Part shown: piece after piece, positions 1 through 64,000 of the stretch | Numbering within the stretch: the first letter of the stretch is position 1 | How the letters are laid out: every line of letters starts with the position of its first letter | NCBI RefSeq assembly: GCF_001767255.1 | Contig: NZ_CP017639.1 | Span: forward strand, 1,758,875 to 1,822,874 | Source: Corynebacterium sp. NML98-0116 | GTDB taxonomy: Bacteria; Actinomycetota; Actinomycetes; Mycobacteriales; Mycobacteriaceae | Direction: 5' to 3' | DNA length: 64,000 nucleotides | Translations under genes and position numbers: made by a program | Notes under the pieces: model-generated | Told to the model about the DNA's origin: nothing | Seen by the model: only the letters and a program-made list of their open reading frames with translations | Databases searched by the model: none

Positions 1-24
1 ACAACGATACGAAAGGACCCCGCC

Positions 25-432
25 GTGACCTACTACCCCGCCCCTGGCCACCAGCACGTTCAACTGCTCGTTCCCTCCCCGAAGCGCTCCGGACGCGCAG
101 CGGAAACGCGCCGCCGCCAAGCACGGTACTCACCCAGCGACCCTCGCCGCACCGGATCCAACGTCGCCCCGCTCGTGCGCACAGCGCTCGCAGCAAGCTT
201 CGGAGCCACAAACCTCCGTGCACTGCGCGCCGACCGCTTCTCGACGGCCGCCCGCACCAATGTCCGCGCCTACCGGCGCTTCCAGCAGCAACACGCGGGC
301 CCGCCGCGCATCGTGACCTGCCACGCCCGCGACGGCGGCGAGTTCTTCGGCACCGTCGCCACAGGCCAAAAACGGTTCGGGTTCGTGGCAAAAATGGACA
401 ACGGCCGGCTGGTGTCCTTCAAAGTTTTGTAA
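25..432 (+). CDS. Rv3235-family hypothetical protein
   Basis: This 135-residue basic protein resembles the actinobacterial Rv3235 family, which is found near secA1 in mycobacteria. The N-terminal 60 residues are Arg/Pro-rich and probably disordered. The C-terminal half has the family layout: an arginine-rich helix, then two beta strands (PRIVTCHARDGGEFFG and the final GRLVSFKVL). The start ATG is preceded by GAAAGGA about 10 bases upstream. It converges on secA, with stop codons 34 bases apart. No biochemical function is known to me, and the family call rests on layout and synteny rather than on a strong motif. Confidence 0.6.
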   Translation: MTYYPAPGHQHVQLLVPSPKRSGRAAETRRRQARYSPSDPRRTGSNVAPLVRTALAASFGATNLRALRADRFSTAARTNVRAYRRFQQQHAGPPRIVTCHARDGGEFFGTVATGQKRFGFVAKMDNGRLVSFKVL

Positions 433-466
433 GTGACACCACCCGGCCAGGGCCTACCTGTCGAAC

Positions 467-3007
467 TTAGGCCTGCGCAGTCTCCTCCTGCGCGGACTCG
501 AACTGCTTACGCATCATGAAGAGCTGGCGCACCGTCTCTTCCTGGATCGCCTCGTTCATAGCGTTGAACATGTCGCCGCCCTCCTTCTGGTACTCGACCA
601 GCGGGTCGCGCTGCGCCATCGCACGCAGGCCGATGCCCTCCTTGAGGTAATCCATCTCGTAGAGGTGCTCGCGCCACTTCGTATCGATGATCGGCAGGAT
701 CACCATACGCTCCACGTTGCGCATCTGCTCCTCGCCGCCGATCTCAGCAACGTTCGCCTCGAGCTGATCGTACTGCGCCTGGGCGTCGTCGATGAGTGCC
801 TCGCGAAGCTGCTCAGCGGTGAGCTCGCCCGGCTTGCCGTACTCGTCGCCGTCGATAAGCTCCTGGGCCGTCTTCGACGGGCCGTACAGGGACTCGAGTG
901 CGTGCCAGAGTTCCTGCAGGTCCCAGTCCTCGACGTAGCCCTCCACCGTCGCGCCATCCACGTACGCGCCGACAGTCGAACTGATCATGCGGCGGACCTG
1001 ATCCTTGATGTCCTTCGACGCCAAGATCTCCTGGCGCTCACCGTAGACCACCTTGCGCTGCTCGTTGAGCACCTCGTCGTACTTCAGGACGTTCTTACGC
1101 ATCTCGAAGTTCTGGTTCTCAACCTGCGACTGCGCGCCCTTAATCGCATTCGACACCATCTTCGCCTCAATCGGAACATCGTCCGGAACGTTGAGGCGGT
1201 TCATCATGTTTTCCATCGACTGGCCAACGAAGCGAACCATGAGCTCGTCGCGCATCGACAGGTAGAAACGGGTCTCACCCGGGTCACCCTGACGGCCAGA
1301 ACGGCCACGCAGCTGGTTATCAATACGACGAGACTCGTGGCGCTCCGTACCGATCACGTACAGGCCACCAGCCTCACGTACTTCGTCGCCGAGCTGCTTC
1401 GAGCGCTCCTTCGCCTTCGGCAGCTGCTCGTTCCACGCCTCCTGGTAGCGCTCCTCATCCTCGAACGGGTCGAGGCCCTGCTCCTGCAGCTTCGCATCCA
1501 ACAGAATTTCCGGGTTGCCACCCAGCACGATATCCGTACCGCGACCAGCCATGTTCGTAGAGACCGTCACCTTCGCCGGCAGACCAGCCTCCGCGATAAT
1601 GCGGCCTTCTTCCTCGTGGTGCTTCGCGTTGAGCACATTGTGCTTAATGCCCTTGCGCGTCAGCAGCTGCGAGAGGTACTCCGAGCGCTCCACCGAGGTG
1701 GTACCGACCAGCACCGGCTGGCCCTTCTCGACGTGCTCCGCAATATCCTCCGCAACAGCGGCGAACTTCGCTTCCTGCGTCTTGTAGATCAGGTCGTCGC
1801 GGTCCACGCGCTGGTTCGGGCGGTTCGGTGGAATCTGTACAACGTCCATCTTGTAGATCTGGTGCAGCTCCGCCGCCTCAGTCTCAGCGGTACCGGTCAT
1901 GCCAGCCAGCTTGTCGTAGAGACGGAAGTAGTTCTGCAGCGTCACCGTCGCCAGCGTCTGGTTCTCGTTCTTGATCTCGACGTTTTCCTTCGCCTCGATC
2001 GCCTGGTGCATACCCTCGTTGTAGCGACGGCCCGCCAGCACGCGACCCGTGAAGCTATCGACGATCATGACCTCACCCTGGCGGATGATGTAGTCCTTAT
2101 CGCGCTCGAAGAGTTCCTTCGCCTTAATAGCGTTATTCAGGTAGCTCACCAGCTGCGAGTGCTCAGGCGCGTACAGGTTGTCAATGCCCAGCTGGTCCTC
2201 GACGAACTCCACGCCTTCCTCGGAGATACCAATGGTGCGCTTGCGGTGGTCCACTTCGTAGTGGATGCCCTCGCGCATACGCGGTGCGAGCTGCGCGAAC
2301 ACGGTGTAGAACTGGCTGGAGCCATCAACCGGGCCGGAAATAATCAGCGGGGTACGGGCTTCGTCGATAAGAATCGAGTCAACCTCGTCCACGATGGCGA
2401 AGTTGTGGCCGCGCTGCACCATGTCGTTGACCGAACGGGTCATGTTGTCACGCAGGTAGTCGAAGCCGAGTTCGTTGTTGGTGCCGTACGTAATCGCCGC
2501 GTCGTACGCCTTCTTGCGCTCCTGCGGGCGCATGTCGGACAGGATCACACCAACGTCGAGCCCCAGGAAGTGGTGGACACGACCCATCATCTCGGCGTCA
2601 CGCTTTGCCAAGTAGTCGTTGACGGTAACAATGTGCACGCCCTTGCCGCTCAAACCATTGAGGTAGGCAGGCAGCACCGAGGTCAGGGTCTTACCTTCAC
2701 CAGTTTTCATCTCGGCGACGGAACCGAAGTGCAGCGCGGCACCGCCCATGATCTGCACCTTGTAGTGCTTCTGCCCCAGCACGCGCCAGGATGCCTCGCG
2801 GGCTGTCGCGAACGCATCGAGCAAAATGTCGTCGAGCGAAGCGCCGTCGGCAATCTTTTGCTTAAACTCTTCCGTTTTGGCCTTCAACTCGTCATCTGTG
2901 AGTGCCGCGTACTCCTCATCGAGATCCATGACTTGATCAGCGATCTTCGAGAGGCGTTTTACCATACGCCCTTCACCCGCACGCAGCAGTTTCGACAGTC
3001 CAAACAC
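467..3007 (-). CDS. secA: Preprotein translocase ATPase SecA (SecA1)
   Basis: SecA is the cytoplasmic ATPase that drives unfolded preproteins through SecYEG. The product shows Walker A (MKTGEGKT), the [15 protein letters not shown] motor block, the preprotein-binding region, helicase motif [13 protein letters not shown] and a C-terminal scaffold domain. The C-terminal zinc-binding tail of proteobacterial SecA is absent, as is usual for corynebacterial SecA1. I place the start at the GTG at 3007, which gives 846 residues beginning VFGLSKLL. This matches the family N-terminus better than the TTG six codons upstream, and it has AAGGA about 10 bases before it. It lies downstream of hpf. Confidence 0.96.
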
Positions 3008-3218
3008 GTTTCTAGAATCCTTCAAAAGTTAGAAAAACAAAGCGATCACGCCAGCTCTACGCGCTGCTTTTATGTACCAATCGGCCATTGTACGCACGCG
3101 TCAACGAAAACAGGCAATCACAACTGGTGGAATCAATAAGAAAAGAATGTGAAAACGCCGCCCGCCCGTACAAGCTTTTTGCTTACACAAGCAGGCGACG
3201 AATCATATAGTGGCGACG

Positions 3219-3911
3219 CTACTTCTCGTCGTTTGCCTTGACTTCATCTTCTGGAGCCAGGGTGATCAGACCGTAGTCGTATGCGTGGCGGCGGTAGACC
3301 ACTGCTGGACGCTTCGACTCTTCATCGATGAAGAGGTAGAAGTCGTGGCCAACCAGCTCCATCTCGGAGAGCGCCTCATCGACGCTGATCGGGGTATCCG
3401 GGTGCAGCTTGCGACGCACAACCTGGCCGAGCGGCGCATCCTCAAAGGTGCCCGCGTACGGGTCAGTGTCATACTGGCCCTCCGCCTGCTTTGCGCGAGC
3501 ATCCTCTGCCTCGTGCGCAAGCTCAGCTGCGATTTCGCCGGTGGACTTCGGTGCACGGTGGCCGGAACGAGCAATCTCGCGGCGGACCTTCACCTTACGC
3601 AAGGAACGCTCCAGCTTACCCAGCGCGGATTCAAGCGCTGCGTAGAAGCTGTCTTCCTTGGCTTCCGCACGTGCCAGGTGGCCCTTGCCGGTCGCAGTAA
3701 TCTGCACGCGCTGTGCCTGTGCCTCACGACGAGGGTTCGGCTCGTGCTGCAGCTCAACATGGAAGAACGTCAACGTTGGATCAAGCTTCTCAATCTTGGC
3801 GAGCTTGGCGTTGACGCGCTCTTGGAAATGCTCTGGGACCTCGACGTTACGGCCAGTAATCGTAACCTGGGCTGCTGGTGCGAATCCGTCGGTGTGCTCT
3901 GCAGAAGTCAT
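3219..3911 (-). CDS. hpf: Long-form ribosome hibernation promoting factor
   Basis: This 230-residue protein is a long HPF, which binds the decoding centre of the 30S subunit and dimerises 70S ribosomes into inactive 100S particles. The N-terminal RaiA/YfiA domain begins at VTITGRNVEVPEHF, and a charged linker leads to the C-terminal dimerisation domain (VDEALSEMELVGHDFYLF to the end). The ATG at 3911 is chosen over an upstream in-frame start at 3974 because it is preceded by GGAGGAAG at good spacing. The gene sits between the comF-like gene and secA, as in mycobacteria (Rv3241c). Confidence 0.93.
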   Translation of the reverse strand: MTSAEHTDGFAPAAQVTITGRNVEVPEHFQERVNAKLAKIEKLDPTLTFFHVELQHEPNPRREAQAQRVQITATGKGHLARAEAKEDSFYAALESALGKLERSLRKVKVRREIARSGHRAPKSTGEIAAELAHEAEDARAKQAEGQYDTDPYAGTFEDAPLGQVVRRKLHPDTPISVDEALSEMELVGHDFYLFIDEESKRPAVVYRRHAYDYGLITLAPEDEVKANDEK

Positions 3912-3951
3912 CTGCTTCCTCCCTAGCGTTGTTGGAACTGGGTCTATCACC

Positions 3952-3957
3952 ACTATA
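3952..3957 (-). promoter_or_regulatory. Probable -10 element of hpf
   Basis: On the minus strand the hexamer TATAGT lies about 41 bases upstream of the hpf ATG, leaving a short leader that carries the strong ribosome binding site. No convincing -35 is visible, which is common in Corynebacterium. Confidence 0.45.
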
Positions 3958-4040
3958 CAACTGGTAATAACCAATGGCTACGTATCTGTGTAAAACTCCC
4001 TGCCAGTTTGCTACCAGCGAACACCATGCGTGCTGCGCGG

Positions 4041-4685
4041 CTAGGCGGCGCACACGGCAATGCAGCTGACCACGTCAAACCCGTGCGCGAGCAGCACTTC
4101 CACGCTGGTCTGAAGCGTGGCGCCGGTGGTCACGACATCGTCAACAACAATGACGGGGCCAGCGCCCGTGCCCGTGTGCAGCGCCTCCCACCCGCGGCGC
4201 ATCCGCACCGCGCCGGCCAAGTTGGACCGGCGGTGCGCCGCGTCCAACTCCGACTGGTCAGTCGTTGATTCCGCGAGCTCCAACACGTCCACCACCTTGC
4301 GCCCCGAACGCTTACAGATCACGCTCACCGGGTCCCCGCCGCGCTCCCTTGCCGAGACCGCGCGCGTCGGCGCAGGGACCAGCAGCGCGTCCGGGTGAAT
4401 CTCACCGCGAACCTCAAGAAAGGTCAGCGCCGCGTCCAGCACCGCCCCGACATGCTTGCGCACAGCCAAATTCCTACGCTCCTTCATCGCGAGCACTACC
4501 CCACGGTGCGCGCCGCCGTACGGCCCGAGCGCGAACACCGGCACGTGCGGCAAGTGCTGCGGCGACACCCGGCGCGGCAGTGCCGACAGTTCAGTGCGGC
4601 AGGCTGGGCACAACACGGAGCCTGGGGTCCCGCACCCAGCGCAGTGGCGCGGTAGGAAGAGTTCACCAACCTCTGCGAGCGCCAC
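4041..4685 (-). CDS. ComF-family phosphoribosyltransferase-like protein
   Basis: This 214-residue protein has an N-terminal zinc ribbon (Cys15, Cys18, Cys26, Cys29) and a C-terminal type I phosphoribosyltransferase fold with the PRPP-binding loop VIVVDDVVTTGATL. It is the Rv3242c orthologue by position and belongs to the ComF/GntX family, some members of which take part in DNA uptake in other bacteria; its role in corynebacteria is unknown. Its start is 5 bases after the lpqB stop, so the two are co-transcribed. Confidence 0.85.
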   Translation of the reverse strand: MALAEVGELFLPRHCAGCGTPGSVLCPACRTELSALPRRVSPQHLPHVPVFALGPYGGAHRGVVLAMKERRNLAVRKHVGAVLDAALTFLEVRGEIHPDALLVPAPTRAVSARERGGDPVSVICKRSGRKVVDVLELAESTTDQSELDAAHRRSNLAGAVRMRRGWEALHTGTGAGPVIVVDDVVTTGATLQTSVEVLLAHGFDVVSCIAVCAA

Positions 4686-4690
4686 GCCGC

Positions 4691-6406
4691 CTACCTCGCG
4701 ATGATCGGCAGTGAGCGCACACCCTGGAGGCCAGGCACCTCGCGCCAGATCGGGGTGTCAGCACCACTGACGGGCATTTGCAAAATGGCGTTTGCGTCGG
4801 TCGCGTACAGCATGTTTGGCGACGCCGCCACGGCCACCACCGGCGCGGAGATGTTCCCGAGCGACAGCGCGGTGGTCGAAGATCCGTCCTGCTCCACACG
4901 CATCACGGGCGACGCCGGGTTCGAGGTGCCAACGATGAGCGAGCCGTCGGGGTGCCAGTCCGCGGAGACCACACTGCCACCGAGCTCGTAGCTGTACTCG
5001 AGAACGTTGACGATGGTGCCGGCGCCTGCGGCGCGCTGCTCGATGATGCCGGTGTACAGGCGGCCGTCAATCACCATGACGACGCGCGAGCCCGATCGGG
5101 AAAGACGCAGCACGGAAATGTTGCCGTCGACATCTTCGGGAAGATCAACGTGCACTTCCTCGGTGGTGACCTCCCCTGTCGCCGAGGATTGCGTGGAGCG
5201 CAGGATGTGCTTGCCGTCCGAAACGGTCCACACCGCCTTGCTGTTTGGCTCGAACGATGGGCGCGAGAAGGTCTCCGCCTTCACCACGTCCACGCTACCG
5301 CCGGTGAGCTGCCCGAGGCGCAGCTCGGCGCCTTCGGGGCCGTCGCCGACGTTGAACACCGCGGCCCACTGCCCCTCACCGGAAATGTCGGCGGTGACCA
5401 CGCTGTGCGTGTTGCCCAGCACATCGGCAACAGGCTGCGGGCCGCCGCCGGTGATTTGGGAGACGTGGCCGTCGGCAAGCGAGTACAGGGTGCTCTCCCC
5501 GACTTGCTCGACGACGGGGCTGACGTCGATGAAGTCGTCGGTGGTCAGTTCGCGGGCGCCGGTGATGAGCGGCTCGCCGTCGGCGAGGAGCGAAAACGGG
5601 CCGGTCACGCCTGCGGAGGCGAGCGTCCACACCACCTGTGCGGCGAAACGGCTGCGCGCGGCCTCGTCCATATTGCCGAGGCCCGCAAAGTGGTAGACAC
5701 CGCCCTCGAAACCGGTGTAGCGCGCCGTCGATGGCAGCGTCCCCATGATCGCGGGGCGCAAGCGGCTAGCCGGCCCTTCGAGCAGCAGCGAGATCAGCGT
5801 ACTGGGTAGGAAATCGCGCGGCGCGTAGACCCAGCGCCGGTCGGTGACCAGCTCCTTGCCGGTCGGATCAAAGAAGTACAGGTTGTAAGGCTGGTATTGG
5901 TTGCGCAGCTCGGTGCGCTCCATGACCACGCCGGGCGGCAACGAGGAAATGCGCCACTGGCCGTCGACCTGCTCGAGCTCCAGCGTGGCCTCGTAGGTAC
6001 CGCGCTCCGGAGTGAACACGCCACCACTGCCGAGCGCGCCGACCACGTTGCCATGCACCGCAAAACTGCGCTTGCTCCCCGAGCTGCCGGACACCGTATT
6101 CAACCCGATCCGGTCGACGATGAGCGTCTGCTCGTTGGCGCTCCACGTGGGCTTCGCGGCCTCAGTGAGGAAGGCGCGCGCCGCTTCGTAGTCGCCGGTT
6201 GGGATCGCGGAGGCCGCGTAGAAGTCACGCAGCAAAAGGTCCGGCTCGCGGTCCTTGATCGGGCCGATAATCTCCGACTCCGGCGCTTCCTCCTGGTAGG
6301 GCCGGAGCACATGCGGGTCAGTATTCGACGGCAGCGTCGCGCACCCGCCCAAGAGCAGCGTCGTGCTCATCGCTATAGCAAGGTACCTACGCTTCATGCA
6401 CTTCAT
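4691..6406 (-). CDS. lpqB: Lipoprotein LpqB, partner of the MtrAB system
   Basis: LpqB is a membrane-anchored lipoprotein that modulates the MtrB sensor kinase and links it to cell wall homeostasis in actinobacteria. The 571-residue product begins with a lipoprotein signal peptide, basic MKCMKRRY then a hydrophobic stretch and the lipobox LGGC with Cys22. An N-terminal domain and a GerMN-like domain follow, then a C-terminal beta-propeller rich in repeated G-x-W/S strands. The ATG at 6406 is chosen because GGAAAGG lies 7 bases before it. The start overlaps the end of mtrB by 20 bases, so translation is probably coupled. Confidence 0.95.
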   Translation of the reverse strand: MKCMKRRYLAIAMSTTLLLGGCATLPSNTDPHVLRPYQEEAPESEIIGPIKDREPDLLLRDFYAASAIPTGDYEAARAFLTEAAKPTWSANEQTLIVDRIGLNTVSGSSGSKRSFAVHGNVVGALGSGGVFTPERGTYEATLELEQVDGQWRISSLPPGVVMERTELRNQYQPYNLYFFDPTGKELVTDRRWVYAPRDFLPSTLISLLLEGPASRLRPAIMGTLPSTARYTGFEGGVYHFAGLGNMDEAARSRFAAQVVWTLASAGVTGPFSLLADGEPLITGARELTTDDFIDVSPVVEQVGESTLYSLADGHVSQITGGGPQPVADVLGNTHSVVTADISGEGQWAAVFNVGDGPEGAELRLGQLTGGSVDVVKAETFSRPSFEPNSKAVWTVSDGKHILRSTQSSATGEVTTEEVHVDLPEDVDGNISVLRLSRSGSRVVMVIDGRLYTGIIEQRAAGAGTIVNVLEYSYELGGSVVSADWHPDGSLIVGTSNPASPVMRVEQDGSSTTALSLGNISAPVVAVAASPNMLYATDANAILQMPVSGADTPIWREVPGLQGVRSLPIIAR

Positions 6407-8021
6407 CTGGCTGCCTTTCCTCGTCCTGCGTTTCGACGTCCACTTCGACGCTGTCCGCGTCCGCCCCGGGTTCCAGCTCGAGGGGCAGAGGGGACGTCGA
6501 AAAGCCTGCCTCCGGATCCAGCGGCAGGACCAGACGGAACAGCGCACCGACGCCCTCTTCCCCGACGGCTTCCAGCGTGCCGTGATGCAGCTGCGCGTCC
6601 TCGCGGGCAATGGCCAGGCCAAGACCGGTGCCACCAGAGTGGCGCTTGCGGGACTTGTCGGCGCGCCAGAAACGGTTGAACACCAGTTCCTCCTGCCCAG
6701 GCTTGAGCCCGATGCCGTGGTCCCTGACCGTCACCGCGACGGCACTCTCGTTGGCGCGCAGTGTCACGGTAACCGGCCTGCCCTCCGAGTGGTCAATCGC
6801 GTTCGCAATGAGGTTACGCACGATGCGCTCGATCCGGCGGGACTCGCCCAGCATCATCACTGGTTCCTCCGGCATATCGAAGGAAACTTCCACGCCGAGC
6901 TCGTCCGCGAGGTGCTGCGTCTGCTGCCACGCCGACATGATCGGCGACTTCATATCCATCTGGGTGACGGACAAGTCGGCGACACCGGCGTCGTGGCGGG
7001 AAATCTCCAACAGGTCATTGAGCAGGGCCTCGAAGCGGTCCAGCTCGCGAGTCATCAGCTGGGAAGCGCGGCGGGTACCAGGCTCCAGGGAGTCCTCGTC
7101 GGCGGCGATCATATCCGCCGCCATCCGCACCGTGGTCAGCGGCGTACGCAGCTCGTGGGACACGTCGGACGTGAACTGACGCTGCAGGTCGCCGTAGCGC
7201 TCAAGGTGATCAATCTGCTGCGACAGCTTGTCCGCCATGTTGTTGAAGGACAGCGCCAGCACCGCCATCTCGTCCTCGCCGTCGACAGGCATGCGCTCAC
7301 GCAAGTGGCCTTCAGCAAACCGGCGCGCAGTACGCGACGCCGAGCGCACCGGTGCAACAATCTGTTGCGACGCCAGCCACGCAATGCCCACCAGCAGGAC
7401 GCTGACGATCACCGTGGCCGTCGCTAAGATGCCCCGCATCAGCGCAAGCGTCGAGGCCTCATTGTCCATGTTCATCACAAGGTAGAGCTGCAGGTGCGGC
7501 ACATCCGAAGTCGTCGGGGTGCCAATAATCAGGGCATTGTACGACGAGTGGTCGCCGCGCTGCACCGAGGAAAACTGGTAGGCGATATTGCCCTCAGCGA
7601 CGTATTCCTCCAGCTTGTCAGGGATCTGGTACGACTCCGGCGAGGACGTAACAACCCCGTTCGGGTTCTTTACCACCAGCACAGGCTCATACACAGCAGA
7701 CGCCTCCGAGTTTTGCTGCGCACGCTGCGTCAGCCCGGCGCGCGCCGAATTCAAGCGGCTCTGCAGTGAGGTCGCGGACCCCGAGTTATTAATCTGCTCC
7801 TCGACGGTCACACGCGCACGGTCTATCTCCGCGCTCGCCGCCTCAATCTTGGATGCAGCGATACGTTGGCTCACTACCGACGCCAGCGCAAACCCCAGCA
7901 CCATCATCACCACGGCGGAGACGATCAGCACTGTGCCGACGAAGCGCACCTGCAGCGAAGTGCGCCACGCCTCTACGATCCGGTCCCTGCTACGTTTCAG
8001 TACGGCGAACAGGAGCGCCAC
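6387..8021 (-). CDS. mtrB: Sensor histidine kinase MtrB
   Basis: MtrB is the sensor kinase of the MtrAB two-component system, which controls peptidoglycan hydrolases, cell division and osmoprotection genes. The 544-residue protein has a first membrane segment at about residues 26-50, an extracellular sensor region, a second membrane segment at about 198-218, a HAMP linker, then the H-box SDVSHELRTPLTT with phospho-acceptor His289. The N-box RNLIANAIDHS and the G-boxes DHGIGL and GGTGLGLAIA complete the ATPase domain. It follows mtrA by 9 bases and overlaps lpqB. Confidence 0.97.
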   Translation of the reverse strand: MALLFAVLKRSRDRIVEAWRTSLQVRFVGTVLIVSAVVMMVLGFALASVVSQRIAASKIEAASAEIDRARVTVEEQINNSGSATSLQSRLNSARAGLTQRAQQNSEASAVYEPVLVVKNPNGVVTSSPESYQIPDKLEEYVAEGNIAYQFSSVQRGDHSSYNALIIGTPTTSDVPHLQLYLVMNMDNEASTLALMRGILATATVIVSVLLVGIAWLASQQIVAPVRSASRTARRFAEGHLRERMPVDGEDEMAVLALSFNNMADKLSQQIDHLERYGDLQRQFTSDVSHELRTPLTTVRMAADMIAADEDSLEPGTRRASQLMTRELDRFEALLNDLLEISRHDAGVADLSVTQMDMKSPIMSAWQQTQHLADELGVEVSFDMPEEPVMMLGESRRIERIVRNLIANAIDHSEGRPVTVTLRANESAVAVTVRDHGIGLKPGQEELVFNRFWRADKSRKRHSGGTGLGLAIAREDAQLHHGTLEAVGEEGVGALFRLVLPLDPEAGFSTSPLPLELEPGADADSVEVDVETQDEERQPDEVHEA

Positions 8022-8030
8022 CTCCCACTC

Positions 8031-8708
8031 TTACTTCACGGACTTGTAGCCCACACCACGCACGGTCTGGATGATCTCCGGGTGTTCCGGGTCGTGCTCA
8101 ATCTTGGAGCGCAGGCGCTGCACATGCACGTTGACCAGGAGGGTATCGGAGTTGTTGCGGTAGCCCCACACCGATTCCAGTAGCTCGTCGCGGGAGTGCA
8201 CCTGGTTCGGCTTCTTCGCCATCTCCAACAGGAGATCGAACTCGAGCGGGGTCAGCGCGATCTCTTCCCCGTTGCGGGTCACCATGTGCTGGGGGACGTC
8301 GATTACTAAATCGGCGATCTCGATGACGTCACCCGGCTCCTCATCCGTCCGGCGCAGACGCGCCCGAATGCGGGCGACGAGCTCCTTCGGTTTGAAGGGC
8401 TTCGTGATGTAGTCGTCCGCGCCGGACTCGAGGCCGAGCACCACGTCGACGGTGTCCGTCTTCGCGGTGAGCATGACGATCGGTACGGAGGATTCGCGGC
8501 GAATCGCCTTGCAAATGTCGATGCCGTTCATTCCCGGAAGCATAAGATCCAGCAGGATCAGGTCGGGCTCGTACTCATGGAAGGCCTGGACGGCTTCGGC
8601 GCCATCGGTGACGGGGCGGGAGTCAAAGCCTTCGGCCTCCAGCACGATGGTGAGCATCTCGTTGATAGCTGGGTCGTCGTCAACGACCAGGATTTTCGAC
8701 ATGGACAT
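8031..8708 (-). CDS. mtrA: Response regulator MtrA
   Basis: MtrA is the OmpR/PhoB-type regulator phosphorylated by MtrB. The 225-residue protein has an N-terminal receiver domain with acidic residues Asp10-Asp12, phospho-acceptor Asp54 (LILLDLMLPG) and the conserved Lys in VMLTAKT, followed by a winged-helix DNA-binding domain ending VRGVGYKSVK. The ATG at 8708 has GAGGAG 6 bases upstream. It lies 12 bases after tmk in the same operon. Confidence 0.98.
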   Translation of the reverse strand: MSMSKILVVDDDPAINEMLTIVLEAEGFDSRPVTDGAEAVQAFHEYEPDLILLDLMLPGMNGIDICKAIRRESSVPIVMLTAKTDTVDVVLGLESGADDYITKPFKPKELVARIRARLRRTDEEPGDVIEIADLVIDVPQHMVTRNGEEIALTPLEFDLLLEMAKKPNQVHSRDELLESVWGYRNNSDTLLVNVHVQRLRSKIEHDPEHPEIIQTVRGVGYKSVK

Positions 8709-8720
8709 TGGCAGCTCCTC

Positions 8721-9326
8721 TTAACGCGCGTTTTGTATTGCTTGGATAATAGCCGTGGCATCCGACGTGGAAATCCACCGACTCGCCCAGTCAGTCTCCG
8801 CGAGGCGGTTGTACTGGGCAAACGTCGCGTCCTGCAGCCCGCCGTCGCGCTCGTAGTGGTCGCGGGTGCGCGTCGCGTCCTGAGCTTCTCTGCGCTGCGC
8901 GCGCTCCCGCGCAACGCTCGGGGAGGTAGCGACGAGCACCTGCAGGTCGGGCTTCGGCAGCCCAAGCTTTCCGAACTCGAGCTCAGCAACCCACTCCGCC
9001 GCGGCATCATCCCCGGTGCGCGCCGCCGTGTAGGCGGCGTTGGAGGCAACGTAGCGGTCAAGCAACAAGATCCGATCTTGTGTGTCCTGGTACTGCTCAA
9101 GCTGCGCCTTGGCACCAAAACGGTCGAGCGCGAACATCGTCGCCATCCCGTAAGCGGAATCCACCAGGTCACCCATCTTGCCGTACAAGGCGTCCTGCGC
9201 CAGCTGCGCGTGCAGCGAGTCCTCGTAGCGTGGGAAGGACAGCGTGTCCGCGCCGTATTCCTCCACAATGCGCTTCACGATGGTGTTCTTCCCCGCCCCA
9301 TCAATGCCTTCGATGGCGATGATCAT
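8721..9326 (-). CDS. tmk: Thymidylate kinase
   Basis: Tmk phosphorylates dTMP to dTDP in the cytoplasm. The 201-residue protein starts with the P-loop GIDGAGKNT and has the DRYVASNAAY motif after the LID approach, typical of the family and of normal length. A ribosome binding site (GGGAGG) lies a few bases before the ATG. It is the second gene of the operon, between the DUF4259 gene and mtrA, an order conserved in corynebacteria and mycobacteria. Confidence 0.95.
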   Translation of the reverse strand: MIIAIEGIDGAGKNTIVKRIVEEYGADTLSFPRYEDSLHAQLAQDALYGKMGDLVDSAYGMATMFALDRFGAKAQLEQYQDTQDRILLLDRYVASNAAYTAARTGDDAAAEWVAELEFGKLGLPKPDLQVLVATSPSVARERAQRREAQDATRTRDHYERDGGLQDATFAQYNRLAETDWASRWISTSDATAIIQAIQNAR

Positions 9327-9350
9327 GCCACAGACCTCCCAACGGCCCTC

Positions 9351-9710
9351 TTACGCGAGCGCTTCCAAGAACTGTTCGACGTCCTCGTCCTCTTCATCGC
9401 CAACAGCCTCAAGAAGCTCGGCTGCGCTCTCGATGAGCTGCTCGTCGAGCTCACCGCTGTTGCCGCGGATGAAGGGGAAACGCTCCGCGATCTCACCGGC
9501 GGAAAACGGCGCGCCGGCCCAGATCGCGGTGATGGTCGCCGCAGCGAGCCCGTTGGTGCGTTCTTCATCTGAGGCGCTGTCCTGGTCAGCGGCTAGCAAG
9601 ACGGCGTCACGGACAGCTTCCAGAATGTCTTCTTCGTCCAAATCCGCGATTTCGTCGAGAAAATCAATGTTGTCGTCGTTGGAGAAAATCTTCTGGTCCC
9701 AGCTGCTCAT
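9351..9710 (-). CDS. DUF4259-family protein
   Basis: This 119-residue, very acidic protein matches the DUF4259 pattern: an N-terminal Trp followed by F-x-N-D-D and a D-F-L-D-x-I helix, then alternating helices. The function of the family is unknown to me. It is the first gene of the tmk-mtrA-mtrB-lpqB operon, 24 bases before tmk, in the place where sahH is found in related genomes. The gene has a good ribosome binding site (GAAAGGAAACACTG). Confidence 0.7.
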   Translation of the reverse strand: MSSWDQKIFSNDDNIDFLDEIADLDEEDILEAVRDAVLLAADQDSASDEERTNGLAAATITAIWAGAPFSAGEIAERFPFIRGNSGELDEQLIESAAELLEAVGDEEDEDVEQFLEALA

Positions 9711-9909
9711 CAGTGTTTCCTTTCAGGTGGGGGCTGTATATACCCTGCAATCTACACGGCACGGCACGCATTGCGAACTTCCCTGCTTCCCACCTGATAA
9801 CCGCGTGGACACACTCTTTTCAATGTCCGACTTCCGTGCTATAAACATTTCAAGCAACGAAATTGTTATCGTTTTGTAATTCTGGAAATTCTGCGGCGAA
9901 GGGCAACGT
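9711..9909. promoter_or_regulatory. AT-rich divergent promoter region
   Basis: This 199-base gap separates two divergent genes and is clearly AT-richer than its flanks, especially 9840-9880. It should carry the promoter of the DUF4259-tmk-mtrAB-lpqB operon and that of the Thr/Pro-rich protein gene. I cannot pick a convincing -35/-10 pair for either. Confidence 0.4.
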
Positions 9910-10701
9910 ATGAATCAGACGCAAAGGAGAGTCGCCACGTTCATGGCGCTCGGCATCTGCGTTGCCATCGCAGTGGGAGTCGTGGTCTGGAACGCGTCCT
10001 CGCCGGGGCGCTCGAACGCCACCACACAAGCAGGCTTCATTGAGACAACCTCCACCACAACAACTTCTTCCTTATCGACGACCCCTCCGAGCTCTGCACG
10101 CTCTTCCCGGGGCGACTCCGCAGCGCTTCACACCGCCGATGCGTACATTGCCACGACTGCGCCGTCTGCCTACAACCTATCCGCGGACCCGCTGGCCCCT
10201 GCGCACGCGTTTTCCGGTGCGCCAGCCGTAACGGAGCCGACGAAGCAGTACCGCCCGTCGAACGTGGCCCCGGCCGCGCCTGCGTCGCGCCCAGCTGGTC
10301 CCGCCCCAACAGCAGAGCCGCAGCGCCCGAAGCAGCGCTCCCCTCGCCCCGACACGCCGGACGCACCGAACGTTCCAAGTACCACGTCGAGCACCTCGCG
10401 GCCACGGGCGACGCAGCAGGCGCCAACCACCATTTCGACGCCAACCACCATTGGCTCGACGCAGCCGGCATCCCCGACGGTGCTGCCATCTGAGCCGACG
10501 CAGAAGCTTCCCACCCCCACGACGTCAGCGCTACACCCCGGCGCCGCAGCGACGACATCGCTGCCAGTTAACACACCAACACCAACGAGCGAAGAGTCGG
10601 CTCAAGCCTCACAGGAAGACGCATCAACTACTTCCGAAGAGCCAGCCTCCCCAGAAGACGCAGTACCCCCCGCCGCAACTGACGGGCAGGGGCCTGCCTA
10701 G
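9910..10701 (+). CDS. Membrane-anchored Thr/Ser/Pro-rich protein
   Basis: The 263-residue product has one N-terminal membrane segment (about residues 9-28, FMALGICVAIAVGVVVW). The rest is low-complexity and rich in Thr, Ser, Pro and Ala, predicted to be disordered and outside the membrane. No LPxTG motif or catalytic domain is visible. Such proteins often span or decorate the cell wall and may be O-mannosylated in corynebacteria, which is inference here. It converges on manA with a 4-base stop overlap. Confidence 0.7.
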   Translation: MNQTQRRVATFMALGICVAIAVGVVVWNASSPGRSNATTQAGFIETTSTTTTSSLSTTPPSSARSSRGDSAALHTADAYIATTAPSAYNLSADPLAPAHAFSGAPAVTEPTKQYRPSNVAPAAPASRPAGPAPTAEPQRPKQRSPRPDTPDAPNVPSTTSSTSRPRATQQAPTTISTPTTIGSTQPASPTVLPSEPTQKLPTPTTSALHPGAAATTSLPVNTPTPTSEESAQASQEDASTTSEEPASPEDAVPPAATDGQGPA

Positions 10702-11882
10702 ACCCGCGCGTAGAAGCACTGCGCGGAGGTACCCTCCGCAACCTCGAAGGTCACAGCCGGGTCGGCGGCTGGGATCCACGCGGCCTGACCAGGCTTCATT
10801 ACGAAGTCACCCGCGCGCACCGTTCCCTCGGTACACAGGACGATGGCGGGGCCATCGGTGTCCACGAGCAGCGGATGCTCGGCGTCGATACGGTGGGCAC
10901 TCATAATGAAGTCATCCACCGGCAGATGGAAACTCACTTCGTTGTCGCGCTCGGTGGTGTTCGCGAACGGGTCCTCCAACGTGGAGAAGTCCAGCACCTT
11001 GACCAGCTCAGGCACGTCCACGTGCTTCGACGTCAGTCCACCTCGAAGCACGTTGTCCGAGTTCGCCATGATCTCCACGCCGAGCCCGGACAGGTACGCG
11101 TGCAACTGCCCGGCTTGCAGGAAGAGCGCCTCCCCCGGACGCATCTGTACATAGTTCAGCAGGAGTGCTGCGAGGACGCCGACGTCGTTCGGGTACTTGT
11201 CGTGGACCCGCAGGAACATCGCAGCCAGCGGACCAGCCGCGCCAGCTCCGACGTCATCCGCGACGCGCTCGGCGGCCGGAACGATCGCGTCAATCAGAGT
11301 CTTACGCACGTCCTCGGGCAGGGAGATGAACGTCGTGAATACCGCACGGAGTCCGGCTTCCTCCGAAGTGGCGTCGAGAAGCGAGGCGTAGTGGTCAAGC
11401 TCCTCGCAGTTGAGCGCGGCGAAGAACTCGCGAGTCTGCGCAAGCGGGCGGAAACCGGCGAGGGCCTCGAACGGGGTGAGCGCCACGATGAGCTCGGGCT
11501 TCGGGTTCGGGTCCTTGTAGTTGCGCGTCGGATCGTCCAGGCGGATGCCTTCTTCTTCCTCGCGCGCGAACCCCGCCTTCGCCTGCGAGCGCGACGGGTG
11601 CGCCTGGATACTCAGCGGCTCATCAGCGGCGAGCAGCTTCAGCAGGAACGGCAAATGCGAGCCATAACGGTCCGCGACGCGCTTGCCCAGCGTGCCTTCG
11701 GGGTCCGCGGCAATCACGGCGTCGAGGCCCCGGCCTGCGACTTGGGAAGGTGCGGCACTATGGGCGCCGAACCAGAGCTCAGCCTCCGGCGCCTCGCTGG
11801 GCACCTGGGTGCCACGCAGCTGCGCAAGCAACGTGTGCGACCCCCACGGGTAGTTCCGCAGAGCCCCCTGTAGGTGCTCCAT
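10698..11882 (-). CDS. manA: Mannose-6-phosphate isomerase, class I
   Basis: ManA interconverts fructose-6-phosphate and mannose-6-phosphate, the entry to GDP-mannose for lipomannan, PIMs and protein mannosylation. The 394-residue product shows the type I zinc motifs IQAHPS, PKPEL and the active-site block GLGVEIMANSDNVLRGG. The ATG at 11882 is chosen over one 13 codons upstream because AAGGAG lies 6 bases before it and the family N-terminus (LRNYPWGSHT) follows directly. It is downstream of pmm on the same strand, across a 116-base gap. Confidence 0.93.
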   Translation of the reverse strand: MEHLQGALRNYPWGSHTLLAQLRGTQVPSEAPEAELWFGAHSAAPSQVAGRGLDAVIAADPEGTLGKRVADRYGSHLPFLLKLLAADEPLSIQAHPSRSQAKAGFAREEEEGIRLDDPTRNYKDPNPKPELIVALTPFEALAGFRPLAQTREFFAALNCEELDHYASLLDATSEEAGLRAVFTTFISLPEDVRKTLIDAIVPAAERVADDVGAGAAGPLAAMFLRVHDKYPNDVGVLAALLLNYVQMRPGEALFLQAGQLHAYLSGLGVEIMANSDNVLRGGLTSKHVDVPELVKVLDFSTLEDPFANTTERDNEVSFHLPVDDFIMSAHRIDAEHPLLVDTDGPAIVLCTEGTVRAGDFVMKPGQAAWIPAADPAVTFEVAEGTSAQCFYARV

Positions 11883-11998
11883 AAGTGTCTCCTTCGCAAG
11901 TTCCGTCAGTTCCGTCGGCATTGAAACGGTTGAAACAACAGCGTTCCAGGATACCAGCGAGGCGCCGTTTCACGGAACAGCGACGAAGACCACCTGCA

Positions 11999-13384
11999 CT
12001 ATTGGCGAATCACAGCCAAAACTTCCCGCACAATCTCGTCGACCTTTGGCTTCGTTGGGGCCTCGACGTTGAGTCGCAGCAGTGGCTCCGTGTTCGACGC
12101 ACGCAGGTTCAGCCAGACCGGCCCGGGGGCACTGTCTTCGTCGCGAAGTGTGACCGTAACCCCGTCAAGACGGTCAATGTCCGCGACGCGGTCACCGAGT
12201 GCCTCAAGAACGCGCTCGGTGGCAGCCTCTTGGTCATCGACGGTGGAGTTGATTTCCCCGGACGCCTCGTAGCGTTCGTACTGGGCCATCATCTCACTCA
12301 ACGGCTTGTCCTGCTCCGCCAATGCCGCGAGCACATGCAGCGCCGCGACCAGGCCAGAGTCCGCGTTGAAGAATTCCGTGAAGTAGTAGTGCGCGGAGTG
12401 CTCCCCACCGAACATGGCACCTGTCCGCGCCATCTCAGCCTTGATGTACGAGTGCCCCACTCGGGTGCGCACGGGGTTTCCGCCCTGCTCACGGATAATT
12501 TCCGGCACTGCACGCGAGGTGATCAGGTTGTGGATAATGGTCGCGCCCGGGTGCGTCGCGAGCGTACGAGTAGCCACCAGTGCCGTAATCGCCGATGGAG
12601 ATACCGCCTCCCCGCGCTCGTCCACGACGAAGCAGCGGTCCGCGTCACCGTCGAATGCCAGGCCAATGTCCGCCTTCTCTTCGACAACGAATCGCTGTAG
12701 ATCCACAAGGTTCTTCGGGTCGAGCGGGTTAGCCTCGTGGTTCGGGAACGTGCCATCGAGCTCGAAGTAGAGCGGCCGAATATCCAGGTCTCCGAGCACC
12801 GCCGGGACAGTCAGCCCGGCCATGCCGTTCGCAGCATCGACCGCGACCTTTAACGCCTTGCCCTGCGGCAGCGGCACAAGCTGCCGGAGGAAACGCGCAT
12901 AGGAGTCGAGCACATCCCGCTTCTCGACGCTCCCAGCTTCGCCCTCAAACGCCGGAACCCCCTCGATGAGCATGCGGCTGATCTCGGACAGGCCCGTATC
13001 AGTACTGACCGGCGTAGCACCCGCGCGGCACAGCTTGATTCCGTTGTACTGGGCAGGGTTATGGGAGGCGGTAAACATCGCGCCGGCACACTCGAAGGTG
13101 CCTGCTGCGTAGTAGAGCTCGTCGGTCGAGGTCAGTCCGAGGTCAAGAACGTGCAGCCCCTGCGAGGTCGCACCCTCTGCGAACGCAGCGGAAAGCTCCG
13201 GCGAGGATGGCCGCATGTCGTGTCCGACGGCGATAGTTCGCTCGCCCTCGCTGTAAAGAATGTGGGCGAATGCTGCGCCTACTGTGCGGACTGTGTCTGC
13301 ATCAATGGTGGAGCCAACAACGCAGCGAATGTCATACGCCTTAATAAGGTCCTTCAAGGACTCATAGGTGTGCTCAATAGCCAT
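11999..13384 (-). CDS. manB: Phosphomannomutase (PMM/PGM family)
   Basis: This enzyme converts mannose-6-phosphate to mannose-1-phosphate. The 461-residue product has the phosphoserine loop FTASHNPAQYNG, the magnesium loop DGDADRCF, the sugar-binding loop GEHSAHYYF and the C-terminal phosphate-binding domain. The ATG at 13384 gives the standard N-terminus (YDIRCVVG follows). It starts 10 bases after the DUF3499 stop, the same order as Rv3258c-Rv3257c. The ribosome binding site is weak, so translational coupling is likely. Corynebacterial papers call this gene pmmA or manB. Confidence 0.93.
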   Translation of the reverse strand: MAIEHTYESLKDLIKAYDIRCVVGSTIDADTVRTVGAAFAHILYSEGERTIAVGHDMRPSSPELSAAFAEGATSQGLHVLDLGLTSTDELYYAAGTFECAGAMFTASHNPAQYNGIKLCRAGATPVSTDTGLSEISRMLIEGVPAFEGEAGSVEKRDVLDSYARFLRQLVPLPQGKALKVAVDAANGMAGLTVPAVLGDLDIRPLYFELDGTFPNHEANPLDPKNLVDLQRFVVEEKADIGLAFDGDADRCFVVDERGEAVSPSAITALVATRTLATHPGATIIHNLITSRAVPEIIREQGGNPVRTRVGHSYIKAEMARTGAMFGGEHSAHYYFTEFFNADSGLVAALHVLAALAEQDKPLSEMMAQYERYEASGEINSTVDDQEAATERVLEALGDRVADIDRLDGVTVTLRDEDSAPGPVWLNLRASNTEPLLRLNVEAPTKPKVDEIVREVLAVIRQ

Positions 13385-13394
13385 ACAGGCAATC

Positions 13395-13901
13395 TTAGTT
13401 GCTGTGCTCCTCGCCGGTATCTTCGGCGTCTTCAGTGGCTTCGGCTGGGTCAGGGACCACGTGGAGGTGGGAACGCCGCGCATCTTTCTCCGCGGCGAGG
13501 TGCTCCTCGATCCGCTTCGTGCGGTGCACCGGGTGGTTCGAAGTCGACGGGTCGTTAAAGTCCTTGGTGGCCTCGTACTCGATTGGATCTCCGCCGTTGT
13601 CCACCAGCCCGGTGGTCACCCGGCCCGCCTCCCGGACGGCCTGCGCCAGCGCCGTGAGCTCCTCGTCCTCGAGGGCGTGGGCTTCGTCGTCAAAGATGTC
13701 GACGGCCTCTACTCGCACTAGCTCCCAGCCAACGGGGGCCGTGATGTGCGCCGAGTGGCGCTCACAAAGGTCCCACGCATGGGGTTCGGGGTTCGGCGAG
13801 AGCGGGCTGATTACTGCTGTCGATTCCGAGTAGGCATAAATCAGCGTGGCCACAGCAGGCCGGCCACAACCAGGACGACAACACCGACGGAAAGTACTCA
13901 C
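13395..13901 (-). CDS. DUF3499-family protein
   Basis: This protein, about 168 residues, belongs to DUF3499 (Rv3258c-like). It opens with FRRCCRPGCGRPAVATL, a Cys pair that together with a later Cys-His (LCERHSAH) looks like a small zinc site. The C-terminal 70 residues are charged and low-complexity. I place the start at the GTG at 13901 by family comparison; upstream in-frame codons reach 13997 but look non-coding. The function is unknown. It is probably co-transcribed with the phosphomannomutase gene. Confidence 0.75.
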   Translation of the reverse strand: MSTFRRCCRPGCGRPAVATLIYAYSESTAVISPLSPNPEPHAWDLCERHSAHITAPVGWELVRVEAVDIFDDEAHALEDEELTALAQAVREAGRVTTGLVDNGGDPIEYEATKDFNDPSTSNHPVHRTKRIEEHLAAEKDARRSHLHVVPDPAEATEDAEDTGEEHSN

Positions 13902-13995
13902 GCCGTCTAAGCCTAAACCCCAACTTGAGATTTTGGTAGTACGGCCCCGGCGCGCCATGCCCGGTGCAGCGGCAACATCTCTAGAATCTGGGTGC

Positions 13996-14466
13996 ATGAA
14001 CGCGCCAACTCACCACCTTCGGACCGCGCGGGACCGCCACGGTCGTGGGGCCCGCGGCCCGCTGCTGCCCGTTGGCGTTCCGCGTTATCGAACCCGCTCC
14101 GCGCAGTTCGATCAGCTAGTACTGGACACGTACGCACCGCTGCACAACGCGTACTTTGAGCAGCTGGCAACGGTGGACTTGGCCGTCGATACGATCCCCC
14201 GGATGCGCCTGAGCCCCGACGTCGCGCGCTTCAGCGATGAGATTGTTGCCGACGGTCCCGTCCCACTCGGCCGAATCTTGCAGGCGGGCGTGGACCGTTA
14301 CGGGGTGCCCACCCGGGCGCGCTTTGTGCTGTTTCGCCGCCCGATTGAGCAGCGCACTGAGACAGCAGAAGAGCGGTCAGCCCTCATTCATTGGGTACTG
14401 ACCGCCCTTGTTGCTTCGTATATCAACCTGGACCCGCGGGATATCGATTCAGACTTTCCCTGGTAG
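13996..14466 (+). CDS. Metallopeptidase-family (zincin-like) protein lacking HExxH
   Basis: The 156-residue protein is the positional counterpart of Rv3259, between whiB2 and the DUF3499 gene, and has the fold-defining regions of the small metallopeptidase family PF06262 (VPLGRILQAGVDRYG, ARFVLFRRPIEQR). The zinc motif HExxH expected in the next helix is replaced by LIHWVLTALVASY, with only one His and no Glu. The protein is therefore probably not an active protease. It is divergent from the DUF3499 gene. The start at 13996 is a choice among several; the ribosome binding site is weak. Confidence 0.65.
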   Translation: MNAPTHHLRTARDRHGRGARGPLLPVGVPRYRTRSAQFDQLVLDTYAPLHNAYFEQLATVDLAVDTIPRMRLSPDVARFSDEIVADGPVPLGRILQAGVDRYGVPTRARFVLFRRPIEQRTETAEERSALIHWVLTALVASYINLDPRDIDSDFPW

Positions 14467-14475
14467 TGCAGGCGT

Positions 14476-14775
14476 TTAGCCGATCTGCTTCTTCAAGCGG
14501 CGGCGCTCACGGTCCGAGAGGCCACCCCAGATGCCAAAGCGCTCGTCGTGCTCGAGCGCAAACTCGAGGCACTCATCGCGCACGGCGCACGCTTTGCAAA
14601 TTCGCTTTGCCTCGCGAGTCGAGCCACCCTTTTCCGGAAAGAACGCCTCGGGATCGGTTTGAGCACACAGCGCTTGATCTTGCCATTCCTGCTCGACGGC
14701 ACCGAACAGCTCATCGAAGCTCATGCCGACCGCGGCTACGCCACGGATGTCAGCACCATTCGCCATGTCTTCCAC
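14476..14775 (-). CDS. whiB2: WhiB-family regulator (WhiB2/WhcD type)
   Basis: WhiB proteins bind a 4Fe-4S cluster and act with the primary sigma factor; the WhiB2 branch controls septation and division genes. The 99-residue product carries Cys37, Cys60, Cys63 and Cys69 in the C-x(n)-C-x2-C-x5-C pattern, the turn GIWGGLSDRERR, and a basic C-terminus. The GTG at 14775 has AGGGGA 6 bases before it. The neighbourhood (Rv3259-like, DUF3499, pmm, manC, wbbL) is that of whiB2 in mycobacteria. Confidence 0.9.
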   Translation of the reverse strand: MEDMANGADIRGVAAVGMSFDELFGAVEQEWQDQALCAQTDPEAFFPEKGGSTREAKRICKACAVRDECLEFALEHDERFGIWGGLSDRERRRLKKQIG

Positions 14776-15070
14776 GCCGTCCCCTTTCTCCGTCGTTCTT
14801 CGTTTCGGTCAGCTGCGTCGTCTACCCGCTTGAGGGGTGCGACGAGTGACCCTTGCACTCATGCGAGTACACACCGAACCACTAAATAGGTGCAAGCTAT
14901 CGGGGTGAAACCTTGACCTTTTCCGCAAGAATTGCACGCCATCAGTCACACGAGTCACAACAGCCACAGGGGGCTAGAAACGGGGGTACAGTACGGGGGT
15001 ACTACATGTGGTAGGCGAATTGGCTACCCCTTACTAACCGGCCAGAATTTCCACCCATACGGCGTGTCGC
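14776..15070. promoter_or_regulatory. Intergenic region upstream of whiB2
   Basis: This 295-base gap holds no gene that I can support. It should contain the whiB2 promoter and leader on the minus strand and the 3' trailer of manC. Within it, at 14980-15002, ACGGGGGTAC occurs twice with a 13-base period. The G-tracts flanked by C and T fit the loose published pattern for the corynebacterial regulator RamA, but such a short pattern also occurs by chance. Confidence 0.4.
14980..15002. repeat. Tandem 10-base direct repeat ACGGGGGTAC
   Basis: Two perfect copies of ACGGGGGTAC are separated by three bases, a 13-base period that places them on nearby faces of the helix. They lie about 205 bases upstream of the whiB2 start. 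This is a candidate tandem operator. No binding protein can be assigned from sequence alone. Confidence 0.5.
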
Positions 15071-16165
15071 TTACGCATCTGGGGAAAAGCGCACTCCCGA
15101 ATCCGGAATCGTCACACCAGGCCACACTCGCATGCCGCCTTGCAGCTCGCAGCGCGCCCCAATCTGTGCGCCCTCTCCGATCACGCAGCCGTCGATACGC
15201 GAGTTCGCGCCAATCGTGGCGCCCGAGGCGATGATGGAATCGCGGATCACGGCACCGGGCTCAATGGTGACCCCATCGAAGATGACGCTGTCATCCACGC
15301 GACACCCAGCGCCGATCTCCGTGCCGCGTCCAACCGCGGTGCCGCCCATCAAGATGACACCACCCGCGACGCCAGCGGATTCGTCGATAAGCGCCTCACC
15401 GGTCTGGCCCTCCAGCAGCGGCGAGTACGTAATACCGCGCACCACGTCCGAGGAGCCCTGCACGAAATCCGACGGCCTACCCATGTCCCTCCAGTAAGAG
15501 GTATCCACGTAGCCGACCATCTTCGCACCCGACTCAAGCAAACCAGGGAACGTCTCGCGCTCGACAGAGACCACGCGACCAGCCGGGATCTGCTCGATGA
15601 CTTCGCGGCGGAACACGTAGCACCCAGCGTTAATCTGATCTGTCGGCGGATCCTCCGTCTTCTCCAAGAACGCAAGCACATTGCCGTCCTCGTCGGTTGG
15701 GACGGAACCGAACGCGCGAGGATCGGGTACGCGGACCAGGTGCAAGGTCGCGTCGGCGTCCTTCTCAGCGTGGTAGTTCAAAATCTTGCTCAGGTCAGCA
15801 CCGGACAGCACGTCCCCGTTGAACACCATCGCGTTGTCGAAGCGCAGCTTGTCGGCAACGTTTCGGATCGCGCCCCCGGTACCCAGCGCCTCCTCTTCGA
15901 CAACGTACTCAATCTCAAGACCGAAGTCGGACCCGTCGCCGAAGTACTCCTCGAACACCTCAGCGCGGTACGACGTCCCCAGCACCACGTGGCGCATCCC
16001 CGCCTGGCGGATCCGCGCAAGCAGGTGCGAGAGGAACGGGTGCCCTGCGGTCGGCAACATCGGCTTCGGGGTACTCACCGTCAACGGACGCAGGCGCGTG
16101 CCGCGACCACCAACCAAAATGACCGCGTCGGTATTCTCCGGGGTCACGGTGCGGGATGCATTCAC
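15071..16165 (-). CDS. manC: Mannose-1-phosphate guanylyltransferase (nucleotidyltransferase with left-handed helix tail)
   Basis: This enzyme makes GDP-mannose from mannose-1-phosphate and GTP. The 364-residue product has the nucleotide-binding N-terminus VILVGGRGTRLRPLT, the FNGDVLSG metal site and a C-terminal left-handed beta-helix of hexapeptide repeats (EIGAGCRVDDSVI, TIEPGAVIRDSII). It is the Rv3264c orthologue by position. The GTG at 16165, with AAAGGA just upstream, is preferred to an in-frame start 15 codons earlier. It follows wbbL by 25 bases. Confidence 0.9.
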   Translation of the reverse strand: MNASRTVTPENTDAVILVGGRGTRLRPLTVSTPKPMLPTAGHPFLSHLLARIRQAGMRHVVLGTSYRAEVFEEYFGDGSDFGLEIEYVVEEEALGTGGAIRNVADKLRFDNAMVFNGDVLSGADLSKILNYHAEKDADATLHLVRVPDPRAFGSVPTDEDGNVLAFLEKTEDPPTDQINAGCYVFRREVIEQIPAGRVVSVERETFPGLLESGAKMVGYVDTSYWRDMGRPSDFVQGSSDVVRGITYSPLLEGQTGEALIDESAGVAGGVILMGGTAVGRGTEIGAGCRVDDSVIFDGVTIEPGAVIRDSIIASGATIGANSRIDGCVIGEGAQIGARCELQGGMRVWPGVTIPDSGVRFSPDA

Positions 16166-16190
16166 GTGGAATCCTTTCAAAGCGTTCTTC

Positions 16191-17063
16191 TTATTTACTG
16201 CGCGAAACAAACAGTGCCGCCCGCACTTTCAAACCGACCCACAGCAGCGCGCGCAGCGGGGCCTGCCACCAGTGCGGGTGACGGTCAGACTGGAAACGAT
16301 ATGCGGAAGTGTGGTGCGCCGGCACCGTGACTCGCTGGAACTTGCTAGCAACATGGCCCTGGTCATGCACGATGACCGAGGAAGGGCAGTACACGTTCTC
16401 CCATCCGGCGCGGCGCAAGCGGTCTCCGAAGTCAACGTCCTCGAGGTACATGAAGTAGCGCTCGTCGAACCCGCCAATGACGTCGAAGGCGTCCCACCGC
16501 ACGAGCAGGCACGCCCCGGAGAGCCAGCCCGCACTGCGCTGGTGATCCATGTGTTGCTCCGCCTTGTACGAGGCAGAAAATGGGTTGGACGGCCACACCT
16601 CATATAATAAGGCGTGCCCCACGCCGGTAATGATGCCCGGCACCTCTCGCGCACTCGGGTACAGGTTGCCCTCGCAGTCCTCAATGCGCGGCCCTACGGC
16701 GCCCGCCTCCGGTAGTGCGTCCATGCAGGCGCGCAGCGTGTCCACGCTTCCCGGCTGGAACACCACGTCCGGGTTGGAGATCAAGAAGTAGTCACCGTTG
16801 ATCTCTCCCCGCTCGCGACGTGGCCGCAACTCCCGGACCGCGGCGTTGATCGCAGCGCCGTACCCGATGTTGCCGCCGGTGCGCAGCAGTTCGACGTTGT
16901 CGTGTTCACGTGCGGCAGCCTCCGGGGCACCGTCGGTAGAGCCGTTATCTGCACAGATAAGCAGTGTTTGACCCTCGGTGGCGTCGTCAAGCGAAGCGAT
17001 GAGCTGCGCCAAGTGCTTGCCTGGCGAGTACGTCACCGCCACCACGGCGAGTGGAGCTGTCAT
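16191..17063 (-). CDS. wbbL: Rhamnosyltransferase WbbL (GT2 family)
   Basis: WbbL adds rhamnose to the decaprenyl-PP-GlcNAc linker that joins arabinogalactan to peptidoglycan. The 290-residue GT-A glycosyltransferase has the N-terminal VAVTYSPGKHL, ADNGSTDG, the Asn-rich GGNIGYGAAIN block, the metal-binding region LISNPDVVF and GFDERYFMYLEDVDFGDR. It lies upstream of manC and divergent from lcpA, as in C. glutamicum and, for manC, in mycobacteria. Confidence 0.92.
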   Translation of the reverse strand: MTAPLAVVAVTYSPGKHLAQLIASLDDATEGQTLLICADNGSTDGAPEAAAREHDNVELLRTGGNIGYGAAINAAVRELRPRRERGEINGDYFLISNPDVVFQPGSVDTLRACMDALPEAGAVGPRIEDCEGNLYPSAREVPGIITGVGHALLYEVWPSNPFSASYKAEQHMDHQRSAGWLSGACLLVRWDAFDVIGGFDERYFMYLEDVDFGDRLRRAGWENVYCPSSVIVHDQGHVASKFQRVTVPAHHTSAYRFQSDRHPHWWQAPLRALLWVGLKVRAALFVSRSK

Positions 17064-17196
17064 AGCTGCCTGCCCCTCCTATCGGTCCTCTCGGCCAGCC
17101 TTCATGTACACAATGCGAATCAGCTTACCCATCCAAAAGTGTGAGAAGCATCTTGAACTCGCCCACGCACGTGTCTTTTGTTGTTTTCGCACCCTG

Positions 17197-17202
17197 TATA
17201 AT
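17197..17202 (+). promoter_or_regulatory. Consensus -10 box of lcpA, leaderless start
   Basis: A perfect TATAAT ends 8 bases before the lcpA GTG. Transcription would begin at or within a base or two of that GTG, so a leaderless mRNA is predicted. No ribosome binding site is present. Confidence 0.75.
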
Positions 17203-17210
17203 TGCGCCCT

Positions 17211-18773
17211 GTGACTGACTCCTTGAGGCCTGCGCGCGACATCCAGCCCGCCCCATCGCAGATGCGTGACATCTCGCAGTTGGGGCACCCGGTTGTGAAG
17301 ACAACCCTTGCGGTGCTGTCTGCCGTTGCGTTGACGGTGTCGGCCGTCGGCTACTTCACTGTCGGCCGGGTCAGCAATCAGCTCAGCGCCTCTGAGCTGC
17401 GGATTAACGCGGGACGTGGGCAGAGCGACAAGGACCAGATCGACGGCGCGATGGACATCCTGCTGGTCGGCTCCGACTCCCGCACCGACGCCCAAGGCAA
17501 CCCTTTGAGCGAGTCCGAGTTGGCGCACCTCAACGCGGGTGTCGCCGACGGTGAGATCAACACGGACACCATCATGATTATCCGTGTGCCCGACGACGGT
17601 TCGCGGGCCACGGCAGTTTCCATCCCGCGCGATACGTACGTACACACCGACGACTACGGAAACATGAAGATCAATGGTGTCTACGGTGCGCACGCCGCCG
17701 CCAAACGCGAGGAGCTCATCGCCGCGGGCAAGCCGGAGGGCCCGGCACTCGAGCAAGAGGTTGCACGCGCAGGCCAGCTCGGGCTTATCGACGCCATCAA
17801 TGACCTCACCGGCGTGGAAGTAGACCACTACGCGCAGGTTGGCCTGCTCGGCTTCGTCCTGCTTACGGACGCGGTTGGCGGGGTGGACGTCTGCCTCAAC
17901 GCCGCGGTCGACGAGCCACTCTCCGGCGCGCACTTCCCTGCCGGGCAGCAAACGCTCGACGGCGCTCAGGCGCTGTCCTTCGTGCGGCAGCGCCACGACC
18001 TGCCGCGCGGCGACCTCGACCGCATCGTGCGCCAGCAGGCGTACATGGCGTCGTTGGTGCAGAAGGTGCTCTCCGCAGGCACGCTGACAAGCCCAGCGAA
18101 ACTGCGCGACTTGGCAACCGCGGCGGAGCGCTCGGTCACTCTTGACCAGAGCCTCGACGTGATGCGTTTTGCCCAGCAGATGTCCGGCCTGGCCGGCGGC
18201 AACGTCACCTTCACCACCATCCCTGTGACCTCGGTCAACGGTGTCGGCGACTTCGGCGAATCCATCGTGACCGTGGACATCAACGAGGTCCACAGCTTTA
18301 TGGAGTCCGCAGCCAAGGAACAGGTCCCCGAGGACAGCCAACCGGAGCAAGCTCCCCAGCAGGCCGAAGACTTTGCAGGTGCGCAGGTCTCCGTCCTCAA
18401 CGCGGGCTCCGTTCCAGGCCAAGCCCGCGCCACCGGCGAGTGGTTGGCCGACGCAGGCATTACGGTCTCCGATGTATCCAACGCAATGGACGGAATCTAC
18501 TGGGAATCCCAGGTGGTCGCCGCCGACCCCGAAGACCCACGCGCACGCAAGCTCGCCGAGATGCTTGGCGGCGTCCCAGTCACGGCGAACAATGCTCTCG
18601 AACCGGGCAGCATCATCGCGGTTGTCGCGGAAGACTACAACGGGCCTGCGAAGGTCGATCCGGAAGATGCCCAGCAGCATGTGCCCGTCGGCACACCTGG
18701 CGACGATATCAGCGGCATGAGTCTGGGCCCGGAGATCGACGCTGGCGGCCAGGGGCCTCGCTGCGTGAACTAG
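17211..18773 (+). CDS. lcpA: LytR-CpsA-Psr ligase LcpA
   Basis: LCP enzymes transfer glycopolymers from lipid carriers to peptidoglycan; LcpA of C. glutamicum attaches arabinogalactan. The 520-residue protein has an N-terminal cytoplasmic tail, one membrane segment (TTLAVLSAVALTVSAVGYF), an LCP domain with DILLVGSDSRTD, VSIPRDTYV and the Arg-rich DLDRIVRQQAYM, and a C-terminal LytR_C domain (VSVLNAGSVPGQAR onward). It starts with GTG at 17211 and is divergent from wbbL, so the two enzymes of the linker pathway share a promoter region. Confidence 0.92.
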   Translation: MTDSLRPARDIQPAPSQMRDISQLGHPVVKTTLAVLSAVALTVSAVGYFTVGRVSNQLSASELRINAGRGQSDKDQIDGAMDILLVGSDSRTDAQGNPLSESELAHLNAGVADGEINTDTIMIIRVPDDGSRATAVSIPRDTYVHTDDYGNMKINGVYGAHAAAKREELIAAGKPEGPALEQEVARAGQLGLIDAINDLTGVEVDHYAQVGLLGFVLLTDAVGGVDVCLNAAVDEPLSGAHFPAGQQTLDGAQALSFVRQRHDLPRGDLDRIVRQQAYMASLVQKVLSAGTLTSPAKLRDLATAAERSVTLDQSLDVMRFAQQMSGLAGGNVTFTTIPVTSVNGVGDFGESIVTVDINEVHSFMESAAKEQVPEDSQPEQAPQQAEDFAGAQVSVLNAGSVPGQARATGEWLADAGITVSDVSNAMDGIYWESQVVAADPEDPRARKLAEMLGGVPVTANNALEPGSIIAVVAEDYNGPAKVDPEDAQQHVPVGTPGDDISGMSLGPEIDAGGQGPRCVN

Positions 18774-18797
18774 CTTGGCCACCTATGCTTGGCTGCC

Positions 18798-19478
18798 ATG
18801 AGTATGCTGGCACGCTTATTGCAGGAAGACCCCGCCACACCACGCCTGACCGTCTACGACGAGTCACAGGGCAGCCGCGTGGAATTTTCTGCGCTGACTC
18901 TGGACAACTGGCTAAGCAAAGTGGGCAACTTGCTGGACGAGGAGTTCGAGCTCGAGGGCTCTGACCCCATTGTGATCGACCTTCCGGTGTCCTGGCAGGC
19001 TGCGGTGATCGCGCTTGGCGCCTACAACATTGGGCGTCGCCCGATCTTCGCGAGCACAGGCGACGATGTCCCGCTCGTGTTTACCGTGGCGGAGCGCGTC
19101 GACACCTGGGCTGATGCGGACGAGTGCGTCGTTGTCTCAAGGGACCCCTTCGGACGCGGCGTCGTCGAATCAGGCGGCACGTTGCCGCTTGGAACCGTGG
19201 ACTTCAGTCCGACGGTGCGCAGCTACGGCGACCAGTACTTTGGACAGACTGCAGACATCGCGCAGTGGTCTCAAGCGGCTGAGCAGCCCGCCTGCCCCGA
19301 ACGGGTGCTGATTGCCGGTTGGAACAGCGCCGACGAATTCGAACAGCGCGTGCTTGCCCCGCTGGCTGGGGGCGGTTCGGTCGTCGTGGTGACAGGCGGA
19401 ACGGAAACACCTGGTAAAGACAGGATCGCAGCCATCGCCCAGGCGGAACACGTAAACCACATACAACCGGACATTTAA
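18798..19478 (+). CDS. TIGR03089-family acyl-CoA-synthetase-like protein
   Basis: The 226-residue protein resembles the TIGR03089 family, actinobacterial proteins related to the N-terminal part of AMP-forming acyl-CoA ligases. Family features are the start LARLLQEDPATPRLTVYDE, the DLPVSWQAAVIALGAYNIGR region and the Gly-rich end. It lacks the ATP-binding and C-terminal domains of a real ligase, so it is probably not a complete enzyme. The ATG at 18798 fits the family N-terminus. It follows lcpA by 24 bases but may have its own promoter (TATGCT at 18784-18789). Confidence 0.75.
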   Translation: MSMLARLLQEDPATPRLTVYDESQGSRVEFSALTLDNWLSKVGNLLDEEFELEGSDPIVIDLPVSWQAAVIALGAYNIGRRPIFASTGDDVPLVFTVAERVDTWADADECVVVSRDPFGRGVVESGGTLPLGTVDFSPTVRSYGDQYFGQTADIAQWSQAAEQPACPERVLIAGWNSADEFEQRVLAPLAGGGSVVVVTGGTETPGKDRIAAIAQAEHVNHIQPDI

Positions 19479-19601
19479 CCCCGTTTTCTCCCCCGTTCGT
19501 AGGTAATTCGGCAGATTTCTGCGCGCCCGGGTCCAGTTTTTCACTAGATTGAAGACACCGAATTCACACGAGTCACACATGACCCAACGAAAGGCGGATG
19601 A

Positions 19602-20858
19602 ATGAAACTCCGTACGACTGGTGCAACCCTCTGTGCAATTGCGCTCGCTGGCGCAGCTCTGACCGGTTGCTCTTCTGACAACGAGGCAGCGGACACCAAC
19701 AAGGACTCCGGCACCTCCGCTTCCGAGGGCGGCGCGGAGCGCGGCCCGATCACGTTCGCCATGGGCCGCAATGACACGGACAAGCTCAAGCCGATCATCG
19801 AGAAGTGGAACGAGGCTCACCCAGATGAGCAGGTCACCCTCTCTGAGCTCGCCGGCGAGGCCGACGACCAGCGCGATACGCTCGTGCAGTCCCTCCAGGC
19901 GGGTAACGCCGACTACGACGTGATGGCCCTCGACGTTGTGTGGACGGCCGACTTCGCAGCGAACCAGTGGCTCGAGCCACTCGAGGGCGATTACGCCATC
20001 GACACCTCCGGCTTGCTGCAGTCCACCGTCGACTCCGCGACCTACGGCGGCAAGCTCTACGCCCTGCCGCAGAACACGAACGGCCAGCTGTTGTTCCGCA
20101 ACGTCGACAAGGTCCCAAGCGCGCCTGACACCTTCGAAGACGTCATCGCCGCCTGCAAGGAGGTCGAGGGAGACTGCCTGACCACCCAGCTCAAGCAGTA
20201 CGAGGGCCTGACCGTAAACACGCTCGGCTTCATCAACGGCTGGGGCGGCAGCGTCCTTGACGACGCCGGCGAGCCAACCGTCGAGTCCGACGCCGCAAAG
20301 GCCGGACTGCAAGCACTCGTTGACGCATACAACGACGGCGTCATCGCCAAGAGCTCCACGGCAGCAACCGAGGAGGAAACCAACCTCGCGTTCACCGAGG
20401 GCAACACCGCTCTGGCGATCAACTGGCCGTACATGTACACCAACGCCCAGGAAGCTGGCGTGAACTTTGAGGTCCAGCCGCTGGTTGGCAAGGACGGCGT
20501 GGGTGTTTCCACCCTCGGTGGCTACAACAACGGCATCAACGTCAACTCCAAGCACAAGCAGACCGCGAAGGACTTCATCGAGTTCATCATCAACGAAGAG
20601 AACCAGCTCTCGTTCGCTGAAGCATCCTTCCCACCAGTGCTCGCATCGATCTACGACGACGCCGAGCTGGTTGCAAAGCACCCATACCTGCCAGCACTGA
20701 AGGTTTCGCTGGAGAACGCGCAGCCTCGCCCGGTTTCCCCGTTCTACCCTGCGATCTCGAAGGCTATCCAGGACAACGCCTACGCAGCACTGACCGCCGG
20801 TAAGAGCGTCGATGACGCCACCGCCGACATGGCAGCTGCTATCAAGCAGGCTTCCTAA
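19602..20858 (+). CDS. tusE: Sugar ABC transporter substrate-binding lipoprotein, trehalose type
   Basis: This 418-residue solute-binding lipoprotein resembles LpqY/TusE, which captures trehalose released during mycolate transfer so that it can be recycled. The signal peptide ends at LTGC with the lipid-modified Cys at residue 23. The mature protein has the family-1 extracellular binding fold (ITFAMGRNDTDKLKPIIEKW, YALPQNTNGQLLFRN, NWPYMYTNAQ). The ATG has AAAGG upstream. The position next to the lcpA region matches tusE in C. glutamicum. Maltose as substrate cannot be excluded. Confidence 0.82.
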   Translation: MKLRTTGATLCAIALAGAALTGCSSDNEAADTNKDSGTSASEGGAERGPITFAMGRNDTDKLKPIIEKWNEAHPDEQVTLSELAGEADDQRDTLVQSLQAGNADYDVMALDVVWTADFAANQWLEPLEGDYAIDTSGLLQSTVDSATYGGKLYALPQNTNGQLLFRNVDKVPSAPDTFEDVIAACKEVEGDCLTTQLKQYEGLTVNTLGFINGWGGSVLDDAGEPTVESDAAKAGLQALVDAYNDGVIAKSSTAATEEETNLAFTEGNTALAINWPYMYTNAQEAGVNFEVQPLVGKDGVGVSTLGGYNNGINVNSKHKQTAKDFIEFIINEENQLSFAEASFPPVLASIYDDAELVAKHPYLPALKVSLENAQPRPVSPFYPAISKAIQDNAYAALTAGKSVDDATADMAAAIKQAS

Positions 20859-20880
20859 TACGATACGTCGTATGAGCAGA

Positions 20881-20911
20881 ACGCCCGCCCGGACTGTGTT
20901 CGGGCGGGCGT
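20881..20911 (+). terminator. Strong hairpin between binding-protein and permease genes
   Basis: ACGCCCGCCCG and CGGGCGGGCGT form a perfect 11-bp GC-rich stem with a 9-base loop, followed by TTATAGTT. This looks like a leaky terminator or an mRNA-stabilising hairpin that lets the binding protein be made in excess of the permeases, a common arrangement in ABC operons. The weak T-run argues against complete termination. Confidence 0.75.
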
Positions 20912-20959
20912 TATAGTTCGTATATCTCCATCTTCCCGTCTACTTTGCAAAGGCCCGCG

Positions 20960-21976
20960 ATGAGCACATCTCCATCCAAGCCTCGCGATACCACGAAGGC
21001 GGCAGCGCTCGTCGCGCCCGCCTTGCTGGTGTTGGCGGTGGTGATCGGCTACCCGATCGTCCGCGCAATATGGCTTTCATTCCAGTCCAACCGGCACCTC
21101 GACGCCTCTACCGGAGTGTTCGTCGATGGTGGCTTTGCTGGCGTCGATAATTACTTGTACTGGCTGTCGAACCGCTGTATGACGCCGTCGGGCGTGGTGG
21201 GTGCCTGCCCTCCTGGCGTGCTTGCGACCGACTTCTGGCCAGCAGTGTCGGTGACCCTCTTCTTCACCGTGGTCACCGTCGCCTTGGAGACAGTGCTCGG
21301 TATCGGGATGGCCATCATCATGAACCGGCCGTCGCGCGCCCGCGGTCTGATCCGCGCGGCCGTGCTCATCCCTTGGGCGATCCCAACCGCGGTGACCGCG
21401 AAGTTGTGGCAGTTCATGTTCGCACCGAGCGGTATCGTGAACTCGCTGCTGGGCGCGAGCGTGGCGTGGACAACTGACCCGTGGGCGGCACGCTTTGCGG
21501 TGATCATCGCCGACGTGTGGAAGACCACGCCGTTTATGGCGCTGCTCATCCTCGCAGGCCTACAGATGATTCCGAAGGACGTCTACGAGGCCGCGCGTGT
21601 CGACGGCGCCTCCGCATGGCAGACCTTCACCAGCATCACCCTGCCGTTGGTGCGGCCAGCGCTCATGGTGGCGGTGCTCTTCCGTACGCTCGACGCGCTG
21701 CGCATGTACGACCTGCCGGTCATCATGATTTCGGGCTCCTCAAACTCCCCTACCGCGACAATTTCGCAACTGGTGGTTGAGGACATGCGTCAGGGCAACT
21801 TCAACTCGGCCTCGGCGCTGTCCACTCTCATCTTCCTGCTAATCTTCGCGGTTGCGTTCGTCATGGTGCGGTTCCTCGGAGCGAACGTTGGTGGCGCGAA
21901 CGAACGGCGTGAAGCCCGGCGCGCGAAGCGCAAGCAGGAGAAGCAAGAGTCGAAGAAGGAGGCGACAGCGCGATGA
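20960..21976 (+). CDS. tusF: ABC sugar transporter permease (TusF/SugA-like)
   Basis: This MalF-type inner-membrane permease of 338 residues has about six membrane segments and the cytoplasmic EAA loop EAARVDGASAWQTFTSITLP that docks on the ATPase. A charged Lys/Arg-rich tail ends the protein. The ATG at 20960 is preferred over one five codons upstream because AAAGG precedes it. It overlaps the next permease by 4 bases (ATGA), so the two are translationally coupled. Confidence 0.85.
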   Translation: MSTSPSKPRDTTKAAALVAPALLVLAVVIGYPIVRAIWLSFQSNRHLDASTGVFVDGGFAGVDNYLYWLSNRCMTPSGVVGACPPGVLATDFWPAVSVTLFFTVVTVALETVLGIGMAIIMNRPSRARGLIRAAVLIPWAIPTAVTAKLWQFMFAPSGIVNSLLGASVAWTTDPWAARFAVIIADVWKTTPFMALLILAGLQMIPKDVYEAARVDGASAWQTFTSITLPLVRPALMVAVLFRTLDALRMYDLPVIMISGSSNSPTATISQLVVEDMRQGNFNSASALSTLIFLLIFAVAFVMVRFLGANVGGANERREARRAKRKQEKQESKKEATAR

Positions 21977-22794
21977 AACGACTCGGCCACTACGCAGGCA
22001 TCATCTTCATCATGTTCTGGGGGCTCGCCCCGTTTTATTGGATGGTGATCACGGCGCTGCGGGACAAACGCTTCACGTTCGATACCACGCCGTGGCCCAC
22101 GCACGTCACCCTCGAGAACTACCGGGACGCACTGGCCACGGACGCCGGCAATGACTTCCTCGGGGCGATTTTCAACTCGCTGATTATTTCGCTGGCGACA
22201 ACGGCGTTGGCGGTCGCCGTGGGCGTGTTCACCGCCTACGCGCTTGCTCGCCTGGACTTCCGCGGCAAGGGATTCATCACGGGCATCATTTTGGCGGCCT
22301 CGATGTTCCCTGGCATTGCGCTTGTCACTCCCCTGTTCCAGCTGTTCGGTGACCTCGGGTGGATCGGCACATACCGTGCCATGATCATCCCGAGCATCTC
22401 ATTCGCCCTCCCCCTGACTATCTACACGCTGGTGTCGTTCTTCCAGCAACTTCCTTGGGAGCTCGAGGAAGCAGCGCGTGTCGACGGCGCCTCCCGTGGC
22501 CAGGCATTTCGCCTCATCTTGCTGCCGTTGGCGGCACCGGCCATCTTCACGACGGCCATCCTGGCGTTTATCACCACCTGGAATGAATTTATGTTGGCGC
22601 GCCAGCTGTCGTCCACGGCGACTGAACCTGTCACCGTCGCAATTGCACGATTCTCGGGGCCGAGCGCCTTCGAGTACCCGTACGCTGCGATTATGGCGGC
22701 GGGCTCGCTGGTGACGATTCCGCTGATCATCATGGTGCTGGTATTCCAGCGCCGTATTGTGTCTGGTCTCACAGCCGGCGGCGTGAAGGGCTGA
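21973..22794 (+). CDS. tusG: ABC sugar transporter permease (TusG/SugB-like)
   Basis: This MalG-type permease of 273 residues has six predicted membrane segments and the EAA loop LEEAARVDGASRGQAFRLILLP. With the preceding permease it forms the channel of the importer. No ATPase gene follows; the importer must use an MsiK/SugC-like ATPase encoded elsewhere. Confidence 0.87.
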   Translation: MKRLGHYAGIIFIMFWGLAPFYWMVITALRDKRFTFDTTPWPTHVTLENYRDALATDAGNDFLGAIFNSLIISLATTALAVAVGVFTAYALARLDFRGKGFITGIILAASMFPGIALVTPLFQLFGDLGWIGTYRAMIIPSISFALPLTIYTLVSFFQQLPWELEEAARVDGASRGQAFRLILLPLAAPAIFTTAILAFITTWNEFMLARQLSSTATEPVTVAIARFSGPSAFEYPYAAIMAAGSLVTIPLIIMVLVFQRRIVSGLTAGGVKG

Positions 22795-22864
22795 CTTAAC
22801 TTTTTCTTATGTCTAGATTAAGCTGTATTCACTTTATTACTTCCCGCCCCTAGAAAGAGCAGCT

Positions 22865-23179
22865 ATGCACCACACCACACTCCGAATCGCGACGGCAACC
22901 GCACTCGCATCCTCCCTGGTACTGAGCGGCATGACTGGCACGGCACACGCCGAAACCACCGCAACGGTGCACACCAACGCCGATAACAACGGCACGACAG
23001 TGACCACCAACGTCACCACCAACACCACCGCAAACGGTGGTGTGACCAAGGAAGAAGCAAACGCGCTTGAGGTCGCCGGAGTTGTGGTTGGGCTCTTGGC
23101 AGTACTCGGGGCCCTGATGGCCGGGTGGCTATACTTCGCTGCCCCGCACATGGGCCTGAACTTCGGCCCCCGCCTCTAA
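22865..23179 (+). CDS. Small exported protein with C-terminal membrane anchor
   Basis: The 104-residue product has a cleavable-looking signal peptide ending at AHA (about residue 28), a Thr/Asn-rich exposed region, and a C-terminal membrane segment (VAGVVVGLLAVLGALMAGWLYF). AAAGAGCAGCT lies before the ATG. It lies 70 bases downstream of the permease genes on the same strand. A small membrane protein is also encoded in the tus region of C. glutamicum, so an accessory role in trehalose uptake is possible but unproven. Confidence 0.65.
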   Translation: MHHTTLRIATATALASSLVLSGMTGTAHAETTATVHTNADNNGTTVTTNVTTNTTANGGVTKEEANALEVAGVVVGLLAVLGALMAGWLYFAAPHMGLNFGPRL

Positions 23180-23182
23180 CGA

Positions 23183-23392
23183 GTGCAACGGCCCTCACAG
23201 CGCCAGGATCTGCTCTGGCAAACAATCATTGGGTTCGTAGGGTTCTTCACCCTGCTCGCCTTCGTACAGGCCGCCATCAACATCACAAAGCCCGAGCCAT
23301 CAATCTGGCCGGGCCTCGTTCTTGCCGCCTTCGTCGCAGCACTGTGGCGGCTGATTCGCCGGTGGCGCCAGTGGCGCGCAGGCGAAGACTAA
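23183..23392 (+). CDS. Small two-segment membrane protein
   Basis: This 69-residue protein starts at a GTG 3 bases after the preceding stop. It has two hydrophobic segments (TIIGFVGFFTLLAFVQAAI and WPGLVLAAFVAALWRLI) and a basic C-terminus (RRWRQWR), so both ends are probably cytoplasmic. I do not recognise the family. Its stop codon is directly adjacent to the relic of the purE 3' end on the other strand. Confidence 0.5.
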   Translation: MQRPSQRQDLLWQTIIGFVGFFTLLAFVQAAINITKPEPSIWPGLVLAAFVAALWRLIRRWRQWRAGED

Positions 23393-23393
23393 A

Positions 23394-23474
23394 TCACTCC
23401 TCGCCGAGCAGACGCTCACGCAGCGCGGCGTCCTTACGCTCAACTTCAGCCGCCATGTCGGACTGGTACTTCGC
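23394..23474 (-). pseudogene. purE: Relic of the purE 3' end (last 26 codons)
   Basis: On the minus strand these 81 bases read as the C-terminus of Pur[21 protein letters not shown] and then RLLGEE plus a stop. The intact purE, 7.2 kb away in the same orientation, ends [25 protein letters not shown]. Over 23419-23475 versus 30721-30777, 54 of 57 bases are identical. Upstream of this fragment nothing resembles purE. It marks the left edge of the block that carries the thiamine operon. Confidence 0.85.
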
Positions 23475-23556
23475 CGGCGATTAATGCGTCTACGAGTATC
23501 ATGCCACCCACAATAAACACCCACACGCTGCACAAACAAGCGATTGTGAGAAGCAT
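23446..23556 (-). CDS. Possible 36-residue membrane peptide (doubtful)
   Basis: A short reading frame starts at an ATG with GAAAGTGGA upstream and encodes a hydrophobic segment (LLTIACLCSVWVFIVGGMIL), then runs into the purE relic in another frame and stops. It may be the beginning of a gene truncated when the block was inserted, or chance. It is listed because it is the only coding-like signal between the relic and the riboswitch. Confidence 0.2.
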   Translation of the reverse strand: MLLTIACLCSVWVFIVGGMILVDALIAGEVPVRHGG

Positions 23557-23656
23557 TCCACTTTCAGCTCAAAAGAGAACCGGCAGCCCAATCCATACGC
23601 CTAATATAGGTCTGGTTTTTGCCGCTGCGATCGTGCGCAGGGCAGGATTCGCGCTG

Positions 23657-23665
23657 TGCTAGTGT
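23657..23665 (+). promoter_or_regulatory. Extended -10 promoter of the thiamine operon
   Basis: TGCTAGTGT matches the extended -10 pattern TGnTAnnnT. Transcription would start near 23671-23673, just before the riboswitch. No -35 is visible. Confidence 0.5.
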
Positions 23666-23673
23666 CACCAATG

Positions 23674-23752
23674 TGACACGGGGTGCACCCCGAAGTGGTG
23701 CTGAGATCAGACCCGTCGAACCTGCTCTAGCTCAACCTAGCGAAGGGATGTC
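23674..23752 (+). promoter_or_regulatory. TPP riboswitch (THI element)
   Basis: The leader of the thiamine operon contains the conserved blocks of the thiamine-pyrophosphate aptamer: ACGGGGTGC, then GTGCTGAGATCAGACCC, then GAACCTGCTCTAGCTC and CCTAGCGAAGGGATG. The last block contains the likely ribosome binding site (GAAGGGA) of the first gene 9 bases before its ATG, and the following TGTCCCAC could pair with GTGACA at the 5' side to close the P1 stem. TPP binding would therefore hide the start region, which points to translational control. Confidence 0.93.
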
Positions 23753-23756
23753 CCAC

Positions 23757-25265
23757 ATGAATGCACCTGCCCTGCCCCGCATCCTCACGATTGCCGGCAC
23801 CGACCCGACCGGAGGCGCAGGCGTCCAAGCCGATATCAAATCCATCCAGGCCGCCGGCGGCTTTTCCTACAGCGTAGTGACCTCGCTGGTCGCCCAGAAC
23901 ACCACCGGTGTGCAGGAGATTTTCACCCCGCCGATCGACTTTCTGCGCACACAGCTGCGCTCCGTCACCGATGATGTGGCGATCGACGCGATCAAGATCG
24001 GCATGCTCGGCACCACCGAAATCATCGAGGTCGTGCGCGAATTCCTCACCACACACGCACGAGAGGCCGCGGTGGTGTTGGATCCGGTGATGGTGGCGTC
24101 GTCAAGCGATAGGCTCCTGACGCCCGAGGCGGAAGTCGCGCTGCGCGAGCTCGCCTCGCTTGCCGACATCATCACGCCCAACCTCCCCGAACTCGCCGTC
24201 CTCACCGGCGAAGACCCGGCCACCGACTTCGACACCGCGATCGCGCAGGCGCAGGGGCTGGCGAAAAAGCTGGACACAACCGTGATTATCAAGGGCGGGC
24301 ACCTCACCGGCCCGCGCGCAGACAACGCCGTGGTGACCGCCGAGCGCGTCCACCACGTGTCGGTAAGCCGCGTGAACACGAAGAACACGCACGGCACGGG
24401 CTGCTCTTTTTCCTCGGCGCTGGCGACGCGCCTGGGCGCCGGCTTCGATACGCCGGCGGCGACCGAGTGGGCGTCGCGCTGGCTGTACGAGGCGATTGCG
24501 CACGCCGACGCGCTCGCCGTTGGACACGGCCGCGGCCCCGTCGACCACGGGCACGTCGGCCGCCGCATGCAGCGCGCCGCCGACTGCAACCCCGAGCGCT
24601 TCCTGCGCATCGACGCCCCACCAACCGCGCCACTCGCCACGCCTGCTGGCCCGTACACCCAGGCGCTGTGGGACGCCTCGGCGCCGTACCTCACCGCGAT
24701 TATGGAGCTGCCGTTCATCCGCACGCTTGCCGACGGCACCCTCGACCACGCCGACTTCATGTTCTACCTCGAGCAGGACGCCTACTACCTGACCAAGTAC
24801 GCGCGCTCGCTGCACGCGCTTGGCGGCGCGTGGGCAAAGGATGCGGACGCCGCGATCACCGACGAGCAAGAGATGCAACGCACCTGGCTCGCCGATCTTG
24901 GCCGCGAGACGCTGCCGTCGCCGGTCACACGCGCCTACACCGATTTCCTGCTCGCCTCCGCCCTCGGCGAGTCGGCGGCGATCGGGCAGGCGGCGGTGCT
25001 GCCCTGCTACTGGCTCTACTACGAGGTCGGCGCGCGCCTCGCGGAGCACAACCACGCCTCGCATCCCTACCACGACTGGCTGGCCACCTACTCGGGCAAC
25101 GGTTTCTACGAGGCGGTGCGCGGCGCGATCGACCGCTGCGAGGCCACCCTTGAGGCGAACCCCGACGCCCTGGACGCGGCGGTGCGCGCGTGTGCGGTCG
25201 CCTCGCGCTACGAGCGCGATTTCTTCGACCAGGCCGACCGCGCGTGGGTGGTGCGCGATGCCTAA
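23757..25265 (+). CDS. thiD: ThiD-TenA fusion: HMP(-P) kinase and thiaminase II domain
   Basis: The 502-residue protein joins two thiamine enzymes. Residues about 5-265 are ThiD, which phosphorylates HMP and HMP-P (AGTDPTGGAGVQADIK, LDPVMVASSSDRLL, NTHGTGCSFSSALA). Residues about 290-500 are TenA, which salvages aminopyrimidine from degraded thiamine; its nucleophile is probably the Cys in VLPCYWLYYEVG. The ATG at 23757 is spaced correctly from the riboswitch-embedded GAAGGGA. The downstream thiE start overlaps its end by 8 bases. The gene is very GC-rich. Confidence 0.92.
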   Translation: MNAPALPRILTIAGTDPTGGAGVQADIKSIQAAGGFSYSVVTSLVAQNTTGVQEIFTPPIDFLRTQLRSVTDDVAIDAIKIGMLGTTEIIEVVREFLTTHAREAAVVLDPVMVASSSDRLLTPEAEVALRELASLADIITPNLPELAVLTGEDPATDFDTAIAQAQGLAKKLDTTVIIKGGHLTGPRADNAVVTAERVHHVSVSRVNTKNTHGTGCSFSSALATRLGAGFDTPAATEWASRWLYEAIAHADALAVGHGRGPVDHGHVGRRMQRAADCNPERFLRIDAPPTAPLATPAGPYTQALWDASAPYLTAIMELPFIRTLADGTLDHADFMFYLEQDAYYLTKYARSLHALGGAWAKDADAAITDEQEMQRTWLADLGRETLPSPVTRAYTDFLLASALGESAAIGQAAVLPCYWLYYEVGARLAEHNHASHPYHDWLATYSGNGFYEAVRGAIDRCEATLEANPDALDAAVRACAVASRYERDFFDQADRAWVVRDA

Positions 25266-25904
25266 GTCGCTCGACCTACGCTGCTATTTCGTCACGGGCC
25301 AGCCTACCGCCGATGTCGCGCGCGTCGCCGCCGAAGCCGCGGCCGGCGGGGCGGGCGTGATCCAGGTGCGCAGCAAGCCGATCGCCAAAGCCGACCTCGA
25401 GCGTCTCGCGTGCGAGGTCGCCGATGCGGTCGCCGCGGCGAACCCGCGCACGCGCGTGCTTATCGACGACAACGTTCCCCTCGCCGCCCGCCTCATGCGC
25501 ACCCACCACATCCACGGCGCGCACATCGGCCAGGACGACATGGACCCGCGCGCCGCGCGCGAACTGCTCGGGCCGGACGCGATCCTCGGACTGACCACCG
25601 GCACGCTCGCACTGGTGGAGGCGGCGAACGCGTACGCCGACGTGATCGATTACGTCGGCGCGGGCCCCTTCCGCCCGACCCCGACGAAGGACTCCGGCCG
25701 CGCCCCACTTGGCCTCGACGGCTACCCGGCGCTGGTCGAGGCCTCGCAGGTACCGGTCGTGGCGATCGGCGACGTACACGCCACGGATGCCGCCGCGCTT
25801 GCCGCCACGGGCGTGGCCGGCGTGGCGATCGTCCGCGGTTTCATGCACGCTGAGGACCCGCGCGCGATGGCGGCGGGTATCGTCAAGGATTTCGAGGAAG
25901 CGTC

Positions 25905-25908
<4 letters not shown>
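25258..25908 (+). CDS. thiE: Thiamine-phosphate synthase
   Basis: ThiE joins HMP-PP and the thiazole phosphate to form thiamine phosphate. The 216-residue TIM barrel has VIQVRSK near the start, VLIDDNVPLA, GAHIGQDDM, GLTTGT, DYVGAGPFRPTPTKD and the phosphate loop VPVVAIGDVHA. The ATG at 25258 lies inside the end of the thiD-tenA gene. The downstream gene overlaps by 4 bases. Confidence 0.93.
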
Positions 25909-29088
<3,180 letters not shown>

Positions 29089-29094
29089 CGACCC

Positions 29095-29446
29095 CTAACG
29101 ACGCTGCGCCGCTGCGATCTCGGAAGTGTTCTGCGCCGTCTTGATCGCCGAGACCATGAATTCGAGGGTGACGCGCGCGCTGATCAATGAGAACAGCGCG
29201 AAAAGCGTACCGAAGAGAAGGAAGCCGATCAGCATGAGCAGGCCGGTGCCAAAACCAACACTAAACGTAGCCAGCGACACCAAAAGGCCGAAGACCCCAG
29301 CACAGTCCGATGAAGACTGCGGAGATCAGGTAGATCACGCGGGCGAACTTCAGGGTGATGTACTGGGAGAAGGAGAAGTCGAAAAGCGCGGAGAAGAAGC
29401 CGTCGGCGGTCTGCTTGCTTTGCGCGGCGTTGAAGTTGGCGATCAT
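29095..29446 (-). pseudogene. DUF4282 membrane protein gene, frameshifted
   Basis: Two overlapping minus-strand frames together make one DUF4282 protein of about 116 residues. The first, from 29446, encodes ADGFFSALFDFSFSQYITLK and the first membrane segment. The second, ending at 29095, encodes the second segment and the tail LEFMVSAIKTAQNTSEIA. Removing one G from the run of four at 29295-29298 restores a single frame (C-W-V-F-G-L-L). It is either a recent one-base insertion or a sequencing error in a short homopolymer. Confidence 0.8.
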
Positions 29447-29530
29447 GGGTGTTCCCTTTCAGTCGTATTACAGGTGCACTACGAACTTATACCCGGGTTA
29501 ACGCGCTCCCGCTTCGTTTATCCAGGTTGG

Positions 29531-30166
29531 TTACTCAGTCAGCAGGCTTTCGCCTCTGGCTTCCAGGAGTTGTTCCATCTCGTGCATCTCAGCGGTTTGC
29601 ACGTCGACCATTTGTTGAGCCAGTTCCACGAGAGGCTGGTAGCCGCCGTTGTCGATTTGGTCTTGGGTCATGGCAACGGCACCCGCGTGATGGAAATGCA
29701 TGAGCTGGAGGAACCGGGTGTCTGCTTCCTCGCCCGAAAGTGATTTCAGCTGGTCCATCTGTTCTGGAGTGATCATGCCATTGGCAATGTGTGGGGCGTG
29801 ATGTGCCATCAAGTCACCCTGGTCCCATTGTTCAGCCCAGTCGACCATGGTGTCGATTTCTTCTTGTTGCCCGATTTTAATCCGTTCGGCCAAGTCCGCG
29901 GTGGCTTCGCTGATGCCATCGGCGGCCAGGATGATCTCGCTCATGTCCACGGCTTGCTGGTGATGCGGTGTCATCATCGCGAGAAAATGCAAATCGACCC
30001 CATTGACTTCTGCGGGTTGGTTGGCCCCGGCAGTCACTGCGGCACCGTCCTTGTCGGTCTGGGGCGCGTCTGTGGCGTCTTGGCCATCTCCGGCGCATGA
30101 AGCCACGCTGGCCCCCAGTACTGCAACGGTGATCAAGCCGGTGATGCGGCGATGTAAGTGTGTCAT
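29531..30166 (-). CDS. DUF305 lipoprotein
   Basis: The 211-residue product is an exported DUF305 protein of the ferritin-like superfamily. A lipoprotein signal peptide ends at VASC (Cys24). The mature part is His- and Met-rich with the family motifs MMTPHHQQAVDM, MIT-PEQM, FLQLMHFHHAGAV and MHEMEQLLEARG, consistent with a metal site. Such genes are often found with copper-handling genes, but none is nearby. The ATG at 30166 has AGGAAGG upstream. The gene is lower in GC than the thi operon beside it. Confidence 0.82.
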   Translation of the reverse strand: MTHLHRRITGLITVAVLGASVASCAGDGQDATDAPQTDKDGAAVTAGANQPAEVNGVDLHFLAMMTPHHQQAVDMSEIILAADGISEATADLAERIKIGQQEEIDTMVDWAEQWDQGDLMAHHAPHIANGMITPEQMDQLKSLSGEEADTRFLQLMHFHHAGAVAMTQDQIDNGGYQPLVELAQQMVDVQTAEMHEMEQLLEARGESLLTE

Positions 30167-30226
30167 GAATGGAGCCTTCCTAGGACTGAAGCACATGGCA
30201 CCAAAAGTAGCACCATCGGATGTACT

Positions 30227-30706
30227 CTAGCGCATTTTGTGCATAAGGCGTCGCCACACAACCCGCGCCGCGGAGTGCGGCAACGCAACGAGCTCGCGCG
30301 CGTAGTTCTTCGGCCGGGAGCGGCGCGGGGTGCGCGCAGGCACCATCTCCACTGGAATCCCCAGGTGCCAGGCCCACACGCGCGTGCGGCGCACGTGGAA
30401 GTTGCTGGTCACCACGATCAGCCGCGGCGCGTGCGGGAACAACGCGCGGGTACGCTCGAGGTTTTCGTTCGTCGACGACGCATGGGGCTCCTGAATGATC
30501 AGTTCACGGGGCACGCCGCGCTCGACAAGCCAGCGAGCCATCACGGCCGCCTCCCCGCGGCCGGTGACCACGATGGCGCGCCGCACGCCAGCGTGCGCGT
30601 CCGTCCGCCAGCGGAGCAGTGCGCTGCAGAGCCGGGCGTGCAGCATGCGCGACGGGTGGCCGTCGACAATTCGCGCACCCAGCACCACGATGGGACTGCT
30701 ACTCAC
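30227..30706 (-). CDS. YdcF-like (DUF218) protein
   Basis: The 159-residue protein has the DUF218/YdcF hallmarks: a strand ending in VVLGARI, a Gly-rich [16 protein letters not shown], the acidic-Ser segment [11 protein letters not shown] and the final [14 protein letters not shown]. The family is linked to envelope sugar metabolism in some bacteria but the exact reaction is not known. It lacks the usual membrane segments. The GTG at 30706 overlaps the purE stop, so the two are coupled. Confidence 0.78.
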
Positions 30707-31199
30707 CCAGCAACCGGCTGCGCAGCGCGGCATCCTTACGCTCAACTTCGGCCGCCATGTCGGCCTGGTACTTCGCCATCTTGTCCACTAGTTCCGGATC
30801 CCCGGCACCGAGCATCCGAACAGCAAGCAGGCCCGCGTTCTTCGCGCCGCCGATAGACACCGTCGCGACTGGAACACCCCCTGGCATCTGCACGATGGAA
30901 AGCAGAGAATCCAGCCCGTCAAGGTCCTTCAATGCGCGAGGGATACCGATGACTGGCAGTGGCGTTGCCGCGGCAACCATCCCCGGCAGGTGGGCTGCCC
31001 CACCGGCGCACGCAATGATGACCTGGATGCCACGTTCATGTGCTTGCTTCGCATAGGCAAGCATCTTCTCAGGGGTGCGGTGCGCGGAGACCACCCCGAC
31101 CTCAAACGGCACCCCGAACTCCGCAAGTACCTCTGCGGCAGGCGCAACCGTGTCCCAGTCCGAATCCGAGCCCATGATGAGGCCAACGCGTGCGTTCAT
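30699..31199 (-). CDS. purE: N5-carboxyaminoimidazole ribonucleotide mutase
   Basis: PurE rearranges N5-CAIR to CAIR in purine synthesis. The 166-residue product has the nucleotide loop MGSDSDWDT, the active-site [11 protein letters not shown] and [13 protein letters not shown], and [12 protein letters not shown]. It pairs with purK upstream (18-base gap). Its last 25 codons recur as a relic at 23394-23474. Confidence 0.95.
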
Positions 31200-31217
31200 G
31201 AAGAAACTCTCCTCCTG

Positions 31218-32399
31218 TTAGTACCAGTTCGCGTGAACAATAAAGTGCGCGGCGTGCTGCGCAATTGCCAAGGTGGACGTGGCGTCGTAGCCGGTGACGT
31301 TGACGTGTCCCATCTTGCGCCCAGGGCGCCAGCTCTTGCCGTACAGGTGCACCTTGGCCTCCGGGTAGCGGCGCATCACCTCGATGACGCGCTGCTCCAT
31401 CGGCATCTGCGGATCCTCCTCCGCACCGAGAGTGTTCACCATCACCGTGACCGGCTCGAGCGTGTCCACGGACCCGAGCGGCCAGTTCAGGACCGCGCGC
31501 AGGTGCTGCTCAAACTGGGAGGTCACGCAGCCGTCCTGCGTCCAGTGCCCCGTGTTGTGCGGGCGCATCGCAAGCTCGTTGACCAGAATTTTCGACGCCC
31601 CGTCCTCCCCGATGCACTCGAAGAGCTCAACGGCGAGCACGCCCGTAACGTCAAGCTTGGTCGCAATATTGGTGGCAAGATCACGGCACTGTTTCGCCAC
31701 ATCAGCCGGCAGTTCTGGCGCTGGAGCAATCGCGATATGGCAGACGCCGTCCGCCTGCCGTGACTCGACGACGGGCCACGCCTTGACCTCGCCGTCCCGG
31801 TTGCGCGCCACCATCGCGGAAAGTTCGCGGGCGAAGTTCACCTTTTCTTCCGCGTAGAGCACAACGCCCTTCTCAAGCAGATCGGTGACCAGCTGCTCGC
31901 ACTCTTGCAGGGTCTCTGGGAACCAGACGCCGTGCCCGTCGTAGCCTCCGCGCGTCGCCTTGACGCACACGCGGCCGTCGACAAGCTTCCAGAACTCGCG
32001 GGCGTCCTCCACGGAGTCAAACTTCGCAAACGGCGGCACCGGTGCCCCCAGCTCCTTGAGCTTGGTGCGCTGCTCAAGCTTGTCCTGGGCGTAAATCAGC
32101 GCCTGGGGGCGCGGCTCCACGTTGTAACCTTCGTCCAGCAGGCGCTGCAGGAACTCGTTTGGGACGTGTTCGTGGTCGAACGTGATCGCCGAGGCACCCT
32201 GGATGGTTGCGTGCAGGTCGTCGAAGTTGGTGTAGTCACCAAGCTGGACGTCACCAAACACCTGGGCGGCCGAGGCGTCCGGGGCGCCTGCGAGCACCCT
32301 GGGCTGCATTCCAAGTTCGATGGCTTCCGTGTGCATCATTCTGGCAAGCTGACCGTCACCGATAACGGCAACTCTGGGCATTCCTTGAGCGTCTCTCAC
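31218..32399 (-). CDS. purK: N5-carboxyaminoimidazole ribonucleotide synthase
   Basis: PurK is the ATP-grasp enzyme that carboxylates AIR with bicarbonate. The 393-residue product shows the N-terminal VAVIGDGQLARMM, ATP-grasp residues CVKATRGGYDGHGVW and the catalytic block LVNELAMRPHNTGHWT. I use the GTG at 32399, which has AAGG at 9 bases; an ATG at 32381 has its AAGGA too close. Only 39 bases separate it from the divergent budA gene. Confidence 0.9.
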   Translation of the reverse strand: MRDAQGMPRVAVIGDGQLARMMHTEAIELGMQPRVLAGAPDASAAQVFGDVQLGDYTNFDDLHATIQGASAITFDHEHVPNEFLQRLLDEGYNVEPRPQALIYAQDKLEQRTKLKELGAPVPPFAKFDSVEDAREFWKLVDGRVCVKATRGGYDGHGVWFPETLQECEQLVTDLLEKGVVLYAEEKVNFARELSAMVARNRDGEVKAWPVVESRQADGVCHIAIAPAPELPADVAKQCRDLATNIATKLDVTGVLAVELFECIGEDGASKILVNELAMRPHNTGHWTQDGCVTSQFEQHLRAVLNWPLGSVDTLEPVTVMVNTLGAEEDPQMPMEQRVIEVMRRYPEAKVHLYGKSWRPGRKMGHVNVTGYDATSTLAIAQHAAHFIVHANWY

Positions 32400-32426
32400 A
32401 ACGAACTACCTTAGCCTTATGGGCGC

Positions 32427-32432
32427 TACGAT
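32427..32432 (+). promoter_or_regulatory. -10 box of the acetolactate decarboxylase gene
   Basis: TACGAT lies 6 bases before the budA ATG, which predicts a leaderless mRNA. No ribosome binding site precedes the ATG. Confidence 0.55.
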
Positions 32433-32438
32433 GTGGGC

Positions 32439-33176
32439 ATGACTGAAACGAATCCCGCGATTGTTCGCCATACCATCTTCCAAAACTCGTTGATGACCGC
32501 GCTTCTCGACGGCATCTACGAAGGCGAACTGACCATCGGAGACATCCTCGGCAAAGGAAACTTCGGCCTTGGCACCTTCGACGGGCTCGACGGAGAGATG
32601 ATTATTCTCGACGGCGTGTGCTACCAGCTCACCAGCGACGGCAAGGCGCGCGTCGCAAGCCTTGACCAGCGCACACCGTTTACCGTGGTCACCAACTTTG
32701 TGCCGCGCATCCGCGTCGACGCGCCGAAAGGGATGCGGCGCGCGGAACTGGCCGAGTTCATCGACGCGCTCGAGCCGAGCCACAACTTCTTCTACGCCGT
32801 CAGAATCACCGGCACCTTCGACGAGGTGGTCACCCGCACCGTGACCAAGCAGGAGAAACCGTACCGCCCCATGACGGAGGCCATCGGCGATGACGCCGAG
32901 CACCACTTCACCGACGTACACGGCATCATCGGCGGCTTCCGCACGCCCGCCTACGCCAAAGGCATCGGGGTGCCCGGCTGCCACGTCCACTTCATTGACG
33001 ACGCCCGCACCGCCGGCGGCCACGTGCTCGACTACACCATCAACGACGCCGTCATCGAGCTGTGCCCCGCCACCGACATGGATCTGCACCTGCCGATCAC
33101 GGCAGACTTCCAGGCAGGCAGCCTCAGCCCGAGCGACCTGGACAGCCAGCTGCACACAACGGAAATTAAGGAGTAG
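32439..33176 (+). CDS. budA: Alpha-acetolactate decarboxylase
   Basis: This enzyme converts acetolactate to acetoin, diverting pyruvate to a neutral product. The 245-residue cytoplasmic protein has the family signatures HTIFQNSLMTALLDGIYEG, FYAVRITGTF and the zinc-binding histidines of HHFTDVHGIIGGFRTP and GCHVHFIDD. The ATG at 32439 is chosen by the -10 spacing. No acetolactate synthase or acetoin dehydrogenase gene is adjacent. Its stop directly abuts the convergent PH-domain gene. Confidence 0.92.
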   Translation: MTETNPAIVRHTIFQNSLMTALLDGIYEGELTIGDILGKGNFGLGTFDGLDGEMIILDGVCYQLTSDGKARVASLDQRTPFTVVTNFVPRIRVDAPKGMRRAELAEFIDALEPSHNFFYAVRITGTFDEVVTRTVTKQEKPYRPMTEAIGDDAEHHFTDVHGIIGGFRTPAYAKGIGVPGCHVHFIDDARTAGGHVLDYTINDAVIELCPATDMDLHLPITADFQAGSLSPSDLDSQLHTTEIKE

Positions 33177-33638
33177 TTAGCGGCGGCGCAGGCTCTCGTC
33201 CAGCGCACGCTCCACCGCACGCGCCTTCCCCACCTGCGGGAAGAACACCGGCTGGTCGAACCCCCACAGGGCGATGGACAGCCCGCCGCGCTGGCGTCGA
33301 AAAGAATGAATCTGGCGCAGCGGGATGGAGTCGACCGCACCGCGCGCCGAGCGGGCGAGGATGCGGCGGTCGGTGAGCAGGAAGCGCTGGCGGCGGTGGC
33401 GAACCACCGGCAACACAAAGCGCCACACTGACAGCAGCGCCCACACCGCAACCACGATGTTGTGCGCCTGGGGGTTCACAAACGGGGTGACGTCCATCCA
33501 ACCGATGGCAATCCAGGCGATCCCGGTGATCACGATGAGCTCGAGCAACGGGAAAATAAGGCTCGTTAACGGCGGGTTCGTGTCGGCGAGGACGGCCTCG
33601 CCCTCTGCCAGCTGAAACTTCACCCGCGACTGTTGCAC
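33177..33638 (-). CDS. PH-domain membrane protein (Rv3278c-like)
   Basis: The 153-residue protein has two membrane segments (about residues 28-75) followed by a bacterial PH-like domain (FLLTDRRILARSARGAVDSIPLRQI cut short here as RRILARSARGAVDSIPLRQ). It matches the position of Rv3278c between birA and purK. The function is unknown. The GTG at 33638 starts 10 bases after the birA stop, and TAGGAT at 33646-33651 could be a -10 for a leaderless transcript. Confidence 0.75.
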   Translation of the reverse strand: MQQSRVKFQLAEGEAVLADTNPPLTSLIFPLLELIVITGIAWIAIGWMDVTPFVNPQAHNIVVAVWALLSVWRFVLPVVRHRRQRFLLTDRRILARSARGAVDSIPLRQIHSFRRQRGGLSIALWGFDQPVFFPQVGKARAVERALDESLRRR

Positions 33639-33648
33639 GGCACAGATC

Positions 33649-34371
33649 CTACTGTTTCGGCCGGAGGTGGTGCACATCTCCGACGCTGTACGCCGTGCCG
33701 TCGATGATCACTTCGCCCTCATCGTTGACCCCGTCGACAGTGCCGATCGCTTCACCATCATGCAGCTCAATGCGCACGTGCTGCCCGATCGTGCTGCACA
33801 CTTTGCGGTAGTCGGCCAGCAGCTGCGGGTCGCGCTGCTGCCACTGCGCGAAACGCTCACCCATCGCGCACAGCACCTGCGTGGTGAAGTCCACGAAGTC
33901 GACGTCGATCCCCTCGAGATTCAGCGCCGTTGCGGTGGGGATGGGCAGCTGCTCGGGCTCGAAGTTGAGGTTGATGCCGATGCCGACCACTACGCGCCCG
34001 TCCGCCAGTCCGGAGAGAATCCCGGCGAGCTTCTTCCCGCCGATCTGCACGTCGTTCGGCCATTTGAGCTGGGCCTGCGGCACGACGTCGGTCACCGCGA
34101 CGCCGGGCGCGATCGACAGCAGCCCGAACGGTGGCGGGTTGTCGTCGATGCGCAGCACCATGCTCATCGCCAGCTGCGCACCCTTCGGGCTGACCCACTT
34201 GCGGCCAAGTCGCCCGCGCGACGCCGTCTGCTCCCCCGCGATGAGCACGGTGCCGGGTTCGCCTTTGTTGAGGAGATCGTCGTTCGTCGACCCGGTGGTT
34301 TCCACCCAGCGCACCACCGGCCAATACTTTTCGACGCCCCGCTGGAGCCTGCTCAGTTCTTCAGCATTCAT
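33649..34371 (-). CDS. birA: Biotin-[acetyl-CoA-carboxylase] ligase
   Basis: BirA activates biotin and attaches it to the biotin carboxyl carrier domains of AccA3 and pyruvate carboxylase, both encoded in this window. The 240-residue product is the short form without the DNA-binding domain. It has TTGSTNDDL, the biotinyl-AMP loop ASRGRLGRKWVSP, and KWPNDVQIGGKKLAGIL. It lies upstream of the PH-domain gene and close to accD, as in relatives. Confidence 0.94.
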   Translation of the reverse strand: MNAEELSRLQRGVEKYWPVVRWVETTGSTNDDLLNKGEPGTVLIAGEQTASRGRLGRKWVSPKGAQLAMSMVLRIDDNPPPFGLLSIAPGVAVTDVVPQAQLKWPNDVQIGGKKLAGILSGLADGRVVVGIGINLNFEPEQLPIPTATALNLEGIDVDFVDFTTQVLCAMGERFAQWQQRDPQLLADYRKVCSTIGQHVRIELHDGEAIGTVDGVNDEGEVIIDGTAYSVGDVHHLRPKQ

Positions 34372-34389
34372 GTTGACCTAATCTAGCGC

Positions 34390-34395
34390 TACTGT
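34390..34395 (+). promoter_or_regulatory. -10 box of the DoxX-like gene
   Basis: TACTGT lies 7 bases before the ATG at 34403, again predicting a leaderless transcript. Confidence 0.45.
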
Positions 34396-34402
34396 TAGAC
34401 AC

Positions 34403-34825
34403 ATGACGATTCAACGTTTCCTCCGCAAGGCACTCATCCCGACGTTCGGGGTGGCCGGCATCCTGCACTTCATCAAACCAGAACCTTTCGATTCGATCGT
34501 TCCCGAGTCCCTCCCAGGTGAGGCCCGGACGTATACCTACGCGTCCGGCGCCGCGGAGTTGGCAGCTGCTGTGCTGCTGGCCGCGCCCAAGCTTGGCCCG
34601 GCGTCACATGCGGGACACCAGAAACGTGCGCCGAAGCTGCGCAAACTCGGTGGTGGCTTCGCAGCAGCGCTCTTGCTGGCCGTGTGGCCTGCGAACTTCG
34701 AGATGGCCCGCCAGTGGCGCAACAAGCCGTGGCAAAAGCAGGTGATCAGCATCGGTCGACTTCCGCTGCAGCTGCCGCTGATCTCAGCTGCGTGGAGCAT
34801 TTTCAAGGACCCGAGCATGCGCTAA
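34403..34825 (+). CDS. DoxX-like membrane protein
   Basis: The 140-residue protein has about three to four hydrophobic segments and the DoxX-family opening (FGVAGILHFIKPEPFDSIVP). A segment of about ten charged residues (HQKRAPKLRKLG) interrupts the membrane helices. The function is not known; some DoxX proteins act in thiol-redox complexes. It is divergent from birA and 105 bases before accD. Confidence 0.7.
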   Translation: MTIQRFLRKALIPTFGVAGILHFIKPEPFDSIVPESLPGEARTYTYASGAAELAAAVLLAAPKLGPASHAGHQKRAPKLRKLGGGFAAALLLAVWPANFEMARQWRNKPWQKQVISIGRLPLQLPLISAAWSIFKDPSMR

Positions 34826-34888
34826 GCGCGTTGCCCGTGCCGTGTTGGCGTCCTGGCACCTGAAACATAAGGGCCCCGCCGCGCGATT

Positions 34889-34894
34889 TATAAT
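34889..34894 (+). promoter_or_regulatory. Consensus -10 box of the accD operon
   Basis: A perfect TATAAT lies 37 bases before the accD ATG, giving a leader of about 30 bases with CTGAGG as the ribosome binding site. It should drive accD-accE-maf-DUF3151. Confidence 0.7.
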
Positions 34895-34930
34895 GTGGTT
34901 TTCTTTCCGTGCTAGTTAGACTGAGGCGAT

Positions 34931-36457
34931 ATGGGCGATAAATCTTCTTCCAAACCTGACATGTCGACGACTGCAGGCCGTATCCAAGATCTGCGCAACC
35001 GGCTTGACGAGGCCCAGGCGCCGCTTGGCCAGGACGCGATCGACGCGGTCCACGAGGCCGGGGACCTGACTGCGCGTGAGCGTGTCGAGCGTTTGCTGGA
35101 CGCGGGCTCCTTCGTGGAGGTCGACGCGCTGGCACGCCACCGCGTCGAGGCATACAAGATGGACCGCACCAAGCCGTCGACGGACGGTGTCGTGGCAGGT
35201 TACGGCCTTATCGACGGCCGCCGCGTGTGCGTATTCTCCCAGGACGCCACCATTTTCGACGGCGGCATCGGCGAGGTGTACGCCGAGAAGATCCTCAAAG
35301 TCTACGAGCTGGCCGCAAAGACTGGCGTGCCGGTAATCGGGTTCTACGACTCGCTCGGCCCGCGCTGGCAGGAGGGCGTCGTCACGGCTCACATGCAGGC
35401 GAAGATCCTGCGTGCTGCGACGCAGGCTTCTGGCCTGTTGCCGCAAATCGCCGTGGTTGCCGGCGAGGTTGCCACGCTTGCTGCCACCACTGTCCCGCTG
35501 GCTGACATGCGCATCATGGTCGACGGCGCGAGCCTTCACCTGGCCGCAACCGACGTCGCCTCCAAGGTCGCTGGTAGCGAGGTGACCGCGGAGCAGCTCG
35601 GCGGCGCGGACGTCCACGCGGCCACCACTGGTGTTGCAAACATTCGCGTCAGCACCGACGAGCAGGCTGTCGACGAGGTGCGCAAGCTCATGAGCTACCT
35701 GCCGCTGAACAACCGCGCGGCTGCTCCCGTGGCTGACGCCGCCGAGGGCGCTGACGCCAGCGTGCTTGACTCCCTGGTTCCCGACGAGGACGCCCAGCCA
35801 TACGACATCACCACCGTCATCGAGACGATCACCGACGGCGACTTCTACGAGCTCGGCGGCGCCCACGCCGGCAACGTCGTCACCGGGTTTGCGCACATTG
35901 ACGGTCGGGCGCTCGGCATCGTAGCCACGCAGCCAAGTGTGCTCGCTGGCTGCCTGAGCGCCGACGCTGCCCGAAAGGCCGCGCGCTTCATCCGCACCTG
36001 CGACGCGTTCAACCTGCCGCTGCTGCACATCGTGGACTGCCCAGGCTTCGTCCCGACCGTCGAGGAGGAGCAGGCAGGCGCCCTGTCCGCTGCGTCCACG
36101 CTGGCGTACGCCTTCGCTGAGGCCCAGGTGGGCACCATTACTGTGATCACGCGCAAGGCGCTCGGCACCGCCTACTCGGTGCTCGGCTCGAAGGGCCTGG
36201 GCGCTGACCTTGTCTTCGCGTGGCCGACCGCGCAGATCGCGCTGGCTGACGCACCGACGGCTGCTGAGGCGTTGGGCGTCGATACGCAGGCGTACGAGGA
36301 AGAAAACCTCAACCCCTACGTCGCTACCGAGCGCGGCCTTGTCGACGCCGTCATCGCACCTAGCGACACCCGCGCCCAGGTCGTGGAGGGCCTGCGCCTG
36401 CTGGAGCGCAAGGTTGTCTATCCGCCGCAGAAGAAGCACGGCAACCTGCCGCTGTAA
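34931..36457 (+). CDS. accD: Acyl-CoA carboxylase beta subunit, degenerate active site
   Basis: This 508-residue protein belongs to the biotin-dependent carboxyltransferase beta family (DtsR/AccD5). Position and conserved blocks agree: TTAGRIQDLRNRLDEA, TDGVVAGYGLIDGR, ARFIRTCDAFNLPLLHIVDC, AWPTAQIA and the tail KKHGNLPL. The two oxyanion-hole motifs are not conserved. At residues 178-184 the usual GACAGG reads GEVATLA, and after WPTAQIA the usual VMGA-x-GAV reads LADAPTA (438-444) with about 25 residues missing. It is therefore probably non-catalytic and structural within the long-chain acyl-CoA carboxylase. The frame is intact. Confidence 0.88.
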   Translation: MGDKSSSKPDMSTTAGRIQDLRNRLDEAQAPLGQDAIDAVHEAGDLTARERVERLLDAGSFVEVDALARHRVEAYKMDRTKPSTDGVVAGYGLIDGRRVCVFSQDATIFDGGIGEVYAEKILKVYELAAKTGVPVIGFYDSLGPRWQEGVVTAHMQAKILRAATQASGLLPQIAVVAGEVATLAATTVPLADMRIMVDGASLHLAATDVASKVAGSEVTAEQLGGADVHAATTGVANIRVSTDEQAVDEVRKLMSYLPLNNRAAAPVADAAEGADASVLDSLVPDEDAQPYDITTVIETITDGDFYELGGAHAGNVVTGFAHIDGRALGIVATQPSVLAGCLSADAARKAARFIRTCDAFNLPLLHIVDCPGFVPTVEEEQAGALSAASTLAYAFAEAQVGTITVITRKALGTAYSVLGSKGLGADLVFAWPTAQIALADAPTAAEALGVDTQAYEEENLNPYVATERGLVDAVIAPSDTRAQVVEGLRLLERKVVYPPQKKHGNLPL

Positions 36458-36472
36458 CCACGAAAGGAACGT

Positions 36473-36676
36473 ATGTCTTCCCTCCCCTTCGACGTTGTGA
36501 AAGGCAACCCCTCCCCCGAGGAGGTCGAGGCGCTGCGCCTCGTGCTGGAGCAACTGCAGCAGCAGGCGCAGGCGGCGAAGCGCGGGCAGCGCAACCTGTG
36601 GGGCGTAGCGCCATCGCCGGTGCATGCGCCGACTCTGTTTAACCCGCTCGCGTTCTCCCCTTCGACGTACTCCTAA
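36473..36676 (+). CDS. accE: Acyl-CoA carboxylase epsilon subunit
   Basis: This 67-residue protein fits the small epsilon subunit that stabilises actinobacterial acyl-CoA carboxylases. It has the typical FDVVKGNPSPEEVEALRLVL helix, a charged middle and a NLWG segment. AAAGGAA precedes the ATG. It is 15 bases after accD and 3 bases before maf. Confidence 0.9.
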   Translation: MSSLPFDVVKGNPSPEEVEALRLVLEQLQQQAQAAKRGQRNLWGVAPSPVHAPTLFNPLAFSPSTYS

Positions 36677-36679
36677 GCC

Positions 36680-37273
36680 ATGCGGATTGTTCTCGCCTCA
36701 CAGTCGCCGTCGCGCCGAATGTTGCTCGAGCAGGGCGGCATCAAGCCGGTGCTTCGGCCCGCCAACATCGACGAGGATGCGGTGATCGCCTCGCTTGTCG
36801 ACGCCCCACCAGCGCACACCGTCGCCGCCCTCGCCCGCGCTAAGGCTGAGACCGTCGCCGGCGAGTTCCCTAACGACGTCGTGGTCGGCTGCGATTCCAT
36901 GCTGCTTCTGGACGGCCAGCTGCTGGGCAAGCCGCACACCGTTGAGGCCACGATCGAGCGCTGGCGTGCGCAACGCGGCAAGGCCGCAGAGCTGCTCACC
37001 GGCCACGCCGTCGCCTACAACGGCGAGTGGGTCACGGACACTGTGCGCACCACCATCCGCTTCGGTGAGGCAAGCGACGCCGACATCGTCGCCTACGCCA
37101 ATTCCGGCCAGCCGCTGCAGTGCGCGGGCGCGTTTACGCTCGAGGCGCTCGGCTCCTGGTTTATTGACTCCATTGACGGCGACCCAACCAGCGTCATCGG
37201 CTTGTCGATGCCGCTGCTGCGGCGCTGCCTCTATCACTTCGGACTGGACACGTCGGAGTTCTGGGTATCCTAG
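36680..37273 (+). CDS. maf: Maf-family nucleotide pyrophosphatase
   Basis: Maf proteins hydrolyse non-canonical or TTP/UTP-type nucleotides and influence septation. The 197-residue product has the N-terminal LASQSPSRRMLLEQGG and VVGCDSMLLLDGQ, QCAGAFTLEALG. It sits after accE as in mycobacteria (Rv3282). Confidence 0.92.
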   Translation: MRIVLASQSPSRRMLLEQGGIKPVLRPANIDEDAVIASLVDAPPAHTVAALARAKAETVAGEFPNDVVVGCDSMLLLDGQLLGKPHTVEATIERWRAQRGKAAELLTGHAVAYNGEWVTDTVRTTIRFGEASDADIVAYANSGQPLQCAGAFTLEALGSWFIDSIDGDPTSVIGLSMPLLRRCLYHFGLDTSEFWVS

Positions 37274-37278
37274 TCGGC

Positions 37279-37674
37279 ATGAAGTTCAACGACATGCTTG
37301 CCCCTGACCCGATCCACCTCCCAGAAGACCCAGCCACCGGCTGCGATCTGCTCGCCGACGCCACCGCCGTCGCACACCCTGACTCCCCCGCCGTGTGGGC
37401 CGCCCGCGCCGAGCGCGAGCTGGCAGACGGCGACACGATCGTCGCCTACGCGTACGCCCGCACCGGCTACCACCGCTCGCTCGACCGGTTGCGCGCCAAC
37501 GGCTGGAAGGGCTGGGGCCCGGTTCCGACCTCACACGAGGCGAACGTGCCGGTGCTCAAGGCTATCGCGATGCTCGCCCTGGCCTCCAAGGCCATTGGCG
37601 ACGACGCCGAGTACGACCGCTGCCGCCAGATGCTTTCCGATGCCGACCCGGACAGCGTAACTACGCTGCTCTAA
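37279..37674 (+). CDS. DUF3151-family protein
   Basis: The 131-residue protein matches the actinobacterial DUF3151 family: HPDSPAVWAARAERELADGD, AYAYARTGYHRSLDRLRANG, the Gly-Trp-rich WKGWGPVPTSHEAN and a helical tail. The function is unknown. It starts 5 bases after the maf stop, in the accD operon. The last 50 bases and the start of the following gene are duplicated at 40921-40999. Confidence 0.82.
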   Translation: MKFNDMLAPDPIHLPEDPATGCDLLADATAVAHPDSPAVWAARAERELADGDTIVAYAYARTGYHRSLDRLRANGWKGWGPVPTSHEANVPVLKAIAMLALASKAIGDDAEYDRCRQMLSDADPDSVTTLL

Positions 37675-37689
37675 ACCCCGGGCGGCGCC

Positions 37690-37716
37690 ATGGCTCGTAT
37701 GGCTAAACGCGACTAG
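37690..37716 (+). pseudogene. Decayed start of an LppP-like gene (8 codons)
   Basis: After the DUF3151 stop the sequence GCCATGGCTCGTATGG reads M-A-R-M-A-K-R-D-stop. The corresponding place after the second DUF3151 tail (40996) reads M-T-R-M-L-F-N-R and continues as an intact lipoprotein gene. The bases between stop and ATG also align (ACCCCGGGCGGCGCC versus CCCCAGGACGAAACC). This looks like the remnant of the same gene start on this side of the inserted block. Confidence 0.5.
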
Positions 37717-38771
37717 GCGAACTTCGCCTCAACGCGCTTGATTGCCTCCTGCGCAACGAGCTCCTGGATGCCCATGTCGAGCTCGGAGGTAAAGCCAACG
37801 CAGGAGCAGTTGATCTCGCCGAGCACGTAGGTGTCCTCGCCGTTCTCGCCGTCGGCCAGCATGAAGTCCGCGGTCCAGATGAGCGGGATGTTGTCGCCGC
37901 CGAGGTTCTCGGCGATGACCGGGCGGGCCTCAGCGAACATGTCGATGAGCTCCTGCCATGCCTCTGGCTTGTCGTAGGTGTACGTTGCGCCGGAGAACAG
38001 GGTTGCAGAGAAGTTGTCGCCGCCCTCTGCCGGCTTCTTGTGCACAACGAACACCGGGTGCGGGCCGACGAGCAGAATGCGGATCTCGCCCTCGACGATG
38101 CGTGGCATGAAGCGCATGTCCACCAGCATGCCGTTGTCGCCAACGATGTACTGGTTGCAGAAGGTCATGAACTCGCCGAGCTCGCGCGTCTCGGTGTGGT
38201 TGTCGACGGCCTCGGTGCAGCGGATCTTGGTGTCCAGTGGCAGCGCGGTGCCCGGCTCGACGGAGGCCGCGAGGTCCTCGTCAGCGATGCGGACGCGCCA
38301 GATGCCCTCGCCGGTTGAGCCACGGTTCTGCTTCAGCACGCGCTCGCCGTAGGACAGGGACGTCGGGAAGGTCTCATGGAAGGTATCGACGTCGTAGTAG
38401 GCGGCGGTGTCGGACGGGACGAGGTCGGTGTCCTTCAGCTTCACCAGGGCGTCCTTCGCGCCGTAGGCCATCATCTCGCCCGGCGTGGACATGCCGACCA
38501 GGCCCGCAACCGAAAGGCTGGTGAGCAGGTCGAAGTAGCCCTTCTCACCGCCAGGGATGTTGCCTGGGTTTACGCGGGAAATGTAGCCGTCAAAGTTCTC
38601 GGAGACGTAGGTGTAGATCGCGTCTTTCCACTCGGGGCGGTAGAAGACAACTTCGGCGTGCCATCCCATAGCCTTGATCGCGTTGACGATCGGCATGGTG
38701 TCTTTCCGGTGTCCGTCGAAATACTTATCCGAGCCGCCCTCGACCTCGAATACGACGATAGCTTTATGCAT
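37713..38771 (-). CDS. Cj0069-family ATP-grasp-like protein
   Basis: The 352-residue protein belongs to the uncharacterised Cj0069 family. It has an N-terminal pre-ATP-grasp domain (KAIVVFEVEGGSDKYFDGHR), a central ATP-grasp-like fold (YGERVLKQNRGSTGEGIWRV) and a C-terminal acidic-Asn metal site (WTADFMLADGENGEDTYVLG then EINCSCVG). This suggests ATP-dependent ligation of a carboxylate to an amine, but the substrate is unknown. The codon choice is of the highly expressed type. AAAGG precedes the ATG. Between the DUF3151 gene and sseA it is unexpected for this locus. Confidence 0.75.
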   Translation of the reverse strand: MHKAIVVFEVEGGSDKYFDGHRKDTMPIVNAIKAMGWHAEVVFYRPEWKDAIYTYVSENFDGYISRVNPGNIPGGEKGYFDLLTSLSVAGLVGMSTPGEMMAYGAKDALVKLKDTDLVPSDTAAYYDVDTFHETFPTSLSYGERVLKQNRGSTGEGIWRVRIADEDLAASVEPGTALPLDTKIRCTEAVDNHTETRELGEFMTFCNQYIVGDNGMLVDMRFMPRIVEGEIRILLVGPHPVFVVHKKPAEGGDNFSATLFSGATYTYDKPEAWQELIDMFAEARPVIAENLGGDNIPLIWTADFMLADGENGEDTYVLGEINCSCVGFTSELDMGIQELVAQEAIKRVEAKFA

Positions 38772-39066
38772 GGGGCACCTTTCTAGTCATTGTCCCACCT
38801 TGTGGGTGGAAACGGGTGTCTATATGTTCCAATTAGTAACTTTATTTGGCAGGATGAATTTTTCCGCACTCGCCTGGGAAAACGTGCCCAAATTCACACC
38901 GCGTATAACCCCCGTGAATACACCCTGCGCACGCGAGTGACACCGAGCACACTGGACCCGTTTTTGCGGAATTTTGCGTCACCTATTTTCCTTGACATGT
39001 AGGGTGAGGGGCAGTAAATAACTTCGCTCTGTGTTATTGGCCATTGCTATTGGAGGTTAACTCACC
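38772..39066. promoter_or_regulatory. AT-rich divergent promoter region of the ATP-grasp gene and sseA
   Basis: This 295-base gap holds no gene. On the minus strand TATAGA (38819-38824) is a likely -10 for the ATP-grasp gene, and CCCAC-CTT-GTGGG (38794-38806) lies in its leader as a possible operator or hairpin. On the plus strand the sseA promoter is at 38992-39020. The centre (38820-38990) is AT-rich with no further signal that I can support. Confidence 0.5.
38992..39020 (+). promoter_or_regulatory. Consensus-like promoter of sseA
   Basis: TTGACA (38992-38997) and TAAATA (39015-39020) are separated by exactly 17 bases. Transcription should start near 39027, leaving a leader of about 40 bases that includes GGAGG at 39052-39056. 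It is the best housekeeping promoter in the window. Confidence 0.8.
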
Positions 39067-39933
39067 GTGGGCATCGAACTCGACGATCACTCGCAGTTTG
39101 CGAACTACGCACATCCGGAACGATTCGTGTCAGCCGCGTGGCTTTCTGCACGCTTGGGCATGCCGGGTCTGCGGGTGGTCGAAAGCGACGAGGACGCCTT
39201 CCTCTACGACATTGGGCACATCCCAGGCGCCGTCCGGATCGATTGGCACAACGACCTCAATGATCCTGTGCAGCGCGACTTTATCGACGGCGAGGCCTTC
39301 GCAGAACTCATGAGCGCGCGCGGCATCTCCCGCGACGATACCGTGGTGATCTACGGCGACCGCTCCAACTGGTGGGCCGCCTACACGGCGTGGGTCTTCG
39401 AGCTGTTCGGTCACCCGGATGTGCGCATCCTCGACGGCGGCCGCGACGCCTGGATGGGTGAAGAGCGCGATACCTCCTTCGCGGTGCCGGAGTACCCACG
39501 CACTGAGTACCCGGTAGTCGAGCGCCAGGACGCCCCGCTTCGCACCTTCGCATCTGAGCTGCTGCAGGAAACCCCCGCCCAGCTTATCGACGCCCGCTCG
39601 CCCGAGCATTACGCAGGAGCAGAGGCGGCCGCAAAGGATGGTGGCGTCGATACTCTGCGCCACGGGCACATCCCCGGCGCAGTGAACGTGCCGTGGGGCA
39701 ACTCCGTGTTCCCGAACGCGCGCCTCAAGGGCAGGGACGACATTGCGCACGTCTATAAAGACTTCGACCCTGCTACACCGACTGTGGTCTATTGCCAGCT
39801 CGGCGAAAGCGCGGCCCACACCTGGTTCGTGCTGAAGCACGTGCTCGGCTTCGAGCAGGTTTCGCTCTACGACGGCTCGTGGGCGGAGTGGGGAAACATG
39901 GTGCGCGTGCCAGTGGAGCGCGGCGAACGCTAA
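39067..39933 (+). CDS. sseA: Thiosulfate/3-mercaptopyruvate sulfurtransferase
   Basis: This 288-residue tandem rhodanese transfers sulfane sulfur, usually to cyanide or thiols. The inactive N-terminal domain (residues about 20-140) and the active C-terminal domain are both present; the catalytic Cys is in VVYCQLGESAAHTWFVL, a variant of the CRIGERSSHT loop. It starts with GTG. The order maf-sseA-accA3 is conserved in mycobacteria (Rv3282, Rv3283, Rv3285), here expanded by other genes. Confidence 0.92.
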   Translation: MGIELDDHSQFANYAHPERFVSAAWLSARLGMPGLRVVESDEDAFLYDIGHIPGAVRIDWHNDLNDPVQRDFIDGEAFAELMSARGISRDDTVVIYGDRSNWWAAYTAWVFELFGHPDVRILDGGRDAWMGEERDTSFAVPEYPRTEYPVVERQDAPLRTFASELLQETPAQLIDARSPEHYAGAEAAAKDGGVDTLRHGHIPGAVNVPWGNSVFPNARLKGRDDIAHVYKDFDPATPTVVYCQLGESAAHTWFVLKHVLGFEQVSLYDGSWAEWGNMVRVPVERGER

Positions 39934-39968
39934 GCCAGAACAGGTTGGCGGCCAGTCGCACCGGACTT

Positions 39969-40086
39969 CTAAGCACATATCAGGCAGGTGGCGGTGGCGT
40001 AGTCGCCGTCGTGGCTGAGCGAGAGTGATACGACCGGTCACGTCAAGCTTTGCGAGGACAGGGCGGACCACTTCCCAGCCCATCCC
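39969..40086 (-). pseudogene. acpS: Relic of acpS (holo-ACP synthase) C-terminus, frameshifted
   Basis: On the minus strand one frame reads GWEVVRPVLAKLDVTGRI, and after a one-base shift the next reads SLSLSHDGDYATATCLIC, A, stop. The second piece is the C-terminal strand pair of AcpS-type phosphopantetheinyl transferases (SLSH-x-x-DYA). No N-terminal part with the metal-binding Asp and Glu motifs remains nearby. The gene is dead. In corynebacteria this enzyme type activates the type I fatty acid synthase. Confidence 0.65.
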
Positions 40087-40279
40087 GTTTGTGGGGCTCA
40101 AATTTGCGTTGGGCGACGGACCTTTGCGTATCAAAAGAGCCAGAAGTCGTCGCCATCGGTGTCGCTGCCATCGATGCGCTTGATGACGCGCCCTTCCTAG
40201 GAAATAATGAGAATGACCTCGTCGATTCATTAATCAAGCAAATAACCAGGAGTTGGGACTCCGAGAGCAGGTGACATAA

Positions 40280-40450
40280 ATGGAAAAGCGCCGTACCCCT
40301 AATCAAGAGTTTTACGTCCCAAAGACCAACGTTCCTCCGAACGCGGGCCAGATCGCCGCGGCCAAGCTCATCATGAAGCGCCACCGCGAGGGCAAAGGCC
40401 GTGTGGAGATCACACCGAAGATCCGTTACCTCGCGAACTACGGAGACTAA
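40280..40450 (+). CDS. Small basic protein, 56 residues, unknown
   Basis: An ATG with AGCAGGTG about 8 bases upstream opens a 56-residue frame, MEKRRTPNQEFYVPKTNVPP followed by a helix with AAAKLIMKRHREGKGR and IRYLANYGD. It is basic, with no membrane segment or Cys. The composition looks coding and unlike the noisy sequence on either side. I do not recognise the family. Its end overlaps the convergent gene by 41 bases. Confidence 0.5.
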   Translation: MEKRRTPNQEFYVPKTNVPPNAGQIAAAKLIMKRHREGKGRVEITPKIRYLANYGD

Positions 40451-40781
40451 TTCTGAGTCTCTCCTGCTCTCCAACCCATTGCCAGGTTGGCTGCCAGGAA
40501 TCACTTTCCCCGTGTCTGCACCCCGCGGCTACGCATAGGATCGCGGCGTTGAGTGCGCACACAAGCTCGGCGGTCACCGGCTGCCGGTCGTGTTTCGCAC
40601 GCAGCGCAATTCGTGCAGCGTCCTGCAGGTCTTGGAGCAGCTGCAAGTCAGCCCGCGAGGCGATTCCGGCAGTGCTGCCATTTGCCAAGAACTCCTCAGT
40701 CGCAAGCCGTCTGGTACGGAGGTTGTCGAAAACCTTGCCCGCCGAATAGATCACTGAGGCAAAGTCGTCCATCCGTAGCAT
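40410..40781 (-). CDS. Hypothetical protein, possibly the N-terminal piece of a Fic-like protein
   Basis: The 123-residue product from the ATG at 40781 is helical (FASVIYSAGKVFDNLRTRRL, LQLLQDLQDAARIALRAKHD, VTAELVCALNAAILCV). The order of helices and the segment VTAELVCALNAAI resemble the region in front of the Fic motif in Fic-domain proteins, but the catalytic HPFxxGNGR motif is absent and the C-terminus looks degraded. TACACT 7 bases before the ATG may be a -10 for a leaderless mRNA. Confidence 0.4.
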   Translation of the reverse strand: MLRMDDFASVIYSAGKVFDNLRTRRLATEEFLANGSTAGIASRADLQLLQDLQDAARIALRAKHDRQPVTAELVCALNAAILCVAAGCRHGESDSWQPTWQWVGEQERLRISLRSSRGNGSSV

Positions 40782-40920
40782 GCCTCGTAGTGTAACGCTG
40801 GGGTGCCACGTGGCGTCGGCAAGCAGGCACTTGGACGAGTGCCCTGTGTGTTCCGGCGCCAAGCACGAACCCCCTGGCACGCAGTAAGCGCTGGCTCGTC
40901 GACAAGCACAAACTGATAGT

Positions 40921-40999
40921 CTGTCGCCAAATGCTTTCCGACGCCGACCCAGGCAGCGTCACCACACCCCTCTCATCTAACCCCAGGACGAAACCATGA
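40921..40999 (+). pseudogene. Relic of the DUF3151 gene 3' end
   Basis: The frame reads CRQMLSDADPGSVTTPLSS, closely matching the end of the intact DUF3151 protein (CRQMLSDADPDSVTTLL). In the first 37 bases 32 are identical to 37622-37658. The original stop is lost and the frame ends in a TGA that overlaps the next ATG. Sequence before 40919 has no similarity to the gene. It marks the right edge of the block containing sseA. Confidence 0.8.
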
Positions 41000-41679
41000 C
41001 ACGCATGCTTTTCAACCGCGCATCAGCTGCCACTCTCGCGGTATTGGCACCACTGACCTTCACCGCGTGCAGCTCCGAAACAGACACACCACCCGTCATC
41101 ACCATTACACAGACCACCGTGGTGGAAGAGCCCTCGTCCTCAGACACCCCTGACACCGCCTCATCGCCTGCCAAGCAGCCAGCGCAGCAGAATAATGCGG
41201 ATGCGTGTGTCCAGCTACCCAATGATCCACGCGAGGCATACCCCTCCAACTCGACGCCCGGGCGCATGCCCGCTGATGATGGCAGCGACTTCAACTACTG
41301 GATCGAGGACATCGACAATCACTACGACCCGTGTCAGCGTCTGAGCTGGATCATCTTCCGCGGCTCACTCGGGGACAAGGACCGCCCAGCTGGCACCGGC
41401 GCCTCCATTACCGACGGAGTAGCGTTCTACGTCGACGGCAAACCGATCAAAGAGATGAAGGCTTTCGGTCGCATCGACAACATCGAGCCGCTCGGGGATG
41501 GCGCTGCTGTCTTCGAATGGTCGGAGCGCGGCAATTACACCGCCGAAGGCTTCGTCAACCACTACTCTGCTGAGCTTCGCGCCACCGACGGAGGCATCGC
41601 AGCGGCCTCGGGGGACGTCGAGAAGTTCCACGAAAGCTGGGACTCCTCCATCAGCTACCTGCTGGGCACGTATGATTAA
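40996..41679 (+). CDS. LppP/LprE-family lipoprotein
   Basis: The 227-residue product has a lipoprotein signal peptide with lipobox FTAC (Cys25), a Thr/Pro/Ser-rich linker, then a domain of the LppP/LprE type with two further Cys (DACVQL and YDPCQRL), SITDGVAFYVDGKPI and a C-terminal Y-rich end. Function unknown; it would sit on the outer face of the plasma membrane. There is no clear ribosome binding site except CCAGGACG. It precedes accA3. Confidence 0.72.
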   Translation: MTRMLFNRASAATLAVLAPLTFTACSSETDTPPVITITQTTVVEEPSSSDTPDTASSPAKQPAQQNNADACVQLPNDPREAYPSNSTPGRMPADDGSDFNYWIEDIDNHYDPCQRLSWIIFRGSLGDKDRPAGTGASITDGVAFYVDGKPIKEMKAFGRIDNIEPLGDGAAVFEWSERGNYTAEGFVNHYSAELRATDGGIAAASGDVEKFHESWDSSISYLLGTYD

Positions 41680-41815
41680 GCGCGCCCCCGCGACGCGTTT
41701 CATGCACTCCTCGCTATGAGAATCGCTGGGACCTACCGGCAAGTAGTAACATAGGGTGGCAAAATCCGATATATTTCGGCAAAGCTCAGACTCTTTGAGA
41801 AAGACGGGATTTTTT

Positions 41816-43588
41816 GTGCCTATTCACAATCAGCAAGTGACCAAGGTGTTGGTTGCAAACCGCGGCGAGATCGCGGTGCGCATCATTCGTGCTGCCCAGG
41901 ATGAAGGCATCGCGTCCGTTGTGGTGTACGCAGACAGCGACGCGGCCGCACCATATGTTTCCCTTGCCGATGAAGCGTTCGCCCTCGGCGGGGAAACCGC
42001 CGCAGAGACCTATCTGGACATGGCGAAGCTGCTCAAAGTGGCGGCGGATTCGGGCGCGGACGCCGTTCACCCCGGCTACGGTTTCCTCGCGGAAAACGCT
42101 GAATTCGCACAGAAAGTTATCGACGCCGGTTTGACCTGGATCGGCCCCTCCCCCGAGGCTATCGCCACGCTGGGTGACAAGGTGGCGGCCCGCGCCATCG
42201 CCGAAGCTGTCGACGCCCCGATGGCCCCCGGCACGAAACATCCGGTCGCAGACGAACAGGAAGTCCTTGCGTTCGCAGATGAGCACGGCCTCCCGATCGC
42301 GATTAAGGCCGCCTACGGCGGTGGCGGACGCGGTATGAAGGTCGCACATACGCGGGAAGAAATCCCGGAGCTGTTCGAGTCCGCGACCCGTGAGGCCGTT
42401 GCCGCTTTCGGCCGCGGCGAGTGCTTCGTGGAGCGCTACCTGGATAAGGCTCGCCACGTTGAGGCGCAGGTGCTCGCGGACCAGCACGGCAATGTCGTGG
42501 TCGTGGGTACCCGCGACTGCTCGCTGCAGCGCCGCTTCCAGAAGCTTATCGAGGAAGCCCCTGCACCGTTCCTCACCGATGAGCAGCGCGAGCGCATTGA
42601 GCGCTCCGCCGAGGCGATCTGTAAGGAAGCCGGCTACTCGGGCGCAGGCACCGTAGAGTACCTGGTTGGCGCTGACGGCCTGGTGTCTTTCTTGGAAGTC
42701 AACACGCGCCTCCAGGTAGAGCACCCGGTCACTGAGCTGACCACCGACCTGGACTTGGTACGCGAGCAGTTCCGTATCGCCCGTGGCGAGCAGCTCAGCA
42801 TCACGGAGACCCCAACGCCGCGCGGGCACGCATTTGAGTTCCGCATCAACGGCGAGGACCCAACCATCAACTTCATGCCTTCTCCTGGCCCGATCAACGT
42901 CTATCGCGAGCCAGCCGGGCCCGGCGTGCGCGTGGACTCCGGCGTGCGCGAAGGTTCGGCGATTAACGGTCAGTTTGACTCGATGCTGGCCAAGCTGATC
43001 GTGTACGGCGCAACGCGCGAGGAAGCGCTGAATCGTGCCCGCCGCGCGCTTGCGGAATACGTCGTCGAGGGCATCCCGACCGTGATCCCCTTCCACCGCG
43101 CAATGGTCGAGCACGACGCCTTTATCGGCGACGGCACCTCGTTCGACGTCTACACTCGTTGGATCGAAGAGGCCTGGGACGGCGAGATGCCAGCCGTCAC
43201 CGCAGCTGATGATCAAGGTGTGGAGGGCGAAGCAGGCGTCGATAAGCAGGTGTTTGCCGTGGAGGTTGACGGCCGCCGCATCGAGGTAGCCCTGCCTTCC
43301 GCACTCGTGCCCGGTGCGGGCCCTGCCCGCAAGCCGAAGAAGCGCCGCGCATCGGCCGCGAAGACCGCCGCATCCGGCGACGCCGTGACGGCGCCGATAC
43401 AGGGAACTTTGATCAAGGTCAACGTGGCAGAGGGCGACACCGTCGCTGAGGGCGACGTCCTCGTCGTGCTCGAGGCGATGAAGATGGAAAACCCGGTCAA
43501 GGCGCACAAGGATGGCGTCGTGACGGGCCTGGCAGCCGAGCAGGGCGCTCAAGCGGCCAAGGGCGCAACGCTCATGGAGTTGAAGTAG
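41816..43588 (+). CDS. accA3: Acyl-CoA carboxylase alpha subunit (biotin carboxylase and carrier)
   Basis: This 590-residue protein (AccBC/AccA3) carboxylates its own biotin and hands it to AccD subunits for malonyl-CoA and long-chain acyl carboxylation. Residues about 1-450 are biotin carboxylase ([17 protein letters not shown]-grasp [22 protein letters not shown]); the last 75 residues are the carrier domain with biotinyl-Lys in [13 protein letters not shown]. The GTG at 41816 gives the family N-terminus; the in-frame ATG 20 codons earlier looks non-coding. Biotinylation requires BirA (33649). Confidence 0.94.
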
Positions 43589-43591
43589 CCC

Positions 43592-44077
43592 ATGGACTTT
43601 AGTTTCCGTCGGGCCACCGAGTCCGACCGCACGTACCTCGAGCGTATTTACTTCCTCGCCGAGGCGCACGGTGATGAATCGAGCGAACTGTTCAGTGACT
43701 ACCCCACCTACGCCGCAGGCTACATCGGCGACTGGGATCCGGAGCGCGACGGCGGCGTCATCGTCTACGACGCCCTCGGCGTACCGGCCGGGGCGATCTG
43801 GCTGCGGTTCTGGGAGGATACCTCCGCCGTGGGGTGGGCAAACCTTGGGCCGGATATCCCCGAGTTCGCCATCGCGATTGAGGCCCGCGCGCAGGGCAAG
43901 GGCCTGTCACGCACGCTGATTGAGCAGGCTTGCGAGCTCGCGCGCGACAAGGGTGCGCGACAGCTCGCTTTATCTGTCGACGCCGACAACCCCAAAGCGC
44001 GCCACGTCTACGAGAAATTCGGCTTCCGGGATGTTGCCGATGCCCCACACCCGGGCACGATGGTTATTGACCTCTAG
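43592..44077 (+). CDS. GNAT acetyltransferase
   Basis: This 161-residue GNAT protein has the acetyl-CoA-binding segment IAIEARAQGKGLSRTLIEQA and the C-terminal HVYEKFGF strand. It starts 3 bases after accA3. Its N-terminus (FRRATESDRTYLERIYFLAE) and the WDPERDGGVIVYD block are shared with the GNAT gene at 45031, so the two are paralogues. The substrate is unknown. It overlaps the convergent protease gene by 14 bases. Confidence 0.85.
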   Translation: MDFSFRRATESDRTYLERIYFLAEAHGDESSELFSDYPTYAAGYIGDWDPERDGGVIVYDALGVPAGAIWLRFWEDTSAVGWANLGPDIPEFAIAIEARAQGKGLSRTLIEQACELARDKGARQLALSVDADNPKARHVYEKFGFRDVADAPHPGTMVIDL

Positions 44078-44966
44078 CCGCTGCGATTGAGCGCCACGAT
44101 TCGACGATAGAGACGATGTCGGGTGCCGCGGCGACGAGTACGCCCAACACGATTGCCAGCACGACTGGCAACACACCGCGCACTGCGGAGTCATCCTCGG
44201 AGGACAGCGAGTCCAGGCGCTTGCCCAACTGCGCCCCTGCGTTCGCAGCCGTTTCTACTGGGCGCTTGGCGGTGTGCACCACGGGGCCGTCGATATGGAA
44301 CCAGCGCTTGAGCACCTCGATTTCGTCATCGCTGCCGTAGTCGCGGCCGTCTTCCGGGTGAACCGCGCGGGAAAGCCCGCGCACGCCCGACGATGAGGAG
44401 ATGTTGCTCACGCCCGAGTACGGCCCGATCATTCCTTTGCCTTCGACCCACACGGGTGCACCGGAGTCGCCTGCCTGGCCATCTGGGAGCGTGCTGAACA
44501 CCGTGTTGCCGAGGCGCGCAGCGAACGAGCCGCAGCGCTTCGCCTTCGTCACCCCGCCGTAGGTACACACGCGATCCTTCGAGGTCAGCGTCGTGCCTGG
44601 GGAAATAAGGGTGTCTCCGCTGAGCCAGTTCGGGCCGAGGGCCACGCCGTCGTCCCAGACCACCATGGCCCAGTCGTTCGCGGTGTAATCCTCCTCATCG
44701 CGGTACAACGGCGAGGGGATAAACGTTCCGGTGAGGCCTTCGGCCCCCTGGACGGTGACACGATCCCCGTTGCTGCCACAGTGGGCGCTGGTGTAGCTCA
44801 CGCCCTGGTTTTTGTCATTCATCGCGACGGTGCATTTCACGTTGCTACCAACAACAATCAGACCCCCCTGCTGCACCACCGGCGCCGCGACCGCAGCCCC
44901 GTGTGAGATACCAAGGGCCAACGCCACAGTGACGGCCCCGATGCCGCGTGCAGTTCCTCCTCGCAT
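44064..44966 (-). CDS. Exported trypsin-like serine protease with C-terminal membrane anchor
   Basis: The 300-residue protein has a signal peptide ending near AVA-AP (residue 28), then an S1-type protease domain with catalytic His62 (TSAHC), Asp98 (ANDWAMV) and Ser168 (GDSGAPV). Four Cys may form two disulfides. A C-terminal membrane segment (VLPVVLAIVLGVLVAAAPDIV) would tether it to the outer face of the membrane. The target is unknown. The gene lies between two GNAT paralogues on the other strand. Confidence 0.85.
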   Translation of the reverse strand: MRGGTARGIGAVTVALALGISHGAAVAAPVVQQGGLIVVGSNVKCTVAMNDKNQGVSYTSAHCGSNGDRVTVQGAEGLTGTFIPSPLYRDEEDYTANDWAMVVWDDGVALGPNWLSGDTLISPGTTLTSKDRVCTYGGVTKAKRCGSFAARLGNTVFSTLPDGQAGDSGAPVWVEGKGMIGPYSGVSNISSSSGVRGLSRAVHPEDGRDYGSDDEIEVLKRWFHIDGPVVHTAKRPVETAANAGAQLGKRLDSLSSEDDSAVRGVLPVVLAIVLGVLVAAAPDIVSIVESWRSIAAARGQ

Positions 44967-45018
44967 AGGCCACAGGGTACCGCACGGCCCTGGCTGCGCC
45001 TATCCGTAGTAGTCGCGT

Positions 45019-45024
45019 TACAGT
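45019..45024 (+). promoter_or_regulatory. -10 box of the second GNAT gene
   Basis: TACAGT lies 6 bases before the ATG at 45031, predicting a leaderless mRNA. Confidence 0.5.
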
Positions 45025-45030
45025 GGCACC

Positions 45031-45528
45031 ATGACACAAAACAAGTCGTTTACTCTACGCCAAGCCACCGAATCAGACCGCATGTACCTGCAGCGCCTGA
45101 ACTTTCTTGCGGACGTATTCGGCGATGAAACCGCGCCCGTCGGGCACGAGGAGCGCCTCGGGGTGACCGACTACGTGGACCACTGGGACCCGGAGCGCGA
45201 CGGCGGCATTATCGCCTGCGATGAGTTCCGCACCCCCGCCGGTGGCGTGTGGCTGCGCTACTGGGATGACCCGGATGCAGGCCACGCAAACCTCGGCCCC
45301 GACGTGCCGGAGCTCGCCATCGCGGTGGAACGCCGCTTCGCAGGCCACCGGCTCGGCTCGAAACTGCTACGCGCAGTCATTGAGCTTGCAGCGCAACAAG
45401 GCGCGCCCCGCGTCGCTCTCTGGGTTGACCCAGACAACGAGCGTGCGCGCCACCGTTACGAGCAGTTCGGCTTCACCACGGTTGCCGACGTTGCCAATGT
45501 CATGGTGTTTGACTGCAACGTCGGCTAA
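45031..45528 (+). CDS. GNAT acetyltransferase, paralogue of the 43592 gene
   Basis: The 165-residue GNAT protein contains FTLRQATESDRMYLQRLNFL, WDPERDGGIIACD, the acetyl-CoA site IAVERRFAGHRLGSKLLRAV and HRYEQFGF. It is similar along the whole length to the GNAT protein encoded at 43592. It is divergent from the protease gene and convergent with pyc (17-base gap between stops). Confidence 0.85.
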   Translation: MTQNKSFTLRQATESDRMYLQRLNFLADVFGDETAPVGHEERLGVTDYVDHWDPERDGGIIACDEFRTPAGGVWLRYWDDPDAGHANLGPDVPELAIAVERRFAGHRLGSKLLRAVIELAAQQGAPRVALWVDPDNERARHRYEQFGFTTVADVANVMVFDCNVG

Positions 45529-45545
45529 CTGCGGCGAGAAACCCT

Positions 45546-48500
45546 TTAGGAGATCACGACGACCAGGTCGCCGCCCTCCACCTTGGTTGCCTGCGTGAAG
45601 GCGACTCGCTCGATGGTGCCGTCCTTCGTCGCCGAGATCGCGGCCTCCATCTTCATCGCTTCGATAGAAGCAACCTGGTCGCCGGCCTTGACTTCGTCGC
45701 CAGGCTTGACGGTCACGTTCACCACACCAGCGAACGGTGCCGCAACGTGGCCTTCCTGCGACGGATCAGCCTTCTCCACCTCGGCGACTGTGGACTCGGC
45801 GTTCTCGTCCCTGACCTGCATCGGACGGATCTGGCCGTTGACCGTCAGGATGACCTGGCGCATGCCCTTCTCATCGGGCTCGCCCACGGCGTCAAGGTTG
45901 ACCACGAGCGGCGGCAGGTGATCCTCGAGCTCGCCGTACCAGATCATCGTCTCCTCACCCTCAACAAGGCCGTAGAAGAAGGTGCGGTCCGACAGGTGGT
46001 CCGTGATGCCGTAGGTGCGGCGGTGTTCCAGGAACTCCTTGTACTGCTTCGGGAACAGCAGCTGGTCCAGCGCAGCACGGCGCGTCACGTGGTCCTCGGA
46101 ATCAAGGTCACCAGCGAGCTCTTCCGGCACGTCCACCGTGTGGTCGACTTCCTGGCGGTCCTCGAGCGCCTTGTCGCGCAGCAGCGGCCAGCCACCCGGA
46201 GGCGTACCCAGTTCACCCTGCAGGAAGCCGATGACGGACTCAGGGATGTCGTACTTGCGCGGGTTCTCCGCGAAGTCCTTCGGGTCCACGCCCGCACCCA
46301 CCAGGTGCAGCGCAAGGTCACCCACAACCTTCGACGACGGCGTGACCTTCGTCGGGCGGCCGAGGATCTCGTTCACCGCGGCATAGTAGTCCTCGATGAG
46401 CTCGAAGCGGTTGCCCAGGCCCAGCGCCTTCGCCTGCGTACGCAGGTTGGAAAGCTGACCGCCCGGGATTTCGTGCTTGTACACACGACCGGTCGGGCCA
46501 GGAATACCAGATTCAAACGGAGCGTAAACCTGGCGCACGGCCTCCCAGTACGGCTCGAGGTCGCTGACAGCCTGCAGGTCAATGCCGGTGTCACGCTCGG
46601 TGTTCGCGAAGGCAGCAACGAGTGCGGACAGCGACGGCTGCGAGGTGGTACCCGCCAGCGGTGCCGACGCCACATCCACAATGTCCGCGCCAGCATTTGC
46701 GGCCGCCAGGTAGGTCGCTAGCTGGCCGCCAGCCGTGTCGTGAGTGTGCACGTGAACAGGCAGGTCGAAGCGCTCGCGCAGCGCCTTGACCAGTTTCGCG
46801 GCAGCGCCCGGACGCATCAGGCCGGCCATATCCTTGATCGCCAGGACGTGCGCGCCGGCGTCGACAATCTCTTCGGCCAGACGCAGGTAGTAGTCCAGCG
46901 TGTAGATGTCCTCGGCGGGGTCGAGCAGGTTGCCCGAGTACGCCATCGCAACCTCGGCGACGGTGGTGTTGGTCTCCAGAACAGCCTCGATAGCGGGGCG
47001 CATCTGGGAAACGTCGTTGAGGGCGTCGAAGATGCGGAAGATATCAATGCCTGACGACGCCGCCTCGTTCACGAACGCCTTCGTCACCGAGTCCGGGTAC
47101 GGCGTGTAGCCCACGGTGTTGCGGCCGCGCAGCAGCATCTGGATATTCACGTTCGGGATGGCTTCACGCAGGGCGTCGAGACGCATCCACGGAGACTCGT
47201 GCAGGAAGCGCATGCCCACGTCGTAGGTGGCGCCGCCCCACGCCTCTACAGAGGCGAGCTGTGGCGTCATGTGGCCGACGTGCTTCGCCGCAGCGACCAG
47301 CGTGTTCGTACGGATGCGGGTTGCCAGCAGCGACTGGTGCGCATCGCGGAACGTCGTCTCGGTCACCCCGAGAGCCGTCTGGTTGCGGATCTTTTCCGCC
47401 CACTTCGTCGGGCCGAGCTCCAGCAGGTCGTCGCGGGAGCCACGTGGCAGGTCGCCGTAATCGAACTCCGGCAGTTTCTTCGAAGGACGAATCGAGGTCG
47501 GGCGTGGGCCGTTTGGCTTATTGACGGTCACGTTCGCCAGGTAGTCGAGGATCTTGCCGGCATCGTCAGCCGCGGCAGGAGCCTCAAGCAAGAACGGGTG
47601 ATCGTTGATAAAGCCGGTGTTGATGCGCTTGAAGCGGAAGTCCTCGTCGGACAGCAGCGCGCGCAGGAAGCCAATATTGGTGGAGACACCGGTGACGGTG
47701 AACTCGTTAAGCGCGCGCAGTGCGCGGTCGACGGCAACCTGGAAGTTACGGCCACGGCACGTCATCTTCACAAGCAGGGAGTCGAAGTTCGGGGTGATCT
47801 CGGTACCGACGTTTGCGGAGCCGTCGAGACGCACACCCGCGCCACCCGGGGAGCTGTAGCCGGTGATCACGCCGGAGTCCGGACGGAACCCGTTGTTCGG
47901 GTCCTCCGTGGTGATGCGGCACTGCAGCGCCGCACCGTTCATCTCGATGAGGTCCTGGGTCAGGTGCACGTCCTCGAGCTTCGCGCCCGCAGCGATGTAC
48001 ATCTGGTTCTTCACGATGTCCACGCCGGTGATTTCCTCGGTGACGGTATGCTCCACCTGGACACGCGGGTTCATCTCAATGAAGACGTGGTTGCCCTGCT
48101 CGTCAACGAGGAACTCGACGGTACCGGCGCCCTCGTAGTTGATCTCCTTACAGAAGTTCACCGCGTCCTGGCAGATGCGCTCACGCTGTTCCTGCGTGAT
48201 GTGCTGTGCCGGAGCGATTTCGACGACCTTCTGGTGACGGCGCTGCAGCGAGCAGTCGCGCTCAAACAGGTGCACCACGTTGCCGTAGGAGTCCGCCATG
48301 ATCTGCACCTCAATGTGCTGCGGGCGGATGACCGCTCGCTCGAGGTACACGTGGCCGTCGCCAAACGCTGCCTCCGCCTCGCGGGATGCCTCTGCCGCGA
48401 GGCGCTCGACATCTTCGATCTTCTCGATGAAGCGCATACCGCGCCCACCACCACCGGCGACTGCCTTGACGAAGACCGGGAAGGTGAATTCCTTCGCAAT

Positions 48501-48968
48501 CTCGGCGAGCTCCGCCGGGTCAGTTGACGGCTCGGAGTCCTTCAACGTCGGCAGCCCGGCGCGCTCAGCAGCGTGCACAGCGGCCGCCTTGTCACCAGTC
48601 AGCTCAAGCGCCTCTGGGCTTGGGCCGATGAACTTAATGCCGTTGTCGCGGCAAGCGCGCGCAAGGTCTGCGCGCTCCGAGAGGAACCCATAGCCCGGGT
48701 AAATTGCATCGGCGCCGGTCTCTTTCGCCGCACGGATAATTTCGTCGATGTCCAGGTACGCCTTGACCGGCTGGCCCTCAACACCAATTCGTACGGCTTC
48801 GTCGGCGAACGGTCGGTGGTAGGACTTTCGGTCCTCGCGCGGGTACACCGCGACAGTTTTTGCGCCAGTCTCAAATGCTGCGCGGAAGGCACGAACCGCG
48901 ATTTCGCCACGGTTTGCTACCAAGATCTTTTTGAATGCCGGGAGGTCATTCAGGGGGAGCTGCTCCAT
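45546..48968 (-). CDS. pyc: Pyruvate carboxylase
   Basis: Pyc makes oxaloacetate from pyruvate, the main anaplerotic step in corynebacteria. The 1140-residue product has the usual length and order: biotin carboxylase ([26 protein letters not shown]), the HMGL-like carboxyltransferase domain (TTFRDAHQSLLATR, AIKDMAGLMRPG, VHVHTHDTAGG) and the C-terminal biotinyl domain with EAMKME. The ATG at 48968 has AAGGA 8 bases upstream and is preferred over one nine codons earlier. Confidence 0.97.
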   Translation of the reverse strand: MEQLPLNDLPAFKKILVANRGEIAVRAFRAAFETGAKTVAVYPREDRKSYHRPFADEAVRIGVEGQPVKAYLDIDEIIRAAKETGADAIYPGYGFLSERADLARACRDNGIKFIGPSPEALELTGDKAAAVHAAERAGLPTLKDSEPSTDPAELAEIAKEFTFPVFVKAVAGGGGRGMRFIEKIEDVERLAAEASREAEAAFGDGHVYLERAVIRPQHIEVQIMADSYGNVVHLFERDCSLQRRHQKVVEIAPAQHITQEQRERICQDAVNFCKEINYEGAGTVEFLVDEQGNHVFIEMNPRVQVEHTVTEEITGVDIVKNQMYIAAGAKLEDVHLTQDLIEMNGAALQCRITTEDPNNGFRPDSGVITGYSSPGGAGVRLDGSANVGTEITPNFDSLLVKMTCRGRNFQVAVDRALRALNEFTVTGVSTNIGFLRALLSDEDFRFKRINTGFINDHPFLLEAPAAADDAGKILDYLANVTVNKPNGPRPTSIRPSKKLPEFDYGDLPRGSRDDLLELGPTKWAEKIRNQTALGVTETTFRDAHQSLLATRIRTNTLVAAAKHVGHMTPQLASVEAWGGATYDVGMRFLHESPWMRLDALREAIPNVNIQMLLRGRNTVGYTPYPDSVTKAFVNEAASSGIDIFRIFDALNDVSQMRPAIEAVLETNTTVAEVAMAYSGNLLDPAEDIYTLDYYLRLAEEIVDAGAHVLAIKDMAGLMRPGAAAKLVKALRERFDLPVHVHTHDTAGGQLATYLAAANAGADIVDVASAPLAGTTSQPSLSALVAAFANTERDTGIDLQAVSDLEPYWEAVRQVYAPFESGIPGPTGRVYKHEIPGGQLSNLRTQAKALGLGNRFELIEDYYAAVNEILGRPTKVTPSSKVVGDLALHLVGAGVDPKDFAENPRKYDIPESVIGFLQGELGTPPGGWPLLRDKALEDRQEVDHTVDVPEELAGDLDSEDHVTRRAALDQLLFPKQYKEFLEHRRTYGITDHLSDRTFFYGLVEGEETMIWYGELEDHLPPLVVNLDAVGEPDEKGMRQVILTVNGQIRPMQVRDENAESTVAEVEKADPSQEGHVAAPFAGVVNVTVKPGDEVKAGDQVASIEAMKMEAAISATKDGTIERVAFTQATKVEGGDLVVVIS

Positions 48969-49096
48969 CGATGCAATCCTTCCATACTGTGACATACGTG
49001 ACAGTTTGAATGTTATTTGGTTGGCCTGACAATCCTAACGCAGGTTGGCGCCACACCACGGGAAAATGCACAATTGCATCTGTTCCCATAGCGATT

Positions 49097-49113
49097 ACCC
49101 CCCAAGTTGGGGT
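49097..49113. promoter_or_regulatory. G/C-tract palindrome upstream of pyc, possible RamA site
   Basis: The sequence ACCCCCCAAGTTGGGGT is nearly palindromic (CCCCAA-G-TTGGGG) and lies about 130 bases before the pyc start, between pyc and the prp terminator. Paired AC-tract and G-tract-T elements fit the published loose motif of the carbon regulator RamA. This is only a candidate. Confidence 0.35.
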
Positions 49114-49148
49114 CAGCGGTCAACGCCTCTCATATAAAAACAAACAAA

Positions 49149-49181
49149 ACGGATGGTCCGCCCCAAAGGCAGACCACCCGT
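49149..49181 (-). terminator. Rho-independent terminator of the prpD-prpB-prpC operon
   Basis: A 14-bp stem (49149-49162 with 49168-49181, loop of 5) is followed on the minus strand by TTTTGTTTGTTTTT. Two positions pair as G-U only in the minus-strand RNA, which fixes the orientation. It ends the methylcitrate operon 10 bases after prpC. Confidence 0.9.
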
Positions 49182-49190
49182 CGTTCTGGC

Positions 49191-50351
49191 TTACTGCGGC
49201 TGGTAGGTGCCGTCCAGGTGACGCTCCTCCGGGCCGTTGTACGCGGACAGTGGGCGGATCAGCGAGTTGTTCTCGTACTGCTCAATGATGTGCGCGGTCC
49301 AGCCGGTGATGCGGCTCATCACGAACAGCGGCGTGAAGAACTCGATGTCAAAGCCCAGGATGTAGTAGGACGGGCCGGACGGGAAGTCCAGGTTCGGGCG
49401 GATGTTGATGGACGTGTTCTCGTACATCGTCTTCGCCATGATGTCGTAGATTTCCACCCACTTCTCGGCGCCCTGGTCCTTGTGCTCCGCGGCGAGCTTC
49501 TTGAACGCGGCTTCCATGGTCGGCACGCGCGAGTCGCCCTTCTTGTACACGCGGTGGCCGAAGCCCATGACGAGCTCCTTGTTCTTCAGCTTGTTCAGGC
49601 ACCACTGCTCCGCGTTTGCTGGGTCGTCGATTTCCTTCATGTGGTGCATGACGAACTCGTTCGCGCCACCGTGCAGCGGGCCCTTCAGTGCGCCGATAGC
49701 CGCGGTGATCGCGGACCAGGCGTCGGACTGCGTCGAGGTCACCGTGCGGGCGGTGAACGTGGAGGCGTTGAAGGAGTGCTCCGCGTAGAGAATCATGGTC
49801 TTCTCGAATGCCTCAATATCCGACGGGATGGTTGCCGGGGAGCCTTCCTCGTCGCCGAAGACCATCCAGAGGAAGTTCTCCGAGAAGCCCTTGTCCTTGC
49901 TCGGGGCGATGTAGCCCTTGCCCTGGCGGCGGCGAATGTCGGTGGCCACGATGGTCGGCAGCTTCGCCAGCAGCTCGGTACCGATCTTGCGGATGTGGTC
50001 AGCATCCGGGGTGAACTTGTACTCGTCGCGGGTGCCCAGGAAGGACACTGCGGTGCGCAGCACGTCCATCGGGTGGCAGTCCTTCGGCAGGTAGTTAATG
50101 ACCTGGATGAGTTCCTCATCGATGTCGCGGTTGTTCATGCATCCGAGGCGGAACTCCTCTGCGCCCGACTTGTCTGGCAGCTCGCCGTGCCAAAGCAGGT
50201 ACGCAACCTCTTCGAAGGTGCAGTGCTCTGCCAGCTCGTGGACCGGGTAACCGTAGTACAGCAGGGAGTTGGTCTCAGGGTTGACCTTGGAGATTGCGGT
50301 GTAGTCCGCAACGACGCCAGCGAGGCCCTTCTTGATTTCTTGAGTGGTCAT
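49191..50351 (-). CDS. prpC: 2-methylcitrate synthase
   Basis: PrpC condenses propionyl-CoA with oxaloacetate. The 386-residue citrate-synthase-family enzyme has the catalytic residues in SFNASTFTAR, PLHGGANEFVM and GFGHRVYKKGDSR. Operon context with prpB and prpD separates it from citrate synthase. TGAAAGGA precedes the ATG. It is the last gene of the operon. Confidence 0.95.
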   Translation of the reverse strand: MTTQEIKKGLAGVVADYTAISKVNPETNSLLYYGYPVHELAEHCTFEEVAYLLWHGELPDKSGAEEFRLGCMNNRDIDEELIQVINYLPKDCHPMDVLRTAVSFLGTRDEYKFTPDADHIRKIGTELLAKLPTIVATDIRRRQGKGYIAPSKDKGFSENFLWMVFGDEEGSPATIPSDIEAFEKTMILYAEHSFNASTFTARTVTSTQSDAWSAITAAIGALKGPLHGGANEFVMHHMKEIDDPANAEQWCLNKLKNKELVMGFGHRVYKKGDSRVPTMEAAFKKLAAEHKDQGAEKWVEIYDIMAKTMYENTSINIRPNLDFPSGPSYYILGFDIEFFTPLFVMSRITGWTAHIIEQYENNSLIRPLSAYNGPEERHLDGTYQPQ

Positions 50352-50402
50352 GGGATGAAGTCCTTTCAGGATAGGGATTGGGTTAGGGATGCGGGATAGG
50401 GA

Positions 50403-51323
50403 TTACTCGAATGTGGACGAGTAGGTGTCCTTGGAATATGTGAAGACGGACTGGTCGAACTGGTTGAAGTCTTCGTACTTGACCAGCTCGTATAGGCGGG
50501 ACCTGTGCTGCATGCGGTCCAACCACGGCTCCTGCGTGCCGGTTTCCGCGATGTCGCGGAGCATGGCCTCGGTCTGCCCCATTGCGAGGCGGAACGTGGT
50601 CACCGGCCAGATCACCGCGTTATAGCCGAGGTCCTGCAAGGTTCCGGCGGAGAGCAGCTTGGTCTTACCGAACTCCGTCATGTTCGCCAGCAGCAGGATA
50701 TCGACGGCCTTGCGGAAGGTCTCGAAGTCCTTCTCGGTATAGAGTGCCTCCGTAAAGATAAGGTCCGCGCCGGCATCTGCGTAAGCCTTGGCCCGCTCGA
50801 TTGCGGAGTCGATGCCCTCGATGCCAGCCGCGTCGGTACGCGCACAGATGACGAATGCATCGTCGTGGCGCTCCTTTACTGCGGCGCTGATGCGTCGCAC
50901 CATCAGGTCACGCGGCACTACTTCCTTGCCGTCGAGGTGCCCGCAGCGCTTCGGGTTCACCTGGTCCTCCAGGTGCAGCGAGGCAAGCCCCGCGGCCTCG
51001 AACTCAGCCACGGTGCGTGCTGCGGACATCGGTTCGCCGAAGCCGGTGTCGGCGTCGATAAGCACTGGAAGGTTCGTAGCGCGAGCGATGTGCCCGCCGC
51101 GCTGCGCGACCTCCGTCAGTGTGGTCAGCCCAATATCCGGCAGGCCTAGGTCGTTGGCGAGTACCGCGCCGGAGACGTAGACACCTTCGAAGCCACCGAT
51201 GTCCTCGATGAGTCGAGCCGTCAGCGGATTGAACGCGCCGGGCAGTTTTGTAATTTCGGTGGACTCGAGTGAGGCCCGCAGCGCCAGTCGGCGCTCATTT
51301 GGCGTTGTATCAGGAACAAACAT
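50403..51323 (-). CDS. prpB: 2-methylisocitrate lyase
   Basis: PrpB splits methylisocitrate into succinate and pyruvate. The 306-residue product has the DADTGFGEP metal site and the family signature HLEDQVNPKRCGHLDGK with catalytic Cys. The ATG at 51323 follows the prpD stop directly (TAAGATG), so translation is coupled; an in-frame start 11 codons earlier lies inside prpD. Confidence 0.95.
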   Translation of the reverse strand: MFVPDTTPNERRLALRASLESTEITKLPGAFNPLTARLIEDIGGFEGVYVSGAVLANDLGLPDIGLTTLTEVAQRGGHIARATNLPVLIDADTGFGEPMSAARTVAEFEAAGLASLHLEDQVNPKRCGHLDGKEVVPRDLMVRRISAAVKERHDDAFVICARTDAAGIEGIDSAIERAKAYADAGADLIFTEALYTEKDFETFRKAVDILLLANMTEFGKTKLLSAGTLQDLGYNAVIWPVTTFRLAMGQTEAMLRDIAETGTQEPWLDRMQHRSRLYELVKYEDFNQFDQSVFTYSKDTYSSTFE

Positions 51324-51324
51324 C

Positions 51325-52836
51325 TTAGAAAATCCCTCCTGGGATCTGAGGAGCATTGGCTTGCGCGTCCGCGTTCACCTTGATGTTGAGCTTGCTCAAG
51401 TCGGTGAGCTGCTCGAGGTTCTGCACGTCTTCAAGGAAACGGTCCTGCTCTTCCTTATCGACGATCCCTTCCGCCAGCGTGCGGAACTTCTGGATGTACT
51501 GCTCACGGGCAAACGGGCGTGCCCCCAGTGGGTGAGCGTCCGCCACGGCCATCTCATCCTCGATGACGGTGCCGTCGTTGAAGGTGATGACGGCCTTTGC
51601 GCCGAACGCCTTCTCGGCCGGGTCCTGCGAGTGGTAGCGGCGCGTCCACTCCGGGTCCTCGACGGTGGAGATCTTGTGCCACAGCGTGACCGTCTCTGGG
51701 CGGTTCGCGCGTTCCGGGGCGTAGGAGTCGACGTGGTGCCACGTGCCGTCCTCGAGTGCTACGGCGAAGATGTACATAATCGAGTGGTCGAGGGTCTCGC
51801 GGGATGCCTTCGGGTCCATCTTCTGAGGGTCGTTGGCGCCGGTGCCGATGACGTAGTGCGTGTGGTGCGAGGTGTGCAGCACGATGGACTCGATATCGGC
51901 GGTGGACTTACCGGCATCCGCGATGGTCTGCTTCATGCGGCGCGCCAGGTCGATTGGGGCCTGCGACTGGTACTCAGCCGAATGCTCCTTGGTGTAGGTA
52001 TCCAGGATTGCGCGCTTTGCCTCACCGTCTGCAGGCAGTGGCACCACGTAGGTGCGTTCTGGGGAATGCAGCATCCAGGCGATGAAGCCGTCCTCGCCCT
52101 CCCAAATCGGAGCGGGTGCACCCTCGCCGCGCATCGCGCGGTCGACGGCCTCGATGCCCATCTTGCCGGCGAATGCCGGGGCGGACGCCTTCCAAGAAGA
52201 GATGAGGCCCTTGCGGGACTGGCGCGTCGCCGTCGTAGTGTGCAGCGCCTGGCCAACCGCCTGGTAGATGGTGTCAATGTCCAGGTTCAGCATGGTGCCC
52301 AGACCCGCCGCAACAGATGGGCCGAGGTGCGCCACGTGGTCAATCTTCCACTCGTGCAGGCAAATACCCTTGACCAGGTTGACCTGGATCTCGTAGCCGG
52401 TCGCGATACCACGGATCAGCGCCTTACCGTCGAGGCCCTTGTGCTGTGCTACTGCAAGGATCGGCGGAATGTTGTCGCCCGGGTGGGAGTACTCCGCCGC
52501 GAGGAAGGTGTCGTGGAAGTCCAGCTCGCGGACCGCTGTACCGTTGGCGAATGCGGCCCACTCTGCGGAGTAGGAGCCGTCGACACCAAAAATCTGCGCA
52601 CCGCCTTCGGATACTGGATGTGCCTCCGCCATCACGCGAGCGGTCGCGACTGGGCGGCGACCGTAGGAAGCGACGGCGACCGACGCATTGTCGATAATGC
52701 GGTTGATGATCATCTCAGTCGTATCAGCTGGAACCTCTACCGGGTCTGCTGCAACCTTGGCGATCTTGTATGCGAGGTGCTCTTCAATCGGGAAATCTTC
52801 TGCCGAACGGTGCGTGCGCACGTTGTGTTCGATCAT
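51325..52836 (-). CDS. prpD: 2-methylcitrate dehydratase
   Basis: PrpD dehydrates methylcitrate. The 503-residue MmgE/PrpD-family protein shows [27 protein letters not shown] (central part [19 protein letters not shown]), the [12 protein letters not shown] block and [16 protein letters not shown]. It is the first gene of the operon and divergent from prpR. Length is normal. Confidence 0.95.
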
Positions 52837-52941
52837 CTTGGCTCCTTCGTCTTCGTTGTAGTTCCGCTACCGCGAAACCTCGTTGATGTTGCAGCTCATA
52901 CTAGGGAGCCAAATGTGATGCGGGCCATGATTTTCGCATGT

Positions 52942-52982
52942 AAACTTCTGCGTACAAATTCTGCTACTTGTGCAAATTCTGT
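52942..52982. promoter_or_regulatory. Candidate operator repeats between prpD and prpR
   Basis: CAAATTCTG occurs at 52955-52963 and 52973-52981 (18-base period), preceded by a weaker copy AAACTTCTG at 52942-52950. The repeats lie in the AT-rich centre of the divergent promoter region. AAATT and TGCAAA cores resemble sites described for the RamB/PrpR family, so these are the likeliest operators for the regulator encoded next door. Confidence 0.5.
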
Positions 52983-53023
52983 TAACTACGCAGTACACGC
53001 ATACAAAATGGGAGAAAGGTACG

Positions 53024-54334
53024 ATGGCAAAGCTGTACGCGGGGGCAAAGATACAGACGCTCCGCCATGAACTCGAACTCACACAAGGCGAAATGGCCCG
53101 CCGCATAGACATCTCAACGAGCTACCTCAACCAGCTCGAAAACGACCAGCGTCCACTCACCGTCAGCGTGCTCCTCCAACTCACCCACGCGTTTCAGCTC
53201 TCCACCACTTTCTTCTCCCCCGATGAAGACCAACGCGTGGTCAACGAGCTTTCCGAGCTACTCCCCGACGTCCCACAGCCGAAACTGCACGAGTTCGCAC
53301 AGCGCTTCCCCGACATCGCCAACTCTCTCAGGGTGCTGCCTTCACCCGAGGCCACCGACTCCGAACACCCCCACGCACTCGTGCGTGAATTCTTCCAGAA
53401 CCACAAGAACTACTTCCACGAGCTCGACGTTGCTGCCGAGCAGCTCGCAGCGCACGCCGCGAACCGGCAACTGCGACTGACACGCCTCGCGGCAACCTTC
53501 GACAGGGAATACGGCATCCAAGTGCGCTTCAACCAATACGCCCACGGCCCCCGCTCGACCCTGCAGCACGACCAGCGCGAGATCCGCCTACGCACCGGAC
53601 TCACCGAGTCCCAGCAGTGCTTTGAACTCGCCTACCACTACGGCCGCACCGCCTTCGCAGAGCTCATCGACGAGTACGTCCGCGACACTTTCGACGAATC
53701 GACACAGCCCGAGCCCGTCCAGCTCGCGCGCCACGGGCTGGCGCAGTACTTCGCCGCCGCTGTCACCATGCCCTACGCGGAGCTCCTCCAAGCTGCCGAA
53801 GAAACCCGCTACGACATCGACGTCATCTCCGCGCGCTTCGGCACTGGTTTCGAGTCAACCTGCCAGCGCCTCGCGACGTTGCAGCGCCCCGGCGCAGAGG
53901 CGATTCCGTTCGTCTTCGTGCGCACCGACCGGGCAGGCAACATATCGAAGCGGCAGTCATCGACAGCCTTCCACTTCTCGCGCCACGGTGGGGGCTGCCC
54001 GTTGTGGGTCGTGCACCGCGCGTTTGAAACTTCGAATAGAGTGACGCGTCAGGTCGCCGTCATGCCGGACGGCCGGACCTACCTATGGATTGCGCGGATG
54101 GTGCAGGGCCCCGTCGTAGGATTCGACTCCCCGCGCCGGGAGCACGCGGTGGTGCTGGGCTGCGATATCGCGTTCGCCCAACGCATGATCTACGCCGACG
54201 GACTGAACATCTCCCCCGAATCGGCAACAAAAATCGGCCCCGGCTGCGCTACCTGCCCACGAACATCCTGTCCGCAGCGAGCGTTTCCGGGGCCGCCTAG
54301 TTCTAGCCCGACCGCTAGTCCAGATCGGACTTAG
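53024..54334 (+). CDS. prpR: PrpR/RamB-family regulator of propionate metabolism
   Basis: The 436-residue protein has an N-terminal XRE helix-turn-helix (LELTQGEMARRIDISTSYLN), a central IrrE/DUF955-like region and a C-terminal short-chain fatty-acyl-CoA regulator domain. Three C-terminal cysteines (Cys408, Cys411, Cys416 in GCATCPRTSC) match those proposed to hold a 4Fe-4S cluster in mycobacterial PrpR. The ATG at 53024 has AAAGG upstream. Its position divergent from prpDBC favours PrpR, an activator, over RamB. It converges with the reductase gene with a 20-base overlap. Confidence 0.88.
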   Translation: MAKLYAGAKIQTLRHELELTQGEMARRIDISTSYLNQLENDQRPLTVSVLLQLTHAFQLSTTFFSPDEDQRVVNELSELLPDVPQPKLHEFAQRFPDIANSLRVLPSPEATDSEHPHALVREFFQNHKNYFHELDVAAEQLAAHAANRQLRLTRLAATFDREYGIQVRFNQYAHGPRSTLQHDQREIRLRTGLTESQQCFELAYHYGRTAFAELIDEYVRDTFDESTQPEPVQLARHGLAQYFAAAVTMPYAELLQAAEETRYDIDVISARFGTGFESTCQRLATLQRPGAEAIPFVFVRTDRAGNISKRQSSTAFHFSRHGGGCPLWVVHRAFETSNRVTRQVAVMPDGRTYLWIARMVQGPVVGFDSPRREHAVVLGCDIAFAQRMIYADGLNISPESATKIGPGCATCPRTSCPQRAFPGPPSSSPTASPDRT

Positions 54335-55721
54335 CAATCAGCCTGCGTGCCGCCTCTGTAATCGAACCGGACAGGGACGGGTACACCGCCATCGAGTTCG
54401 CCAGCTGACGCACAGTCAGGTCGTTGGCTACCGCGATGGTCAGCGACAGAATCAGTTCGGAGGCAGTCGGTGCGACAATCACGCCACCGAGTACCTGGCC
54501 GGAGCCCTTGCGGGCGAAGATCTTCACAAAACCGTGCTGGAGGGAACGCATCTTTGCGCGAGGGTTCGTGGACAGGTCCAGTTTGTAGATGTCCGCGTCA
54601 ACCTCGCCGTCGGTGATCTGCTGCTGCGTCACACCAACCGCGGCGATCTCCGGGCGGGTAAAGACCGCGTTGCCCACCGTCTTCAGGCGTACCGGTGACA
54701 CGCCCTCGCCCAGCGCGTGGTCGACCGCAATGCGTCCCTGCTGCGCCGCGACCGATGCCAGCGGCATCAGGTCGCTGCAGTCACCCGCAGCGTAAATACC
54801 TGCAACGTTGGTACGCGACACGCGGTCAACAATGATGTGGCCCGACGGGGCGACTTCCACACCGGCCGCCTCCAGGTTGAGGTCCGCCGTGTTCGGAATC
54901 GAACCAATGGACATCATCACGTGCGAACCGGCGATCTCGCGCCCGTCCGTCGTGCGCACAACCACGCCGTCGCCAGTGTTCGTCACCGACTCCACGCGAG
55001 CGTGCTTCTCCAAGTGGACGCCACGGCCCGCGAGCACCTCCTCGAGCACGTCAGCGGCATCGGCGTCATCGTGCGGCAGGATGCGGTCACGCGAAGCAAC
55101 CATGGTCACCTCGACGCCCAGCTCAGCGAACGCAGAAACAAACTCAGCACCGGTCACACCGGAACCGACCACGATCAGGTGCGTCGGCATCTCCTGCAGG
55201 CTGTACATCTGACGCCAGTTCAGGATGCGCTCGCCGTCCGGCTCAGCGCCCGGCAGCACGCGCGGGTTCGCGCCGGTGCACACCAGCACCATGTCGCAAT
55301 CAATAATCTCGGTGTCTTTGCCCTCGCAGTGCACCTCCACGCGGTGCGTGGTGTGACCGTGCTGTTGGTCCGTAAAACGAGCGCGCCCCTGGATAAGGCG
55401 CACGCCACGCTGCTCCAACTGCTTAGCGATGTCACTGGACTGCTTATCAGCCAGCGCGATCACGCGCGCGTTCAGGGCGGTCAGCGAAAGCTGGGCTTCC
55501 CCAAGCCCGTGGTTGAGCCCCATGTCGTCTGCACGGCGAAGGTCCGTCTTAATGTTGGCGCCGGCGATAAAGCTCTTCGAAGGAACAACGTCCTTGCGGA
55601 TAGCGGAGCCGCCCAAACCATTGTCTTCCACAATGGTGATATCGGCCCCGTACTTTGATGCAACCAGCGCAGCCTCGTAACCAGCTGGCCCTCCGCCAAT
55701 GATGACGATCTTCTTCGACAC
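54315..55721 (-). CDS. lpdA: NAD(P)H quinone reductase, LpdA-like flavoprotein
   Basis: The 468-residue protein has the fold of dihydrolipoamide dehydrogenases: FAD site IVIIGGGPAGYEAAL, NAD site VVGSGVTGAEFVSA, the second FAD site GIYAAGDCS and a dimerisation domain. The redox-active Cys pair is missing (Ala40 and Val45 in GLGGSAIRKDVVPSK), as in mycobacterial LpdA (Rv3303c), which reduces quinones instead of lipoamide. It starts with GTG preceded by GAGGAG. Confidence 0.88.
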   Translation of the reverse strand: MSKKIVIIGGGPAGYEAALVASKYGADITIVEDNGLGGSAIRKDVVPSKSFIAGANIKTDLRRADDMGLNHGLGEAQLSLTALNARVIALADKQSSDIAKQLEQRGVRLIQGRARFTDQQHGHTTHRVEVHCEGKDTEIIDCDMVLVCTGANPRVLPGAEPDGERILNWRQMYSLQEMPTHLIVVGSGVTGAEFVSAFAELGVEVTMVASRDRILPHDDADAADVLEEVLAGRGVHLEKHARVESVTNTGDGVVVRTTDGREIAGSHVMMSIGSIPNTADLNLEAAGVEVAPSGHIIVDRVSRTNVAGIYAAGDCSDLMPLASVAAQQGRIAVDHALGEGVSPVRLKTVGNAVFTRPEIAAVGVTQQQITDGEVDADIYKLDLSTNPRAKMRSLQHGFVKIFARKGSGQVLGGVIVAPTASELILSLTIAVANDLTVRQLANSMAVYPSLSGSITEAARRLIAKSDLD

Positions 55722-55812
55722 CTACATACTCCTCAACGGTCTTCGTCGTTCGCACAAATACCTGGCTAGTCTACACGGCCGCCCACGGCTTCGTTACCAA
55801 CCAAAAGTTGCA

Positions 55813-56991
55813 CTAGCTGAGGTTTTCGGCGTACTTTTCGACGACCCCTCCGAACAAACGCACCCCAACTTCAAGTGCTCGCTCATCAATATCAAGGTTG
55901 CCTTGGTGCAGGTCCTGCATCTCTCCCTCACCGCTCCAGGCACCGAGCCGGAACATCGACCCGGGGACGTGCTCCAGGTACCAAGAGAAGTCCTCCCCGC
56001 CCGAGGACTGCGGCGCGGTCACCACCGCGTGTGGGTCGATCCTGCGCCCTGCCTGTACCCCGATCGCCGTCGCGGCGTCATCGTTGAGCACCGGTGGCAC
56101 GCCCCGCATGTAGTCGAGGTGGTACGTGCACCCGGTCGGTGCGACGACGAGGTCAATCAGGTCAGTAACCAGATCTTCGAGGATCCGCCACGTCCCGATA
56201 TCCGCTGTCCGCAACGTGCCCAGTAGCTCGCCTGTCTTCGGGATCGCGTTCGCCGCGTCGCCCGACTCGACGTGCCCGAACACCAACACCGTGCCCGTAC
56301 GTGGGTCGACCCGGCGCGACAGCAGCGCCGGCAACTGCGTAATCAGCGCCCCGAGCGCGTAGACCACGTCCGCCGAAAGCTGCGGACGAGAGGTGTGGCC
56401 GCCAGGCCCGTTAACCGTAATGCGCAGCACGTCCGACGCCGAGGTAATAGCGCCCGTGCGCACACCGATCTGGCCTACGCGCAGTTTCGGTTCAGCATGG
56501 AGGGCGTAAATGCTCGCGACATCCTGCAGCGCGCCCCACTCGATCACGTCGAGCGCACCGCCGTTCATCACTTCTTCCGCCGGCTGGAAGATGATGCGTA
56601 CGCCGAGCGGCAGCTGGACCGTCGATAAGGCGCACGCCAGCGCGAGCGCCACCGTCGTATGCACGTCGTGGCCGCACGAGTGGGAAACGCCCGGGTGCTG
56701 GGATGCGAACGGCAAACCGGTTTGCTCAGGCACTTTCAGGGCGTCGATGTCGCCGCGGAACGCGAGCCGCTTGCCGTCCTTTGGGCCCAGGTCGACGTAG
56801 AGTCCCGTGCCGGGAAAGAGGACGGGCTCAAGGCCGTGCTCACGCAGCACCTTCGCAATGAACTCGGTGGTGGCGAACTCTTGGTTGGAAAGCTCCGGGT
56901 AGGAGTGGAAGTGACGGCGCCACTCCACCATTGTCGAGTGATGTTCCTTCACCCATTGGTCTACCGCGCGCGCAATTCCTCCGGCCGTCAT
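55813..56991 (-). CDS. M20-family amidohydrolase
   Basis: The 392-residue enzyme belongs to the AmiA/HipO branch of metallopeptidase family M20 that releases N-acyl groups from amino acids. Visible metal ligands are in FRGDIDALKVPE, HSCGHDVHT, FQPAEEVMNGG, ALHAEPKL and SSGGEDFSWY. The position after lpdA resembles Rv3305c amiA1. No signal peptide, so cytoplasmic. Confidence 0.88.
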   Translation of the reverse strand: MTAGGIARAVDQWVKEHHSTMVEWRRHFHSYPELSNQEFATTEFIAKVLREHGLEPVLFPGTGLYVDLGPKDGKRLAFRGDIDALKVPEQTGLPFASQHPGVSHSCGHDVHTTVALALACALSTVQLPLGVRIIFQPAEEVMNGGALDVIEWGALQDVASIYALHAEPKLRVGQIGVRTGAITSASDVLRITVNGPGGHTSRPQLSADVVYALGALITQLPALLSRRVDPRTGTVLVFGHVESGDAANAIPKTGELLGTLRTADIGTWRILEDLVTDLIDLVVAPTGCTYHLDYMRGVPPVLNDDAATAIGVQAGRRIDPHAVVTAPQSSGGEDFSWYLEHVPGSMFRLGAWSGEGEMQDLHQGNLDIDERALEVGVRLFGGVVEKYAENLS

Positions 56992-57043
56992 CGTGTATGT
57001 TCACCCTTCACCCAGCATTTGTGCGCGTGGCTCCCACTGCGCC

Positions 57044-57400
57044 TTATTGTGGCAATGATTCTACGCTCATCTCCGCCGAATCTTGTGACTGGTCGTGTTC
57101 GTCCACCTGCTCCTCGTCCGCTGGAAGCAGCTGCAGCGGCGAAACATCGAGCGCGGCAGCGATCCGGTAGATCGTCGAAAGCGTGGGGTCAGCAGCCCTA
57201 TTCCTGTTGTAGCTATTGCGCTCCAGGTTAGAGAGCAGCGAACGAGAGATCCCCGCCCGCTCCGCCAGGTACGCCTGCGATAGCCCCTGCATTGTTCGCA
57301 GCGCGCGGATCTTCTCCCCTAACGCAAACGCGTAGCTGGCCCAGTACTGGTCCGAATCCACATCCGAAAAACGTGCGCCAAGACTCCCTTGAAAGAACAC
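57044..57400 (-). CDS. XRE-family transcriptional regulator
   Basis: The 118-residue protein has a helix-turn-helix at about residues 28-90 (IRALRTMQGLSQAYLAERAG, ISRSLLSNLERNSYNR) and an acidic tail. Genes with the same N-terminus are widespread in corynebacteria; the target is unknown. The GTG at 57400 lies at the edge of an inverted repeat (57399-57420) that may be its own operator. It lies between the amidohydrolase gene and upp on the same strand. Confidence 0.78.
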   Translation of the reverse strand: MFFQGSLGARFSDVDSDQYWASYAFALGEKIRALRTMQGLSQAYLAERAGISRSLLSNLERNSYNRNRAADPTLSTIYRIAAALDVSPLQLLPADEEQVDEHDQSQDSAEMSVESLPQ

Positions 57401-57420
57401 GTATACCCCCTCGTGTACGT
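57399..57420. promoter_or_regulatory. Inverted repeat over the XRE gene start
   Basis: ACGTATAC and GTGTACGT form 8-base arms with one mismatch, around CCCCTC. The repeat begins on the GTG start codon, so a bound protein would block the promoter and start. Autoregulation by the XRE protein is the simplest reading. Confidence 0.5.
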
Positions 57421-57461
57421 AACAAACTTCCGGTGATTATATCCGACGCACGTTACTTTGA

Positions 57462-58097
57462 CTAGAGGTCAATATTGCGTGGCCCGTACAACCTATCTCC
57501 GGCGTCGCCGAGGCCCGGCACGATGTACGCGTCCTCGTTGAGTCCTGGGTCAATGACGGCGGTGATCAGTCGCACCGATCCGCCGTGCTGCTTCAGCTTG
57601 TCGACGCCCGGCTGCGCACTGACCATGCACACACAAGTAATGTCGTCTGCCCCACGGCCTTCCAACAGTTCAATCGCGTGGATGAGGGAACCTCCCGTGG
57701 CCAGCATCGGGTCAACCAAGAACACCGGCTGTCCCGACAGGTCGTCGGGCAGCGCCTCGAGGTATGGAACCGGCTCGTGCGTCTGCTCGTCGCGCGCCAT
57801 GCCGATGAAGCCGACCTGCGCGTCCGGGATCATGGACAACGCCGGGTCAATCATTCCGAGGCCGGCACGGATGATCGGAACAATAATTGGGGGCTTTTCC
57901 AAGCGAACGCCGGTGGCTGTTGCAACCGGCGTTTTGGTTTCAAAGGTTTCGGTTTTCAGGTCACGCGACGCCTCATATATCAGCATCGCGCCCAGGTCAG
58001 CGAGTGCGGCACGAAACGCGGTGTTGTCGCTTCGCTCATCGCGCATCAGTGTCAGACGGGAGGCTGCTAGGGGGTGGTCAACAACGGTAATTTCCAT
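57462..58097 (-). CDS. upp: Uracil phosphoribosyltransferase
   Basis: Upp salvages uracil to UMP. The 211-residue product has the expected [12 protein letters not shown], the PRPP loop [13 protein letters not shown] and the uracil-binding [12 protein letters not shown]. The start lies inside a strong inverted repeat (58089-58113). Confidence 0.96.
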
Positions 58098-58113
58098 GAT
58101 TCACATGGTAATT
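58089..58113. promoter_or_regulatory. 25-base inverted repeat across the upp start codon
   Basis: AATTTCCATG and CATGGTAATT form 10-base arms with a single mismatch and a 5-base centre. The upp ATG is within the left arm (58095-58097 on the minus strand). It may be an operator shared with the divergent small gene, or an RNA hairpin that hides the upp start. Confidence 0.6.
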
Positions 58114-58159
58114 GAAATTCGGAGGGAACCGTTTACTGACTCTGTGCGTCCAACCTCTT

Positions 58160-58441
58160 ATGACTACTTTCGCTTTTGACCAATCAACGATCCATTCGCA
58201 CGCTGACTCGCTACGCGACGACGCCGCTGCGCTCCAACCACTGCCAAACGTTCCGGTTCCCAATGTGTGGCCGCTCGCGGAGTTCAGCCAGGCGCTCTCG
58301 CAGGCCGTGGAGCAGGAAAACGCGAGAAGCGAGGCTTTGAGTGAGGAAGCAAGCCGCGTCGCTTTCGCGATGCTCCTGGCTGTAAAAGCGGCCATCAGCG
58401 TTGATGAGCGATTCAGCAACCTTCTTCAGGCGGTGTTGTGA
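58160..58441 (+). CDS. Small helical protein preceding an NlpC/P60 peptidase
   Basis: The 93-residue protein is predicted to be two long helices (FDQSTIHSHADSLRDDAAAL; then QALSQAVEQENARSEALSEE through SVDERFSNLLQAV) without signal peptide or membrane segment, like WXG100-type small proteins in size and shape though no WxG motif is present. Its stop overlaps the next start (TGATG), so the two are coupled. The function is unknown. Confidence 0.6.
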   Translation: MTTFAFDQSTIHSHADSLRDDAAALQPLPNVPVPNVWPLAEFSQALSQAVEQENARSEALSEEASRVAFAMLLAVKAAISVDERFSNLLQAVL

Positions 58442-59403
58442 TGGCTGCACTGGCTGCGGGCATTGACCCGATCGCGGCAGCGCAGCTCATTCTGCGACAC
58501 GTCCCTGCCCCACTTCCCCAACTCCCATTCCTGTCCACTCCAGATTTTTCCGCCATCGAGCCCCTTGCCGCGTTCGTAGGGGCGCACCCTGCGGGCCAGA
58601 CGCTGCGCAATGCTGCGAACCTGCTGGGGAAAGATCGCGACACCATTGTGAAGATGTTCGGTCAGGCGAGCAGCCTCGTGTTCTTTGCCGCCAAAGACCT
58701 GAGCAATATCGTGGTTGACCTCATCCGAGACACCCAACCGCTCCTACCACTGCTACTCAACCCTGCAACTGCGATCGGAGCGGGGATCAAGATCGCCGCC
58801 CAGGTCGCGTGGGCGGTCACCCAGGCTGGGCTCACTCTCAACGGGCTGGCGAACGACCTCGCACCACTGGCCAAGCAGCTCTCAGAGATCGTGGCATACG
58901 CAGCGAGCCAACCCGCTATTGCCGCATCCTCGCAAGCAAAAGCCGCCATGTACGAGCTCGAGCGCCTCATCACAGCCCGCGAACTCCCTCACGCTAAGAA
59001 CGAGGTCACCCCGCTCGCCGCCGTCCAGCAGGCGGGACATCCTCCCTCCCGGGGCGGCTCGGCAACTGGTGAGGCTGCGGTCGCGGCGGCGAAACAACAG
59101 CTCGGCACACGGTACGCGTGGGGTGGATCTGCGCCCGGCGGGTTCGACTGCTCCGGGCTGACAAGCTGGGCGTATCGGCAGGCCGGTGTGGAGCTGCCAC
59201 GCCTAGCCCAAGAGCAAAATATCGGGCAACAGGTCCGCTACGAGGACCTGCAACCGGGCGACCTCGCGGTGTGGGATGGACACGTTGCCATGTACGCCGG
59301 TGACGGGATGCTCATCGAAGCTGGCGACCCAGTTCAGATGAACCCGGTGCGAACAGAAAACATGGGAATGGCCTTCAAAGGTTTCTGGCGTCCAACAGCG
59401 TGA
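58441..59403 (+). CDS. NlpC/P60-family peptidase with helical N-terminus
   Basis: The 320-residue protein ends in an NlpC/P60 domain (about 210-320) with catalytic Cys237 (FDCSGLTSWAY) and His281 (GHVAMYAG), the fold that cuts peptidoglycan stem peptides. The first 200 residues are helical and hydrophobic in places (LLPLLLNPATAIGAGIKIA), with no recognisable Sec signal. It is coupled to the 93-residue gene, which suggests joint export or a protein pair. How it leaves the cell is unclear. Confidence 0.8.
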   Translation: MAALAAGIDPIAAAQLILRHVPAPLPQLPFLSTPDFSAIEPLAAFVGAHPAGQTLRNAANLLGKDRDTIVKMFGQASSLVFFAAKDLSNIVVDLIRDTQPLLPLLLNPATAIGAGIKIAAQVAWAVTQAGLTLNGLANDLAPLAKQLSEIVAYAASQPAIAASSQAKAAMYELERLITARELPHAKNEVTPLAAVQQAGHPPSRGGSATGEAAVAAAKQQLGTRYAWGGSAPGGFDCSGLTSWAYRQAGVELPRLAQEQNIGQQVRYEDLQPGDLAVWDGHVAMYAGDGMLIEAGDPVQMNPVRTENMGMAFKGFWRPTA

Positions 59404-59409
59404 TAGATT
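59404..59409 (+). promoter_or_regulatory. -10 box of the 412-residue protein gene
   Basis: TAGATT lies 6 bases before the ATG at 59416, predicting a leaderless mRNA. The box overlaps the region just after the NlpC/P60 stop. Confidence 0.5.
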
Positions 59410-59415
59410 TGCTGC

Positions 59416-60654
59416 ATGATTACCCGTGCTATTTTGCCCGTCAAGCTTTCACTGACCGACGGCGATTTCTACACCCTGTGGGCGCCAACCTGGAAGGAGC
59501 ACGGCTCCGAGTGGCAGGCCTTTTTCGGCGATGAAAACTCGGTGCTCGTCTTCGAATCCCCCGAGGCGCTGCTCGCATACATCAACAACACGCCGAAGCA
59601 TGACCTGGCGGACCACCCCAAGTGGGAGCAGTTTTCCAACCAGGGCGACGACCGTGTGGTGCCGAATGACAAGCAGTACTTCGACATCATTGGTGCACCG
59701 GAGTTGCTGGCTGGCCGCCCAAGCCACGAGAACGTCTCGCACCTGTCCCGCGTGCTGCAGATTTCGCGCTCCCTCGCGGAGGTAGCGGCGGCAGAGCCAG
59801 CACTGATCTTCTTCGCCTCCCACTCGATTTTGGGCAACGTCAACCGCGGCTCTGATCACTACCAGGGTGAGAACGGCCTGGACGAGTGGTCTGGTGTCGG
59901 CCGCGTCGTGCTGGCGAACTGGGAAGAGGTAGTCAAATCCCTCGACGAATCGGTCCGCGTGGTGAAGACGGACTCCATCGACGCGGCAGCGGTCAGCGCC
60001 GCTGCCGCAGCTATCGAGGCCGCACAAAAGGCCCGCGAAGAGGCGAAGCAGCAAGCCAGCGAGGCCGAGCGTGCTGAGCAGGAGGCGCAAGACCCATACG
60101 ACAACTCCGCGTGGGCACGTGCCGGAATCGACCCAGTGAAGGTTTCCATCCAGGGCAAGAGCGTCTACACGTTGCGCACCTACTTGGGCTCCAACCCGGT
60201 ATTCCTGGGCAAGTACGGTGAAATCTTCACGTTCCCGTCCACCAAACACCTTGGACGCTGGATTATCGAGAACGATGACCATGACCTCGCCGCAGTAGCA
60301 ACCTGGCCTGACCTGGTTACCCTGGCAAACGCTGGTGAGCTCGAGGTCACCGTCCACCCGGACAACTCCTACTCCTTCAACGGCATCGCGCAGGACATCA
60401 AGCAGGGCGTCGATAGCGTCGATACCAAGCAGATGGCGAAGGCCTACGAGCTGCTTGCCGACGCCGCCGACTGGGCCAAGGACGACTCGCTCAATTCATT
60501 CCTCCTGGCAAACCCACGCATGCAGGACTACCTGGCGTACATGCTGGGCTCCACCGAAGCCGCAGGCTACGTCCCATCTGCGCCGTTTACGGATAAGGCT
60601 GAGGCGTGGAACGAGATGGAGCTGCAGCTCATCAAGCGCTTCTCCAAGTTCTAG
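59416..60654 (+). CDS. Conserved-looking cytoplasmic protein, unknown function
   Basis: The 412-residue protein has no signal peptide or membrane segment. It has an N-terminal domain (LSLTDGDFYTLWAPTWKEHG), an Ala/Glu/Gln-rich coiled coil at about residues 190-225, and a second domain that seems to repeat the first (VYTLRTYLGSNPVFLGKYGE, FPSTKHLGRWIIEN beside FESPEALLAYINN). I do not recognise a named family. Codon use is of the highly expressed type, so it is probably abundant. Confidence 0.6.
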   Translation: MITRAILPVKLSLTDGDFYTLWAPTWKEHGSEWQAFFGDENSVLVFESPEALLAYINNTPKHDLADHPKWEQFSNQGDDRVVPNDKQYFDIIGAPELLAGRPSHENVSHLSRVLQISRSLAEVAAAEPALIFFASHSILGNVNRGSDHYQGENGLDEWSGVGRVVLANWEEVVKSLDESVRVVKTDSIDAAAVSAAAAAIEAAQKAREEAKQQASEAERAEQEAQDPYDNSAWARAGIDPVKVSIQGKSVYTLRTYLGSNPVFLGKYGEIFTFPSTKHLGRWIIENDDHDLAAVATWPDLVTLANAGELEVTVHPDNSYSFNGIAQDIKQGVDSVDTKQMAKAYELLADAADWAKDDSLNSFLLANPRMQDYLAYMLGSTEAAGYVPSAPFTDKAEAWNEMELQLIKRFSKF

Positions 60655-60704
60655 TCGCAGCCTAAATTCCTGAGGCCGTCGAAGACGCCGGATTCTGGCA
60701 CACG

Positions 60705-60710
60705 TAAAAT
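60705..60710 (+). promoter_or_regulatory. -10 box of the TRIC channel gene
   Basis: TAAAAT ends 8 bases before the ATG at 60719, predicting a leaderless or almost leaderless mRNA. Confidence 0.5.
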
Positions 60711-60718
60711 GTGCCACC

Positions 60719-61804
60719 ATGGACCAGGTCGATCCGTTAATCTCCGCTATTTATCGTTGGTTCGATGTATCCGGTGTCTTACTGATGGGCATCATCGGTG
60801 GCACAATCGCACGCCACCGTGGCTACGACATCATCGGGTTTTTCTTCATCGCGATGCTCTCCGCACTCGGCGGAGGCATGCTTCGCGACGTCCTCATCAA
60901 CGAAGGCACCGTGGCGGCAATGAGCCAGCCGGAGTACCTCATCCTGGCTTTTACCGGCGCGGTGATCGCGCGCTTTACATACTTCAAAGGGCGCGCGTGG
61001 AGCGTGCTTGAAAGCCATGGCGACGCCTTCGTCTCAGCGCTGTGGGCGGCCACCGGGGCGTCGAAAGCCCTGACGTACGGGCTGCCGGTCCTGCCTGCGA
61101 TCATGATGGGCGTGTTCACCGCGACGGGCGGCGGCATGATCCGCGACGTCGTCACCGGCCGCGAGCCGAGTGTCTTCGGCAACAACCAACCAACGGTCAT
61201 TCCAGCCGTGGCATGCTCTGTCATCGTGCTGCTTGGGCACGCCACGGGCCACATGGCGATCGGGATGGTGATTGGCCCGATGGTGAGCTTCGGACTCTTC
61301 CTGCTCGGCTACTACGGAAACTGGCGAATCTCCACGAACTCCGAGTTCGCGCCGGTAAACCAGACCGCGGCACACCTCGCTGAACTGGCTCGGAAAGCGG
61401 AGCGTCGCTCACGCAACATCGCGCGTGAACTCGAGCCGACCCGCGTGCGCTCCTGGCGCCACCGCCAGATGGAAAAGGCGCTCCAGCGCAGGATCGAATC
61501 GGAAGTCAAGCGCGGCAAAGGCCGTTCGGAAGCAGTCCACGAGGCGGATGCGTTCCTCCAGGAGTTCACATCCCAGTTCGAGGCGATCAACGTGGAGGAA
61601 GGCCAGGATGTGGCGGAGGGGGCGTCGACAAGCGAGTCGCTGCTCGACGGCATCGGGGTGGATCTCTCCGGCGATTCCTACGACGAGGACCGCAACCTTG
61701 ATCAGACCGCCAGCAAGATGCTGGACATGATTCTGCAGGACGACAAACTCACCGACGAGCTCATCGAGCGGCTGGTCAAGCAGTACGAGGCACGAAACTC
61801 TTAG
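60719..61804 (+). CDS. TRIC-family cation channel (UPF0126) with long C-terminal tail
   Basis: The N-terminal 210 residues hold seven membrane segments arranged as two TRIC repeats with the glycine-rich kinks GGGMLRDVL and GGGMIRDVVTGREP, typical of trimeric intracellular cation channel homologues. About 150 further residues form a charged helical cytoplasmic tail (KAERRSRNIARELEPTRVRS, then acidic Asp/Glu-rich), which the usual bacterial members of about 205 residues lack. It converges on the VIT gene with a 4-base stop overlap. Confidence 0.87.
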   Translation: MDQVDPLISAIYRWFDVSGVLLMGIIGGTIARHRGYDIIGFFFIAMLSALGGGMLRDVLINEGTVAAMSQPEYLILAFTGAVIARFTYFKGRAWSVLESHGDAFVSALWAATGASKALTYGLPVLPAIMMGVFTATGGGMIRDVVTGREPSVFGNNQPTVIPAVACSVIVLLGHATGHMAIGMVIGPMVSFGLFLLGYYGNWRISTNSEFAPVNQTAAHLAELARKAERRSRNIARELEPTRVRSWRHRQMEKALQRRIESEVKRGKGRSEAVHEADAFLQEFTSQFEAINVEEGQDVAEGASTSESLLDGIGVDLSGDSYDEDRNLDQTASKMLDMILQDDKLTDELIERLVKQYEARNS

Positions 61805-62490
61805 AGCGCCGCGGTGCCGAAGGCCCAGCCAGCGCCGAAGGTGATGGCAAGTCCAAGCCCACCGCCGATGACCAAGCGCAACACGGCGCGCGTCACGCTC
61901 GCGCCACCAGTGCGAGCAGAGATCGCGCCAGTTGCCGCCAGCGCCACGAGAGTCACAATGAACGTCGACGCCACACGCCACGAGTCTGGCGGAAGTAGCA
62001 CCGCAGCAAGCGGCAGCAACGCACCGAGGAAGAAGGAAATGAACGACGCAATGGCCGCGGACCATGGGTTCGCAAGGTCGTCCTCGTCGATGCCGTAGTG
62101 CATTTCCAAGTGGGCCTTGATGGGGTCCTCGGCGGTGCGCTCCTTCGCCACCTTCAGCGCCGTCTTCGAGCTCAAACCAGACGCGACGTAGCCTGCGACC
62201 AGGTGCTCGAACTCCTCGTGCGGGTCCTCCTTGTGCAGCTCAAGCTCGCGCTCAATGAAGGCGCTTTCCATATCCCGCTGGGAGGACACGGACACGTACT
62301 CGCCGAGCGCCATCGACACTGCGCCACCGATCAGCGCGGCGATGCCGGCCGTAGCGATCGCGGGAACGTTCGGGGTAGCACCCGCGACGCCGACGACCAC
62401 CGCGGCCGTCGAAACGATGCCATCATTCGCGCCGAGCACTGCCGCGCGCAGCTTGTTCAGCCGCTCATTCATGCCTTCAACCGCAACCAT
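61801..62490 (-). CDS. VIT1/CCC1-family iron/manganese transporter
   Basis: The 229-residue membrane protein has the VIT-family start AAVLGANDGIVSTAAVVVGVAGA, then LIGGAVSMALGEYVSVSSQRD, a cytoplasmic metal-binding helix region rich in Glu and His (ERELELHKEDPHEEFEH) and three C-terminal membrane segments. It probably exports ferrous iron or manganese. An alternative ATG lies six codons in. Confidence 0.9.
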   Translation of the reverse strand: MVAVEGMNERLNKLRAAVLGANDGIVSTAAVVVGVAGATPNVPAIATAGIAALIGGAVSMALGEYVSVSSQRDMESAFIERELELHKEDPHEEFEHLVAGYVASGLSSKTALKVAKERTAEDPIKAHLEMHYGIDEDDLANPWSAAIASFISFFLGALLPLAAVLLPPDSWRVASTFIVTLVALAATGAISARTGGASVTRAVLRLVIGGGLGLAITFGAGWAFGTAAL

Positions 62491-62564
62491 GCGCTACATC
62501 GTGGCTGAAACTACACACCCGCGCAACAAAGCGCAGCCTCACCAATATCGTGGGTGACCTGGCG

Positions 62565-62570
62565 TACGAT
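62565..62570 (+). promoter_or_regulatory. -10 box of the DD-carboxypeptidase gene
   Basis: TACGAT ends 8 bases before the ATG at 62579, predicting a leaderless or almost leaderless mRNA. Confidence 0.5.
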
Positions 62571-62578
62571 AGCCTGCG

Positions 62579-63850
62579 ATGAACACTGCAATACGCATCG
62601 CAAGCGCCGTGTGCGCGCCCCTGTGCCTGACTCTCGCCCCTGCCCCGCTTGCGCAGGCGGAGGATACGACGGTCACGACCACGGTCACACCCCGCCCCGG
62701 GTTTTACGACGACTACGGCAACTGGGTCCCCCCTGTCCGCCTCCATGCGCCGGACACGAACAATTGCGAGCGCTCCCTGTGGCCACCCGAGCCAGTATCG
62801 ACGTCCGAGGCCCGCGAAACCGAGACGCTCCAACCACTCCCCGTAACCTACGAGGGCTCCTGCGGCATCGAGGCGCCCGAGGGATTCCATGTCGATGAGG
62901 GGGTGCTCGCGTCCGCGTGGCTGGTCGCCAACCTCGATACCGGCGACGTGATTGCGATGAAGGATCCGCACGGCAGGTACAGGCCGGCCTCGATTATTAA
63001 GGTGCTGCTCGCACTCGTGGCGATTGACGAGCTGCCCCGCGAGCAGCGCGTTGTGGTCAGCGAGGAATCCGCTGGCCAGGAGGGCTCCGCCGTCGGCATC
63101 GGGGCCGGCGGCGAGTACACCGTCAACGACCTGCTACACGGCCTGCTGATGGCCTCGGGCAACGACGCCGCCCATGCGCTCGCGCAGGCGCTCGGCGGTG
63201 ACGACGCCACCCTGACGAAGATCAACGCGAAAGCCCGCGAGCTCGGCATGCTCGACACCCGCGCAACCTCCTACTCCGGGCTGGATCGGGCTGGGATGTC
63301 CACTTCGGCATGGGATATGGCGCTCGCCTACCGGGCCGCGTTTTCCAACCCGGCGTTCGCCGAAATCGCAGACACCGCCTCCTACCCCTTCCCCGGCTAT
63401 GGTGACATCCCGGGCTACGAGCTGTGGAACGACAACAAGCTCTACCTCAACGACCCAGACGGCATCGGCGGCAAGACCGGCTACACGGATGACGCGAACC
63501 ACACGTTTGTAGGCGCAGTCGACCACGACGGCGTGCGTCTGGTGGCGGTAGTGCTGGACACCACGGTGGATAAAATGCGCGCGTGGCAGCAGGCGCAGAC
63601 GCTTCTCCACGAGTCCTACGCCTACGCCTCCGAGGGCCACACCCACGTGGCGTCGCTGAACCCTGTCGAGGGAACGCCGACGACAACATCGCAGCCGACC
63701 GATACCGCTGATGAGCAGCCTGGAACAGCAAAAAGCCAGGGTGGCATTCCCTGGCTTTCCATCGCGCTCGTCGGCGGCGTGCTGGTGGTTACCGCACTCG
63801 CCGTCGCGCTTAGTTTCGCGTCAGCAAAGAAACGATCCCGACGCCAATAG
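62579..63850 (+). CDS. D-alanyl-D-alanine carboxypeptidase (S11, PBP5-like)
   Basis: This exported enzyme trims the terminal D-Ala from peptidoglycan stem peptides. The 423-residue product has a signal peptide ending at AQA (residue 27) and the three S11 motifs: S138-I-I-K141, S193-G-N195 and K299-T-G301. A Thr/Pro linker and a C-terminal membrane anchor (IALVGGVLVVTALAVALSF) with a basic tail follow. Two Cys (63 and 95) may pair. Its 3' end overlaps the convergent gene by 41 bases. Confidence 0.92.
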   Translation: MNTAIRIASAVCAPLCLTLAPAPLAQAEDTTVTTTVTPRPGFYDDYGNWVPPVRLHAPDTNNCERSLWPPEPVSTSEARETETLQPLPVTYEGSCGIEAPEGFHVDEGVLASAWLVANLDTGDVIAMKDPHGRYRPASIIKVLLALVAIDELPREQRVVVSEESAGQEGSAVGIGAGGEYTVNDLLHGLLMASGNDAAHALAQALGGDDATLTKINAKARELGMLDTRATSYSGLDRAGMSTSAWDMALAYRAAFSNPAFAEIADTASYPFPGYGDIPGYELWNDNKLYLNDPDGIGGKTGYTDDANHTFVGAVDHDGVRLVAVVLDTTVDKMRAWQQAQTLLHESYAYASEGHTHVASLNPVEGTPTTTSQPTDTADEQPGTAKSQGGIPWLSIALVGGVLVVTALAVALSFASAKKRSRRQ

Positions 63851-64000
63851 CACCAATCGCGGCCCCAATGCCTAGCGCCTTGCCCGATGCCGAGGCGCTG
63901 CTAGCAGGGTCCTGGTACGCGCCCGCGCGCACATTAATGATCGCGGACTCCGGGACCTCAACCGGCTCGAGCTCCAACGACTCCTCTGTAGTTGCGGTCC
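63810..64000 (-). CDS. C-terminus of a membrane-anchored exported protein (partial)
   Basis: An open minus-strand frame enters from the right edge and ends with TAA at 63810-63812. The 63 codons seen encode an acidic stretch (EESLELEPVEVPESAI), INVRAGAYQDPASS and a C-terminal membrane segment (ALGIGAAIGAIGVGIVSLLT) followed by R-N. This is the usual end of an exported corynebacterial protein with a C-terminal anchor. The start lies outside the window. Confidence 0.7.
   Translation of the reverse strand, partial: TATTEESLELEPVEVPESAIINVRAGAYQDPASSASASGKALGIGAAIGAIGVGIVSLLTRN

Follow-up and report, generated by a model that had tools for sequence, protein, structure and literature searches.

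A catalytically degenerate AccD2 as a candidate scaffold subunit of the long-chain acyl-CoA carboxylase in Corynebacterium

In most Corynebacterium genomes sampled here, the carboxyltransferase beta subunit encoded next to accE has lost conserved glycines of its active site. The protein studied is encoded in a 64,000-nucleotide stretch of Corynebacterium sp. NML98-0116 (the window; the genome is a single contig of 2,365,449 bases). We consider it quite likely that this AccD2 is a pseudo-carboxyltransferase kept as a scaffold of the long-chain acyl-CoA carboxylase (LCC) that primes mycolic acid synthesis, with AccD3 doing the chemistry. The loss of the site, its spread, the conservation of the remainder of the protein, the presence of the partners, and the predicted fold form the basis for this proposal. 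The features discussed are listed in Table 1.

Table 1. Features in and around accD2, with positions counted from the first nucleotide of the window
Feature	Coordinates	Strand	Basis
accD2, AccE-linked carboxyltransferase beta subunit, AccD5 type, catalytically degenerate	34931..36457	+	open ORF, 508 aa
N-domain oxyanion motif, residues 178-184: GEVATLA replaces GxxAGGx, both glycines gone	35462..35482	+	
C-domain oxyanion motif, residues 412-415: GTAY replaces GGAY	36164..36175	+	
Residues 438-444: LADAPTA replaces VMGAxGA (the earlier note's second motif)	36242..36262	+	
Stretch 445-462: 18 residues (median in active enzymes, 36-37)	36263..36316	+	
Residues 138-149: FYDSLGPRWQEG replaces IN[ED]GAGARIQEG, with Ala144 of active enzymes changed to Pro	35342..35377	+	
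C-terminal tail KKHGNLPL, conserved	36431..36454	+	
accE, epsilon subunit, 67 aa	36473..36676	+	PF13822, 38.7 bits
accBC, biotin carboxylase and biotin carrier subunit, 610 aa, AccA3 type	41756..43588	+	profile and solved-relative matches
birA-like gene, upstream neighbor, synteny marker	33649..34371	-	
maf-like gene, downstream neighbor, synteny marker	36680..37273	+	

The codons of accD2 (34931-36454) form an uninterrupted frame. The Carboxyl_trans domain (PF01039) spans the whole protein at 431.7 bits, against a cut-off of 22.3, and the best solved relatives are mycobacterial AccD5 chains (497 bits). Among the NCBIfam matches listed, those of AccD2, AccD3, and AccBC were all under their cut-offs, and AccE had none. 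The accE gene lies directly 3' of accD2, the order expected of the AccD5/AccD2 subunit of the LCC. The names birA and maf given to the two marker genes are our assumption, as is that of a small DoxX-like membrane protein gene between birA and accD2 (34403-34825), a relative of which stands immediately 5' of accD2 in 7 of 100 scanned loci.

The earlier note had read GEVATLA and LADAPTA in place of two oxyanion motifs, and the translated frame bears out both readings. In five alignments with S. coelicolor PccB and M. tuberculosis AccD5, AGG becomes ATL (181-183) and KA[YF]GGAY becomes KALGTAY (409-415); in the alignments to solved relatives, the AGG of GPCAGGA or GAAAGGH falls on ATL and VMGAxGA falls on LADAPTA. 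We take G182-G183 and G419-A420, the latter within KAFGGAY, as the two oxyanion pairs in PccB of S. coelicolor. Counted along the alignment, these pairs correspond to T182-L183 and T413-A414 of the query. The note was thus right that both oxyanion holes are lost but not in placing the second at VMGA: it corresponds to KALGTAY, with T413, and LADAPTA is a neighboring lost motif. Residues are indeed missing after the latter, about 19 rather than the 25 proposed, while the open frame and the intact tail were found as described. The possibility that the glycines are shifted rather than lost, which the note had named as a refuting outcome, is ruled out by the five alignments with solved relatives together with the family alignment, in which they are absent and not displaced.

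According to PMC5187497, Ala145, Gly184, and Gly420 of MccB are among the residues that contact the substrate, each through its backbone NH, and the active site is shared across the dimer, one monomer contributing N-terminal residues and the opposing one C-terminal residues. Mapped by the motifs GGAR, AGG, and GGAY only, these three residues correspond to P144, L183, and T413 of the window protein. For methylcrotonyl-CoA carboxylase, Ala148, Gly191, Phe380, and Gly421 are named for an oxyanion role in PMC5991677. In the human PCC structure 8zv3, the G202A/G203A mutations probably affect this same pair of glycines (AGG), judging from their position. Since AccD2 has ATL and GTAY where an active carboxyltransferase carries the oxyanion glycines of AGG and GGAY, we class it as a relative by descent and fold, not as an active enzyme.

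To follow the loss across the genus, we sampled 101 Corynebacterium genomes, comprising the window's and 100 drawn evenly at a completeness of at least 95%. The accD2 locus was found through the Pfam match of accE or, in 11 genomes without one, through the best AccD2 match; the loci of G052, G072, and G074 were located by a separate search, and L175 and L176, which first matched another carboxyltransferase, were swapped for the correct AccD2. When a protein missing AGG and/or MGA is called degenerate and one with both motifs intact, AccD2 is degenerate in 73 of the 101 genomes and intact in 28. The GG pair, G413, and G440 are all gone in 71 of the 73 degenerate proteins; G413 is lost in every one, and the GG pair and G183 in 72. 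The AccD2 of G083 still has the MGA glycine, and that of G085 (L087) keeps the pair as TGG but reads GDAY and MNA, with GAGARIQEG changed to GEGARIQEG. Judging by the sequences, the G085 protein is possibly in a half-way state following a recent loss, its clade mates in the AccD3 tree, G042 and G044, being intact.

By comparison, none of the 199 active-type sequences lacks the GG pair (182-183) or G413; this set comprises 28 intact AccD2 (which keep the GG pair by definition), 62 AccD1, 81 AccD3, and 28 wider-family proteins. All 62 AccD1 (46 in tandem with accD2, 16 elsewhere) and all 81 AccD3 fetched, out of 92 genomes having AccD3, retain both features. The wider-family proteins came from 27 loci, 25 in other genera and 2 in the same genus, chosen as the best-scoring new loci of 151 genomes, and genera beyond Corynebacterium are covered as a sample. 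The AccD1 counts exclude L194-L197, four of the 20 carboxyltransferases fetched separately, which belong to other types; three of them carry AGG and MGA, and one carries TAG and MGG.

We reject a sequencing error or local oddity, since G048, a genome of the window's species, is in the identical degenerate state. All 15 named relatives examined (L033-L047) are degenerate as well, a biased sample in that they were retrieved with peptides of the window's own AccD2. The degenerate proteins carry SL, GL, GI, GP, TL, or a single D or E with a gap at 182-183 and GPAY, GPSY, GTAY, or GDAY at 412-415. The stretch 445-462 comprises at most 24 residues in 62 of the 73 and 37 residues in the other 11, so its deletion is not part of every loss. 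A short AccD2 subtype of 445-458 aa (L124, L130, L131, L136, L138, L142, L146, and L150) has a strongly remodeled N-domain site, reading KPRAQEG, YADSKE, or similar, and APRAQEG in L150.

Oxyanion holes use backbone NH groups, and a non-glycine residue alone is therefore no proof of inactivity. This feature of the chemistry leaves room for AccD2 still being a carboxyltransferase in which other residues provide the oxyanion NH groups, with an altered rate or substrate; its predicted fold is intact, and it retains K421, W431, P432, and numerous further conserved positions, which is compatible with such activity. However, the replacements are varied and converge on no new common motif, several separate conserved sites vanish together, and proline, which offers no NH, occupies position 413 in 29 and position 144 in 44 of the 73 degenerate proteins. 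We consider continued catalysis by AccD2 very unlikely and keep to the scaffold proposal.

The remainder of the protein is under selection. The accD2 frame is open in all 101 genomes (only open frames were taken, and none was missing). We estimated dN/dS by the Nei-Gojobori method with our own script on pairs of genomes, some of which have a genome in common. Degenerate AccD2 gave 0.038-0.278 (25 pairs) and intact AccD2 0.014-0.062 (9 pairs), the window's AccD2 yielding 0.038 against G022 and 0.051 against G048. For AccD3, values of 0.008-0.149 were obtained in 20 of the 25 degenerate pairs; AccD2 lies above AccD3 in all 20, and the constraint on AccD2 is therefore weaker. AccD1 ranged from 0.023 to 0.162 in 10 pairs and exceeded AccD2 in 2 of them. 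A pseudogene is disfavored by the open frames and by these values. Among the 199 active-type sequences, 157 columns are at least 95% identical, and 94 of these are kept (at least 80%) in 71 degenerate proteins, G083 and G085 being excluded from this count. Six of the 157 are kept in none of the 71 (G110, G183, Y186, T191, G413, and G440 in query numbering), while K421, W431, and P432 are retained, as are R145 and G178 of the N-domain. Selection thus maintains degenerate AccD2, less tightly than AccD3, in keeping with the earlier note's statement that the rest of the protein is conserved and selected.

The higher dN/dS of AccD2 relative to AccD3 in all 20 comparable pairs, together with its long branches, would also be expected if the gene were decaying under relaxed selection and heading for loss, and we gave slight weight in the same direction to the partial upstream synteny and the lack of a deletion in 11 of the 73. 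Decay is nevertheless highly improbable in our view, given a frame open in 101 of 101 genomes, dN/dS values of 0.04-0.28 that AccD1 exceeds in 2 of 10 pairs, 94 of 157 conserved columns kept, and the retention of accE and maf directly downstream. Maintenance of AccD2 as a scaffold is the reading that we pursue below.

A tree of 62 selected rows, rooted on other genera and built after 42 of the lost columns had been taken out, nests the degenerate proteins among the AccE-linked AccD2, with branch supports of 90 and 99; they group with AccE-linked AccD2/AccD5 and not with AccD1 or AccD3. In a fasttree tree of 172 rows with all columns, they fall outside intact AccD2 and AccD1. AccD1 forms its own clade, and neither the trees nor the motifs place AccD2 in it. 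Both AccD2 trees unite all degenerate proteins but that of G085 in one clade. An AccD3 tree of 81 of the 92 genomes having AccD3 requires three changes of state, forced by its starred branches, G085 being one of them, and the AU test rejects a single clade of degenerates (p 0.0025; 65 of the 81 rows, after we had chosen beforehand to set aside G085 along with 15 near-duplicate or closely related rows). The joint clade in the AccD2 trees may come from long branches or from gene transfer. These sequence comparisons suggest at least two losses of the site, one of them in G085, and probably three.

Gene order was compared between the two main degenerate clades. The maf gene lies 3' in 57 of 57 other loci of the window's clade and in 12 of 12 of the second. 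Similarity to the window's accE identified this gene in 57/57 and 3/12 loci, respectively; of the 14 genomes in the second clade, Pfam detected accE above its cut-off in 1 and under it in another 2. A loss of AccE in the second clade is rejected, since an AccE-like ORF was seen by eye between accD2 and maf in all 12 loci inspected (G052 and G074 were left out). These ORFs (L158, L165, L166-L174, and L177) are mostly too divergent for Pfam. Such divergence may explain part of the species reported as "AccE not detected" in PMC8733736. The stretch fetched around accD2 included a birA-like gene in 17 of 57 loci of the window's clade and in 12 of 12 of the second, and the upstream side is therefore less conserved in the former. 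Across the sample, AccD1 is encoded immediately upstream of accD2 in tandem in 46 of 101 loci. In five loci, L148 (G008), L149 (G046), L150 (G051), L153 (G030), and L162 (G079), AccE is matched twice, once near AccD2 and a second time near the tandem AccD1, as if there were an epsilon per beta subunit.

A count of Carboxyl_trans genes in the window's whole genome, as the earlier note had advised, gave two, AccD2 and an intact AccD3; no AccD1, no second AccD5-type subunit, and no FAS-I (PF08354) were found in this genome. The best solved match of the window's AccD3 is AccD4 of the LCC entries (576 bits), and its motifs are intact (GKSAGG, GGAY, and MGS). It begins at the end of a pks13-like frame, a name that we assume from the place of the gene and its C-terminal part. 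The genome thus holds the LCC partners AccD3 (AccD4 type), AccBC (AccA3 type), and Pks13.

Exactly two PF01039 matches occur in 15 of the 101 genomes, including the window's and that of G048, from the same species. All 15 have a degenerate AccD2 and an AccD3, and FAS-I was found in none of them; AccD3 is therefore the sole remaining subunit expected to catalyze there. FAS-I is present in 72 of the 101 genomes. In ten genomes (L178, L180, L183-L188, L191, and L192), the AccD1 gene is separate from accD2 and lies no more than about 3 kb from a FAS-I match, for example in G002 (accD1 at 51424-52917, FAS match at 48864-49832). PMC8733736 lists 29 corynebacterial species without fas, many of them lipophilic, and describes C. 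lipophiloflavum as a lipophilic species for which mycolic acids have been reported. In our sample, C. lipophiloflavum (L042) has a degenerate AccD2, AccD3, and two further distant Carboxyl_trans matches, and no FAS-I was found in it.

Degenerate AccD2 occurs with AccD3 in 72 genomes and without it in none, one genome not being assessable: in G016, AccD3 was not found, and a pks13 fragment lies inside a reported frame of 14,572 aa, which we took as an N stretch. Intact AccD2 occurs with AccD3 in 20 genomes and without it in 8, and every AccD3-less genome (8/8) has an intact AccD2. We sought pks13 in three of these eight and did not find it. The eight belong to two lineages of the AccD2 tree and hence are not eight independent points, so that the co-occurrence is suggestive rather than a strong statistic.

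The same neighborhood bears on whether AccD2 might have taken on a new role, the earlier note's second suggestion, binding acyl-CoA or CoA without turnover and regulating the LCC or another process. Apart from some retained N-domain positions (R145 and G178), nothing direct speaks for such a role or against it. The adjacent accE, the nearby accBC, and the co-occurrence with AccD3 indicate a carboxylase. We regard it as quite unlikely, and a structural part in the LCC remains the preferred explanation.

The AlphaFold model of AccD2, made with 64 Corynebacterium sequences, has a pLDDT of 93.0 and a pTM of 0.91. Its nearest chains in Foldseek belong to the M. smegmatis LCC (9yx2, 9yx1, and 9yx4), those of 9yx2 and 9yx1 being assigned to AccD5 by length and identity. 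VIA-align gave Z scores of 49.5 for transcarboxylase 12S, 49.1 for AccD5 (2bzr), and 47.0-47.5 for the LCC chains, which are small differences. With matches to AccD5, PccB, and transcarboxylase 12S at Z 47-49.5, the model predicts a carboxyltransferase fold. Six entries (9t97, 9tdm, 9yx1, 9yx2, 9yx4, and 9yx5) contain AccA3, AccD4, AccD5, and AccE5 together, with 12 AccD4 and 24 AccD5 chains in total, or 2:4 on average. If the Corynebacterium LCC were built like the mycobacterial one, AccD2 would fill four of its six places.

AccD2 would retain the AccD5 fold, and presumably its assembly surfaces, without the chemistry of carboxyl transfer, which AccD3 would perform in the LCC. The site spans the N-domain of one partner and the C-domain of the other, and AccD3 has both halves while AccD2 has neither; a mixed AccD2-AccD3 dimer would therefore lack a complete site, and the AccD3-AccD3 dimer would be the working pair. 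In line with the structural subunit of the LCC that the earlier note had suggested, we infer an inactive AccD2, a 2:4 ring in Corynebacterium, and AccD3-AccD3 as the sole active pair.

More broadly, we lean toward the view that, in most of the genus, the AccE-linked AccD is a dedicated dead scaffold that arose by at least two and perhaps three separate losses, solely in genomes with AccD3. One live and one dead subunit would then make up the whole carboxyltransferase set of 15 of the 101 genomes. Their LCC would be an obligate ring and, if it resembles the 2:4 mycobacterial complex, would have four subunits of six that never catalyze.

Corynebacterium would then offer a natural experiment in which the catalytic residues are gone and the subunit is retained. 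Degenerate AccD2 sequences can mark the surfaces relevant to assembly and predict AccD3-AccD3 as the working pair. AccD2 is thereby suggested to be a building part of an enzyme that contributes to the synthesis of the waxy coat of the cell. Our results also suggest that the counts of "AccD5/AccD6 homologues" per genome in PMC8733736 overestimate the capacity for malonyl-CoA and methylmalonyl-CoA, chiefly in genomes without FAS-I. Within the literature searched, from which subscription papers were mostly out of scope, we found no mention of corynebacterial AccD2 having lost its oxyanion residues, nor of a pseudoenzyme among carboxyltransferases or acyl-CoA carboxylases.

Among known systems, Corynebacterium AccD1 is a paralogue of AccD2, presumably with acetyl-CoA carboxylase function, and retains the motifs (62/62) that AccD2 has lost here. 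The accD2 gene of C. glutamicum is, we assume, located beside accE. Together with accD3, it has a role in mycolic acid synthesis, as cited in PMC5501465. Mycobacterial AccD5 is the best match in both sequence and fold (47-50% identity), its gene adjoins that of the epsilon subunit as in the window, and it belongs to the A3-D4-D5-E5 complex. Bazet Lyonnet et al. reportedly argued in 2017 that its role is structural, not catalytic, for long-chain substrates. AccD5 is an active propionyl- and acetyl-CoA carboxyltransferase according to PMC4064979 and PMC5311964, the former of which leaves undecided whether it is functional or merely structural in the mycobacterial complex. A structural role of AccD5 was proposed earlier; what seems to be new is a dedicated dead scaffold shared by most of a genus. 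Mycobacterial AccD5 retains both oxyanion motifs, whereas the window's AccD2 is without them.
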